The notes under the pieces: model-generated
The model's input: only the letters and a program-made list of their open reading frames with translations
Databases searched by the model: none
What the model was told of the DNA's origin: nothing
IMG/VR virus record: IMGVR_UViG_3300005861_000002
Location: 1 to 45,524 of that record
Strand: one strand, 5' to 3'
Origin: a virus
DNA: 45,524 nucleotides
Shown here: positions 1-45,524 of the stretch, in pieces
Layout of the letters: the number at the start of each line of letters is the position of its first letter
How positions within the stretch are numbered: the stretch's first letter is position 1
Made by a program: the position numbers and the translations under genes

Positions 1-370
1 GGTGTGTAGTTCGTCGTCGCGGTGAGCGTGCCGGCTTTGTTCGCGACAATCGGGGTGGTCGGCTGGTTCAGCGTGAGGCCCGCGGTCTGGCCATAGACGC
101 CAACCGAGAATTGCTGGGTGTACGGGCCATCGTTCAGGGACAGCCAGCAGTAGCCGCCCGCGCCACCGGAGCCGACGACATTCACTGACGGGGCGTACGG
201 CGTGCTGGTCCCGATGCCGACGACGCTGACTTGGCCTGCGTCCCCCAACGATGGAGTCGTGCTGGTCGTCGTGAAGATGACGGCAGCCGATGTCACGCCC
301 GACCCGAGCGTGACCTGCATGTCCTGCAGGCCGCTGATGAGGTACCCGTTGACGAAGTAGCCGGGTTCGG
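1..370 (-). repeat. Paralogous segment, copy 1 (of two)
   Basis: This segment is homologous at DNA level to about 1786-2153. It includes a 60-nt perfect match (51-110 versus 1836-1895); the flanking parts are similar but diverged. Both copies are coding in the same frame, so this is a duplicated protein module. Confidence 0.85.
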
Positions 371-398
371 TGACCGACCCGGTGACGGACCCGCTCAT
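1..398 (-). CDS. Tail-type adhesin protein, truncated by the window edge (C terminus missing)
   Basis: An open minus-strand frame starts at an ATG at 396-398 (MSGSVTGSVTEPGYFVNGYL) and runs without a stop to base 1, so about 132 N-terminal residues are visible. The residues closely match the central part of the GH16-type protein encoded at 912-3527, sharing VVGIGTSTPYAPSV, GSGGAGG and QQFSVGVYGQTAGLTLNQPT. Sixty nucleotides (51-110) are identical to 1836-1895. The shared part looks like a beta-rich Ig-like or carbohydrate-binding module followed by the start of another Ig-like domain. Its place beside fibre and glycosidase genes suggests a virion surface or adhesion role. This is inference; no catalytic motif is visible. 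No signal peptide is present, unlike its relative. Confidence 0.75.
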   Translation of the reverse strand, partial: MSGSVTGSVTEPGYFVNGYLISGLQDMQVTLGSGVTSAAVIFTTTSTTPSLGDAGQVSVVGIGTSTPYAPSVNVVGSGGAGGYCWLSLNDGPYTQQFSVGVYGQTAGLTLNQPTTPIVANKAGTLTATTNYT

Positions 399-418
399 TC
401 AGCCCTCGAGGGAGCTAA

Positions 419-829
419 TTACTGCTCGGTAATGGTCAGGCTCGTCAGGCTCACCGTGACGTCGGCGGTGATCGTCGTGGTCGGAAGGGTGATGTCGCCG
501 CCGCCGCCCGTCGCGGTCACGGAGAAGTCGAACAGGCCGGCAGTCGCCGGGGTCTGCGAACTGCTTGCCAACCGAGCCCAGGCCGCTGTTCCGGAGGCCG
601 CGGCGGCGACGCTCGCGACGGAGTTCATCGTCACGACGCCGTTGGCTGATGTGGCCGCAGCGCCGCTCCATGTGAATGTCGCCAGCGCCGTCGCACCGGA
701 AACGGCGGCGTCAGGACTAGCGGGCCGCGTACCGCTGTAGATCGTCAGCGTCGCGGCGCTGCCGATGGCGGTAACGTCGGCCGCCGCTTCCGGCTCGAGA
801 ATGTTGGCGACGGAGCAGGTAACGGCCAT
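419..829 (-). CDS. Hypothetical phage protein, 136 aa
   Basis: The frame begins with ATG at 827-829 and stops with TAA at 419-421, 21 nt before the next minus-strand start. The protein is rich in Ala, Thr, Ser and Val and has few charged residues, which suggests a beta-rich structural protein. The N terminus reads MAVTCSVANILEPEA. A segment ADVTAIGSAATLTIYSGTRP resembles small structural proteins found next to tail fibre genes, but I cannot assign a family. No signal peptide or membrane segment is visible. A strong terminator lies just upstream at 842-882, so it is probably transcribed from its own start or by readthrough. A tail or fibre accessory role is likely from position only. Confidence 0.6.
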   Translation of the reverse strand: MAVTCSVANILEPEAAADVTAIGSAATLTIYSGTRPASPDAAVSGATALATFTWSGAAATSANGVVTMNSVASVAAAASGTAAWARLASSSQTPATAGLFDFSVTATGGGGDITLPTTTITADVTVSLTSLTITEQ

Positions 830-841
830 GAAACGAGTCCC

Positions 842-882
842 TAAAAGAAAAGCCCCTCTCGTTTGCGACGAGAGGGGCTTCC
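842..882 (-). terminator. Rho-independent terminator after the GH16-type gene
   Basis: A long GC-rich inverted repeat (arms around AAGCCCCTCTCGT and its complement, short loop TTGC) is followed on the minus strand by TTTTCTTTT. It lies between the stop of the GH16-type gene (912) and the start of the 136-aa gene (829), oriented to end transcription of the former. Confidence 0.85.
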
Positions 883-885
883 AAG

Positions 886-895
886 CCTAGAGAGC
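886..895 (-). promoter_or_regulatory. Intergenic motif CCTAGAGAGC (minus GCTCTCTAGG), copy 1
   Basis: This is one of several near-identical intergenic elements in the window. It sits 17 nt after the stop of the GH16-type gene and immediately before the terminator hairpin in the direction of transcription. Role unknown. Confidence 0.45.
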
Positions 896-911
896 TCGGT
901 AGAGGGTCGGG

Positions 912-3527
912 TTACTGACCGGGGTTGGCGGCCTGGAACTTGGCGATGTCGGCATTGATCGCCGCGTTCGCCGTATTGATGATGGAGGTCTCGGACTGGA
1001 TGTCCGTTTCCATCTGCGACAGCGTGTAGGTCGGAGCGGCCGAAGCTGCAGTCACCGTCACCGTGTTCGAGGTGGCGTTGGTGCCGTCCTGCACGAAGAT
1101 CGCGTCGCTGCCGGCCGGGATGTCGGCACCCGGCACCGCAACGGTGTAGCTGTCGGTCGCGCCCGAAACCGCGGTGACCGGCAGGCTGTAGGCGGTTCCG
1201 GCGATCGACACGCTCACGTCCGAGGCCGTGATCGCATAGTCGCTGGTGAAGGGCAGCACGGCGTTGGTGCCGGCGGTCAGGCTGGGCAGCGTGCCGAGCG
1301 TGATGCTATCCGCAGGCGGCGGCGCCGATACCACAATGCTCACCGAGTTCGACGTGGCGTTGCTGCCATCGCTCACGGTGACGGCATCCGTTCCGACCGG
1401 CAGATCGGCCGCCGGCAGCGCGACATCGTACGTGTCGGTCTGACCGGAAACCGCGGTCGGGGCCAGGCTGTAGCTCTGGCTGCCGACCTTCACGGTCACG
1501 TCCGAAGCCGTGATCGCATAGTCGGAGGTCAGCACCAGGGTCGCACCGCTGCCGCTGACAAGGCTGCTCGGGCCGGTGAGGCTGAGCGTGTCGGCGGGCG
1601 GTGCGGTCGCGGCTGCAACGGTGACGGAGATCGGCGAGGCAAGGGTCTTGCCGCCGTCGAACAGACCGATGCTGTACGTGCCAGCGGCCAGGTTCAGCGG
1701 GACCGTCACGGTGCTGCCGCTCAGGGTCGCGTTGGAGGTGCTCTCGACGCCGTTGATGCTCACGACCATTGCGGCCGGGTTGCCCGGGGTGTAGTTCGCC
1801 GTCGCCGTGATGGACTGGGTGGCACCCGCAACCAGCGGGGTGGTCGGCTGGTTCAGCGTGAGGCCCGCGGTCTGGCCATAGACGCCAACCGAGAACTGCT
1901 GAACGAAGGGGCCCTTGTTGAGCGACAGGTAGACCGAGCCGCCTGCGCCACCGGAACCAGACACGGGCACCGACGGAGCGTACGGGGTGCTGGTCCCGAT
2001 CCCGACTACCGACACGTCGTTCGGGCCGCCGAGAGTCGGCGTACCGCTGCCGGTCTCGAAGTCCACATCGGCGGAAGTGACCGCAGACCCGAGCGTCACG
2101 GGCATGTCCTGCGGGCCGCTGACGAGGTAGCCGCCGACGAAGTAGCCCGGGGCCGACATGGAGCCGGTCACGTTCGGCTGCGTCGGCGCCGAGGCGACGG
2201 TCGCAGTCACGGTCGGCGAGGTGGCGTTGCTGCCATCCTGCAGGAAGATCGCGTCGCTGCCAGCCGGCAGGTCGGTGCCCGGGACCGCGACCGTGTAGCT
2301 GTCGGTCGAGACCAGGGTGACGGGCAGGCTGTAGGCGACGCCGGCGATCGAGACGCTGATCGTCGAGCCGCTGAGCGCGTAGTCGGTCGTGAAGGGCAGC
2401 GTCGCGTTCGTGCCCGAGGTCAGGCTCGGCAGCGTGCCGAGGGTGATGGTGTCGCTCGGGGTCGAGGCGGCCACGACGTTCACGGTGATCGCGTTGGAGA
2501 CGGTGCCGTCCTGCCCATGAACGGTCAGCGAGTGGCTGCCGGTCGCGGTCAGGTCGATACCGGAAACGGTCTCGCCGCTCAGCGTGGTGCCGGTCAGCGC
2601 GGTCGAGCCGTCATAGACGGTCGCGCCGGTCACGCTGTAGTTGTCGGTGAAGGAGAGGCTGAAGGCGGTGCCTGCGGTCTCGTTACCCGACGGCGCGATC
2701 AGGGTGATCTCGTTCGCGGGAGGCGTGGTGCCGCCCGCGTTCGGGCTGCTGTAACGGACATCCGTCACATACAGACCGGCCGGGCCCGCGTTTTCGAGCA
2801 GCCCGACGCCCATCGCCTTGTTGACGCCACCGTGGGCGGCATCGGCCGGAACGAGCGAACTGGTGTCCTGGTAGTAGGGCACGCCGTCGACATAGTACGT
2901 GATCGAGCCGGCTTCCCAGTCGATGCTGTAGGTGTGCGTGGTGAGCACGTCGATACCAGACATATTGTGATAGGTCTGGCCGTTGTTGCCACTGGCGTTC
3001 GCGTCCCAATAGTGGAACGTGCTGTTGATCTGCCCGGTCGCCGTCGCACCGCCGAACGTCTCGAGCACATCGAGTTCCGACACCTTGTCGGGATACTGCG
3101 AGGGCAGCCAGACGTTGTCGGCAGGCCATAGCTCGAAGCAGATGCCAGCGCCCTGACCACTGACCGAAGCGGAGCCGGTGAACTGATACAGGCCGTAGCC
3201 GTGGCCGTACGCCTTGCCTGACGGAGGCTCCATGAACGCGGTGCCGTTCGAGCCGGTCGTCGTGTACGACGTGTTGTAGATCGCCAGGCCGCTCGATCCG
3301 GAGAACCAGAAATCTGAGGTGTTACCCCAGATGTCGCTCATCGGTGAGTTTTGGAGATCGGTCAGGCTGCCCATCTTGGTGAAATCGACATCCTCGACCA
3401 GCGTGAAATTGCTGGTGTTGAGGTTCGGTACACCCGTCAAGGCTTGAGCGCGTGCCGCGCTGCTGAGCCCGGCGACGCACAGCGCCGTCGAGGTCAGAAA
3501 GGCGAGTCTCTTGAATGATCGAGTCAT
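912..3527 (-). CDS. Secreted GH16-type glycosidase with Ig-like repeats, 871 aa
   Basis: The start is ATG at 3525-3527, preceded by GAGG at good spacing and followed by a clear Sec signal peptide (MTRSFKRLAFLTSTALCVAG then AARAQA); the frame stays open upstream but that part does not look coding. Residues about 25-270 form a concanavalin-A-like fold with the GH16 signature E-L-D-V-L-E at 151-156, giving a nucleophile/assistant/acid-base triad (E151, D153, E156). This predicts hydrolysis of a beta-linked surface polysaccharide. The remainder holds three repeats of about 90 residues (each with a SDYAITASDV-like and an AGSDAIFVQDG-like stretch) and a module shared with the truncated gene at 1-398. 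A signal peptide on a phage tail-region enzyme is unusual: it may be exported during infection as a free depolymerase, or be a host-derived cargo gene. GH16 assignment is fairly sure; substrate is unknown. Confidence 0.8.
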   Translation of the reverse strand: MTRSFKRLAFLTSTALCVAGLSSAARAQALTGVPNLNTSNFTLVEDVDFTKMGSLTDLQNSPMSDIWGNTSDFWFSGSSGLAIYNTSYTTTGSNGTAFMEPPSGKAYGHGYGLYQFTGSASVSGQGAGICFELWPADNVWLPSQYPDKVSELDVLETFGGATATGQINSTFHYWDANASGNNGQTYHNMSGIDVLTTHTYSIDWEAGSITYYVDGVPYYQDTSSLVPADAAHGGVNKAMGVGLLENAGPAGLYVTDVRYSSPNAGGTTPPANEITLIAPSGNETAGTAFSLSFTDNYSVTGATVYDGSTALTGTTLSGETVSGIDLTATGSHSLTVHGQDGTVSNAITVNVVAASTPSDTITLGTLPSLTSGTNATLPFTTDYALSGSTISVSIAGVAYSLPVTLVSTDSYTVAVPGTDLPAGSDAIFLQDGSNATSPTVTATVASAPTQPNVTGSMSAPGYFVGGYLVSGPQDMPVTLGSAVTSADVDFETGSGTPTLGGPNDVSVVGIGTSTPYAPSVPVSGSGGAGGSVYLSLNKGPFVQQFSVGVYGQTAGLTLNQPTTPLVAGATQSITATANYTPGNPAAMVVSINGVESTSNATLSGSTVTVPLNLAAGTYSIGLFDGGKTLASPISVTVAAATAPPADTLSLTGPSSLVSGSGATLVLTSDYAITASDVTVKVGSQSYSLAPTAVSGQTDTYDVALPAADLPVGTDAVTVSDGSNATSNSVSIVVSAPPPADSITLGTLPSLTAGTNAVLPFTSDYAITASDVSVSIAGTAYSLPVTAVSGATDSYTVAVPGADIPAGSDAIFVQDGTNATSNTVTVTAASAAPTYTLSQMETDIQSETSIINTANAAINADIAKFQAANPGQ
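1030..1592 (-). repeat. Tandem Ig-like repeats inside the GH16-type protein; third copy at about 2185-2465
   Basis: Two adjacent units of about 280 nt encode near-identical domains (TSDYAITASDV, DGSNATSNSV/DGTNATSNTV). A third related unit lies at about 2185-2465. These are protein-domain duplications, of the kind that gives fibre proteins variable length. Confidence 0.75.
1786..2153 (-). repeat. Paralogous segment, copy 2
   Basis: This part of the GH16-type gene is homologous to bases 1-370, with a 60-nt identical core at 1836-1895. Confidence 0.85.
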
Positions 3528-3744
3528 AAGGGTCCTCGGTTGATAGCCCTCCTGACGCCGGGACCGGACGGCCCTGGCGGGTTTGGACGCAGATAGATGC
3601 TCACAGTGATGGACGGTCGGCAAGTGTTTTGGGGGTTGCCCCTCTATTTTCTTCGGCCGTCGGCGTTCTCCCGCGGAGAGAAGGTTGTAGACCGGAGACC
3701 GCCCTGGCGCCTATAGAGGGCCGGGCGCCGGCCGCCCCTGCGGG
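3528..3744. other. Intergenic region between fibre and GH16-type genes
   Basis: I see no credible gene in these 217 nt. There is a GGCCGG-GCG-CCGGCC hairpin at 3719-3733, a second small inverted repeat around TTCTC/GAGAA near 3666-3682, and a variant of the recurrent motif (CTATAGAGGG at 3711-3720). It probably contains the end of the fibre transcript and the promoter of the GH16-type gene; no clear -35/-10 pair stands out. Confidence 0.4.
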
Positions 3745-6700
3745 CTACGCATAGGCAGCGGCCAGGGCGGTTGCGTCCGCCTGGATCTGCGCCACCGTCA
3801 AGGAGCTATCCCATACGATCAGTTCGTAGGTGTACATCTCGAGATTGATCTCCTGGGTGGGGGTCGAGCCGGCGTTCTGCAGCCAGCCGGCACCGATCAG
3901 GAACTTGTTCATCAGGCCCTGATCGACGCTCGAGGAGTTGCTGCCAACGCTCGCTGCCGTCCCGTTCACGTAGAGCGTGGGCCCGGTAGTGCTGTTGAAG
4001 GTCGTGCCCGAGGCGCAAGTGAGAACGGTCGGCTGCGTGGTGGAAATGGCCGACCCCGCTTGGCTGTAGCCGTAAGCCGGGCCGTAGGCGTTCTGCTGAT
4101 CTATCTGGACGCAGGGGCGCCCGCTACCATCGTTGCCGAGGAACAGCTGCACATCGACGGCGGCGGTGCTGGTCGAGTTCGTCGCATCCCAGATGTAGTT
4201 CTGCGCCCCGCTGCCGCTGGTGTTGTTGCCCAGGGTCTTCGGCATGACGACGATCGCGACGGTCCAGCCGGCCGGGCGCGCAGGCGGGTCGGACAGGAAC
4301 GGCGCCACCGCGTCGCATTCCAAGGCGCTGGTCGAGCCGTTGGTGTGGATCGCCTGGTAGGTCTTGTAGGGCGCCGCGATGAGCGGTGCCCCTATGGCCG
4401 TCGCGTTGTTGCCGTAGCCCGACTGGTCGGCGACCGTGGTGACGGTAGCGCCAGCGGAGAGTCCGAGCGCGCTGGCCGCCAAGCGGACCCGCGGCGGCAC
4501 GGACAGCGCCGTCAGGCTGGCGGCCGAGGAGGGCGGCGTAACGCCGGGGCTGACGTTCACGGTGTAGGCTGCCGTGCTCTGGGTGACCGCACCTGTCGCC
4601 GGCGCCCCGCCATTGAACGCGAGCGAGGACACCGACACCACGTCTCCGGTATTGTAGACCGTGACGTTGAGCGAGGCGTTGCCACTGCTGTCCAGCCCGA
4701 TGGTCCCCGCCTGCCCCGCGTAGACGGTCCCGGCGCTGTTCGCAATCTGCCAGTAAGCCGTAGCATTCTCCGCGCCAGCGCCGCATGCGATGCCGACCGA
4801 GGTAGCGGCGCCGGTGCCGTTCGACGTGGCGGTCAGCGTGGTGCTGGCCGGCGTGAGCGCGATGCTGGCGATCGTGCCGACTGTTGCGCCGACCGTGAAG
4901 GAGACGGTCGCCGTGACGCTGGTCGCGTTGTGGTCTCGGACGGTGACCTGGACGGACCCGGAGGGCTGGCCCGCCATCGTCCCCGACCACGTCCCGCCGC
5001 CAGCCGAGAAGCTGCCGAGGGCCGCCCAGGTGCCGCTCGCGCCGAGTTCGTAGTCCATCGCCTCGGGCGGCCCGCTCTGGTAGTCGCCGGTCAGCGTGAT
5101 GGTCGCATTCGCGACCGGGCTGCCAGGCCCATTGATCGTGAGGCTTGTCGCGACGGTCGGCGCGGTCGCCGCAGCCGCGAAGTGGACGTAGTTGACGGGG
5201 TCGCCGCCGGCTGGCGTGCCGGCGAGCGCCACGTAGTCGGTCGGCTGCGTGTGAGTGATCGTGCCCGACCACGTTCCATTCCCGCTGGCATCCACGGTCA
5301 GGTCGTCTTCAACGAACGGCCCGTACGCGGTGTAGTTCGACGCGAAGACGGCGTAGTACGCCTTCTTCAGGCCGCCCGTGGTGGCGATCGTCAGCGTCGT
5401 GGGCGACGCCGTCGGGTCGGCAAGCGTCCCGCTGATCGTCTGGACGCCGACACCGAACAGGGCGCTGGCCGTCTGGCCGGCATTCGGGTTCGAGGTGTCC
5501 TCGACGATCAGGTTGTGGACGCCGTCGGCGATGCCCGGGAAGGACAGCGTGTAGACGAGAGCGCCGTTTGTCGTCGTCGCGGCAGTGTTCGACGGCGTGA
5601 CCGGCGTCGAAAGGGTGTCGAGCCAGAACGAGAGGCTCGGAGACGGAGGCGGATCGGAGATCGTCAGCGTGACAGACACGCTCCCGCCGCTCGCGGTCTG
5701 CGGGATGTTTCCGAAGACCATCGTCTCGAAGACCGGCATGGTGGCCGTCACGCCGAGCGCGCTGGGCGCACCAGGCATGCGCGCATTCGCCGCAGCGATG
5801 TTCAGCGCCATTGCCGGCGTGAACGTGCCGCTGGTCGTGCTGTTATTGATCGGCCCCGAGCCAGGCGACATGCTGTCGGACCAGATGGTGAAGCCGTAGT
5901 TTGCGAACGCCGTCGGCAGGTAGCCGAGGCCCTGGATGAAGCCGACCTCGTTGTACGGGCCCGAGCCACCATTGACGTTGTAGAGACCCGTCTCACCGAT
6001 GTACGCCGGGCACCCGGTCTGCTGCTGGATCGTCGCGAGCGTCGAGGCGACGCCTTGCCACTGCGACAGCGAGTAGAACGTGTCGTAGGTGTGGATCTCG
6101 CAAACGATGAGGTTCTTGAGCGCCGTCGGGACCGAGAATCCGGAGGTCGATAGTTCGTCGGTGTAGTAGCTCCAATCGCCACCACCCAGGCACAGCGGCG
6201 TGTTGGCCGGCAGCAGGCCCGAGAGGTAGGTCCAGAGATCGGTGAGGGCTGGCTCCCACTGCGCGTCCTCGCCCGAACCAGCAAGCTCCGAACAGGCGCT
6301 CATGGCGACCATGTTCGCCGGCCAGTTGTAGGACGAGTACAGCGCGGCGCAGGTAGCGATCTGCTGCTTGAGCAGGGCCTCGTTATTAGTGTAATCCGAC
6401 AGCAGCGTCACGTCGCAGCAGTTGAGCCGCACCTTGATGCCGGCTTGGACGAACTGGTTGGCGGCATCGAACCACTGCTTGCACGTCGCACTCGAGAACG
6501 GCTGAACGGGGCTTTGCCCCGTGTTCAGGAAGTCCGACTCAGGCGAGTACGGCACCGTCATACCGACGTGCGTGACGCCCGCGGCCTGGCACGACGCGAG
6601 GGCGCCTGCCAGGAAGGTGGCGTTGATTGCGGACTGGCGCTCGATGTTGACGCCGGTCTTGAGCCCCGCGCGCCAAGCCCAGTTCGGGGTCAGCGTGGTC

Positions 6701-7419
6701 TGGCCGCTACCGCCGCTACCGCCGCCCAGTGATGCCACAGCGGCCGCGATCGCCGCGGTCATCTCGGCCTGCGTCACGTAGTTGCTCGCGGCGACGCCGT
6801 TGATCGTCGTCGAGCCATCGATCGAACCGCCGACGATGGCCTTGCCGATGATCGTGCAGAGGGTCGCAAGCTGACCGTTGGTCAGGGACAGGCCCGAGCC
6901 GAGCGAGACCCCGGAGAACTCCGAGCCGGTGCCGCCAAGCAACTGCGCGTTCGGGATGCTGACGGCAGCGCCCGAGGCGGTCAGCGTGCCGCCAGACAGG
7001 GTGAGGCCGTTGCCGACAGTGACCGGCGTGAACGCGGCGCCGGTGCTGCCTAGCAACTGGCCTTGTGGCGGCGGCGCGGCGGCGGCCGACAGCGTGCCGC
7101 CAGACAGGGTGAGGCCGCTGCCGATCGAGACCGGCGTGAGTTGCCCGCTGACGCCGGCCAGCAGTTGCCCATTCGGAATGGTGATCGAGGTCTGATAGAC
7201 GACGGAGAGCGTGCCGCCGGCGAAGACCAGACCCTCGCCGAGTTGCACACCCTGGAAGGTGTAGCCGTTGCCGCTGATGAGGGGCGCGTCCGGGACAACG
7301 ACTCCCGAGCCCACAGCGACGACGCCGTCCGCAGTCGGGATATCGTTCCCGCCGAGGATAGACTCATCGATCTGCAACCGGATGAGGAAGCCGGGCTGCT
7401 CCCAATACGCACCGCTCAA
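3745..7419 (-). CDS. Tail fibre with GH5-like glycosidase barrel and lectin-like C terminus, 1,224 aa
   Basis: I prefer a TTG start at 7417-7419 (LSGAYWEQPGFL), with GGAG 8 nt upstream, because the same SGAYWEQP peptide begins the protein at 24435-24872. A GTG at 7450-7452 with its own GGAG is the alternative and adds 11 residues. Residues about 60-190 are fibre-type repeats of the form IGxGLTLSGGTL. Residues about 250-540 look like a TIM-barrel glycosidase of clan GH-A: E378 in MSACSELAG, H443 in EIHTYDTF, and E476 in YIGETG match acid/base, conserved His and nucleophile positions, although GH5 enzymes usually have Asn before the first Glu. Several Ig-like segments follow, then a LamG-like domain over about the last 230 residues. 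It is probably a host-surface-degrading receptor-binding fibre. The family call is moderately sure and the substrate unknown. Confidence 0.75.
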   Translation of the reverse strand: MSGAYWEQPGFLIRLQIDESILGGNDIPTADGVVAVGSGVVVPDAPLISGNGYTFQGVQLGEGLVFAGGTLSVVYQTSITIPNGQLLAGVSGQLTPVSIGSGLTLSGGTLSAAAAPPPQGQLLGSTGAAFTPVTVGNGLTLSGGTLTASGAAVSIPNAQLLGGTGSEFSGVSLGSGLSLTNGQLATLCTIIGKAIVGGSIDGSTTINGVAASNYVTQAEMTAAIAAAVASLGGGSGGSGQTTLTPNWAWRAGLKTGVNIERQSAINATFLAGALASCQAAGVTHVGMTVPYSPESDFLNTGQSPVQPFSSATCKQWFDAANQFVQAGIKVRLNCCDVTLLSDYTNNEALLKQQIATCAALYSSYNWPANMVAMSACSELAGSGEDAQWEPALTDLWTYLSGLLPANTPLCLGGGDWSYYTDELSTSGFSVPTALKNLIVCEIHTYDTFYSLSQWQGVASTLATIQQQTGCPAYIGETGLYNVNGGSGPYNEVGFIQGLGYLPTAFANYGFTIWSDSMSPGSGPINNSTTSGTFTPAMALNIAAANARMPGAPSALGVTATMPVFETMVFGNIPQTASGGSVSVTLTISDPPPSPSLSFWLDTLSTPVTPSNTAATTTNGALVYTLSFPGIADGVHNLIVEDTSNPNAGQTASALFGVGVQTISGTLADPTASPTTLTIATTGGLKKAYYAVFASNYTAYGPFVEDDLTVDASGNGTWSGTITHTQPTDYVALAGTPAGGDPVNYVHFAAAATAPTVATSLTINGPGSPVANATITLTGDYQSGPPEAMDYELGASGTWAALGSFSAGGGTWSGTMAGQPSGSVQVTVRDHNATSVTATVSFTVGATVGTIASIALTPASTTLTATSNGTGAATSVGIACGAGAENATAYWQIANSAGTVYAGQAGTIGLDSSGNASLNVTVYNTGDVVSVSSLAFNGGAPATGAVTQSTAAYTVNVSPGVTPPSSAASLTALSVPPRVRLAASALGLSAGATVTTVADQSGYGNNATAIGAPLIAAPYKTYQAIHTNGSTSALECDAVAPFLSDPPARPAGWTVAIVVMPKTLGNNTSGSGAQNYIWDATNSTSTAAVDVQLFLGNDGSGRPCVQIDQQNAYGPAYGYSQAGSAISTTQPTVLTCASGTTFNSTTGPTLYVNGTAASVGSNSSSVDQGLMNKFLIGAGWLQNAGSTPTQEINLEMYTYELIVWDSSLTVAQIQADATALAAAYA

Positions 7420-7579
7420 CGGGGATACTCCGGGCTCACATGACCGAGGCACCCCCTTTAGCTCCCTCGGGCGGCGGGACTTAGAGAGCCGCTGCCGTCA
7501 TGGACGGTCCTTCTCTCGTTCGACACGATTGCAACGGGTTATTCGCCTTCCAGAACGGAGGGAGTCCACGGAGCGCGCG
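7420..7579. promoter_or_regulatory. Divergent promoter region between fibre and terminase genes
   Basis: These 160 nt separate the minus-strand fibre gene from the plus-strand terminase gene. They contain a copy of the intergenic motif (CTTAGAGAGCC at 7480-7490) and the 20-bp element at 7521-7540. Promoters in both directions are expected here; I cannot fix -10 boxes. Confidence 0.55.
7521..7540 (+). promoter_or_regulatory. 20-bp repeated upstream element, copy 1
   Basis: CGACACGATTGCAACGGGTT lies 39 nt before the terminase ATG. The same element, with one mismatch, lies 50 nt before the glycosyltransferase gene (11351-11370). It contains TTGCAA, which could be a -35 hexamer; the position 17 nt downstream (AGAACG) is a poor -10. 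It could also be an operator or a binding site for a phage activator. Confidence 0.55.
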
Positions 7580-9583
7580 ATGAAAGAGTCCGAAGCTGCG
7601 GCCCTGTGCCGGACCTGGGGCCCGGACTCGCTGGCCTACTTCTACGAGTGGATGCAGCGCGAGGAAGGCTTCCGGCTGCCGGATCACCTGTACCCGGTCA
7701 TCCTCGCCCTTTGCGACTCCCGCATCGACAACCTCATGCTGCAGGTCGGGCCCGGCTCGTCGAAGTCGACCCTGCTGTCGATCATCTATCCGGCCTGGGT
7801 GATCGGCCACGACCCGACCATGACCACGCTCGGCATCTCGGGCGCGCAGGACCTCGCCGCTGGCTTCATGAACGCCGTCGGGCGCATGATCGACCAGAAC
7901 CCCGCCTACCGGGCGGCCTTCCCGAACGTGAAGCCCGACAAGGACCGGGGCTGGTCGAACGAGCGCGGCCTGTTCGTCACCGGGCGCCCGTCGGCGATCC
8001 CTGACGCCTCGTTCTACGCCTGCGGCATGAGCAGCAAGGCGCTGACCGGCAAGCACGCCAAGCAGATCATCCTCGACGACTTGCACGACGCCGACAACAG
8101 CGCCTCCGAGGCGCAGTGCCAGGTTGTCTCCGAGAAGTGGGTCAGCCAGCTGCGCGGCCGCGCCGATGTGCAGGGCGCCCGGTTCATCCTGGCGGGCCGC
8201 CGCTGGCATGAGGCCGATCTCTACGGCCGCCTGCAGTTCAACGGCGAGTTCGTGTGCATGACCCTGCCGGCCGAGCGGCCCGGCTCGCGCAAGCTCTGGT
8301 TCGACATCACGGTGCCAGAGGGCATCGAGTGCGTCTTCACCGACGGCATGCTCCACACGCAGGACGGCGACCTGCTGCCGTTCCGCGAACCGCCGGCGTA
8401 CACGACCATCGAGCGGAACGGCCTCGCCTTCCGGAAGATCGAATGGGTGTACGGCGAGGACTACATGGACCAGGGTTTCTTCTGGCCCTGGCCCGACCAT
8501 CCGCAATGCCTCAAGCGCGGCCCGGGACACGAACCGAAGCGCAAGGAATACTTCACGAACAAGCTCATGGAGCCCGCGAAGACCCAGGCCGTCTATCAGT
8601 GCGATCCCTCGGCGCGGCAGGGAACCGTCTTCATCGACTCAGACTTCGAGCGCCGGTACGTGGCGCCGGCCGATCTCGCGCTGGGCCTCACGTCGCCGGA
8701 GACGCGGGCGTTCTGCCGCCAGGGCCAGATGATCGTCCAGGCATGGGATACCGCATTCAGCGCTTCGACGACATCGGACTACACCGTCGGCGTCACCCTG
8801 CTCCTGGTGCCCTGCACGGACTACCACGCCGGCGAGGATCCCGCGGTGCTCGGCGAGTGCGAGCCGCACTACGACGTGTACGTGCTCGACATCCTGCGCG
8901 AGCGGCTGACGTTCGCCGATCTGAGCGCCAAGGTCCGCGAGCTCTACCTGCGCTGGCAACCGGCCCGCGTCGTCATGGAGAAGAAGGCGTACGGCGTCAC
9001 GGTGATCGAGACCCTGGAAAACGCCGGGATTCCGATGGAGCCGATCATGCCTAGCTCCCTCGAGAGCAAGCGCGCCCGCGCGGTCGAAGGCGTCGGAGCC
9101 GGGTCGGTGCAGGGCTGGTGCCGCTCGCATCGCGTCCTGCTGCCCGCCCCGGTCGGCGGCGCCGAGCTACCGTGGGTGGACGCATTCATCAAGGAAGCGA
9201 AGGACTTCACCGGGGCGCCGGGCGGCCGAGACGATCAGGTGGACTCCTTCGTGTACGGCGTGACGTGGGCGATCCGCAACGGCGGCAACTTCGTCCACAT
9301 GCCTGACAACCTGCAGACCGAGATCCATCCGGAGAACCGCGGCTTCGGGGGCCTGGACCTGAACGCCCTGGCTGGAGGCCCGCGGCCTTTCGGCCAGAAC
9401 CAATGCTCGTCCTGCCGCTACTTCGTCGAGACGATCCGGGAGCGCAACCTCGAGAGCGCAGCCGAGACGCGCTCTCTGCCTGGGGCCTACTGCACATGGC
9501 ATAAGGTCCCGATGATGCGTATTTCGTCCTGTGAGGAGCATGCCTCTCCCGACGATCACGACTTCCAGATGCTGACCTTCTGA
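7580..9583 (+). CDS. terL: Terminase large subunit, 667 aa
   Basis: The enzyme cuts concatemeric DNA and powers its packaging into proheads. The start is ATG at 7580 with GGAG just upstream; the frame is open further left but overlaps the fibre gene and does not look coding. The ATPase domain shows Walker A GPGSSKST at 57-64 and Walker B IILDDLHD at 163-170, then FILAGRRWHEADLYGRL near 202-218. The RNase-H-like nuclease shows D390 (QAWDTAFSASTTSDYT), E467 (RVVMEKKAYGV) and DDQVD at 551-555. The length is longer than many large terminases because of a C-terminal tail with C609-x2-C612, C638, H641 and C651, which looks like a metal-binding knot. The portal gene follows after 7 nt. No small terminase gene was recognised in the window. 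Confidence 0.95.
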   Translation: MKESEAAALCRTWGPDSLAYFYEWMQREEGFRLPDHLYPVILALCDSRIDNLMLQVGPGSSKSTLLSIIYPAWVIGHDPTMTTLGISGAQDLAAGFMNAVGRMIDQNPAYRAAFPNVKPDKDRGWSNERGLFVTGRPSAIPDASFYACGMSSKALTGKHAKQIILDDLHDADNSASEAQCQVVSEKWVSQLRGRADVQGARFILAGRRWHEADLYGRLQFNGEFVCMTLPAERPGSRKLWFDITVPEGIECVFTDGMLHTQDGDLLPFREPPAYTTIERNGLAFRKIEWVYGEDYMDQGFFWPWPDHPQCLKRGPGHEPKRKEYFTNKLMEPAKTQAVYQCDPSARQGTVFIDSDFERRYVAPADLALGLTSPETRAFCRQGQMIVQAWDTAFSASTTSDYTVGVTLLLVPCTDYHAGEDPAVLGECEPHYDVYVLDILRERLTFADLSAKVRELYLRWQPARVVMEKKAYGVTVIETLENAGIPMEPIMPSSLESKRARAVEGVGAGSVQGWCRSHRVLLPAPVGGAELPWVDAFIKEAKDFTGAPGGRDDQVDSFVYGVTWAIRNGGNFVHMPDNLQTEIHPENRGFGGLDLNALAGGPRPFGQNQCSSCRYFVETIRERNLESAAETRSLPGAYCTWHKVPMMRISSCEEHASPDDHDFQMLTF

Positions 9584-9590
9584 GGGCGCC

Positions 9591-11342
9591 GTGGCGGATA
9601 ACGAGACGAACCCGAACGTCCTCCCGGACGGAACCATCGCCAAGGCGCAGGACGGCTACGCCCTGTTCCCGGTGCATGACCAGCTATCGGAGTTGAACAC
9701 CTGGCGGGATGTCTGGTCGACGGCGATCGACGCCTTCGACGGCACGAAGGAACTCCTGAAGGCCCTGATGCAGGCGCCGTCCAACGAACGCTACGGGCAG
9801 CGAACGATGCTGCCGGGCTCCTACGACCGGAACCTCGTCGAGTGGCCGGGCGTGCAGCCGGCGACGCTGCGCAAGATATGCTCCGACGACAACCTGATCG
9901 TCAGCGCGGTGATCCAGCAGCGCCTGATGGACATCGACCGCTACTGCGGGATGAGCACGCACATCTGGAAGCCCGGCTGGCGGATCGAGATGCGCGAGCG
10001 CAGCGCCGAGCCGACCGCCAGCGACCTCAAGGACATCCAGGAGGCGACGCACTTCATCGCGAACTGCAATGCCGAGAGCAACTGGGATGCCCGGCACCGG
10101 GACAGGCACGGTCTGACCGGCTTCCGGCAGTTCATGAAGACCTGGATGCGCGACAGCCTGCGCTACGACTTCGGCGCGATCTGGACCGACATGGCCCGGG
10201 ACGGCAAGGTGAAGGCGTTCAAGGCTTTCCCTGGCAGCAACGTGAAGCTGGCGGCCGAGGGCGGTTTCGAGGGCGATCCGAACATCTTCGCGGTCTCCTG
10301 CGACGACGCTGGCACGGTGATCGATCGGTTCACCCGGGACAATCTCTGCCTGCTCGTCCGCAACCCGCGCACCGACCCGGGAGTGGCGAACTACGGCTAC
10401 TCCGAGCTCGAGATGACGCTGCGCGTGATCGGCGCCTTCACCAATGCGTTCAACATGAACGCCGACATCTTCACGCGCTCCGCGGTGCCGAACGGCTTCC
10501 TGAAGCTCAAGGGCTTGTGGACCCCGCGGCAGGTCGAGGGCCTGTCGCGCGTCTGGCGCAACCTCAAGACGGGCCCGACGAAGCAACACGCCCTGCCCGC
10601 CTTCCCGGTGCCGAAGGACGGCGACATCGAGTTGGTCGACCTGACCAATATCAAGGGCAACGACATCTACTACCGGGAATACATCAACATGATGGGCGGC
10701 CTGTTCTGCGCCATCAGCGGGTTCCCGGTCAATCGCCTCGGCTACCACCTGTCGGGCGGCAGCGACGAGTCCCCGAAAACGGGACAGTCCTCCGCGGACC
10801 TCGTAGACGAGGCGGATCCTGGGCTGCCCGGCCTGCTGGAAGGGGCCGAGGAGCACCTGAGCCAGTATCTGATCTGGACCCGCTGGCCGCACCTCATCCT
10901 TCGCTTCTACGGCAAGAACCCGAAAGAGGATGCCAGGGCGTACGAGGCGAAGCGGAACAGCATGACGCTCGCCGAAATGCGCGCGTCGAACGACATGCCG
11001 AAGCTCGAGACCCTGGGCAAGAAGCCAGAGCACAAGGAACTGCTCGAGCTCATGTCCATGTCGCCGCTCGATCCGGGCATGGCCGGTATCTGGCAGGGCC
11101 TCGTCTCGTCCTACATCTCGGCGAAGTTCGGCGCCGAGAAGGCGGCCGACGGTGAGAAGCCGCCCGGAGCGCGCATGACGCCGAACAAGGACCCGGCCAA
11201 GACCGAGGCGAAGGGTGAGACCGCCGGCGTCCGCCGCGACAGCGCCGGGGAGAAGGGCAAGGTCGCCAAGGCCGGAACCGAGCCCGACGGTGAGGATGTC
11301 GGCGAGGCGCCCGAGGAAGATGTCGAAGAAGCCGTCACCTGA
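9591..11342 (+). CDS. Portal protein, 583 aa
   Basis: The protein should form the dodecameric ring at one capsid vertex through which DNA enters and to which neck and tail attach. It starts with GTG at 9591, 7 nt after the terminase stop, and the terminase-portal order supports the call. Typical portal features are the early segment on initial monomer recognition (residues about 90-130, DDNLIVSAVIQQRLMDIDRY), the DNIKG-like DLTNIKGNDIYYREYINMMG stretch and the C-terminal helix-rich region. The last 80 residues are highly charged and low in complexity (Lys, Glu, Ala, Asp), probably disordered. It ends with TGA at 11340-11342, 9 nt before the second copy of the 20-bp element. Confidence 0.85.
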   Translation: MADNETNPNVLPDGTIAKAQDGYALFPVHDQLSELNTWRDVWSTAIDAFDGTKELLKALMQAPSNERYGQRTMLPGSYDRNLVEWPGVQPATLRKICSDDNLIVSAVIQQRLMDIDRYCGMSTHIWKPGWRIEMRERSAEPTASDLKDIQEATHFIANCNAESNWDARHRDRHGLTGFRQFMKTWMRDSLRYDFGAIWTDMARDGKVKAFKAFPGSNVKLAAEGGFEGDPNIFAVSCDDAGTVIDRFTRDNLCLLVRNPRTDPGVANYGYSELEMTLRVIGAFTNAFNMNADIFTRSAVPNGFLKLKGLWTPRQVEGLSRVWRNLKTGPTKQHALPAFPVPKDGDIELVDLTNIKGNDIYYREYINMMGGLFCAISGFPVNRLGYHLSGGSDESPKTGQSSADLVDEADPGLPGLLEGAEEHLSQYLIWTRWPHLILRFYGKNPKEDARAYEAKRNSMTLAEMRASNDMPKLETLGKKPEHKELLELMSMSPLDPGMAGIWQGLVSSYISAKFGAEKAADGEKPPGARMTPNKDPAKTEAKGETAGVRRDSAGEKGKVAKAGTEPDGEDVGEAPEEDVEEAVT

Positions 11343-11350
11343 CGGTTTCA

Positions 11351-11370
11351 CGACACGATTGCAACGAGTT
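11351..11370 (+). promoter_or_regulatory. 20-bp repeated upstream element, copy 2
   Basis: CGACACGATTGCAACGAGTT matches the element at 7521-7540 in 19 of 20 positions and lies in the short gap between the portal and glycosyltransferase genes. A second transcription start inside the plus-strand block is therefore plausible. ATCGTA at 11382-11387 is 17 nt from TTGCAA. Confidence 0.55.
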
Positions 11371-11420
11371 GGACGCTTGGGATCGTAGCTCTCGAGGACG
11401 CAACCCTCCGGAGTTCACTG

Positions 11421-14400
11421 ATGCCTGCCGACTTCTCCAAGCGCCCGCCGAAGATCCTGGTCCATCCGGCGTCCGAGCACGCGAGCGGCTTCTACCGCAT
11501 GTCGTCCCCGGCTATGGCCATGCGCGCCAACGGCGTCGCGACGACTCTGGTGGAGCGCGGGTTCCGGTCAGCGCAGGACATCGCCGCACTGAACCCGGAC
11601 GTGATCGTCGTCCAGCACCCATACACGAAGACCGAACTCGACGCGCTGCGCGCCTACCGCAACGCCTGCCCGAACGCCCACATCGTCTACGAGATCGACG
11701 ACAAGCTCTGGGACGTGCCCGAGAGCAACGGGCGCGGTCACCTGATCCCGGCCGGTATCAGGAGCCACCTGCGGCGCGGCATGCAGTTGTGCGATGCTGT
11801 CGTCACCACGACGCGCACGCTGGCCGGGCGGCTCCGCACCGAAATAAAATGCCGCGATCCGGTCGTGGTGCCGAACTTCCTGACCCAGCGGTTCTTCAAC
11901 GAGTGCGCGGCCGGTCGCTCCGATAACCGCCGCAAGCCCCCGCATGCGAAGCCGCGCGTCGGCTGGGCGGGCGGCACATCGCACGCTGCCGAGCTCAACG
12001 CCCTCGCTGACCTGATCCGCGCGACAGCCGACCGCGTCCAGTGGGTGTTCATGGGCTCCTCGCCGGTCGGGGTCGAGGGGCTGGTCGAGATCCACGCGGC
12101 CGTCGGCTACGACGCCTACCCCCGAGCCCTGACGGATCTCGATCTCGATCTGGCGATCGCGCCGTTCGGCCATACCGACTTCGACAACTGCAAGAGCGAC
12201 CTGCGCGTTCTCGAGTTCGCCGCGGCGGGCTTCCCGGTCCTGTCGAACGCCTGCTACGGCCTGTCGGTCATCGGCATGCAATTCGATCAGGACCCGGCCA
12301 TCGCCGCCGAGCGCCTGGTGCGATTCCTTCCGGGTGGCGCGGATGCCGACTACTGCGCGGCGCAGGGCGCGCTGCTGCACGAGTGGGCGAAGTCTGAGCG
12401 CACCCTCGAGAAGCATCTCGATACCTGGCTGCGCGCGTGGCTGCCGATCGGCGCTGCGCTGTTCTCGCCGCACGAAGCCGCTGACCCCACGGGCGTATTT
12501 GCACGCCTGTCGGGCACTGCCTCAATCAGCAGCGCGTCCAACGACGGCGACTACCCGATGGTCGGCCGGTTCACCCCGATCACGCCCGAACAGGCCGACG
12601 ACATCAAGCTCGCGGCGGGCCCGCTGGACCTATGGCCGGCGGCGATCCCGCACGGGCCGAACGCCACGCTGAGCCGTGCCGCGCTTGCCCGTGTCGGTGA
12701 GCCCGACTTCAAGCGGTACGCCGATCGTAACGTGGCCCTGATGGAGTGGGGCGCCCGCTGCCTGGAAATCGGGCTGAAGCACGTCGTCGACCCCGGGGCG
12801 TTCACCCGCGTCGCGGAGCCGCCGAAGATCGACGACGACACCATCCGGCAGATGCGTGAGGTGATGCAGTGGCACCCGCGCCTCGCTGACGCGATGAACG
12901 CCGTCGCCGAGGACAAGCCGTACGCCGAGGCGCGAGCCGAGCTCGATTTCGCCTTCTCGCGGATCACCTATGAGGCGCCGCCGACCGAGAGCTACGCGCA
13001 GTGGCACGAGATGCACTACGGCCGTGGATCACTGCGTCACCAAGCGCAAGATGCTGCGGTCAAGACGCTTGGAGACAAGGCGCCGAAACCCGTGTGGTCG
13101 CATGGGATTTCGTGGGTGCTGGCCGACGATGTCGAGGAAAGCTGGGTCGTCCTCTACACCGACGGGTCTCTCGACATGGCGCAGATGGCGACGATGCAGC
13201 TGGCTATCTCGGAGAATCCCGACGCGGCCCTGCTCTACGCCGACCACGACCACATCGGCAAGGACGGGCAGGCGCTGCACCCGTTCTTCAAGCCCGACTT
13301 CAACTACGAGCTCCTGCTCGCGATCGACTACATCACGCCGGTCTGCGCGTTCCGCCGCGACCTTCTGGCCCAGGTCTATGTCGAGGGCGAGAGCCTGTTC
13401 GCGACCTTGCTGCGCTACATCGAGGCACACGCCTGGCTCAATGGGGCGCCCGACGCCAGCAAGATCGTCCATGTCCCGCAGGTGCTGGCCCATCTGCCTC
13501 TGCACCTGGAAGACCCGGCCGCGCGCCAAGGCGCAGTCGTGGAGCACCTTCTGCGCACCGGGCAGCCGGCCGCCGTCGGGCGCCACCCGGCCTATGCGCC
13601 GGCGCTGCAGGTCCGCTTCCTGCCGAGCACCGACCTCCGGGTGCGAGTGGCCGTCATCGCGACGGATCGCACGCGCACCGCACGGTGCCTGCGCAGCATG
13701 TCCGCCAACCGGAGCGCCCTGCCCTATGACCTGCGTCTCGTGGGCGACGTATGGGTGCGCGAGCTTGCGGACGGCGAGCCGACCGTAGCCGATCTCGACT
13801 CGGCGGTGGCTGATCGCGAGTACGATGTCCTTGTCGTGATCGAGGACTGCGTCGAAGTGCTCGATGGCGCGATGATCGGCGACATGGCCGCACTCGCCGC
13901 GCGGCAGGGCGTCGGAATGGTGGGCGTCAAGATGCTCGCCGCCGATCACAAGACCGTCGCCCACGGCGGCGTCCTGCTCGGCACCGAGCCGACGGTCTAC
14001 GTCTTTGAGGGCATGCCGGTCGAGAACCCCGGCATAAACGGCCGCGCCGTGCTCACCGCCGAGTGGTCCGCGGTGTCCTCGGCCTGCTACGCCATCCGTC
14101 GCGAGGTTCTGGAATCGGTTGCCGCCGATGGCCCGCATATCGATTGGTGCGAAAGCCTCGGGAGCGCCGGACTGCGCAATATCGTCTGCGCCACGACGCC
14201 GGCGGTCCTGCACGGCCGCCCGGACGGCGAGGCTGCGGACCTATCAGGCTTCGCCACGGATCCGCAGGTGAACGCGAACGTTCGGCCGACGGCGTTCCTG
14301 ACGCAGCCGGCGTTGCTGCCGCCTCCGCTGCCCTGGCTCTCCGAGGACGACCAGCAGCAGATCGCCAGCCCGCAGCGCGTGCTGCTCGTCAATGGCGATC

Positions 14401-14747
14401 TGGACACTGCGCGCAAGCTGTTCTCCGAGGGCTACCTCTGCTTTCTGGCCACAGTCACGGGCGGCGAGATCGTGATCGACGGCCCGCAGATGCCGAACGT
14501 CAAGCCCTTCGACATCGCCGGCGACGCACCGCGCCTCCTGGACGCGCTGCGCGGCCTCGACATCCAGACCATCACGCTGGCCGACGCTGCCGGCGTGTCG
14601 GTGGCGGGCCTCGTCGCACTGCTGGCTCTCGAGCGCGCGTCCGAGGGCGCCATCACGGTTGCCTGGCCGGAAGCTCCGGGCGGCGAACAGAACGTCGCCA
14701 ACGTGGTCCGCAGCGCAGTCCTGAAGCACCTGACCGAGCCCGCCTAG
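11421..14747 (+). CDS. Large multidomain glycosyltransferase, 1,108 aa
   Basis: The start is ATG at 11421 with CCGGAG 7 nt upstream. Residues about 10-340 look like a GT4/GT-B glycosyltransferase: a Rossmann-like start (KILVHPASEHASGFYRM), VYEIDDKLW near 89-97, VGWAGGTSHAAEL, and the nucleotide-sugar-binding stretch FDNCKSDLRVLEFAAAGFPV. A middle region near residues 555-680 resembles a GT2/GT-A domain, with YADHDHIGKDG as a DxD-type motif and KPDFNYELLLAIDYI. A third GT2-like segment (VRVAVIATDRTRTARCLRSM and later SSACYAIRREVLESV) spans about 740-930. It likely transfers sugars onto phage protein, phage DNA or the host envelope, all inference. Its position inside the packaging block, behind its own repeat element, suggests expression linked to virion assembly. 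Domain recognition is good; acceptor unknown. Confidence 0.75.
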   Translation: MPADFSKRPPKILVHPASEHASGFYRMSSPAMAMRANGVATTLVERGFRSAQDIAALNPDVIVVQHPYTKTELDALRAYRNACPNAHIVYEIDDKLWDVPESNGRGHLIPAGIRSHLRRGMQLCDAVVTTTRTLAGRLRTEIKCRDPVVVPNFLTQRFFNECAAGRSDNRRKPPHAKPRVGWAGGTSHAAELNALADLIRATADRVQWVFMGSSPVGVEGLVEIHAAVGYDAYPRALTDLDLDLAIAPFGHTDFDNCKSDLRVLEFAAAGFPVLSNACYGLSVIGMQFDQDPAIAAERLVRFLPGGADADYCAAQGALLHEWAKSERTLEKHLDTWLRAWLPIGAALFSPHEAADPTGVFARLSGTASISSASNDGDYPMVGRFTPITPEQADDIKLAAGPLDLWPAAIPHGPNATLSRAALARVGEPDFKRYADRNVALMEWGARCLEIGLKHVVDPGAFTRVAEPPKIDDDTIRQMREVMQWHPRLADAMNAVAEDKPYAEARAELDFAFSRITYEAPPTESYAQWHEMHYGRGSLRHQAQDAAVKTLGDKAPKPVWSHGISWVLADDVEESWVVLYTDGSLDMAQMATMQLAISENPDAALLYADHDHIGKDGQALHPFFKPDFNYELLLAIDYITPVCAFRRDLLAQVYVEGESLFATLLRYIEAHAWLNGAPDASKIVHVPQVLAHLPLHLEDPAARQGAVVEHLLRTGQPAAVGRHPAYAPALQVRFLPSTDLRVRVAVIATDRTRTARCLRSMSANRSALPYDLRLVGDVWVRELADGEPTVADLDSAVADREYDVLVVIEDCVEVLDGAMIGDMAALAARQGVGMVGVKMLAADHKTVAHGGVLLGTEPTVYVFEGMPVENPGINGRAVLTAEWSAVSSACYAIRREVLESVAADGPHIDWCESLGSAGLRNIVCATTPAVLHGRPDGEAADLSGFATDPQVNANVRPTAFLTQPALLPPPLPWLSEDDQQQIASPQRVLLVNGDLDTARKLFSEGYLCFLATVTGGEIVIDGPQMPNVKPFDIAGDAPRLLDALRGLDIQTITLADAAGVSVAGLVALLALERASEGAITVAWPEAPGGEQNVANVVRSAVLKHLTEPA

Positions 14748-14749
14748 CT

Positions 14750-15223
14750 ATGGACCACACGCCCCGCATCATGCCAAGCCTCGAGCATTGGGACTACGAT
14801 GAGCTCGATGGCGAGGCTAAGCCGTGCCGCTGCTTCCTCTGTGTCGGCGCCCGGTCGACCCGCCTTCAACGCGAGGACGCGCAGCGGCTTCGTGAAGGGC
14901 AGCCGTTCATCTCGGTCACGCCAGAGACGGATGCCTGGAAGCGCAAGATCAGAGCGCACCTGGAAGCGCAGAACAAGCGGGACCTGTACTCGGAACTGAG
15001 CTTCCTCCTGCGCGGCTACACCTGGAAGACCGAGGTTCTCAAGTGGGTGCTCGAGAAGATCCTCGATCTGAACTGGCGCCACCCGTACTGGTGGGTGCGC
15101 GACACGGAGCTCAAGAGCCTCGGGTCGTGGGTCGAGGACTGGTACGAGGAGACCCGCAACGAGTCGAAGTCGTTCAGCCGCATCATGATTGAGTTCGAGG
15201 CGCCTAAAGCCGATTTTGACTGA
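14750..15223 (+). CDS. Hypothetical protein with N-terminal Cys motif, 157 aa
   Basis: The frame starts with ATG at 14750, 2 nt after the glycosyltransferase stop, so it is co-transcribed and perhaps translationally coupled. Near residue 27 it has CRCFLC, a possible metal site, followed by a helical, strongly charged region with many Trp and Arg residues. I do not recognise a family. The last 20 nt (15204-15223) overlap the end of the convergent minus-strand lipoprotein gene, so the two transcription blocks meet tail to tail here. An ATG at 14771 is an alternative start. Confidence 0.65.
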   Translation: MDHTPRIMPSLEHWDYDELDGEAKPCRCFLCVGARSTRLQREDAQRLREGQPFISVTPETDAWKRKIRAHLEAQNKRDLYSELSFLLRGYTWKTEVLKWVLEKILDLNWRHPYWWVRDTELKSLGSWVEDWYEETRNESKSFSRIMIEFEAPKADFD

Positions 15224-15599
15224 GGTAGTCGCGCAGGGCCAGCATCGTCTTGACCGCCTCGTCGACCTGATACTGCGTGACAGGCTCCATGACATGCCGC
15301 AGCGGCTCAATGGCTGTCCCGGCGTGGTCATCCAGCATCGTCAGGTGCTCTATCTTGTCGGGCGTGTGCATGCTCTTGATCGCCGTCGCTACCTCAAGCT
15401 GCATGGCGTCGAAGGTGCGGATGATGGCCCGGCGCGTGACGAGATGGTTTCCAGGCTCCGGGACCGGAACCTTCACGACTTCGATGGGTGCCTTCAAGAC
15501 CGCGACGACGGCCGGCGTGGGGGCCGCGGCAGGCGGGCACACCATCGGGAGGGAGCACCCGGCAAGAGCGACAGCTATGAGGACTGCCAGCATTCTCAT
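15204..15599 (-). CDS. Lipoprotein, outer-membrane (o-)spanin-like, 131 aa
   Basis: The chosen start is ATG at 15597-15599 in a TGATG overlap with the upstream gene; a GTG one codon earlier is possible. The N terminus is a lipoprotein signal with lipobox LAGC (MRMLAVLIAVALAGC), followed by a Pro/Val-rich linker and a helical C-terminal part. The preceding gene encodes a single-pass membrane protein with a coiled coil, so the pair resembles separated i-spanin/o-spanin cassettes that fuse inner and outer membranes at the last step of lysis in Gram-negative hosts. The lipobox is seen directly; the spanin role is inferred from the pairing. Confidence 0.65.
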   Translation of the reverse strand: MRMLAVLIAVALAGCSLPMVCPPAAAPTPAVVAVLKAPIEVVKVPVPEPGNHLVTRRAIIRTFDAMQLEVATAIKSMHTPDKIEHLTMLDDHAGTAIEPLRHVMEPVTQYQVDEAVKTMLALRDYLSQNRL

Positions 15600-16060
15600 C
15601 ACTTCGCCTTCGGGGCTTGCGCCTCGGGGTACATGCGGTCGATCACGAAGTCGAGCCGGGCCGAGATCGTCGCCAGTGTCTGACCCTGGCTGTTGATCGA
15701 AGAACTTAGGTCCTTGATCTGCTGATTGACCGCGGCGTTGTTCTCCTGCGCCTGGGTGCGGAGATCCTGCATCGTCGCAGTGTCAGCCCTGTGCGCGTCC
15801 TCGAGGGTCTGCACCCGGAACACGAGGTTGTTCTGGCGCATCGTGTCATGGATGCCTTGCAGGTCGGACTGGATAGCGACGATGTCAGCATGCTGCGAGC
15901 TCATGTACCACGTCGCCATGATGATGTTCGCGAGCAGCGTGATAACGGCTGGCGACCAGGACTTCAGGAATCCGGCGACATCCGGGGCGGGACGCTCGGC
16001 GTCCGCGTCGTCTGGTCTCTTAGGCATAGGCTCACCCGGCTGCGCGATGTCCTGAAACAT
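15599..16060 (-). CDS. Membrane protein with coiled coil, inner-membrane (i-)spanin-like, 153 aa
   Basis: After a hydrophilic N terminus of about 33 residues there is one membrane segment (residues about 34-53, PAVITLLANIIMATWYM). A long heptad-type region rich in Gln, Asp and Ala follows (IVAIQSDLQGIHDTMRQNN, then QTLATISARLDFVIDRM). This matches an i-spanin with a periplasmic coiled coil. Start is ATG at 16058-16060; an internal ATG (MPKRPDD) at 16025-16027 with GGTGAG upstream is an alternative. The stop overlaps the lipoprotein start by one base. The N-terminal cytoplasmic part is longer than in lambda Rz. An alternative is a holin-like or tail accessory protein, but the adjacent lipoprotein favours spanin. 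Confidence 0.6.
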   Translation of the reverse strand: MFQDIAQPGEPMPKRPDDADAERPAPDVAGFLKSWSPAVITLLANIIMATWYMSSQHADIVAIQSDLQGIHDTMRQNNLVFRVQTLEDAHRADTATMQDLRTQAQENNAAVNQQIKDLSSSINSQGQTLATISARLDFVIDRMYPEAQAPKAK

Positions 16061-16081
16061 GGCTGCTTCTCTGTCGGATCG

Positions 16082-17659
16082 TTAGAGAGGGGGAAGGAAC
16101 AGGAGGACGGCGACGCCCTGGAAGCCCGTGCCGCCGAAGTGCTGGGCGGCCGTGAAGCCGGTGTCGTAGGCCCCGCCGCCGCCTGCGCCGAACGACAGGC
16201 CCGGGGCGCCGCTGGTGTTGCCCGCCCTGCCTGCGCCGGCGAACAGGCTGCTACCGCCGCTGCCGGAAATGCTGAAGAACTGGCCCTGCTGCCCGTCGTT
16301 GCCGCAAGACCCGTAGCCGATGGCCTGGTTGCCGCCGACGCCAACACCGCCGCCGGCGCCCGGACAGTTGTACGGGCCGGTGAATGAACTGCCACTTCCA
16401 CCAGTGGCGTAGACCGTCGGGCTAGAGGACCCAGGCGCGTAGAACGAGGTCGTCCCGCCAGATGCTTCCGGGGTGCCGCCCGCGCCTACCACGAAGGTCA
16501 GGACGGCCCCCGGGGAGACGGTGCCCACATGGATGGCCCAGCCGCCGCCGCCGCCGCCGCCGCCGAACGCCGAGACGTAGTTGCCGCTGCCGTCCTTGGT
16601 GGCGATGCAGTTGCTACCGCCGCCGCCGCCGCCGACGACCAGCATCCAGTAGCGCCCGGCCCATGACGGTGCCGCGACCGGGATACCCTTGTTGACGGTA
16701 GTGATCCACGTCGCCGTCGTCAGCATGGTCAGGGCGACCAGAAGCGACTCGGCCTGCTGCCGGGACAGGGTCTCGCCAAGCACCGCGTTGCCGACGAAAG
16801 CGGTGCTCGCGATCTGCAGGTTGTTGGTGCCTGGGGTCGCCGTCGGCGCGGTTGGCACGCCGGTCAGAACCGGGGAGGCTTTCGGTGCCAGCAGCGACTC
16901 AGCGGCGATACGCGCGGTGGCCTCGGCGGCGACGGCTCCCGCAACGAACGCGGTGTTGGCCGCCTTGGTCGAATTGTCGCCGCTAGCGGCCGTCGGGACG
17001 ATAGGGGACTGCGAGAAGGTGTTGACGCCGGTGAAGTAGTTCGTCTCGGACTGGACCTCGGCGTAGATCGCGTTCAGCTGCGCCTGCGAGAGCACGGACC
17101 CGAGACCGACCTGATGCGAGGTGTCGACCGCGCCGAGGGCCGTTTGACCCGGCGTCAGAACCAAGCGGCCGAGCTCTATCGACGACACGTTGTCCGGGGC
17201 CGTCGTGGTCGCCGTGATCGCCAAGCTGTCGAGGTCGTACGAGTAGGCGACGTAGGGCTGGAACGTCGGGTCGTAGTCGGGCATGCCGGCTGGCGCACCG
17301 GAGACGACAAAGGACCCGGACGGCAGGGTGAAAGCCTGCGCGACGATGTAGACGGTTGCGGACCCGGAGCCGGGCAGGAAGCTCGAGAGCGGCACGGAGT
17401 AGGCGCTGCTGATCTGCCCCGACGTTGTGCCGCTGCCCGAGGCCAGGACGCCGCTGCCGAACAGCACCGCGAAAGGCGCCGGCGTGTTGACGGTCAGAAC
17501 CAGCCCGTTCGCCGAGAAGCCGAGCGCCGACGGGGAGACGACGCCTGCGATGTTTGCCGCGGCGCAGTGCGCGGCGAGGCTGGCCGCGCCCTGCGAGAAC
17601 GCGGTGCTGAAAGACGATGCGTTGACGAACTGGTCGTCGCTGAAGATCGGGGTCTGCAT
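16082..17659 (-). CDS. Tail fibre / adhesin with glycine-rich C-terminal domain, 525 aa
   Basis: The chosen start is ATG at 17657-17659 (MQTPIFSDDQFVNA); a TTG two codons earlier overlaps the stop of the preceding gene. The N-terminal part (about 1-190) is likely the baseplate-attachment region. Residues about 215-310 carry fibre repeats such as ASPVLTGVPTAPTAT followed by ASTAFV, typical of tail fibres. From about residue 340 on there are repeated polyglycine runs (VVGGGGGG, FGGGGGGGG, GAGGGVGVGG) with aromatic spacers, as in polyglycine-II adhesin tips of some T-even-like phages and related glycine-rich fibre domains. It probably binds the host surface. It lies last in the baseplate operon, as expected for a fibre. 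Confidence 0.8.
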   Translation of the reverse strand: MQTPIFSDDQFVNASSFSTAFSQGAASLAAHCAAANIAGVVSPSALGFSANGLVLTVNTPAPFAVLFGSGVLASGSGTTSGQISSAYSVPLSSFLPGSGSATVYIVAQAFTLPSGSFVVSGAPAGMPDYDPTFQPYVAYSYDLDSLAITATTTAPDNVSSIELGRLVLTPGQTALGAVDTSHQVGLGSVLSQAQLNAIYAEVQSETNYFTGVNTFSQSPIVPTAASGDNSTKAANTAFVAGAVAAEATARIAAESLLAPKASPVLTGVPTAPTATPGTNNLQIASTAFVGNAVLGETLSRQQAESLLVALTMLTTATWITTVNKGIPVAAPSWAGRYWMLVVGGGGGGSNCIATKDGSGNYVSAFGGGGGGGGWAIHVGTVSPGAVLTFVVGAGGTPEASGGTTSFYAPGSSSPTVYATGGSGSSFTGPYNCPGAGGGVGVGGNQAIGYGSCGNDGQQGQFFSISGSGGSSLFAGAGRAGNTSGAPGLSFGAGGGGAYDTGFTAAQHFGGTGFQGVAVLLFLPPL

Positions 17660-17661
17660 TG

Positions 17662-18306
17662 TCAACTCGCCGGGTTCAATGTGGGGTCAGTCAGGAAGGT
17701 CATAGGAAGCTCCACGACCACATTGTTGGTATTCGGGGCCACGGAGGGAGAGAGCCCGTGAGATTGGCTGGTGAGGTAGGAACCCTTGGCGCGCGACCGG
17801 CCGAAGAAGTTGGACGTGGAAAGGAACGATCCGCCCTGCTGCACCACGAGGCTGTACGGCACGCCGGCCGGGCGCACGGCGCCAAGCCCCGTCTCGAGCG
17901 CCACGGCGTTCTGCAGCGCGCTCGCCGAGGAGAGCGTCATCGTCCACCCGACGGAGGGGAAGTTCTCCGTCACGGTGACCGAGAGGTTCGCCACCAGCTG
18001 CATGTAGGTCTCGATCGCCGGCACCGTGCCGCGTGGCAGGGCGCACATTGCATTGATGCGGCCGAGGTAGGTCGAGCGTGACTCGCCCGGCTGCCGCGGC
18101 AGACCGAGGGCCTCGCCCCACACGTCGAGCCACTTGCCGCTCGCCCCGCTGGCGCCGACCGACTGCGCGACCAGGCTGTCGACGCCGCTGGTGAACTCGG
18201 ACAGCGCCGCGATCACCGAGTTCTGGTACGCGGCAAAGTTCGGGCCCGAGCGCTGGAACGTGCGCGGAAGCGCGGCGAGCGTGGCGGATACGGCGGACCA
18301 GTCCAT
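17662..18306 (-). CDS. Baseplate protein, P2 gpI / Mu gp48-like, 214 aa
   Basis: The protein begins MDWSAVSATLAALPRTFQ and lies directly after the baseplate J-like gene (4-nt gap) and before the fibre gene, exactly where gpI-type tail proteins are found in P2- and Mu-like baseplates. The N-terminal half is helical (FTSGVDSLVAQSVGASG, ESRSTYLGRINAMCALPRG), a common pattern in this family, which links the J-type wedge to the fibre. Start is ATG at 18304-18306. Similarity is judged by pattern and context rather than strong motifs. Confidence 0.65.
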   Translation of the reverse strand: MDWSAVSATLAALPRTFQRSGPNFAAYQNSVIAALSEFTSGVDSLVAQSVGASGASGKWLDVWGEALGLPRQPGESRSTYLGRINAMCALPRGTVPAIETYMQLVANLSVTVTENFPSVGWTMTLSSASALQNAVALETGLGAVRPAGVPYSLVVQQGGSFLSTSNFFGRSRAKGSYLTSQSHGLSPSVAPNTNNVVVELPMTFLTDPTLNPAS

Positions 18307-18310
18307 CGGA

Positions 18311-19468
18311 TCAGCTTAGGTTCGATGTCACGGTGGTCAGCAGTGCCCGCTGCGTAGGCGGCACCGTGATCGTCTGCTGCGCCGTGCCGCTGCCGTCGAG
18401 CAGGGCCACGGAGTAGGAGCTCGTGAAGCCAGCCAGCGCGTTGCCGACGGCGGTGTTGATCTGCGACGCAGCCGGGCTCGCGCCGAACTGCAGGCTGGCG
18501 GCGTAGGCCTGCACAGCGGTCTGGACGCTGGCGGTGTTGGCGGCCGCAGTGGTGCTATCGAGCAGCGTCGCCGTAACGACCACGCTCCAATTTACCGGCG
18601 TGACCGCCGCGACCGAGCGAGGGACGCCGGCGTCCGCGTAGCCGATCAGGCCTGCGGCCCGGTTGCCCGGCAGCAGCGCGGCGACGGCGGCGACGAGGCC
18701 AGACGAGGCCGTGCCGCTGCCGTTGTCGATGTAGACCTGGTAGCCCGCAGTCTGGCTGCCCTGCGCCTGCTCGATCCACGGCTCGTAGACTGTCGAGTAG
18801 AGCACCTGCTCGGACGAGCCGGGTGCCGTAACACCGATGCAGGCGTTGGCGATCGCGACCGGAGTCGAGGCGGGGAGGCTCATCACCTTGGCGGTGAAGC
18901 GCAGCATCGTCGCGGCCGGCGTCTCGGCGTCGCTGCCGTTGGCGATCAGCGCGCCGTTCGTGACGTAGAGCGGATACGGGATCGCCGAGACGATCGTGTT
19001 GATGGCCCCCTGCGGGCAGTTCCCCGCGGCGCCTGCGGTCACGGCCACCACCGGAACCGAGACGCTGGTCGCGCCCACCGCGAGCGTCACGTCCTGGGTT
19101 GTCTGGAACTGCGTGCCTCCCGTGGTCTGCACAATCGTTCCGGCCGGGATCAGAACAGCCTGTGAGGCCGGCGGCGGCGTGCCAGATGTCGCCGTGACGA
19201 AGGTGACGACTCCGGTGGCGGCCTGGGCGGTGAGCGGCACGATGCCGAAGGCGGCCCAGCACCCGTAGATGATCGTCTGGAAGGCGAGCGCCTGCGCGGC
19301 AATGCCCTCGAGTTCCGATATCTGGCCGACCGCCTCCGAGAGGGTCCGTACCTGCGACCCCTTGTTGAAGTCGGTCACGACGCCGCTCTGCCCAGAGATA
19401 TAGGCCAGAAGGCTCGCCGCGACGGTCGAGGTGTCGGGGGGCGCTGCGACCGTTACGCTGTCCGACAT
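18311..19468 (-). CDS. Baseplate J-like protein, 385 aa
   Basis: The sequence has the hallmarks of the Baseplate_J family (P2 gpJ, Mu gp47). An N-terminal segment FNKGSQVRTLSEAVGQISEL is followed by a beta-rich core with an ALIPAGTIVQTTGGTQF-like entry and VAVTAGAAGNCPQGAINTIV, then DAETPAATMLRFTAKVM. It forms wedges of the baseplate around the central hub and helps trigger sheath contraction. The neighbours on both sides are also baseplate genes. Start is ATG at 19466-19468, 8 nt after the preceding stop. Confidence 0.88.
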   Translation of the reverse strand: MSDSVTVAAPPDTSTVAASLLAYISGQSGVVTDFNKGSQVRTLSEAVGQISELEGIAAQALAFQTIIYGCWAAFGIVPLTAQAATGVVTFVTATSGTPPPASQAVLIPAGTIVQTTGGTQFQTTQDVTLAVGATSVSVPVVAVTAGAAGNCPQGAINTIVSAIPYPLYVTNGALIANGSDAETPAATMLRFTAKVMSLPASTPVAIANACIGVTAPGSSEQVLYSTVYEPWIEQAQGSQTAGYQVYIDNGSGTASSGLVAAVAALLPGNRAAGLIGYADAGVPRSVAAVTPVNWSVVVTATLLDSTTAAANTASVQTAVQAYAASLQFGASPAASQINTAVGNALAGFTSSYSVALLDGSGTAQQTITVPPTQRALLTTVTSNLS

Positions 19469-19476
19469 TCAAGCAC

Positions 19477-20889
19477 CTACGACTGCGGCTGCAACACCTC
19501 GTTCACCTTCGCCGAGGACCCGACGGACCCGTTCGGCGTGACTGTCGCTTCGATGCTGATGGCGTAGCTCGCCTGCACCGTGACGTTCAGCACTGGAACC
19601 TGATAGGTCCGCGGGTCAGACAAGATCGCCGACTTCGCGTACGCCGCCAGATGCCCCGACGTGGCCTGGACCACGACCTTTCCGACTTCCGGCGGAATGC
19701 GTGACCCGAAGTCCCCGTGAAAGATGAGCGACCCTAGTGTGGTTTGCAGCCGTCGGCCGAGAGAGAAGCTCAGGTTCGCGTAGCCCGAGATCGTCGCGAA
19801 GTCCCCGGTCCAGGGAAGCATGTCCTCGTTCAGCGGCCCGTAGTAGAGATCGATCCCGAGGTAGTTCTGCGTGTAGGACGCCGGCCGCGTCGTCACCGTC
19901 ACCGCGCCGGCCGTCGGGATGTAGAGTTGCTGGCCGGGAACCGCGCACCCAGCCTGCGGCGTGTTCGAGATGTAGGGCGGCAGGAGGTTGTTCAGCTTGG
20001 CGATGTCGGTGAACCGCTCGAAATCCCCGAGCGTCCGGGCCGCGATCGCCATCAGCGTGTCGTTCTGCCGCACCGTCACAAGCTGGATCTGCGCCGGGGT
20101 GGTGTCCCGGAGCGATATGAGCAGGGTGTAGAGATCGGCCAGGGACGTGCCGAGGACGTAGCGCAGGACCATGATCTGCTGAGACGCTGCGCTGGTCGGG
20201 TCGCAGGACGTGGCGTTCGCCAGGCGCAGGCACGTCGGCATGGCCACGAGTTGATTCCAGACCGTCGCCGGGCTCGAGAACTGGCTGATCGAAACGCGGG
20301 CGACCTTGGCGGCGATGTCCGCGGCGACCAGGGCCATCTGCTCGACCGCATCCACTGTGTTGCCCGGGCACGCGATGCCCTCGAGAGCGGCCAGGAGCGC
20401 GTCCCAAGCGGCGGCGTAGGCCTGTGCGGTGCTCGCCACCGCAGCCGTCGTGAGGCCGTCCGGTACGGCTTCGTAGGCGAAGGCCATACACCACTCGATG
20501 AGCAGCGGATCCGCCACGGCCGGCGTTCCAGCCGTCAGCGCGAGGGTAGGGTTGCTCACCGTCGCGGGCGCCAGCGTGGCCGCAGCCGCCGCGACGCGCT
20601 GGACCGTCGCAATCCGGGACGTGACGATCGCGGCCGTCCCTGCGTCAATGGCCAGGGGCAGGGTCAGCACGTATGAGAGGTCATCGTAGAGCGTCGTCAA
20701 CGACTGGCCGTAGAGGTAGGCTGACAGCGCGTCCCGGCTGTTACGCACGGTGCTCGCCACGGTGGTAGCGGCCAGCGTCGAGGCCGACGGGTTGTTGGCG
20801 TTCAACTGCGCGGGCAGCCAGGCGAGCGCGGCACGCGCCGCCGTCCACACGGTCGCCGGGTAGCCGGTGACGTTCGGGAAGCTGCTCAC
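19477..20889 (-). CDS. Baseplate protein with LysM and gp25-like domain, 470 aa
   Basis: The first 250 residues are Ala-rich and helical without recognised motifs. Near residues 270-325 is a LysM domain (VRQNDTLMAIAARTLGDF then CAVPGQQLYIP), as in tail proteins that link tube, tape measure and baseplate. The last 110 residues (DFATISGYANLSFSLGRRLQ, GDFGSRIPPEVGK) match the gp25-like/W-like wedge component that sits next to J-like proteins. LysM and gp25-type domains are usually separate genes, so this looks like a fusion. The start (20889) overlaps the stop of the preceding gene by four bases (ATGA). Confidence 0.7.
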   Translation of the reverse strand: MSSFPNVTGYPATVWTAARAALAWLPAQLNANNPSASTLAATTVASTVRNSRDALSAYLYGQSLTTLYDDLSYVLTLPLAIDAGTAAIVTSRIATVQRVAAAAATLAPATVSNPTLALTAGTPAVADPLLIEWCMAFAYEAVPDGLTTAAVASTAQAYAAAWDALLAALEGIACPGNTVDAVEQMALVAADIAAKVARVSISQFSSPATVWNQLVAMPTCLRLANATSCDPTSAASQQIMVLRYVLGTSLADLYTLLISLRDTTPAQIQLVTVRQNDTLMAIAARTLGDFERFTDIAKLNNLLPPYISNTPQAGCAVPGQQLYIPTAGAVTVTTRPASYTQNYLGIDLYYGPLNEDMLPWTGDFATISGYANLSFSLGRRLQTTLGSLIFHGDFGSRIPPEVGKVVVQATSGHLAAYAKSAILSDPRTYQVPVLNVTVQASYAISIEATVTPNGSVGSSAKVNEVLQPQS

Positions 20890-21530
20890 GAGTAGGCCCC
20901 GAGCAGGGTGTTCACGACCGGCAGGAACCCGCCGATGCCGGCCGGCGCGGACGCGGCCAGGATCGCGGCGACGGCGTCCAGGTTCGGCGGCACGGGATCG
21001 GACACCGATGCGACCGCCGCGAGCCGGAACGTGTAGAAGGACATCAGCGGCCGATCGGCGCTCTGCTCGATGCCGATCGCGCCGACGGGCACGACCTGCC
21101 AGAACTCCTCCATGAAATAGTCATAGAGTTCAAGCGTGTAGAGATCGGGTTGCTGGTTCTGCTGCTGCGCGGTGTTCAGCTGCGCGTACTGTTGAAGGAT
21201 GCTCTGCAGTTGCAGGCACGACTCTCGGCCCGTCCACTGGTAGCCGTCCTGGCTGTGCAGTTTCCAGCCCGTCGTACCGCGCAGGGTGTAAACGGGCGGC
21301 GCGATGCCGTACTCGTCGGCCGACCTGTTCACGCCGTTCTGGTAGGCGTAGCCCGCCGTGTCGAAGATGGCGGTCGCCGCCTGCGCCTCCTTGCGAACGT
21401 TCTGCGGGCTGATCGGGAAGGTGAAGCTCAACCCGGGCACGGGTGCGCCGAAGCCGCCAGGCGCCCGCACCGTCAGGGTGTAGAGCGCAAGCTGCAGGTT
21501 CGCGACGGGTATGGTTTGGAAGCCCTGCAC
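20886..21530 (-). CDS. Baseplate/tail structural protein, unassigned, 214 aa
   Basis: It starts with GTG (MQGFQTIPVANLQLALYTLT) and ends in an ATGA overlap with the LysM/gp25 gene, so it is translated together with the baseplate set. Residues about 30-45 (LSFTFPISPQNVRKE) resemble the start of tail proteins that contact the tube end. The middle is Gln-rich and helical (LQLQSILQQYAQLNTAQQQ), and the end is hydrophobic. I cannot name a family; a role in the hub or wedge is inferred from context. Confidence 0.6.
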   Translation of the reverse strand: MQGFQTIPVANLQLALYTLTVRAPGGFGAPVPGLSFTFPISPQNVRKEAQAATAIFDTAGYAYQNGVNRSADEYGIAPPVYTLRGTTGWKLHSQDGYQWTGRESCLQLQSILQQYAQLNTAQQQNQQPDLYTLELYDYFMEEFWQVVPVGAIGIEQSADRPLMSFYTFRLAAVASVSDPVPPNLDAVAAILAASAPAGIGGFLPVVNTLLGAYS

Positions 21531-21531
21531 G

Positions 21532-23319
21532 CTATGCTACCTCGACGATGACCCCGCTCGCGCTCGTCGTTGCATACAGGTGACCGTTCCACGGGGTCAG
21601 AGAGCTCATGGCCAGCGACGTGCCCGCAGTCTGGCCGCTGTAGACCGGAACCGGAACGAGGCCGGTCTGAGCGATGCCGCCCGTGGTCGAGAAGGTGTAG
21701 TGGTCATTCTGCGTGGTGACGACGTGCAGCGCGCCGGCTGCGTCGAAGGCGACCGCCGAGGGGTCGTGCCCGACGCCAAGGGTGTACGTCGTCCAGGCAC
21801 TCGACTGGTACAGCCCGACCATTCCCTCTCGGATGGGGAGCAGGGCGTATGGTGCGCCGAGCTCGTAGAGGCCGGTGGCGCTGGCCCCGGCGACCACGAC
21901 GCTGATAGATCCGGCCGTGATGGTCGTCGGCCCCGCCGGCGCGGCCGTGGTCGCTTGCGGCTCGAGAGCCCCGCCTACATGGGCGAAAGGGCGCACGAGG
22001 GCGTTGGTGTTGTCGAGCACCAGAACCTGTTCGGAGACGATCACGAGGCCCGCCGCACCGCCAGTCCAGGTGGTTGACGCCAGCGGCGTCCCGGCCGCGC
22101 TGAGCACCATCAGGTAGCCGCTGGCGCCGTTCGTCGCGGTCACGTAGAGATTGCCGGCCGCGTCCGCCACGATGCCGGTTCCGGTGACGGTCGTTCCGCC
22201 CACGGTCAGCGGCGTCGTCGCGTTCACTTCCCAGGCGGCGCCGTTGCGCTGCAGGGTTATCAGGCCGCCGCCGCCGATCGCGAACCCTTCGACGCTGCTG
22301 GTGAGCAAGATCGCGACCGGCGCCGACACGCTGCTGATCGCGGAACTGATAGACCAAGTGCCAACGCTCTGCGAGATCACCGCGATCTGATTGGCGCCGG
22401 TTTGCGCAAGGAGCGCCTCCGACCCATCGGGGACGACGCCGATCGCCGTGACGCCGGTTGCGGACAGGGTCTGCGCTATCGCCAGGGCGCCGGCCGTGAT
22501 CGACACGACGTAGAAGTCGCCCGGCGCCGCGGCCAGGATCTGCTCGCTGTTCGTGGTCCAGGCTACGGCCGAGACGCCGGCCATGCCGCTGACCGAGGAC
22601 CCGGTCGTCCAATCGGGGTCGGTGCCGGCGAGCAGCGTGACGCTACCAGCCGCCGCATTGCAGATGGCCGCCTCGGTAGGCGAGACGCCGGGCGCCGCTG
22701 CGAAGTAGGATGTGCCGGCCGGGAGCACCGCAGATGACCAGCCCGCCACCGCGACAGATCCCGACTTGACTGCCACGAACGCCGGCAGCGGCACCGGAGA
22801 CGCGACTGTGCTGACCGCGCCGCTCGATGCGACCATGATTCCAAGCTGGGAGGTCAGCGGCAGCGCCGCGTAGAGGTCGGTGCCATCGGTCACCAGGCCG
22901 CGCGGCATCGTGCCGAACGTGCCGACCTGCACGGGCGCCGAGCCCGACGAGGACCACACGACGCCAGCGGACGAGCAGGCATAGACGGTGTTGCCAATCG
23001 AGGCCAGCCCGGTGTACGGCGCGGCCGCGAGCGTGAACGAGGCGCTGAGCGAGAACGAGGTGCCGTAGCTGCTCAACAGGCCCGCCGCCGAGAGCGTCCA
23101 GGTGCCGCCCGAGCTTGTGCAGGCCACGCCGACTGACCCGCGCCCCGTCATCTCGTCTGCGCTCGACATGGCCGTCAGCGCCGGGGTGACCGTGGCGCCG
23201 TCGAACGTGAAGACGGTTCCCGGCTCTGACCACGCAGGCACGACCAGCCCGTTGGCCGACACCGCGCAGCAGGCGGCGCGGGCCTTCAGGTTAGACGCGG
23301 CCCAGAAGTACGCCGTCAT
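21532..23319 (-). CDS. Beta-propeller-like tail protein, 595 aa
   Basis: The true start is ATG at 23317-23319 (MTAYFWAASNLKARAACC), overlapping the stop of the spike gene; the frame is open further upstream but that part shadows the spike gene. The whole protein consists of repeated beta-strand units of about 40-50 residues with patterns such as ASIGNTVYACSSAGVVWSS, GLVTDGTDLYAALPLTSQ, GIVADAAGNLYVTATNG and AVAFDAAGALHVVTTQ. This is typical of NHL/WD-like propellers. No catalytic motif is visible. Lying between the spike and baseplate genes it is probably a virion component, perhaps a receptor-contacting plate. A propeller in this position is uncommon. Confidence 0.65.
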   Translation of the reverse strand: MTAYFWAASNLKARAACCAVSANGLVVPAWSEPGTVFTFDGATVTPALTAMSSADEMTGRGSVGVACTSSGGTWTLSAAGLLSSYGTSFSLSASFTLAAAPYTGLASIGNTVYACSSAGVVWSSSGSAPVQVGTFGTMPRGLVTDGTDLYAALPLTSQLGIMVASSGAVSTVASPVPLPAFVAVKSGSVAVAGWSSAVLPAGTSYFAAAPGVSPTEAAICNAAAGSVTLLAGTDPDWTTGSSVSGMAGVSAVAWTTNSEQILAAAPGDFYVVSITAGALAIAQTLSATGVTAIGVVPDGSEALLAQTGANQIAVISQSVGTWSISSAISSVSAPVAILLTSSVEGFAIGGGGLITLQRNGAAWEVNATTPLTVGGTTVTGTGIVADAAGNLYVTATNGASGYLMVLSAAGTPLASTTWTGGAAGLVIVSEQVLVLDNTNALVRPFAHVGGALEPQATTAAPAGPTTITAGSISVVVAGASATGLYELGAPYALLPIREGMVGLYQSSAWTTYTLGVGHDPSAVAFDAAGALHVVTTQNDHYTFSTTGGIAQTGLVPVPVYSGQTAGTSLAMSSLTPWNGHLYATTSASGVIVEVA

Positions 23320-24131
23320 GATGTGACCTTCACAAGCGCGGAGCCGATCTCGGCCGCGGTGATCTGCTGGTTCGGGACGCCACTGCCGTTGTCGGCATGC
23401 GTGTGCGCGTTGAACAGCGCGACGAGCTCTGTCGCCTTGGTGAGCATGTCGGACGCCGCGCCGCCATTGGTGAACTGCGTCGACTGGCCGCTCGCCAGTA
23501 CGACGGTGATGCCACCCTGCGGGCTGATGGTGACCGTCGTGCCGCCGCAGGATACCGAGACCGAAGCGCCTGCCGCAATCGTGATGGTGGTGTTCCCCGT
23601 CTTGTCGACCAGCAGGTCCGTGCCCGACGAGTGGTGGACGTGCAGCGGCCGCGCGGGCGGCGCCGAGGCCAGCCGGTCGGTCTGCGGGTACGGGACCGCC
23701 TGCTGCGTCTGGGTCTGGTCGACCGTGTTGCGGGTCAGCGCCGGCAGCGTGGTCTCGTCCGCGAGCGTGATGAACGTCCCGTCGGGGAACGACTTGTAGA
23801 CCTGGCCGTCGCCGGTCATCAGGCTCCACGCGCCTGACCAGTGCGAGTCGTAGTCCGCATTGGCGTCACCGGGCAGGACGGCGTTCTCTTTCGAGGTGTA
23901 GATCGACCGGAGCCACACACCGTTCCGGCTGTCGCCATGCGGGAAGGCGACGAGCCCCCAGGTGCCCTTCGTCGGCATCGGTGTCTGGCGCAGCCGAAGC
24001 GCGTCGGCCGGGCCCTCGTAGCCCATCTCGACCGGGATCCCGAGGCCCTGCGACGACGGCAGCAGCACGTACAGCAGGCGCTTGTTCGGATCGACCGAAT
24101 AGACCTGGGCCTTGGTAAGCTGCGGAAACAC
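23316..24131 (-). CDS. Baseplate assembly / spike protein, gpV-like, 271 aa
   Basis: The best start is GTG at 24129-24131 (VFPQLTKAQVYSVDP), with AGGA 8 nt upstream and directly after the stop of the preceding gene at 24145. The N-terminal domain contains an OB-fold-like segment (TKGTWGLVAFPHGDSRNGVWLRS) as in gpV/gp45 baseplate spikes. From about residue 170 there is a triple-helix-type repeat (TGNTTITIAAGASVSVSCGG, VTISPQGGITVVLASG), the usual spike body. It closes the central hub and pierces the outer membrane upon contraction. The stop overlaps the start of the propeller gene (ATGA). Confidence 0.78.
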   Translation of the reverse strand: MFPQLTKAQVYSVDPNKRLLYVLLPSSQGLGIPVEMGYEGPADALRLRQTPMPTKGTWGLVAFPHGDSRNGVWLRSIYTSKENAVLPGDANADYDSHWSGAWSLMTGDGQVYKSFPDGTFITLADETTLPALTRNTVDQTQTQQAVPYPQTDRLASAPPARPLHVHHSSGTDLLVDKTGNTTITIAAGASVSVSCGGTTVTISPQGGITVVLASGQSTQFTNGGAASDMLTKATELVALFNAHTHADNGSGVPNQQITAAEIGSALVKVTS

Positions 24132-24144
24132 CGGCAGGTCCTGT

Positions 24145-24435
24145 TCAGTTCCACCAGACGATCGCGAGCGGGCCACCGCCTCGGCCGCCCAAGCCGCCGC
24201 CGCCAGTGCCGGAACCGCCGCCGCCGCCACCCGCGCCGTTGTAAAGCCAGAACGAACCGACCGGGTAGCCGTGCGATACGTCGTCGGTCTGCGTCGGCGC
24301 CCGCTTCGTCGGGTCCGAATAGGCCGCAGCCGAGGAGTACCCGCTCGGCAGGCCGCCGATCGACTGCGCAAGAGCCGGGGCGATCGTACTTGCAGACGCG
24401 AATAGAGCCGCGACGATGGAGCGGAGGGCACGCAT
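24145..24435 (-). CDS. Small secreted Gly-rich protein, 96 aa
   Basis: ATG at 24433-24435 overlaps the preceding stop (TGATG). The N terminus is a Sec signal peptide (MRALRSIVAALFASASTIAP followed by ALAQ). The mature part holds the fibre-type phrase DDVSHGYPVGSFWLYNG and then a polyglycine tract ending in IVWWN. The phrase resembles the GYxVGSxW segment often seen in tail fibre proteins, so it may be a tail-tip accessory. Why it would carry a signal peptide is unclear; an exported, envelope-acting or receptor-blocking role is possible. No family assigned. Confidence 0.6.
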   Translation of the reverse strand: MRALRSIVAALFASASTIAPALAQSIGGLPSGYSSAAAYSDPTKRAPTQTDDVSHGYPVGSFWLYNGAGGGGGGSGTGGGGLGGRGGGPLAIVWWN

Positions 24436-24872
24436 CAGCCGACCTCGACGGTGGTATTGCAGTTCGTGTTGTCGGCGATCGCCCAGACGGGGTTGAGCGG
24501 GATGAATCCGGGGGCCGTCCAGACCTCGTATTCGCCGGGCGGAATCATGACGGCGCCAGCCGTGTGCGGCGCGACGGCATTGCCCAGCTTGCGACTCACC
24601 CAAAGGTTCGGGCCGCCGGCGGCGCTGACGTTCATGATCCTGATGTAGCTGGGCGTTTCGCTGAGCGTGGAGAGGTCCGGGTAGCGCTCGACCGCAGTCG
24701 TGCCGACAACCTGGCTGTAGTCGGTCACCTCGCCGCTCGGCCCGCGCTGGACGATCGTCAGGGACGTGCCAAGCGGCGACCCGGACGAACTACCGGAGTC
24801 GGACTGACTGACCGATGCGTTCGCCTGTAGGTTCTGCAGGTAGCTAGGCTGCTCCCAGTACGCGCCGCTCAT
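24435..24872 (-). CDS. Tail-associated protein with SGAYWEQP N terminus, 145 aa
   Basis: Start is ATG at 24870-24872 with GGGAG upstream. The first residues MSGAYWEQPSYLQNLQANAS match the start of the 1,224-residue fibre (LSGAYWEQPGFLIRLQ), which suggests a common virion-docking peptide. A short Ser/Gly linker follows, then a beta-rich domain of about 90 residues (RYPDLSTLSETPSYIRIMNV, AVMIPPGEYEVWTAPGFIP) of unknown family. The stop overlaps the signal-peptide gene. A baseplate or fibre-network role is inferred. Confidence 0.65.
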   Translation of the reverse strand: MSGAYWEQPSYLQNLQANASVSQSDSGSSSGSPLGTSLTIVQRGPSGEVTDYSQVVGTTAVERYPDLSTLSETPSYIRIMNVSAAGGPNLWVSRKLGNAVAPHTAGAVMIPPGEYEVWTAPGFIPLNPVWAIADNTNCNTTVEVG

Positions 24873-24888
24873 AGCCTGCTCCCGTCAT

Positions 24889-24910
24889 GCGCGCTAAGGT
24901 CTAAGCGCGC
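24889..24910. other. Inverted repeat GCGCGCT/AGCGCGC
   Basis: A 7-bp perfect stem with an 8-nt loop lies between the hub gene stop (24946) and the next start (24872). No T-run follows on the minus strand, so a terminator is uncertain; it may be an RNA processing or stability element. Confidence 0.35.
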
Positions 24911-24925
24911 TTTCGGCCCACAGCC

Positions 24926-24942
24926 GAGAGAGAGAGAGAGAG
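24926..24942. repeat. GA dinucleotide tract (about 8.5 units)
   Basis: The plus strand reads GAGAGAGAGAGAGAGAG directly after the hub-gene stop. On the minus strand it is preceded by GGCT, so it looks like an expanded copy of the GGCTCTCT core of the recurrent intergenic motif. Confidence 0.7.
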
Positions 24943-24945
24943 CCG

Positions 24946-26562
24946 TCAGGACCCTGGGTTCGTTTGGGCGAACACCCCGGCAGCGGCTGCGGTCATCGCC
25001 GCCGCGTCGGCGTTGTTGAACGGCGCCAGGGTGGGGCCGAGGCCGGCGGGCACGCCCGACTGCAGCGTGCCGTTCAGCCACTGGGCGTTGCCTTGCAGCA
25101 CGTCAGCCATCAGCGCCGGATCCTGATAGGCCGCAGCAGGCAGGCCGCGCGACAGGTTGAGTGTTGTGCTCGACTGGCCGCCGAACTGGAACTGATGCGA
25201 GACCGAGTCGATGTAGAACGTCCAGGGCGCCATGTCCTTGTACAGCGGCAGCGTGAAGGTGCAGCCGACCATGATGTCGGGTCGCAACTCATGCGCCGAG
25301 GTCAGCCTGGCCATCAGCGGCAGGGGCTCATGGATGCTGGCGACCCGGAGGGAGAGATCGGAGACGAGGTTCTGGAAGTCGGCGAAGGTGACGCCGTTGG
25401 ATGCGTTCGCCCGCGCCTGGGCGCCGGTCGGATCGGCGAACCAGTAGGTCTCCGAGATCCTCGGGTGATAGCCGTAGCGGTGCAGGGACGCGATATTGAT
25501 CCACGCCGCGAAGCTCAGGGTGAAGGGCGAGACGCCACCGTTCTGGCTGCCGAGCGTCGTGCTCAGGATCGTCGGGTTCAGGACGTAGAAGTTGCTGACC
25601 TCGTCGCTGCCCCACACCGGCGAGACGGCCAGGTAGCCTGTGACCTCGGGGTCCACCGTGTAGCCCGGCAGCCCGTTCCACAGGCTCTGGTCGAGTGCGA
25701 GGTTCGGCGCGGTCTCGGATCCCCCCGAGACGGTAAGCCGCGGCAGCGGGTTGACGCGCGCCACGAACACCGGGCTGGCGTCCGGGTACCCCTGCATCTG
25801 GACCGGGCTGGCGGCGGCCGTCGCGCCCGGGTAGAAGCCGACCGGCGCGGTGGTCAGGAACATCTCGTACCACGGCGCCTGGAAGAACGTCCCGAACTTG
25901 TCGAGCCAGGACCCCTCGTCGCCGATGAAGTTGGCGGCGGTCGGGATGCCGACCGGGTTCGGGTACGCCTCGAAGACCGTCGACATGAAGCTGCCGAACA
26001 AGACGGGCGTACCTCGGTAGGGCATCTTGGTGTTCGCTAGGATCCCGTTCGGGCCCGCCATGAGTTTGAACCACGCGGCGCCGACACTCTGCGGCGTGCC
26101 GGCAAGCAGCGCGCTGCTGATCATGGCCGGCAGCGCGAGAGACCCGGCCGCGCCGCCGTTGAGGCCGGTCAGCAGGTTCAGGTTGTAGTAGGACATCGAG
26201 CGGAAGAAGTAGCCGAAGTCCGCTCCGGTCACGGCGATGTTGCGCTGGACCGTCGCGCCCCACTGCACCGGCTCAGTCACGGACTGCGCGACGCCGATCA
26301 TGACGATGCGCCGGTAGCCGCCGCGCGACATGCCTATCACGACCAGGGACATCTTCGTGATGATCTGCGCCCAAGACGGCCGGCTGTTCACGCCCATCGG
26401 GCCGCCCGGGGCAAGCTGGATCTGGAACGACCCGGCACCGCCGCGGGAGAACGACACGCTCACGCCCTGGATGGCGCCGCTCTGGCCGCTGATGGAGTAG
26501 GCGCCACCCTCGTACGGGTAGATGTCGACGGAGCACGCCGGCGCTGCATGGTTGTTCGGCAT
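24946..26562 (-). CDS. Baseplate hub protein, 538 aa
   Basis: ATG at 26560-26562 overlaps the tape measure stop (TGATG); the frame is open further upstream but that part shadows the tape measure gene. The C-terminal segment WTFYIDSVSHQFQFGGQSST followed by LNLSRGLP matches the end of hub proteins of the T4 gp27 / Mu gp44 / P2 gpD type, in which a domain closes the end of the tube. An N-terminal stretch (YPYEGGAYSISGQSGAIQGV, then GSFQIQLAPGGP) is consistent with the first beta-barrel. Position directly after the tape measure and before the spike also fits a hub. Confidence 0.7.
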   Translation of the reverse strand: MPNNHAAPACSVDIYPYEGGAYSISGQSGAIQGVSVSFSRGGAGSFQIQLAPGGPMGVNSRPSWAQIITKMSLVVIGMSRGGYRRIVMIGVAQSVTEPVQWGATVQRNIAVTGADFGYFFRSMSYYNLNLLTGLNGGAAGSLALPAMISSALLAGTPQSVGAAWFKLMAGPNGILANTKMPYRGTPVLFGSFMSTVFEAYPNPVGIPTAANFIGDEGSWLDKFGTFFQAPWYEMFLTTAPVGFYPGATAAASPVQMQGYPDASPVFVARVNPLPRLTVSGGSETAPNLALDQSLWNGLPGYTVDPEVTGYLAVSPVWGSDEVSNFYVLNPTILSTTLGSQNGGVSPFTLSFAAWINIASLHRYGYHPRISETYWFADPTGAQARANASNGVTFADFQNLVSDLSLRVASIHEPLPLMARLTSAHELRPDIMVGCTFTLPLYKDMAPWTFYIDSVSHQFQFGGQSSTTLNLSRGLPAAAYQDPALMADVLQGNAQWLNGTLQSGVPAGLGPTLAPFNNADAAAMTAAAAGVFAQTNPGS

Positions 26563-29255
26563 CAGGGCATCCGCGGCGCGCGGGCCATGTGCATCCCGGC
26601 GATCATCTGGTTGACGAACTCGGAGATGACGGCGGTGCCTTTGATGACCTCGACGTTCCACTTCTGGAGTGCCGGCGCCGCCGAGCTCACCACGGTCAGG
26701 AACTGGTAGGCTTGCTTGGACGCATCCATGTCGATCTGACCGCCGTTGGCAATCGCCTTGTTCATGGTGTCAGGGTTATTATCGAACGACGTCTTCCAAG
26801 AGAGGACATCGTCAGCATATTGCTGTCCATATCCGTAGCCTGTCTTCTTGACTACATTGGTTGGAGCCCGCGCGCCTCGGTAGCCCTGGTTGTAGCTTGC
26901 AACACCCATGCGGACATCGCCTCCAGATGCGTTGATCTGGTGCGCAAGGTAGTCCGCCCCTGCCTCAATGTTCACGGCGGGGTCCATGACCTGATCGAGG
27001 CTTACGTGCTCGTCCGCCATGGCTCCGCTGCGAAGCTGCATCAGGCCATATGCCTTTTTGCCCTCACTGTCGGTATTGATCAGGGTCGGATCTCCGGTGC
27101 TCTCTTGCATCACCTCGGCACGAAGGAGGTTCGGATCCAGTCTGTGACGCGCCGCGGCGGCTACAATCAGCTTGTCGATCGCGGGACTGATCGAGCCCTT
27201 GCCGAGACCCTTCGATTTGGGAAGCGGAGCCTTTCCGCTGGCCGAGAGCTGAACGTAGGCGTCGGTCCCCATGCCGGATATTGCGCCGCCGACAATTCCG
27301 CCTATGGAACCGCTTGGTATCATCCCGGAGCCCTGGACCACAGATGTCCAAACGTCCGATTTCGACCGCAGGAAAGGCTGCAGGTATTGGAAGAAGACGG
27401 CCGAATTGCCTTCCTGCGCCGCGTTGAACGCGGCGTCGAACTCGGCTTTTTCGCCGGGCGACATGGTATCGGGATTGACGTGCAGGAACTTTGCTAGGGC
27501 GTCCGATGTCTTGGGAATCCCGCCGTTACGACTGAAGTAGTTGTAGAGTGCGGTATTCTGCGCCGTCCCGCCGTTGAGGCCTGTCGAATTGATCGCTGAA
27601 GTCATGCCAGCGAGAGCGGTCATCTCTCCCTGACCTGACCGCATGTTGGGTGTGCCGGACTGCGCGAGGCGCCACCAGAAGGCGGATATGTCGCTGAAAT
27701 TAGTCTCGGCGCCTCCGGCGGACGCCGTCGAGCGCATCAGCCCTTCGACCGAGCTCATGACCTGGGAGTGGTCCATGCCGGCAGCCGTAGCCGCAGTCAT
27801 GACCCGCTGCCACTGGCGCCAGTAGGAGTCTAGGTCGCCGTTGCCACCCTGGCTGTTGCGCGACATTGGAGATGACGGGCTAAAAGCCCGGTCGAAGCCG
27901 TACTCGTCCTGGAAATGCACGCCCAGCGTCTGCGCGAGGTTCGCCGACTTGGCGTACCTGTCGAGACCGAGGCCGCCCAGGTAGGGCGCGAGCTGCGCAT
28001 TGCCGATCGATTGCAGGATACCCTGCGCGTCGGACGCGCTCTGCACCGGGATCCCGTAGGTGCCGAGCGTGCTCAGGGCGCTCTGCGGCGTGTAGCCGTA
28101 GGCTGCCATCCAGCCTGGGGTCTTACCGCCCGGGTATAGGGTCGAGGCGAGATCAGAACCAGCGAAGTCCCCTGCCCGGCCGATGTCTCGCGACCCGAGT
28201 TGCAGGTTCATGTAGGGCGTGGCGCCGCTCAGCAGCCCGTCATACATCTTGGCGATCAGCTCGGGACTGGTGATCGCATCGACGACCAGTTCTCCGACCG
28301 CACTAGCGACCTTCATCCACGGGCTAGCCTTGATCGCACCGATCGCTCCGAGCACCCCGCCAAAGGGGTTCGTGTCGTCCGCCTTGCCCGCAGCGACCCG
28401 GGCCTGAGCGATCGCCACCTGCTCGCGCTGCCGGCCGATCATCTCGGCCCGAGCCGGGTTCTCGCGCAGATCCTTGACGAGGTTCGAATCGATCTTCTTG
28501 AGCTCAGCCTCGATCAGCTTGAGCTCGGTGTAGTCCCTATCGCGCGCGGCACGCTGCCCGCGCTGGCCGAGCCGCGCGATGTCGCCGATCCGGTGGTAGC
28601 CGGGGTCGAACTGGTCCTGATACTGGCGGGCCGTTCGGGCTCCGCGAGCCACGCGGGCGTCGAAGCGGTCGTTCTCGGCGTAGGCCGCGTCACGCGCGCG
28701 GCCGTACTGCGTGTCCTGGCGCTGCTTGGTACGCTGCGCACGGTCGCGGCGCTGGTTCTCGTACTCGGCCTCGGCACGCGCCTGGCGCATGCTGTCGTCG
28801 AAGGCCTTCCGGATGCGCGCCTGACCCTGCGCTTCCTCGCGCGCCCGGCGCTTCGCCAACTGATCGCGCAGCGAGAAATCGCGATGGGTGTACTCGGCCT
28901 CGGCGCGCGTCTGGCGGTATGCCGTGTCGGCCTGTCGGCGCGCGTTAGCGGCTTGCCGCTCGCGGGCCCGCTGCTCCCGTTCCTGCGCACGCGCCTGCGC
29001 CTGCGCCTGCCGCTCCTGGGTCTGGCGCACCGACTCCTCGGCAGCGGCCTGCTTCGCTGCGTCCGCCTCGGCACGCTTCGCCGCGTCAGCCTTCTGCTTC
29101 GCGTAGCGGGCCTGCAGGTCCAGGTCCCGGTTCGTGTAGTCCGCCAGCGCGCGGTCATCGCGGCCGTACGGCGGCTTGCCGCTCCCGCTGTTCCCGCTGC
29201 CGCCGCCGCTGTCGCCGCCGCTGTCGCCGGCCCCGTGCATGATGATACCGGGCAT
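26562..29255 (-). CDS. Tape measure protein with C-terminal lytic transglycosylase domain, 897 aa
   Basis: A low-complexity Gly/Ser start is followed by about 200 residues of charged, Gln/Arg/Ala-rich coiled coil (residues about 30-240), then a hydrophobic stretch near 300-335 (FGGVLGAIGAIKASPWMKVA). This is the usual pattern of a tail-length-determining protein. The C terminus (about 690-840) is a soluble lytic transglycosylase: RHRLDPNLLRAEVMQESTGD with E718 as catalytic acid, AYGLMQLRSGAM, and GVASYNQGYRGA. The enzyme would open the peptidoglycan during DNA injection. The transglycosylase half has visibly lower GC than the rest. Start is ATG at 29253-29255, 9 nt after the chaperone gene's stop. 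Confidence 0.85.
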   Translation of the reverse strand: MPGIIMHGAGDSGGDSGGGSGNSGSGKPPYGRDDRALADYTNRDLDLQARYAKQKADAAKRAEADAAKQAAAEESVRQTQERQAQAQARAQEREQRARERQAANARRQADTAYRQTRAEAEYTHRDFSLRDQLAKRRAREEAQGQARIRKAFDDSMRQARAEAEYENQRRDRAQRTKQRQDTQYGRARDAAYAENDRFDARVARGARTARQYQDQFDPGYHRIGDIARLGQRGQRAARDRDYTELKLIEAELKKIDSNLVKDLRENPARAEMIGRQREQVAIAQARVAAGKADDTNPFGGVLGAIGAIKASPWMKVASAVGELVVDAITSPELIAKMYDGLLSGATPYMNLQLGSRDIGRAGDFAGSDLASTLYPGGKTPGWMAAYGYTPQSALSTLGTYGIPVQSASDAQGILQSIGNAQLAPYLGGLGLDRYAKSANLAQTLGVHFQDEYGFDRAFSPSSPMSRNSQGGNGDLDSYWRQWQRVMTAATAAGMDHSQVMSSVEGLMRSTASAGGAETNFSDISAFWWRLAQSGTPNMRSGQGEMTALAGMTSAINSTGLNGGTAQNTALYNYFSRNGGIPKTSDALAKFLHVNPDTMSPGEKAEFDAAFNAAQEGNSAVFFQYLQPFLRSKSDVWTSVVQGSGMIPSGSIGGIVGGAISGMGTDAYVQLSASGKAPLPKSKGLGKGSISPAIDKLIVAAAARHRLDPNLLRAEVMQESTGDPTLINTDSEGKKAYGLMQLRSGAMADEHVSLDQVMDPAVNIEAGADYLAHQINASGGDVRMGVASYNQGYRGARAPTNVVKKTGYGYGQQYADDVLSWKTSFDNNPDTMNKAIANGGQIDMDASKQAYQFLTVVSSAAPALQKWNVEVIKGTAVISEFVNQMIAGMHMARAPRMP

Positions 29256-29264
29256 GCGGCTGTC

Positions 29265-29489
29265 CTACTTCCTGATAGGCTCAGCCCTATCGCGCCGCGG
29301 CAGTTTCTTCGGGGTGTACCGGCCGAGGAACCTGCCGAGAGCTTTGCCCCGCAACACGTTCGCCCAGCCGACGTTCTCCCGCGTGAACGCCGTCCGCTCT
29401 TGTAGCGATATTGCCTTCTCAAACTTCAGAGAGCCGACCGGGTACTGGTCGTGCATCGTCAGCACCCAGTCTAGCCAGGCGTCAGGCAC
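29265..29489 (-). CDS. Tail-assembly chaperone, downstream (T-type) part, 74 aa by its own start
   Basis: The annotated start is GTG at 29487-29489, overlapping the end of the upstream chaperone gene by 8 nt. The same frame is open upstream to 29636 and from about 29560 reads like real protein (LEAKRLWTVSQILAIPPWDP, then QLQSVPDAWLDW). This suggests that it is normally made as a frameshift extension of the upstream gene, as with the G/GT pair of lambda and its equivalents in other tailed phages. The C terminus is basic. It lies directly before the tape measure gene, the standard place for tail chaperones. Confidence 0.65.
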   Translation of the reverse strand: MPDAWLDWVLTMHDQYPVGSLKFEKAISLQERTAFTRENVGWANVLRGKALGRFLGRYTPKKLPRRDRAEPIRK

Positions 29490-29946
29490 CGATTGGAGTT
29501 GCGGATCCCATGGTGGTATTGCCAGGATCTGACTTACCGTCCACAGGCGCTTCGCTTCCAGCGTGTCCGTCGCTGGGCCCTTCGCCGAGAAACGTGTCCA
29601 GCTGACGCATGAACCCTCCGTACACGTCGGGGAGGATCATGCTGGCCAGCGGCGGGAACTTGCCCGAGTCCACCGTGGGTTTGCCGTCGGGGCCGAGTGA
29701 GAACGGCCAGTCGCCCTTCGCGTCGGCCTTGACGAGCAGGGTCTCCATGAGCGCCATGCCCATATAGAGGTCACGGCTGAGCGGGTCGAGCCCGACCTCG
29801 GAGCCGCCCGTCTCCGGCGCGTCCATCCGGCGCATCGCGTGTGCCCTGGCGCCCATGCGACTCAGTTCGCGCGGGCCCGGAACGCGAAACTCGAACGTCT
29901 CGCCCTTGTGCTCGACGGTGATGGTGGACTGTAGGACTTCCGGCAC
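29482..29946 (-). CDS. Tail-assembly chaperone, upstream (G-type) part, 154 aa
   Basis: Start is ATG at 29944-29946. The protein is acidic-to-neutral and lies between tail tube and tape measure genes. Residues 1-60 (STITVEHKGETFEFRVPGPR) resemble the beta-start common to tail chaperones of contractile phages. From about residue 124 (LGEGPSDGHAGSEAPVDG) the 0-frame becomes low complexity, while the +1 frame becomes protein-like, consistent with frameshifting near GAA-GGG-CCC at 29575-29583. The chaperone would bind the tape measure and help tube polymerise. Confidence 0.7.
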   Translation of the reverse strand: MPEVLQSTITVEHKGETFEFRVPGPRELSRMGARAHAMRRMDAPETGGSEVGLDPLSRDLYMGMALMETLLVKADAKGDWPFSLGPDGKPTVDSGKFPPLASMILPDVYGGFMRQLDTFLGEGPSDGHAGSEAPVDGKSDPGNTTMGSATPIGA

Positions 29947-30022
29947 TTAGCCCTCGGACGGTGAGAGGTTGAGGCGGTAGGGTAGCAGACCGTCCACCGC
30001 CGCCTCAATCGTGTCGTGCGCT
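29947..30022 (-). other. Intergenic region with possible hairpin
   Basis: Between the tube gene (ends 30023) and the chaperone gene (starts 29946) is a 9-bp inverted repeat TTGAGGCGG/CCGCCTCAA (29969-29977 with 30000-30008). An overlapping pair GGACGGT/ACCGTCC would be mutually exclusive with it. No T-run follows; it may be a weak terminator or attenuator. Confidence 0.35.
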
Positions 30023-30535
30023 TCAGGGGCCGGTGATGCTGTTCGTCACCGCGTAGGCGACGGCGGTCGCAAGCTGGCCCGGCGCGTCCTGCAGGATCGA
30101 CTGACCGTTCGCATCCAGCACGTCCATCGCGGTGAAGGATGTCGCCTCGGTCACCGGCTGATTGACCGGGATCGTCTTGGAGTAGCTGTTGCAGACGCAG
30201 CCGACGATCGTAGCGATCGCATTGCCCGACGCATCGACCGTGTGGAAGGTCAGTTCGTTGCCGGCGAGCAGGTCGGCCCAGGTCGAGGTGTAGCCGTAGT
30301 ACGCGATGCCCGCCTCGGTCAGTTCCATGCTGTCGAGCGACACCGAGATGCCGAACTTCTGCTGCTGGACTTCCTGCGGCTTGGCGCTCGAGACGCCATA
30401 GATCGCCTCGGCGCCCATGTCGATGTTCATGTTCGCGTTCTGTGCGAAGCCGATCACCTGATCGCCGACCAGGATCGAGCAGCCGTTCGCATTGCGAACC
30501 CTGTTGGCGAGAGCCGTTTGATTGAAGCCAGGCAT
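30023..30535 (-). CDS. Tail tube protein, 170 aa
   Basis: A protein of this size directly after the sheath gene is the tube subunit in nearly all contractile phages. The beta-rich sequence (GCSILVGDQVIGFAQNANMN, ISVSLDSMELTEAGIAYYGY, LTFHTVDASGNAIATIVGC) fits the six-stranded tube fold. It would form the rigid inner tube around the tape measure through which DNA passes. Start is ATG at 30533-30535, and the gap to the sheath gene is 12 nt. Confidence 0.8.
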   Translation of the reverse strand: MPGFNQTALANRVRNANGCSILVGDQVIGFAQNANMNIDMGAEAIYGVSSAKPQEVQQQKFGISVSLDSMELTEAGIAYYGYTSTWADLLAGNELTFHTVDASGNAIATIVGCVCNSYSKTIPVNQPVTEATSFTAMDVLDANGQSILQDAPGQLATAVAYAVTNSITGP

Positions 30536-30547
30536 CGAGGCTCTCCG

Positions 30548-32293
30548 TTACGCCGAGATGTTCAGCGGCTGCAGGTAGGTGGTGATGAGCGTGAACCGAT
30601 TCTGGCCGACCGTGACCACGTTCACGGAGACGGTCGTCGCCTGCTGCGCGCCGTTGAAGATCAGCTTCAGCGACGTGGGGTCCCAGCTATTCAGCACGCC
30701 GGTCGTCGCCTGCGCGTTGATGATCTGGCCGTTCAGGGCGGCGACGGCCGCCTTGCGCATGTTGGCGATGCCGATGGTGCTCTGGATGGCGCCGGTGTAG
30801 GGCTGTAGAGCCTGCATCAGCACGTAGGCCAGATACTGCCGGATGCCGACCTGCTGGTTGAACACGTTCTCGACGTTGGCGTCGGACAGCCAGGTGGTCA
30901 TGTCGCTCGAGATCGTCGGGACCCCGGTGCTGTCGGGCACGTAGAGGCACTGCACGCCGCCGGCCTGCAGTTGATCGATCTGCGAAACGGTCAGCGCGAC
31001 CTCGACCCCGGTGCCGATGAGCGTCTTGTTCGTCAGTGCGGTCGCGACCGGATTGCCGGCCACCATGCCTACGGTAGCCGCGGCGTGATACAGGCCGCTG
31101 TAGAGCGTGTTCTGGCCGGTCGCGGTGTTGGTGCGGTAGATGCCCGGGTAGCAGAACGTCGCCTGGTACACGTCCAGAGCAGACGCCTGCGACAGCGCCT
31201 GCGACACACTGTCGCCGAGCGAACTGCCCGTGAAGAAGCGGCGCGGGCGGCGGGCGGCCGGGGCGCTTGCGTCCTTGGCGTGCTGCGCGCCCATCGCCTG
31301 TACGGCGGGGTCGTTCGAGTCCGCGAAGACCCCGAAGCCTGGGATGTTCAGCGCGACGTTGAAGCCGGCCGCGTAGTCGCTCACGGTCGGCGGGACGTTG
31401 GTGCCGCCCGTGAAGTGGGTCAGCGGTATCGGCACCGGCGCAGTGGTCGGGCTCGAGACGATGCCGGCCGGGATCACCGGAGTTCCGACGTAGGCGCCGG
31501 CGTACTGGCTCAGCCAGAAGACGATGTCGCCGAGCGTCGCCGTGACATTGATCGGCTGGTTGACGTTCATGGTCACAGAGCCGGCCGGCAGGTCCAGGGC
31601 CGAGGCCGGCAGGTCGCCATTGGAGATCGTCGTCGCCGAGAAGGCGCCCGAACCATTGATGTACTCGACGATCTTGGAGACCGTGTCGTAGGTGCCCGGC
31701 GCGATCGGGATGCTCAGGCTCTCGCCGGCGACCGTGCTGGTCAGCGAGATGGCGCTCGAGGTGATCGCATAGGTGGCCGTCGAGGCAGTGCCGTCGTAGG
31801 TGATCTGCATCGGCAGGCCGAGGTTGTCCTGGGTAAGCTGCGTGTTCGCGTAGCCGTCGAACAGCGTCAGGCGCACACCGCCGACGGAGCCGGCCGATAC
31901 CTGGGCCTGCTTGAGGTTCTCGGTCGCGCCGTAGTTGGCCGACGGCATGGTGAGCACCGTGGCGCCGGTGCCGTCGACCAGGGACAGTGACGAGGCGGTG
32001 TTCGTGCCGACGTTGATGATCGTGACGATTGAGGCGCCGTTGAGCTCGGGCGACGGCGAATAGACGAACGGCAGGAAGGCACCCAGCGGGCCGCCGCGCA
32101 CGGCCGCAGTCGCGTCCTGTTGCGTGGCGAAGGTGGTCGGGACGTTCTTCGGCAGGCCGAAGCAGTAGCCGATCAGGATCGTCGGCGGAACGAGCGCGGT
32201 CGCGGTGTTCGCGGTGCCAGACACGTTGTCGGCATAATAGGCGCCCGGGAGCACCAGGGTCTGACCGCTGAACTGGACATCCATGTTGGGCAT
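30548..32293 (-). CDS. Tail sheath protein, 581 aa
   Basis: The size, position before the tube gene and C-terminal features match contractile tail sheaths. The N terminus is MPNMDVQFSGQTLVLPGAYY. The C-terminal part has the usual ALTVSQIDQLQAGGVQCLYV and VGIRQYLAYVLMQALQPYTG helices and ends in strands (FTLITTYLQPLNIS), the region that swaps strands with neighbours. The middle (about 120-300) is variable beta structure exposed on the surface. Contraction of this sheath drives the tube through the envelope. ATG at 32291-32293. Confidence 0.85.
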   Translation of the reverse strand: MPNMDVQFSGQTLVLPGAYYADNVSGTANTATALVPPTILIGYCFGLPKNVPTTFATQQDATAAVRGGPLGAFLPFVYSPSPELNGASIVTIINVGTNTASSLSLVDGTGATVLTMPSANYGATENLKQAQVSAGSVGGVRLTLFDGYANTQLTQDNLGLPMQITYDGTASTATYAITSSAISLTSTVAGESLSIPIAPGTYDTVSKIVEYINGSGAFSATTISNGDLPASALDLPAGSVTMNVNQPINVTATLGDIVFWLSQYAGAYVGTPVIPAGIVSSPTTAPVPIPLTHFTGGTNVPPTVSDYAAGFNVALNIPGFGVFADSNDPAVQAMGAQHAKDASAPAARRPRRFFTGSSLGDSVSQALSQASALDVYQATFCYPGIYRTNTATGQNTLYSGLYHAAATVGMVAGNPVATALTNKTLIGTGVEVALTVSQIDQLQAGGVQCLYVPDSTGVPTISSDMTTWLSDANVENVFNQQVGIRQYLAYVLMQALQPYTGAIQSTIGIANMRKAAVAALNGQIINAQATTGVLNSWDPTSLKLIFNGAQQATTVSVNVVTVGQNRFTLITTYLQPLNISA

Positions 32294-32310
32294 CGAAGGA
32301 GTTCCTCAGT

Positions 32311-32517
32311 TCAGCGCTTGGCGACCCGAGAGGCGTAGCTCTCGAGGACGGTCTTCCACTCGGTCAGCGTATGCTTCTCGGTCCCGTGCTGCCGTTGCAG
32401 AAGCAGCGTGTAGACCTGGTTCACGGTGCCGGTGAGGTGGGCGGCCGCGAACTGCTTGAAGGACATCTTCGGCTCTTGAGCAGCCGCGGGCGTCTCGCTG
32501 GGGGTCTGCTCGGACAT
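32311..32517 (-). CDS. Small hypothetical protein, 68 aa
   Basis: A short frame with ATG at 32515-32517 sits between the putative tail terminator gene and the sheath gene. It has a Pro/Glu/Thr N terminus and a helical basic C terminus (FKQFAAAHLTGTVNQVYTLL). No family recognised; its steady place in the tail operon suggests a small assembly factor. Confidence 0.55.
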   Translation of the reverse strand: MSEQTPSETPAAAQEPKMSFKQFAAAHLTGTVNQVYTLLLQRQHGTEKHTLTEWKTVLESYASRVAKR

Positions 32518-32560
32518 TGTAGTCGCGCTCTCCGGGGAACAGTCGTTCCGGGTATAGAAG

Positions 32561-32579
32561 GCGCTGGCGACCGGCGCCT
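32561..32579 (-). other. Hairpin next to intergenic motif
   Basis: An 8-bp stem (GGCGCTGG with CCGGCGCC, one G-T pair) and a CGA loop follow the recurrent motif on the minus strand and are followed by TTCTATA. It could be a weak terminator or processing site between the tail terminator gene and the 68-aa gene. Confidence 0.4.
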
Positions 32580-32586
32580 AGAGAGC
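32577..32586 (-). promoter_or_regulatory. Intergenic motif CCTAGAGAGC, copy
   Basis: The 10-nt motif abuts the TAG stop of the gene at 32587-33483 and precedes the hairpin at 32561-32579. It is identical to the copies at 886, 39218 and 40135. Confidence 0.45.
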
Positions 32587-33483
32587 CTATCCGATTGGCG
32601 GGTCCGGAAGATCGAGAACCCCTTGCTCAAGCAGGATGGGGTCGCCGATGACCGCCTCGACATCGGAGATCGCGTCGAAGCTCTCGACGACGCCGAAGTT
32701 CGTCTTCACGCCGGTCGAGAACACCCCGCTGAAGTTGAGCGAGATGTCGCAGTAGTAGAAGCCCGGCGACGGGTCTGTCACCTGATTGGACGACGCCTGG
32801 AAGTCGCTCGAGACGTTCTGCCCCATGCGCGTCAGCACCGGGCCGAGGATGACCTTGAACGTCGCCAGCACCAACTGCTTGAGGAACTCGCGGGACTCGG
32901 GATCGCGCGCCATCACCGTCACCTGGTATCGGCGGTGGACCTGCTCGCTCACGTCGTAGTAGTTCTTCGTCCAGTCGAAGTCGAGGCCGTGCCCGATCCC
33001 GGTCTTCCACTGCTGTAGAAGCACCTCGGAGACCGAGATGATGGGCAGCGCCGGAGTCGAGGTCAGGGGCATCGCGTAGAGCACCTGCGGCCGGTTGCCG
33101 AGCGAGATGCCATCCGGCGGCTGTGCCGAGACCACCGCGGCCTTGAGCAGCTTGATGAGCATGACCGTGTAGTCGTCGTAGATCAGCTGCATCTGCTGCG
33201 CGGGCTGCACGGTCGCCGTCGCTGACCCGCTCGCGGTCGAGAAGGTGTACAGGTAGGTCGTGCTCTGGTTGAGTTGGGCCGCCGTGCCGTCGCCCATGTC
33301 GATCCAGAAGCCGGCGCCCGTCGGCGACGCGGCCTGGCTGAACAAGGTGTACTCGTTCGACGTGGCGCCGCCCGCAGCCTGCACGGCGCGCGTCAGCGTC
33401 CAGGTGCCGGTGTCGGTCGAGGAGAAGTCGAGCGAAACGGCGCCCCCCGTGGGCACGGTCTGCGCGACGAGGGACTCATCCAT
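32587..33483 (-). CDS. Putative tail terminator / neck protein, 298 aa
   Basis: The N-terminal 120 residues are a beta-rich, Thr/Ser/Ala domain; the C-terminal part has a helix-strand pattern (YQVTVMARDPESREFLKQLV, ATFKVILGPVLTRMGQ) seen in proteins that cap the tail next to the neck. Position between neck genes and the sheath gene fits a tail terminator or tail completion protein. The start (33483) overlaps the stop of the preceding gene by 8 nt. No strong family motif; call by context. Confidence 0.5.
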   Translation of the reverse strand: MDESLVAQTVPTGGAVSLDFSSTDTGTWTLTRAVQAAGGATSNEYTLFSQAASPTGAGFWIDMGDGTAAQLNQSTTYLYTFSTASGSATATVQPAQQMQLIYDDYTVMLIKLLKAAVVSAQPPDGISLGNRPQVLYAMPLTSTPALPIISVSEVLLQQWKTGIGHGLDFDWTKNYYDVSEQVHRRYQVTVMARDPESREFLKQLVLATFKVILGPVLTRMGQNVSSDFQASSNQVTDPSPGFYYCDISLNFSGVFSTGVKTNFGVVESFDAISDVEAVIGDPILLEQGVLDLPDPPIG

Positions 33484-34078
33484 TGCTGTACTGCGCCCGC
33501 AAGAGGGAGGCCAGCGTCGCCGCCGGCGAGTAGGGCTGGAAGGCCGGGACCTTCCAGTCGGCCGAGCCGGGCCGGTCGGTCATCGTTCGGACGCGATCGG
33601 GCTCCGCATTCTCGCGGCGCTCGCCCCACATGCCCGCGAAGGCCTGCGTGGTGCCCCCTCCGGTGCCGGTCGCGTTGGACTGCATGATGCTCGCCATCGA
33701 GAAGCCGTCCAGCGCGGCCGCAGGCGCCCCGCGGCCCGAGCCCGCACGCATGGGCACCCGTCGGTAGTGGTAGCCGTCGGCGGTCAGCTTCGCGCCCGAG
33801 AGCATGGCATTCTTGATGTCGGCGCCAGTCGTGCCGTGCTCGATCCAATTCGCCTCGGGCGCCACGTTCTCGTCGGCAATGATGGCAACCGCCGACACGC
33901 CGACCTTGTGCCAGGACAGCGACGCGGCGTAGCGCCCCGACGGGTGCGCCAGGGTCTTGCCGCCGATCTCCGACCGGCCGAGCGCGAACGCGAGCCACTG
34001 CCGGAACGTCTCGTACGCGACATCGGTCAGCGTGGCCGGGTCCAGGGTCGTGTACACGTCGATGATGTCGCTGCTCAT
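33476..34078 (-). CDS. Head-tail joining / virion morphogenesis protein, 200 aa
   Basis: ATG at 34076-34078 overlaps the stop of the preceding gene. The central stretch (IGGKTLAHPSGRYAASLSWH, VAPEANWIEHGTTGADIKNA) is the pattern of phage virion-morphogenesis or HK97 gp10-type proteins, which usually act between portal/neck and tail. The C-terminal 60 residues are low complexity and rich in Arg/Pro. I rate the joining role as plausible. Confidence 0.5.
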   Translation of the reverse strand: MSSDIIDVYTTLDPATLTDVAYETFRQWLAFALGRSEIGGKTLAHPSGRYAASLSWHKVGVSAVAIIADENVAPEANWIEHGTTGADIKNAMLSGAKLTADGYHYRRVPMRAGSGRGAPAAALDGFSMASIMQSNATGTGGGTTQAFAGMWGERRENAEPDRVRTMTDRPGSADWKVPAFQPYSPAATLASLLRAQYSNG

Positions 34079-34878
34079 CGGAGGGTGATCGCCCCGGCGC
34101 CGTTCGGGCCGTCATTGATGCCGCCGGCGCGCAGCCACGCATCGAGCGCGACGATGTGGAACCGCTTCGGGATCCCGGTACGGCCCTGCGCGAACGGCCT
34201 GTCGTGCGGCATGCCGCCGGCGCTGCGAAACGCGACGTAGACCGGGACCGTCGTGAAGTCGACGGTGAAGGCGGTCCCGTCCGGGAATCCCGGCGCGGTG
34301 AGCACGCCGTTGGTGACCGAGTACTGGCTGCTGGTCAGCGTGTTGACCACCTTGGCCGTCGGATCCCAGGTCGTCACGGCGCTCACCGTCACGTTGTCCT
34401 GGTAGGGCAGCACCATAGGCTCGCCCTCCTGCGCCAACAGCACGATGTTCTGCCGGTTCACCGCGTCATACTCGAGGAAGGCATCCCATTCCGCTGCGGT
34501 CTGCCAGACGATCGCCTCGTTGAGATTGCCGCTGCGCGGGATGGTGAGGGCAGGCTCGCTGCGCTCGACGCTGCCGGCGTGCATATCCACCTTGCCGCCC
34601 GGCTCGTCGGGGGCGCTGCTGGTGTGCATGAAGGTCAGCGTGCCGAGGAACTCGAGCGGCTGGTCCCAGTAGACGCCGCGGCCGTGGCAGGCGTTGCAGC
34701 CAGAGTCCGCGGTCCCCGGCACCCGGCCGCCCTGGGTGCATGGGCAGACGTGCGACTTCATCCAACCGAGCCGCAACCCGACGGTCTGCATCTGCTGATC
34801 GAAAGCTACCTCAGGCATCGACTGCGTGGGCATGTCGGGCGTCCAGGGCCCCGGCCAGGAGAAGTCCGTCCCGCTCAC
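34075..34878 (-). CDS. Neck protein with zinc-knuckle motif, 267 aa
   Basis: Residues 45-68 contain C45-x-C47 and C61-x2-C64-x-G-x-G (CNACHGRGVYWDQP), a DnaJ-like zinc-binding arrangement. The remainder is beta-rich (EPMVLPYQDNVTVSAVTTWD, GTAFTVDFTTVPVYVAFRS). Such a Cys-pair motif is known from some phage structural proteins near the neck. It lies after the connector gene (stop 34880) and before the joining protein, with close spacing. Zinc binding is likely; the exact structural role is inferred. Confidence 0.6.
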   Translation of the reverse strand: MSGTDFSWPGPWTPDMPTQSMPEVAFDQQMQTVGLRLGWMKSHVCPCTQGGRVPGTADSGCNACHGRGVYWDQPLEFLGTLTFMHTSSAPDEPGGKVDMHAGSVERSEPALTIPRSGNLNEAIVWQTAAEWDAFLEYDAVNRQNIVLLAQEGEPMVLPYQDNVTVSAVTTWDPTAKVVNTLTSSQYSVTNGVLTAPGFPDGTAFTVDFTTVPVYVAFRSAGGMPHDRPFAQGRTGIPKRFHIVALDAWLRAGGINDGPNGAGAITLR

Positions 34879-34879
34879 G

Positions 34880-35821
34880 TCAGAACACTTCCATGACCGG
34901 GCCGACGACGGCCAGCGCGGTCGCCATCAGGCTGTCCCGCTGCGCGGTGAAATTGTTGATGAGGTCCGAGTACGCGCCGCCCGCCCGGTATTTGTACTGG
35001 GTCTGCACGCCGTCGGTCAGCACCTGGGTCGAGTCCAAGCCCATGTTCACCGTGCCCTGACACACGCCGAGCGCCATGATCGCGGCCTGGCAGAGCACCA
35101 TCTGCTTCATGAAGCGGAATCGGCTGATGTAGTCCTGTGCCGTCAGGCCCGCCGTGTACTGCATCCAGATACCGCCCGGCACGGAGCTCGCGAAGCCCTG
35201 CAGGCCGATCTGAAGCGCGAACAGCGGCAGCGCCTGGATGTTCTCCTGCGGCACGATGCGGATGAGCGAGTAGTCCCGGTCTTCCGTGATCCAGCCGACC
35301 GGGATCTGGAAGAACTGGTTCAGAAGCGGGTAGACGTACGCCATCTGCTTGACGGCGTTCGCCGAGCCGTCGAGGATCCGCAGCGGCCGGTAACGCAAGC
35401 TCTGCACCAGCCAGCCGTCGTCCACAGCGCGGTCGAACTTGAAGTCGTACGCCGCATCGGGCAGGTCGTAGTCCACGCCCAACTGCATGCCCTTCGTCGG
35501 GTCCGCCGGCGCTATGGCGGCCGAGATAGCCTGCTGCGGCGACAACGCCGGCGGCGAGGCGATCATCGTCGGGGTCAGCAGGATGCCCGTCGATTGCTCG
35601 GCCCAGTCCTCCGCGGAGCAGAGGAAGTCGAGCATCTCCTCGGTCGATACCGGGGTCGGCGTCCGGCCGTAGCGCACCAGCGGTACGCCCGTGAAGTTCT
35701 GCAAGTCTTGAGGCTGCAAGCCCGTCTTCGTCGGCTGACCAGACGGGTAGGACGTGACGACAGGCCCAGTCTGGCCGCCCGTCTCCCAGGTCCACAGGGC
35801 CTTCGTGGTGACGAGCGCCAT
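34880..35821 (-). CDS. Head-tail connector / neck protein, 313 aa
   Basis: ATG at 35819-35821. The first gene after the capsid and the small 106-aa gene, it has a helical and beta mix without obvious motifs (TEEMLDFLCSAEDWAEQSTG, LRYRPLRILDGSANAVKQMA, LQGFASSVPGGIWMQYTAGL). The early DFLCSAEDWAE helix resembles the short helical start of head-completion adaptors that bind the portal. The role is mainly from gene order. Confidence 0.5.
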   Translation of the reverse strand: MALVTTKALWTWETGGQTGPVVTSYPSGQPTKTGLQPQDLQNFTGVPLVRYGRTPTPVSTEEMLDFLCSAEDWAEQSTGILLTPTMIASPPALSPQQAISAAIAPADPTKGMQLGVDYDLPDAAYDFKFDRAVDDGWLVQSLRYRPLRILDGSANAVKQMAYVYPLLNQFFQIPVGWITEDRDYSLIRIVPQENIQALPLFALQIGLQGFASSVPGGIWMQYTAGLTAQDYISRFRFMKQMVLCQAAIMALGVCQGTVNMGLDSTQVLTDGVQTQYKYRAGGAYSDLINNFTAQRDSLMATALAVVGPVMEVF

Positions 35822-35831
35822 GTGGGTTCTC

Positions 35832-36152
35832 TCAGGTCTTGCGAGGGCGGCCGGGCGCGCGCTTCACGACTGGCGCGTCATCGTCGATCGGGCGCATCGC
35901 GGGCTCGTCATCGACCACGTCCGGCGCCTCGGGCACCAGGTCATCGGGATGCGCGGCCATGATCTCGATGTCGATGTCGATCTGCCGATGACCCTCGAGC
36001 TTGGCGGCATCTTCTGGCAGCAGGTCGTCAGCGACGAACTCCCGGCCCTTGCGCACGAAGCGCACATGGCTTACCGAGCCGCCGATTGCGTTGCGGGTCA
36101 TCCACGACTTGTAGATGACCGAGTTCCGTTTGATTTTTGCGGAGATATACAT
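35832..36152 (-). CDS. Small hypothetical protein with AT-hook-like tail, 106 aa
   Basis: The frame starts with ATG at 36150-36152, 36 nt after a copy of the intergenic motif and behind the capsid terminator. The N-terminal 50 residues are basic, the middle is strongly acidic (DIDIEIMAAHPDDLVPEAPD), and the end is KRAPGRPRKT, which matches the GRP core of an AT-hook and may contact DNA. No family recognised. In this place it may be a head-completion or DNA-end factor. Confidence 0.55.
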   Translation of the reverse strand: MYISAKIKRNSVIYKSWMTRNAIGGSVSHVRFVRKGREFVADDLLPEDAAKLEGHRQIDIDIEIMAAHPDDLVPEAPDVVDDEPAMRPIDDDAPVVKRAPGRPRKT

Positions 36153-36187
36153 GGCACCGGGAAGCTACCGGGCTGGCGGCGGCCAAG

Positions 36188-36196
36188 CCTAGAGAC
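36188..36196 (-). promoter_or_regulatory. Intergenic motif CCTAGAGAC, copy
   Basis: A variant of the recurrent motif between the capsid terminator (36218-36239) and the 106-aa gene; 36 nt before its start. Confidence 0.4.
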
Positions 36197-36210
36197 GGGA
36201 GGCCCAGAAT

Positions 36211-36239
36211 CAAGAAAGGCCCCACCTTTCGGCGGGGCC
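36211..36239 (-). terminator. Rho-independent terminator after the major capsid gene
   Basis: Stem GGCCCCACC/GGCGGGGCC (one mismatch) with TTTC loop at 36218-36239, followed on the minus strand by TTTCTTG. It lies 27 nt after the capsid stop and would raise capsid mRNA relative to the downstream neck genes. Confidence 0.8.
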
Positions 36240-36265
36240 CTCTTGGGCTACCAGGGCGGCGAGGA

Positions 36266-38065
36266 TCAGACCGTCGCGCTGGCGTTGGGCTGCAGAGCAT
36301 TGAACTGCGGGTTCATGCTCGGGTAGTTGTAGATCGCACCATGCCACTTCGGCACGCGGAGACGGGGTGCGCCGATGTGAGCGATCGCCCAGGGCATGTA
36401 GAGGTTCTGGGCGAACAGTTCGATCTTGGTCAGCGGCAGCATCACGCGGTAGTCGAGCGCGTCGTCGCCCTCGTCCAGGTCGAGCAGGAAGATGGTCTCG
36501 CTGCCCGGGATGTGGTTGTTGAGGTCCTGGAAGACGACGGCGGTGACGCCGTTGGAGGCGATGTCACCGATCCAGCGGAAAGCGGCCGGGTTCTGGTTGG
36601 ACGAGGCGTTGTAGCCCAGCCCCGAGCGGAACACACGGAAGGCGGCCGGGGTGCCGTTGGCGCCCGGAGTGATGGTCAGGTTCACGCCCGAGCCCGCCAG
36701 CACGCCGGTCACCGGCGCCGAGTAGGTCAGCACCGACTCGTTCATCGAACCGTCGGCCGTGGCCACCGCGTAGACGTAGGTGCCGCCACCGCTCGGAGCG
36801 AAGCCGCCCGTCGAGGTGAACTCGCTGGCGGCCACGCCGGTCACAACCGCGGCGGTGACCGAGGCGGGGGCCGAGAGGACCGTCGGGGACGCAGCTTGCG
36901 AAGTCGTGGTGCCCTCGGGGATGACGGCCACCAGCGGAACGTCGCGGGCGGCGATCAGCATGTCCATCGGGAAGGCCACGTCGCCGATGCGGGTGTTGAT
37001 GCCGGTCAGGTCGCCGTTGACGACGATGGCGCGCGAGGCGTTCTGCTCGCCGGTCAGGGTCGTGACGATGTTGCGCAGGCCGGTGGTGACGAGGCTCTGC
37101 AGGTCGGCGATCGCCGTCGGGGTCATGAAGGCGTGCGTCACCTGGCCGAACTGGCGGTAGCTGGACAGGAAGCTGACCTGCTCATACAGCAGGTTGAACA
37201 GGGCCTGCTGCGGCGAGATGCCGAGCGCCTGCACCGGGGCGCTGTTGTAGTAGGCGAAGAAGTCGATCTTGTTCTTCGCGAACAGGTTCTGCCAGATGCC
37301 GACCGGCTGGTTCGGGTAGAGGGTCGGGTTGCCCCAGTACAGCGCCCAGTTGATCGTCTCGAGCAGGCTCAGCGTCGCGTTGGCGCTTTCCTGGTCGGCG
37401 ACCGAAGTGATGCTGTTCTGCTGGGCCAGGGCCATCGTGATCGCGCGGCCGTCGACGGCCAGCTTGAGCTCGATGAACATCTCCTGGTAGGAGCCGGCGT
37501 TGATGTTGATGGCGCCGGCGGTCTGGCTCGAGAACGACTGGTAGGCCGCACCGACGGGGGCGCCCCCGGTGCTCGAGGCGTACGCCCAGTAGTCGACGAT
37601 CTGCGTCGCCTGCGTCTTGTTCAGGTAGTTGAACAGCGTGAAGCTGCGCGGGCGGATCGTGCCGCGGGCCATCCGGGTGTCCATCGAGACCATGCCGAAC
37701 GCCTGGCCGCCAGTGACCTGCGACAGATCGGTCAGGCCGCCGACATCGAGCGCGCCAGCCTTGCGGATCGCCTCGACCGAGCCGGATTCCACGCCGCCCG
37801 TCCAGGACGGGAACTTGTCCATGCGGGCCTTGCGCGGCGAGTGGCTGCGCAGCTGGCGGCTGATCGCGTTCGCCTTGGCGACCGGGCCGCTCTCGAATGC
37901 CTTCATCATCGGGTTCATGTCGATGCCGTGGGCCTTGCCCTCGCGGGCAGTCGCCATCGCCATCAGGAGCCCGGCAATGCCGTCCGAACTGCCGCCAAGC
38001 TGGCGCGACACCCGGCCGATCGCCTCGTTGTGGGCCTTGCGAATCTCAGAGGTGTACTCGGTCAT
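36266..38065 (-). CDS. Major capsid protein with Ig/FN3-like insertion, 599 aa
   Basis: Large structural protein directly after scaffold and protease genes and before the neck genes. The N-terminal stretch is helical and could be partly removed by the protease. The core contains the beta-hinge/A-domain pattern (HAFMTPTAIADLQSLVTTGL, MPWAIAHIGAPRLRVPKWHG). Residues about 390-515 are a separate beta-rich domain (GTYVYAVATADGS, NLTITPGANGTPAAFRVFRS, NGVTAVVFQDLN) of fibronectin/Ig type, as seen on surfaces of several capsids. ATG at 38063-38065, 37 nt after the scaffold stop. A strong terminator follows the stop. Confidence 0.85.
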   Translation of the reverse strand: MTEYTSEIRKAHNEAIGRVSRQLGGSSDGIAGLLMAMATAREGKAHGIDMNPMMKAFESGPVAKANAISRQLRSHSPRKARMDKFPSWTGGVESGSVEAIRKAGALDVGGLTDLSQVTGGQAFGMVSMDTRMARGTIRPRSFTLFNYLNKTQATQIVDYWAYASSTGGAPVGAAYQSFSSQTAGAININAGSYQEMFIELKLAVDGRAITMALAQQNSITSVADQESANATLSLLETINWALYWGNPTLYPNQPVGIWQNLFAKNKIDFFAYYNSAPVQALGISPQQALFNLLYEQVSFLSSYRQFGQVTHAFMTPTAIADLQSLVTTGLRNIVTTLTGEQNASRAIVVNGDLTGINTRIGDVAFPMDMLIAARDVPLVAVIPEGTTTSQAASPTVLSAPASVTAAVVTGVAASEFTSTGGFAPSGGGTYVYAVATADGSMNESVLTYSAPVTGVLAGSGVNLTITPGANGTPAAFRVFRSGLGYNASSNQNPAAFRWIGDIASNGVTAVVFQDLNNHIPGSETIFLLDLDEGDDALDYRVMLPLTKIELFAQNLYMPWAIAHIGAPRLRVPKWHGAIYNYPSMNPQFNALQPNASATV

Positions 38066-38101
38066 GGGTCTCGCCCTGCTATCGGTGATGCCCGGCGCCG
38101 C

Positions 38102-39142
38102 TTATGCGGCTACCGACGTGAAGATCCGCTTCACTGATGCGGGCGAGCTCTCGATCTCGCGGGTGACGAGAGTGAAGTCGTACTTGCCGTTCCGGGCCGC
38201 GTAGGCGCGGTTCAGGATCGAGTGCGCCTTCGAGATTTCGTGGTCGCTCAGCGTGCCTTCGTCCTCGGCGATGCTGATGCGGCTCGAAATGGCGGACAGG
38301 TCGCCTTCCTGGACGGCCTTGATGAGGGCCGGGGCGGAAGCGACGCTCTCGGAGGCGGCGCGGCCCTGCAGGGCGTCGATCTGCGCCTGCAGCGCGGCGA
38401 TCGACTTCGCGACCGGCTCACTCTTGGCGGTCTCGGGCACCGGGGCTGCGGCGGGGGCCTCGACCGGCTTCGCCTTGGCGGCGACGGCCTCGACGCGGGC
38501 CTTCAGCTTGCCCTTCAGCGCGCGGTAGTCGGTGCGCGCCTTCTCGGCTGCCTGCTCCTTGTCGTCGTCGTCAGCCTCGTCCTCGGCCTTGCCGATGACG
38601 GTGTTCAGGCTGGCGAGAGCCGCCTGCGCCTTCTCGACGGTGTCCTCGTCCTCATCATCGGACTCGGCCTTGCGGATGGCGATGCGCGCCTTGCGGAGCG
38701 CCTTCGACATCTCGTCCTTGTCCTCGTCCTTCTCCTCGTCGTCGGCCTTCAGCAGCGCGTCGAGCGCACCCTTGAGAACGCCCGTCGCGGAGAGCGAGCT
38801 CTTGACGGTCGAGGCCAGGGTCGCGAGGCTCTTTTCCATACCGGAAAGACGGTTGGCGAGCTCGATGTAGTCCTTGGTGTTGCCCTCTTGGGGCTTCAGG
38901 TCGCTGTGCGCTGCGATCTGCGTGTCCGCCTGACCGCCCCGCATCGCCTGGGCAGGGCCCGAGGTGATCTCGGCGGCGCTCGGAACGCCCTCGCGGCCGT
39001 GGCCGTCTACGCCGGACTCGATGGTCTCGACATCACGCAGCGCGCCCTGGTCAAGAGCTTTCTCGATGATCGCCAGGTTATCCTTGAGGCCCAGGAACGC
39101 GCGTGCGGCCTGTAGGACCTTGGAGTCGGAGATTGCAGGCAT
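38102..39142 (-). CDS. Scaffold-like capsid assembly protein, 346 aa
   Basis: The start is ATG at 39140-39142 (MPAISDSKVLQAARAF) with GGAG upstream; a TTG 9 codons earlier is unlikely. The middle (about 120-260) is strongly charged coiled coil (ADDEEKDEDKDEMSKALRKA, ESDDEDEDTVEKAQAALASL), the usual makeup of a scaffolding protein. It lies between protease and capsid genes. The C terminus has a helix-rich part (LSDHEISKAHSILNRAYAAR) that may bind the capsid protein. Scaffold role is inferred from composition and order. Confidence 0.7.
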   Translation of the reverse strand: MPAISDSKVLQAARAFLGLKDNLAIIEKALDQGALRDVETIESGVDGHGREGVPSAAEITSGPAQAMRGGQADTQIAAHSDLKPQEGNTKDYIELANRLSGMEKSLATLASTVKSSLSATGVLKGALDALLKADDEEKDEDKDEMSKALRKARIAIRKAESDDEDEDTVEKAQAALASLNTVIGKAEDEADDDDKEQAAEKARTDYRALKGKLKARVEAVAAKAKPVEAPAAAPVPETAKSEPVAKSIAALQAQIDALQGRAASESVASAPALIKAVQEGDLSAISSRISIAEDEGTLSDHEISKAHSILNRAYAARNGKYDFTLVTREIESSPASVKRIFTSVAA

Positions 39143-39217
39143 GTGGGTAAAGCTCCCGGAGGTCCACAAGACAGAGAAGTTCGATATGCGACGGCTAACA
39201 CGCTGTTTTTGACGGCC

Positions 39218-39228
39218 CCTAGAGAGCC
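39218..39228 (-). promoter_or_regulatory. Intergenic motif CCTAGAGAGCC, copy
   Basis: A copy in the gap between protease stop (39241) and scaffold start (39142). On the minus strand it is preceded by GCCGGC and followed by GGCCGTCAAAAA. Confidence 0.45.
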
Positions 39229-39240
39229 GCCGGCACTTTT

Positions 39241-40077
39241 TTACTGATACCGCTTGAGAAGCTGCATGAGGGCGAGGGCCATGATGTCTGCCTGATCCGA
39301 GTCCATGCAGCAGACGACGGCGAAATGATCGCGGAACCCTGCGACGCTGTTTCCCATCTCGCTGCCCGGACCCGCGTACGGGCTCAGGCCCTTCTGGATG
39401 AAGTGCGTGTACTGGCCGAGCAACTCGAACCTGTTCCGGGGCGGGAACAGGAATTGGCCCGGTGCCGTGAGCGGCTCAGCCTTGCCGAGTCCCTGGACGA
39501 ACTGCGGATCGAGGTACGCCTTGGCGAAGGCCTTGGCGCTGATGATCCGGGCGGATCCGGTCAGGCTGTCGTTCACCGGCCGCTTCGTCAGCGCCAGCGA
39601 GCGCCAGTCCATCGACTTGACGACGTAGCGCCGGGCGTCCGGCGCCTCCTCGCACTTCTCGACACTGGCGTCGATCAGGCCGTTCAGGGTCGGGAAACCG
39701 TAGATGGACGCACGCCACGCGGTCGAGCCAGCCGATATCTCGGCCCAGACCATGTCTGCCTTCGCGCAGCCGTTGAGCTCGGCGATGACCGACGTTGTGC
39801 CGTCGCCCTCGTCTACGACCTCCCGCGGCTTGCCGATCACCCACTCGTTCAGGTTCGTCAGCCCATACCGGCCGCCGATCTCCGAGATGTGGTCGATATC
39901 GAGATGGCCGCTCTTGACGAACCGATCCGCGGACCCGAGCAGCGCCTGCTGCAGGATCACGTCGCCCTCGCTGTCCACCTGGGGGTTGCTCGCCGCGACG
40001 CAGATCACGCGCTCGCCGAGGTCCGGACGGGCCTTGACCACCATCGGCAGGTCTACGCAGAAGGCGTCGTCGGGCAT
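39241..40077 (-). CDS. Prohead protease (HK97-type, U35 family), 278 aa
   Basis: The sequence shows the family pattern: VDSEGDVILQQALLG, then SGHLDIDHISEIGG with H58/H63 as candidate catalytic His, and WRSLALTKRPVND with S160 as likely nucleophile. The enzyme cuts scaffold and capsid N termini during maturation of the prohead. Gene order protease-scaffold-capsid is the standard one. The region after residue 180 is less conserved. ATG at 40075-40077; the previous stop overlaps a motif at 40135-40144. Confidence 0.85.
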   Translation of the reverse strand: MPDDAFCVDLPMVVKARPDLGERVICVAASNPQVDSEGDVILQQALLGSADRFVKSGHLDIDHISEIGGRYGLTNLNEWVIGKPREVVDEGDGTTSVIAELNGCAKADMVWAEISAGSTAWRASIYGFPTLNGLIDASVEKCEEAPDARRYVVKSMDWRSLALTKRPVNDSLTGSARIISAKAFAKAYLDPQFVQGLGKAEPLTAPGQFLFPPRNRFELLGQYTHFIQKGLSPYAGPGSEMGNSVAGFRDHFAVVCCMDSDQADIMALALMQLLKRYQ

Positions 40078-40134
40078 CAGGCACCAGGAGCGATTGCGGG
40101 CTCCCGATGCTGTAAAGGCTCAGTATCAACCCGG

Positions 40135-40144
40135 CCTAGAGAGC
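40135..40144 (-). promoter_or_regulatory. Intergenic motif CCTAGAGAGC, copy overlapping a stop codon
   Basis: On the minus strand GCTCTCTAGG includes the TAG stop of the YkgJ-like gene (40136-40138). The prohead protease gene starts 58 nt downstream, so it may relate to the start of the head operon. Confidence 0.45.
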
Positions 40145-40498
40145 GTGGTCGGGGTGTTCCGCGCAGAGCAGGTCGCTCATTGGCTGGTAGTCGCGACACA
40201 ACTCGGGGCGGTTGTCGTAGTCGGAGCACCTGCCGTCCACTAGGAGCGGACAAGTGAACATCCACCATCCGCCCTGAAGCATCAGCGGCAGGAAGGGGAG
40301 CCCGATCTGCACGTTCTCCGCGCCCTCCGGTACGTCGTAGCCAGGCCCGCCGACAGACCGGCCCTCATAACGGTAGTTCACCATCGTGGCGAGGAAAACG
40401 AAGGCGTCGAGCATCGTCGGCGCCCTGTCCTCGAGAAGACCAAGCTGGAAGCCAGAACAGCAGCGGCCCGGCATCCGGCAGGTGTCGCAGGCGCTCAC
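40136..40498 (-). CDS. YkgJ-type cysteine cluster protein, 120 aa
   Basis: The N terminus MSACDTCRMPGRCCSGFQL and a later CPLLVDGRCSDYDNRPELCR with a following RDY give the Cys-rich pattern of the YkgJ/UPF0153 family, which binds metal or an iron-sulfur cluster. The family function is unknown. It overlaps the dNMP kinase stop by four bases (40495-40498) and so belongs to the nucleotide/DNA gene group. Start is ATG at 40496-40498. Confidence 0.75.
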   Translation of the reverse strand: MSACDTCRMPGRCCSGFQLGLLEDRAPTMLDAFVFLATMVNYRYEGRSVGGPGYDVPEGAENVQIGLPFLPLMLQGGWWMFTCPLLVDGRCSDYDNRPELCRDYQPMSDLLCAEHPDHAL

Positions 40499-41151
40499 GG
40501 GGCCTTCAAGAAGAACGCCAGACCGACGGCGCTGACGACCTCCTCATTGAACTCGGCGAGGCTCCCATCATTCCTGATGTCCAGCGACGGCACGTCTGGC
40601 AGCTCGATATAGCTGCGGCTGTCTCCCTTGAAACTGCACCCCCTACCATCCGCATGTATCCGGATCAGCAGGCAGTTGTGAGGACCGAAGGCGTGGATCA
40701 CCGGATACGCCTCCGGAGCGAAGCCGCTATCTGATACCACGAACAGCCTCGCGCCCTGTTGCATCTTGCGGCCGCAGTCCTGAACCGCCAGCCGACCGAA
40801 CCAGTCGGACCCGTAGAACGGCTTGATGTCGCGCTCGCTCTTGTCGATGCACGCCTGCCGGAAGCTGCGGCCGCCGAACATGGCGAGCGGCACGTCCTTC
40901 ACCTTGTCGAATAAGTCGAGAGGGGTGTTGTAGTTCAGCCCAGCCTCGACAAACACGGCCCGCTTCAGCGGCTCCGAGAATTTGATCTGCGCGACCGCGT
41001 GGAACTCGGACTTGATGACTTTGCCTGCGGTGTCCTTGCCGCTATACGGAGGGCCGTTCAGGAACACGACCTTCCCACCCGTCAAGGGAAGGGTCTCGAG
41101 CTGGCGAATATGCGAGAGCTCGAAGTCGCTCAAATCCTCTGGTCTTAGCAT
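40495..41151 (-). CDS. Deoxynucleoside monophosphate kinase-like P-loop protein, 218 aa
   Basis: Residues 33-41 are a P-loop (GPPYSGKDT) within VVFLNGPPYSGKDTAGKVIK, followed by an Arg-rich LID-like middle (SFRQACIDKSERDIKPFYGS) and FVVSDSGFAPEA. This is the arrangement of phage dNMP kinases such as T4 gp1, which raise dNTP supply. The start at 41149-41151 (ATG) overlaps the HNH gene by 110 nt; a TTG before the P-loop would shorten the overlap but removes about 22 residues. It starts a tight series with the YkgJ-like gene. Kinase fold is sure; substrate is inferred. Confidence 0.72.
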   Translation of the reverse strand: MLRPEDLSDFELSHIRQLETLPLTGGKVVFLNGPPYSGKDTAGKVIKSEFHAVAQIKFSEPLKRAVFVEAGLNYNTPLDLFDKVKDVPLAMFGGRSFRQACIDKSERDIKPFYGSDWFGRLAVQDCGRKMQQGARLFVVSDSGFAPEAYPVIHAFGPHNCLLIRIHADGRGCSFKGDSRSYIELPDVPSLDIRNDGSLAEFNEEVVSAVGLAFFLKAP

Positions 41152-41503
41152 TCCAAGGTCTCTTTCTAGCTTTCAGCAGTTCCTGGCCCAATGTCTGGGC
41201 CATCAGGTTAGGGCCGCTCATGCCGAAGGAACGCCAGACATGGTCGAAGTCCGTCCGGCAATCTAGAGCGACCTGGTGAATAATCATCATCGCGGCGATG
41301 CAGTGCCCGCACTTGGCTCGGCGAACATTGCAGCGCTGACAGCAGTGCCGGATGTTGCGCGATCCTCCAGGGCCCTGATCTAAGCCGCCCCACTCCTTCG
41401 GACGGATGTGGTCCTCGGTCTTCTGCGATGGGTTGTTATAGTTCGCCTTACCTTGCGGATAGGGATTCCTGCAGTACGGACAATGAAAGTTACTGGGTGC
41501 CAC
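41042..41503 (-). CDS. HNH endonuclease, 153 aa
   Basis: Two Cys pairs (CPYC at 8-11; CQRC at about 55-58), DHIRP and a following N-x-R region form the HNH/zinc pattern of freestanding phage endonucleases. The last 36 residues lie in the sequence that also encodes the start of the dNMP kinase, so the C terminus may be an extension gained by loss of a stop. It may be a homing nuclease or a packaging-related HNH; nearby intein and methyltransferases are noted. Start is ATG at 41501-41503. Confidence 0.72.
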   Translation of the reverse strand: MAPSNFHCPYCRNPYPQGKANYNNPSQKTEDHIRPKEWGGLDQGPGGSRNIRHCCQRCNVRRAKCGHCIAAMMIIHQVALDCRTDFDHVWRSFGMSGPNLMAQTLGQELLKARKRPWNAKTRGFERLRALAYSPARDPSLDGWEGRVPERPSV

Positions 41504-41558
41504 CGTCTTTCCTCTCGCATGTCACTATTCATATGCGAGCTTTACGGTGCAAGAACTT

Positions 41559-41822
41559 TCAGAGGGTCAGATCGCGTATCCAGTTATTCGGGTCGCCGAG
41601 CGGCTGCTGCGCGACGAGAGAGAAGCCATCGCCGTGAAAGGCCCACCCCATGCCGTGCGAGCAGAAAGACTTCACCGACTGATCGACAGCGGGTCGTGCT
41701 GTCTCCGGGATGGCGGGCAGAAGCGCCATCACCATGCGGCGCACGTCCGAAAAGTGCGGCACCGTTCGGACAACGTGACGCTCGCCGATCCAGACGCGCA
41801 GGGTCCAGGGACTGTTCGGCAT
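41559..41822 (-). CDS. Hypothetical protein, 87 aa
   Basis: ATG at 41820-41822 overlaps the TAA stop of the methyltransferase gene (TAATG), so translation is coupled. The protein begins MPNSPWTLRVWIGERHVVRT and is mixed alpha/beta with several Trp and His. No family recognised. The frame is open upstream but shadows the methyltransferase gene. Confidence 0.6.
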   Translation of the reverse strand: MPNSPWTLRVWIGERHVVRTVPHFSDVRRMVMALLPAIPETARPAVDQSVKSFCSHGMGWAFHGDGFSLVAQQPLGDPNNWIRDLTL

Positions 41823-42400
41823 TAGAGCCTGCGATACACCGTGATGACACGAAACCTGTGATTGCTGGATTTGAACATTCCAATTATGGCTTCGACCGCG
41901 AACGTATCTTTCCGCCACATCGGCAAGACTTGGTCGAGGAACACGACATGCGCGCCGCTCGGCAGGCGAGCGAGGGCTCTCATGACGAGATTGCGCTTCA
42001 CCATCGTGGTGCCGTAGTGCTCGCAATCCTCGATCGAATAGGGAGGATCGGCCAGCACGAGGTCATACTGCTCGAGCGGGACATTCAGCAGGGTCTGCGC
42101 GTCGTCGACATAGGTCGCGCCGCGATCCGGGTTCAGATCGACGGTATCGCCGGGGAAGATGTCGAGGTCGACCATGCCGCTGAACAGGTGCAGCGTCTTC
42201 ACCTTGTCGGGGAACAACGCCCTGACGCGCTTGAGGTAGCCGGCCGGGTAGCCACCATAGTACTTCGACTTGACCCGGTAGTCGTTCCCCATGATCCACA
42301 TGCCTTGCGCGCGGCCGTCCGCGCCTATGAACATGGACTGCGGGAAGCCGGTCGCCTTGGCGTAGTTGTCGAGCCTCTCCGGCCAGGACATGGCGCTCAT
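41822..42400 (-). CDS. DNA methyltransferase (DPPY type, probably N6-adenine), 192 aa
   Basis: The start is ATG at 42398-42400 (ATGA overlap with the HD gene); upstream open frame is a shadow. An SAM-binding segment TLHLFSGMVDLDIF near residue 69 and the catalytic DPPY at 118-121 (LVLADPPYSIEDCEHYG) are visible, the usual order of motifs I and IV in amino-methyltransferases. It probably protects phage DNA against host restriction or takes part in regulation. Recognition-domain size is small for a 192-residue enzyme, so specificity may be broad or unusual. Confidence 0.78.
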   Translation of the reverse strand: MSAMSWPERLDNYAKATGFPQSMFIGADGRAQGMWIMGNDYRVKSKYYGGYPAGYLKRVRALFPDKVKTLHLFSGMVDLDIFPGDTVDLNPDRGATYVDDAQTLLNVPLEQYDLVLADPPYSIEDCEHYGTTMVKRNLVMRALARLPSGAHVVFLDQVLPMWRKDTFAVEAIIGMFKSSNHRFRVITVYRRL

Positions 42401-42966
42401 CCTTGCACCTGCTCCGGGAACAGTCGGCCGAACGCCTCGAGGAACTCCTTCTCTGCGCGGCGCCAGGTCCACTCTTCGATCTCGATGGCGGCAGGGCGCG
42501 GATAACACGCTGCATCCCACCAGCGGGGCCCGTATGTCGGCTCGTTGTGCAGTTGCGACGCCTCGGTCACCAGGGCCTGAAGGTCTGCCCAATGCACGTC
42601 CCGCGGAAGATCTTCAACCAATCCCCACTGCTTGGCCATTGCCGACCAGATCGCGGCTTCTATGCCGCGGAAGTCGGCCATGCCCGCGACGCGTTTGAGT
42701 GGAGTGACCACGTCACCGATGATCGCCTCGGGCGCGTCGTGCATGAGCGCCTCCCGCCGCCAGAACGGATGCGTTAGCTGGACGACCAGGAGACTGTGCT
42801 GCGCGATCGAGATGGGGAACTTCGTGTGGCCGTTGAAGCGGTTCGAGCAGGCCAGCGCGTGGGCGATCTCTTCGATGTCGAAGTCGCCCGGGCGCGGATC
42901 CAGCGGCCATTGCTGCCTGCCGCTGAAGGTGTGGATGAAGTCGCCGCGGCGCGCAGTGCCGTTCAT
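42397..42966 (-). CDS. HD-domain phosphohydrolase (YfbR-like 5'-nucleotidase), 189 aa
   Basis: ATG at 42964-42966 has GGAGG seven nt upstream, better than an ATG 15 nt earlier. The HD signature is present: H57 (SIAQHSLL), H76-D77 (ALMHDAPE), D85 (IGDVVTPLKR). Family members remove phosphate from deoxynucleoside monophosphates; phage versions are thought to shape the nucleotide pool. The neighbour at 42968-43588 is a diverged paralog without the HD pair. The stop overlaps the DPPY methyltransferase start. Confidence 0.82.
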   Translation of the reverse strand: MNGTARRGDFIHTFSGRQQWPLDPRPGDFDIEEIAHALACSNRFNGHTKFPISIAQHSLLVVQLTHPFWRREALMHDAPEAIIGDVVTPLKRVAGMADFRGIEAAIWSAMAKQWGLVEDLPRDVHWADLQALVTEASQLHNEPTYGPRWWDAACYPRPAAIEIEEWTWRRAEKEFLEAFGRLFPEQVQG

Positions 42967-42967
42967 G

Positions 42968-43588
42968 TCATACCTCCGCAAGTGATGCGAGCACGGGGGC
43001 CTGGGCGACGAGAACCCGCTCGGCCGCCTCGATCTGCCGGCGCAGCACTTCGTAGTGGGGCGGCTCGACTCCCGTCAGGAACAGTTCGGTGAACCGCGAC
43101 AGGAACCGGCCGCGAGCGAACTCTGGCGTCCAGGGTGTGATTGACAGCGCCTGGAACGGCTCATGCGGTGTCTCGTAAGCCGGTGGTATCCGGCCGTTGT
43201 GGTCCTTCAGGAACAGCAGCGCCTCGGTCTTGATGAGGCGGCCGTAGACCTGCTGGACTTTCACGTTTCCGGGGAAGTCCAATGGCAGGCCGCAGACCTT
43301 CGCGATGACGCTGCGCATCTCGGGCGAGCCGCTGGCGTTGTAGGCCACCTCGGCGTTCCATAGCAGCGCGATCTTCTGCGCCTCGAGATCGGTCTTGTCG
43401 ACCAAGCTCGACGCGAGATAGGCGTGCTGCGCGACTGGAACGAACGCCAGCGCCTGCCGGCCGAGCGCGTTCTCGTTCGCCAGGCCCGCGGCGATGTCCT
43501 CGATCACGATGTCCTTCATCTCCGGGCGCAGCAGGTTGACTTCGCGACCAGTGACGGTGCGAATCGAGTCTTGATCCACGGTATCCAT
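42968..43588 (-). CDS. Degenerate HD-family paralog lacking metal ligands, 206 aa
   Basis: Start is ATG at 43586-43588, in a TAATG overlap with the upstream gene; upstream in-frame residues are shadow. By eye it aligns with the adjacent HD hydrolase: DIVIEDIAAGLANENALG versus DFDIEEIAHALACSNRF, FVPVAQHAYLAS versus FPISIAQHSLLV, and ALLWNAEVAY versus ALMHDAPEAI. The single His is kept (H55) but the HD pair is W77-N78 and the later Asp is gone. Hence it cannot bind metal in the usual way. It may regulate or pair with the active enzyme, or bind nucleotide as a sensor. The frame is intact over its length, so it is not a simple pseudogene. Confidence 0.65.
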   Translation of the reverse strand: MDTVDQDSIRTVTGREVNLLRPEMKDIVIEDIAAGLANENALGRQALAFVPVAQHAYLASSLVDKTDLEAQKIALLWNAEVAYNASGSPEMRSVIAKVCGLPLDFPGNVKVQQVYGRLIKTEALLFLKDHNGRIPPAYETPHEPFQALSITPWTPEFARGRFLSRFTELFLTGVEPPHYEVLRRQIEAAERVLVAQAPVLASLAEV

Positions 43589-43887
43589 TAGGCGACTTGA
43601 TCCTTTGCGGCGTTGGCCGGGGCCGATACGGTCCACAGGCCTGTCGAGCCCCTCGGCCTGCGCAGCACCATGCCGATGTGCTGCATTGCGGCCTGAGCCT
43701 CCTCTGTGTCAGTCGTCACGCCGCAGACCGAGTAGTCTGTGAGGCGCGTGAGCTCGCGGAACTCCTTGCGGCTGCGGCAGGCGGCGATCACGCGCTGACC
43801 TGCGTACTCGCCGGCGAAAACGCGCAACTCGAACTGGGTGAGCAGGCGCTTGTGCGTGCGGGTGACGAGCGGGCGGCTCCGGGTCAC
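43588..43887 (-). CDS. Hypothetical protein, 99 aa
   Basis: Best start is GTG at 43885-43887, in an overlap with the methyltransferase stop (GTGA); an in-frame extension upstream shadows the methyltransferase. The protein is basic and helix/strand mixed (TRTHKRLLTQFELRVFAGEY, SRKEFRELTRLTDYSVCGVT). I do not recognise a family; it lies in the DNA/nucleotide gene group. Confidence 0.55.
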   Translation of the reverse strand: MTRSRPLVTRTHKRLLTQFELRVFAGEYAGQRVIAACRSRKEFRELTRLTDYSVCGVTTDTEEAQAAMQHIGMVLRRPRGSTGLWTVSAPANAAKDQVA

Positions 43888-45524
43888 GACTGCGGCTCCG
43901 TCCGCACGACCTCGGCAACGAGGCGCTCGGCGACCCACTGCACGCACGGGATAGCCCAACCATTGCCGATCGCCTTGTACCGGGGACCGTCCGGGCATTC
44001 GTCGGCGGGCTTGCCCTTCCAAGGGATCATTGTGAACCCGTCGGGCAGTCCCTGAAGCCGCTCACACTCAAGAGGTGTCAGGCGGCGCACGGCGCTTCCT
44101 ATCTGAGCGGCCGGGTAACTCTGACCCGGCTTGCCTCCGCCGCCACCCAGAGTCCCGACAATAGAGCCGTCTCCACCCTCGAAACGGACTTCGGCGCGGC
44201 TATTCTCCGCGAAGGCCAGGACCGGAATGATAGGATTACCCCGACCGGTTCCGTCCTCGCTGGCATCCGCACCCTCAGCCTTTAAGGCGTGCGTGATCTG
44301 GCCGGTGACGCAGAAGGTCTCAGTCTCGAAGTCGAGCCGGCCGTGCGGGCCGTGCGGGCCGCCATGGGCGTTTAGCGCCGTCGAGACATTGATCGGGCCG
44401 GACGTGTTGTTGCCGCCGAAGGCGATCAGGTGCTCACCAACCTCGTTTCGGCTCCAGTCTCCAGAGCTTGTTTCAAGGCTTGCGGCAACTTTTTGCCGCG
44501 CTTCTCGGCCCGGCGGAGAATGCCGCTGCACGCCTTCGAGCTCAAGAAGAACCGCTGTGGGATCGAACCCCTCTCGAGCACTTGCGACAACGAACACGCG
44601 ACGGCGTCGTTGGGCGAGTCCGAAATGTTGGGCATCAAGGACTCGCCAGGCTGCTTTGCGGCGCGGTCCCACGACCATACCCGCGTTACCCCAGCGTCCT
44701 CGAGCATTTGGAAGGAGGGGCTGCTGCGCTCCAACAAGTCCTGCGAGGAAGCAGCCGAAAGCGTTGTCTTTGACACTGAGGACTCCAGGCACGTTTTCCC
44801 AAAGGCAAGCCGCGGGGCTAAGGCCAAGCATGGCCCGAAAGTCGTCAATGGCATCGAGAAGCATGACGAAGGCAAGCGACAGGTTGCCGCGCGCGTCATC
44901 AAGCGAGCGCCGTGCGCCGGCAATCGAGAATGCCTGGCAATTGTGAACGATGATACCGTCTGCCAAGTAGGAGTTGTCGTCGGCAACCTCAAGGTTGAAC
45001 ACCTGCTTCCGCTCACCCGTATCGACCATCTGGCGAACCAGTTGCCAGCGAATGCCGTCCATCTCGACGGAAGACCGCTCAGAACGGCCGAAGATCACCG
45101 TGAAGAACGGCTGCTGCCGCACGATGCGGCCCTCGATCACCTTCTCCGCAGGCACGGCCGACTTGCGAAGTTGGACCGCAAACCCGAGGGTCACACCAAG
45201 GCTACGCAGGCCGTGCGCAAGAGCCCGTGACGTCGTGCTCGCCTTCAGGTGCTCCCAATCTTGCATTCCGGATGTCGAACCGTCCGTCCAGCCGTATCCG
45301 CGGACGAACGCAGCCCGCAGGTTCTCCGGGGCACCGAGAAGCCAAAGCGGGACCGACTTGCTGCTGGCGCCACTACCGAATTCCTCGTGCAGCCAGCGGG
45401 CAATAGCACGTCCGTGCGCTGCCACCTTAAGAACGCCTTTCAAAACCACCCTTGCAGAGCGCGCAGGCAAATGAGCGAGCACGCGAGCGAGGTAAAGGCG
45501 TGATGGATGTCGAGCTTGCGCTCG
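43884..45524 (-). CDS. Cytosine-5 DNA methyltransferase interrupted by an intein; N terminus beyond window
   Basis: From 44939 down to 43884 the frame encodes the C-terminal part of a C5 methyltransferase: catalytic motif IV CQAFSIAG, ENV motif WENVPGVLS near 44776-44802, QRRRRVF near 44590-44610, a target-recognition region, and motifs IX-X (RRLTPLECERLQGLPDGF, RYKAIGNGWAIP). Directly before the catalytic Cys (44937-44939) lies an intein C terminus, DNSYLADGIIVHN, and further upstream a DOD-type homing endonuclease part (LRAAFVRGYGWTDGSTSG). The frame stays open to the window edge (45524), so the first methyltransferase half and intein start are outside. Splicing would restore the Pro-Cys-Gln active site. 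Confidence 0.85.
   Translation of the reverse strand, partial: RAQARHPSRLYLARVLAHLPARSARVVLKGVLKVAAHGRAIARWLHEEFGSGASSKSVPLWLLGAPENLRAAFVRGYGWTDGSTSGMQDWEHLKASTTSRALAHGLRSLGVTLGFAVQLRKSAVPAEKVIEGRIVRQQPFFTVIFGRSERSSVEMDGIRWQLVRQMVDTGERKQVFNLEVADDNSYLADGIIVHNCQAFSIAGARRSLDDARGNLSLAFVMLLDAIDDFRAMLGLSPAACLWENVPGVLSVKDNAFGCFLAGLVGAQQPLLPNARGRWGNAGMVVGPRRKAAWRVLDAQHFGLAQRRRRVFVVASAREGFDPTAVLLELEGVQRHSPPGREARQKVAASLETSSGDWSRNEVGEHLIAFGGNNTSGPINVSTALNAHGGPHGPHGRLDFETETFCVTGQITHALKAEGADASEDGTGRGNPIIPVLAFAENSRAEVRFEGGDGSIVGTLGGGGGKPGQSYPAAQIGSAVRRLTPLECERLQGLPDGFTMIPWKGKPADECPDGPRYKAIGNGWAIPCVQWVAERLVAEVVRTEPQS
44940..45524 (-). mobile_element. Intein (C-terminal part) with LAGLIDADG-type endonuclease domain
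   Basis: About 195 residues of the intein are visible. The C-terminal splicing block ends in the usual His-Asn, with Asn at 44940-44942 followed by Cys as +1 extein residue. GYGWTDGSTSG corresponds to a dodecapeptide motif. Blocks A and B lie beyond the right edge. The intein host protein is the C5 methyltransferase. Confidence 0.82.

What the first reader, a model, noticed from the sequence alone, without database searches (positions are those of the whole stretch)
44900..45524. Intein inserted exactly at the catalytic cysteine of a phage C5 methyltransferase
Seen: intein-type ending DNSYLADGIIVHN is followed without a break by CQAFSIAG, the catalytic motif IV of C5 methyltransferases. The +1 residue needed for splicing is therefore the catalytic Cys itself. 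Known: inteins sit in conserved active-site positions, and Cys/Ser/Thr is required at +1. Inference: methyltransferase activity depends entirely on splicing, so DNA methylation could be timed by splicing conditions such as redox state. Uncommon host protein for an intein as far as I know.
Basis: partly seen in the sequence, partly recalled or inferred. Interest (0 to 1): 0.85.

Follow-up and report, generated by a model that had tools for sequence, protein, structure and literature searches.

The report
Intein at methyltransferase active site, IS-interrupted
A self-splicing protein element sits directly in front of the catalytic cysteine of a phage DNA cytosine methyltransferase; here it is cut in two by a transposable element, but intact copies of the same arrangement occur in many phages, including about a third of the P1-like phages of E. 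coli.

Summary
On the minus strand an intein C-terminus (…DNSYLADGIIVHN) runs straight into CQAFSIAG, and that Cys aligns with catalytic Cys81 of M.HhaI. Two corrections follow. (1) The window does not simply end inside the intein. Its last 94 nt (45431-45524) are the end of an IS5-family (IS1031-type) insertion sequence typical of Acetobacteraceae, followed by a TNA target triplet. The ORF's first 32 residues are IS DNA read out of frame. The intein N-half and the methyltransferase N-half lie beyond this IS, outside the record, so this copy is probably dead. (2) The arrangement is not a one-off. I found 61 distinct C5-methyltransferase inteins at exactly this position in phages and bacterial genomes. 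In P1-like phages of E. coli it is polymorphic: 151 genomes occupied, 333 with the empty site. Inteins are near-identical there while flanking DNA differs, the mark of homing. The window's intein is not close to those of its nearest methyltransferase relatives, so one site was occupied by more than one intein lineage. Best reading: a mobile LAGLIDADG intein parasitising a Pro-Cys active site. Splicing as a redox or timing switch is untested and disfavoured by the abundance of empty alleles.

The parts
45431..45524 (-). 3' end of an IS5-family (IS1031-type) insertion sequence: last ~28 codons of the transposase (...ERKLDIHHAFTSLACSLICLRALQGWF*) and right terminal repeat GGTTTTGAAAGGCGTTC; runs off the record
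   Evidence: 99 nt at 99% identity to the start of another phage contig in a different context; 73-81% identity over most of the query to IS5-family elements of Acetobacteraceae plasmids, some annotated as IS5 family transposase; end and terminal repeat fixed by alignment
45428..45430 (-). TTA, the TNA-type target triplet next to the IS end
   Evidence: TNA flanks both ends of complete relatives: TTA/TTA in Lichenicola L096, TAA/TAA in Acidibrevibacterium L100
44940..45430 (-). C-terminal half of a LAGLIDADG intein (about 163 aa, KVAAHG...IIVHN); corresponds to P1 intein residues ~182-341
45279..45305 (-). second LAGLIDADG motif of the intein endonuclease (VRGYGWTDG); acidic residue kept
   Evidence: alignment with P1 LQGYLDTDG and L061 LRGYLDTDG
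44940..45002 (-). intein C-terminal splicing blocks F and G (VFNLEVADDNSYLADGIIVHN)
   Evidence: NCBIfam intein_Cterm above cut-off; invariant V, D, H, N in alignment
44937..44939 (-). +1 Cys = catalytic Cys of methyltransferase motif IV (P)CQAFS
   Evidence: aligns with M.HhaI Cys81; Pfam DNA_methylase column 71
43884..44939 (-). C-terminal half of C5 cytosine methyltransferase, from motif IV on, open to its stop

Best explanation
The region is what remains, in this record, of a phage C5 cytosine methyltransferase gene that was invaded twice. First, a LAGLIDADG homing-endonuclease intein settled exactly between the conserved Pro and the catalytic Cys of motif IV. Intact copies of this arrangement would splice by the standard class 1 route: Cys1 attacks the -1 carbonyl, the +1 Cys takes over the N-extein, and the terminal Asn cyclises, which recreates Pro-Cys and so the active enzyme. 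The endonuclease would cut intein-free alleles so that the intein is copied in. Second, in this phage an IS5/IS1031-type element jumped into the endonuclease part of the intein (TNA target), separating the methyltransferase N-half from the C-half. As assembled, no splicing-competent precursor can be made, so the methyltransferase is most likely inactive. Shown: the intein/catalytic-Cys junction, the IS end, and the recurrence, polymorphism and homing footprint in relatives. Inferred: splicing, endonuclease activity and loss of function in this copy.
For: Junction and domains. IS end with TNA triplet and independent IS5-family relatives. Intact relatives with N-half, C1, block B and both LAGLIDADG motifs: P1-type Dmt, L061/L062, EBPR siphovirus 2, Lana, B22, Nyseid. 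61 distinct cases at the same residue: -1 Pro in 52, C1 in 61, HN in 61. Fold: AlphaFold2 model of the L101 intein, mean pLDDT 84.6, best PDB match the TliVMA intein with endonuclease (Z 26.8, rmsd 3.8, 310 residues), then PI-PkoII and PI-SceI. Mobility: 151 occupied against 333 empty P1-type sites. Among 27 occupied alleles the intein differs 0.6% while the 225 nt on its left differ 7.5%; occupied-empty divergence is 18.8% in the 15 nt left of the site against 4-8% further out; the -1 Pro codon is CCA in 27/27 occupied and CCT in 6/6 empty. Inteins similar in dissimilar methyltransferases and the reverse.
Against: No splicing, cleavage or methylation was measured. The N-half of this gene is not in the record, so the arrangement beyond the IS is inferred from relatives. 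The +1 Cys and HN uniformity among the 61 is partly imposed by the search pattern; the pattern-free searches also find other host proteins.
Confidence: 0.8

Rival explanations
1. The IS junction is real but present in only part of the phage population (or is a contig-end artefact); most copies of the gene are intact and splice normally.
For: The record ends inside the IS, as assemblies do at repeats; the intein C-part and methyltransferase C-half have no stop or frameshift and the C-terminal splicing blocks are intact.
Against: The assembler followed the IS path for 94 nt, and a TNA triplet sits at the exact boundary, which a random chimera would rarely give.
Confidence: 0.13
2. The intein is a post-translational switch: because +1 is the catalytic Cys, splicing conditions (redox, temperature) time DNA methylation in infection.
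For: Anatomy: the precursor lacks the contiguous Pro-Cys loop. Conditional splicing of other inteins is known (own knowledge). P1 dmt lies behind a C1-controlled operator in the P1 record, so it is a regulated gene.
Against: About 333 of 484 P1-carrying E. coli genomes have the same gene without the intein; the patchy, homing-like distribution fits a parasite; this copy is interrupted by an IS.
Confidence: 0.08
3. The IS turned a contiguous intein into a two-piece one: the halves are translated separately and trans-splice, keeping the methyltransferase alive.
For: The IS sits in the endonuclease part, the region where natural split inteins are broken (own knowledge); the C-part has an in-frame GTG near the IS end.
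Against: No ribosome-binding site, promoter or expression evidence was sought or found; the N-half is not in the record; half an endonuclease remains attached.
Confidence: 0.03
4. One reading: a continuous intein whose N-terminus lies just beyond the record edge, with residues 1-32 of the ORF part of the intein.
For: The frame stays open to the edge; a profile can be stretched into this part.
Against: Those 94 nt match IS5-family ends in unrelated contexts and in annotated transposases, in a different reading frame.
Confidence: 0.02

Closest known systems
Intein in the Dmt methyltransferase of P1-like phages (RCS47, Ro157c2YLVW, P1 isolate OP279344)
   Same: Insertion at the same residue (GGTP|C...HN|CQAFS), same methyltransferase family, LAGLIDADG intein of ~340 aa
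   Different: P1 intein is complete (341 aa) and the window's is cut by an IS; the intein parts are only about one third identical although the methyltransferase halves are close relatives; in these records it is annotated only as methyltransferase
Mycobacteriophage DNMT-1/DNMT-2 and actinophage methylase inteins (PMC5050341, PMC9957025)
   Same: Inteins in phage DNA methyltransferases, patchy distribution, LAGLIDADG endonuclease
   Different: DNMT-1/2 are N4/N6-type methylases, which lack the C5 Pro-Cys motif; no C5 enzyme is named in the parts read
Thymidylate synthase intein of Aeromonas phages PS1/PS2
   Same: Related intein placed before a Cys preceded by Pro (TP|C...HN|CH), in another pyrimidine C5-methylating enzyme with a catalytic Pro-Cys (catalytic role from own knowledge)
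   Different: Different host enzyme; long branch in the tree
PI-SceI, PI-PkoII, TliVMA inteins (solved structures)
   Same: Hint splicing domain with inserted LAGLIDADG endonuclease
   Different: Other host proteins; 13-21% sequence identity in the structural alignments
IS1031-type IS5-family elements of Acetobacteraceae
   Same: Transposase C-terminus, terminal repeat and TNA duplication
   Different: Only 94 nt of the element are in the record

Membership tests
Class 1 intein | C-terminal block F/G ending in His-Asn | tested here: met
Class 1 intein | +1 Cys/Ser/Thr on the C-extein | tested here: met
   Cys at 44937-44939
Class 1 intein | N-terminal Cys/Ser with blocks A and B | tested here: inconclusive
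   Beyond the IS and the record edge here; met in relatives (C1 61/61, block B 60/61)
Class 1 intein | In-frame insertion with an intein-free homolog that keeps the host protein whole | tested here: inconclusive
   Shown for the P1 pair: 1023 nt insertion exactly before TGT CAG; the left boundary of the window copy is not in the record
Class 1 intein | Splicing activity | not testable with these tools
   Needs expression
LAGLIDADG homing endonuclease | Two LAGLIDADG motifs with acidic residues | tested here: inconclusive
   Second motif present in the window with D; first motif lies beyond the IS; P1 and most relatives have both
C5 cytosine methyltransferase | Motif IV catalytic Cys-Gln and C-terminal motifs | tested here: met
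   Pfam DNA_methylase 1.4e-19; HhaI Cys81 alignment
C5 cytosine methyltransferase | N-terminal SAM motif I and the Pro before the catalytic Cys | tested here: inconclusive
   Absent from the record; present in intact relatives
IS5 family, IS1031-type | Terminal repeat and TNA target duplication | tested here: inconclusive
   Right end and one TNA triplet seen in the window; both ends verified only in complete relatives
IS5 family, IS1031-type | DDE transposase | tested here: inconclusive
   Only the last ~28 codons are in the record; they match annotated IS5 transposases

The most novel reading that the evidence does not exclude
A widespread intein clan specialised for a Pro-Cys junction uses the catalytic Cys of pyrimidine-C5-methylating enzymes (C5 methyltransferases and, in one phage lineage, thymidylate synthase) as its splicing nucleophile, so that the enzyme is catalytically silent until splicing has recreated its active site, and some phages exploit this delay to time DNA methylation.
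Probability: 0.1. Interest if true: 0.7.

Novelty: new member of a known kind. Interest (0 to 1): 0.45.

Why it matters
Phage methyltransferases protect DNA from restriction, so an element that blocks them until it splices out touches the phage-host arms race. The P1 case is directly useful: a model phage-plasmid exists in nature with and without the intein at an exact site, apparently unannotated, so the cost, homing and any regulatory effect of an active-site intein can be measured in a laboratory E. coli system. The site also forces a proline before the splice junction, which (own knowledge) is usually unfavourable for splicing, so these inteins may be useful chemistry. The window copy also shows how a reading frame running off a contig can mislead: its end is an insertion sequence.

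Tried and rejected
Rejected: residues 1-32 of the ORF as intein (IS DNA). Rejected: N-half elsewhere in the window (six-frame profile search). Literature: open-access full-text searches for an intein in a C5/Dcm methyltransferase or in P1 returned no description; phage methylase inteins of actinophages were found. InBase and subscription papers (e.g. a 2016 intein survey) could not be read, so absence of a report is not established. The tree places the window's partial intein only weakly (no starred set, long branch), so I claim only that it is not close to the inteins of its nearest methyltransferase relatives.

Full report
Check of the observation. The minus-strand ORF 43884-45524 reads ...VFNLEVADDNSYLADGIIVHN|CQAFSIAGARRSLDDARGN... 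with no break. Pfam finds DNA_methylase (1.4e-19), its best stretch beginning at profile column 71 directly at the Cys, and weaker LAGLIDADG_3 and Intein_splicing matches; NCBIfam intein_Cterm passes its cut-off. The Cys is residue 1 of the methyltransferase piece and aligns with Cys81 of M.HhaI (CQAFSI against CQAFSI; that stretch alone scores low, but the whole protein reaches E 2.7e-4).

A search for relatives of the intein piece returned one contig, L094, that matches only its first 32 residues, at 100%. At DNA level 99 nt of the window's right end match the start of L094 at 99% identity and then both diverge. In L094 this DNA abuts an ORF that I read as a phage tail-sheath gene, of a phage other than the window's (not tested against a family library). 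In another frame the shared DNA encodes FNKFRRLTIRYERKLDIHHAFTSLACSLICLRALQGWF*, the end of an IS5-type transposase. Acetobacteraceae plasmids (Lichenicola, Roseomonas, Kozakia, Acidibrevibacterium) hold 73-81% identical DNA, several under the annotation 'IS5 family transposase'. Two complete copies have this end, its inverse at the other end, and TNA duplications around them (TTA/TTA, TAA/TAA); the window has GGTTTTGAAAGGCGTTC followed by TTA. That TNA is the mark of the IS1031 group is own knowledge. So 45431-45524 is an IS end, 45428-45430 is the target triplet, and the real intein piece is 44940-45430. The TTA falls in the codons for I-K of the conserved 'SIKV', position 182 of the 341-residue P1 intein, between the two LAGLIDADG motifs. 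The N-half is nowhere else in the window, and the record (45,524 bases, a virus record) ends here. As assembled, the gene is interrupted and probably inactive; a mixed population cannot be excluded.

Intact relatives. tblastn against phages gave, at the top, dmt of P1-like phages covering intein and methyltransferase alike. Their Dmt reads GGTP|CFTAGHMVLC...VEGDHSYILNGAVVHN|CQAFSIAG with the N-terminal half upstream, whereas reference P1 (AF234173) reads GTPCQAFSIAG with no insert. The insert is 1023 nt, exactly before TGT CAG. IMG/VR contigs L061/L062 have the same. Pfam finds Hint, LAGLIDADG and/or intein-splicing domains and an interrupted DNA_methylase in P1, L061, EBPR siphovirus 2, Lana, B22 and Nyseid; several of these matches are under the curated cut-offs. 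A model of the L101 intein (mean pLDDT 84.6) matches homing-endonuclease inteins of solved structure over about 300 residues (TliVMA Z 26.8; PI-PkoII 25.4; PI-SceI 19-21; Foldseek agrees).

Breadth. With the C-terminal pattern as a bait I found relatives in viral contigs and in bacterial and archaeal genome contigs. After removing near-duplicates, 61 distinct C5-methyltransferase inteins remain, all directly before the motif IV Cys: -1 is Pro in 52, Asp 4, Glu 3, Thr 1, Ile 1; +1,+2 are CQ in 48 and CT in 13; C1 in 61; 59 keep at least one LAGLIDADG-like motif, and two (L179, 218 aa; L207, 238 aa) are mini-inteins. That these are methyltransferases was tested by Pfam for the named phages; for the rest it is read from the motif around the junction. 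HN and +1 Cys are partly built into the bait. The bait-free searches still return C5 methyltransferases as the nearest hosts, then thymidylate synthase of Aeromonas phages PS1/PS2 (also TP|C...HN|CH), mycobacteriophage methylases, lactococcal anaerobic ribonucleotide reductase, a portal protein, a terminase and a DNA polymerase.

Mobility. In E. coli complete genomes 151 hold the occupied P1-type site and 333 the empty one (two separate queries, so the shares are approximate). Plasmid records add Salmonella and Shigella. Among 27 occupied loci the intein differs by 0.6% on average (1.1% at most) while the 225 nt to its left differ by 7.5%; occupied-to-empty divergence peaks at 18.8% in the 15 nt left of the site; the -1 Pro codon is CCA in all 27 occupied and CCT in all 6 empty alleles (one search is an earlier version that still held two loci I then removed). 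This is the footprint expected from recent spread with co-conversion; six empty alleles are a small sample. Across the family, intein and extein similarity correlate only modestly (Mantel rho 0.32, 0 of 500 permutations as high), with clear mismatches: L129's intein groups with P1-type inteins (starred set in the tree) in a different methyltransferase type, and the window's methyltransferase half is 58-66% identical to L106, L061, L104, L103 and L125 while its intein piece is closest (43%) to inteins of a different methyltransferase type, L135 and L187. The window's place in the tree is unsure.

Mechanism. Shown: anatomy, exact site, polymorphism, homing footprint. Inferred from the established class 1 pathway: splicing through Cys1, +1 Cys and the terminal Asn. 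A C5 methyltransferase cut in its catalytic loop should be inactive until spliced, so intact copies should depend on splicing; that follows from enzyme mechanism and was not measured. Nothing found here supports a regulatory use, and the empty alleles show that the phage does without it.

Comparison with known systems. Inteins in phage DNA methylases are known from mycobacteriophages (DNMT-1 and DNMT-2, N4/N6 type; PMC5050341) and actinophages (PMC9957025; PMC11855218). Inteins at conserved active-site positions are the rule (own knowledge). I found no open-access description of a C5-methyltransferase intein or of the P1 intein, but InBase and subscription papers were out of reach. I rate it a new member of a known kind, with an interesting site.

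Context. The window is a contractile-tailed phage (tail sheath, baseplate J, terminase, portal, major head protein). The IS points to a host among the Acetobacteraceae; this is an inference.

Noticed in passing
L094 (IMGVR_UViG_3300025503_000167) 1-126 and ORF 83-1174 on the minus strand: The same IS end sits at the end of a tail-sheath-like gene of a different phage, with a TAA triplet: the same element has hit two different phage genomes.
   Followed up: partly
L084 3239-6280, L082, L083; E. coli plasmid records: The P1 Dmt intein is present in about a third of P1-like phage-plasmids of E. coli and is annotated only as a methyltransferase; reference P1 lacks it.
   Followed up: yes
L088 1724-3560; L126, L127: In Mannheimia phage 587AP2 the intein is intact, but the methyltransferase body after CQ is deleted and the rest lies in another frame: an intein stranded in a dead host gene.
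   Followed up: partly
L089 1262-3520: Aeromonas phage PS1 thymidylate synthase carries a related intein placed before a Pro-preceded Cys at the expected catalytic position.
   Followed up: partly
L179 and L207: Mini-inteins of 218 and 238 aa at the same methyltransferase site, without LAGLIDADG motifs.
   Followed up: no
window 11421-14747 +: 1108-aa ORF next to the portal gene with a glycosyltransferase match (phrog_7162) in residues 17-275 only; the rest is unassigned.
   Followed up: no
window 1-398 and 912-3623, minus strand: The left edge of the record lies in an ORF that resembles part of a large neighbouring protein with a glycosyl hydrolase 16 match, so the record may break at a repeat there too.
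   Followed up: no
window 41822-42592 -: A second DNA methyltransferase-like gene (phrog_3816) lies close to the interrupted C5 methyltransferase.
   Followed up: no
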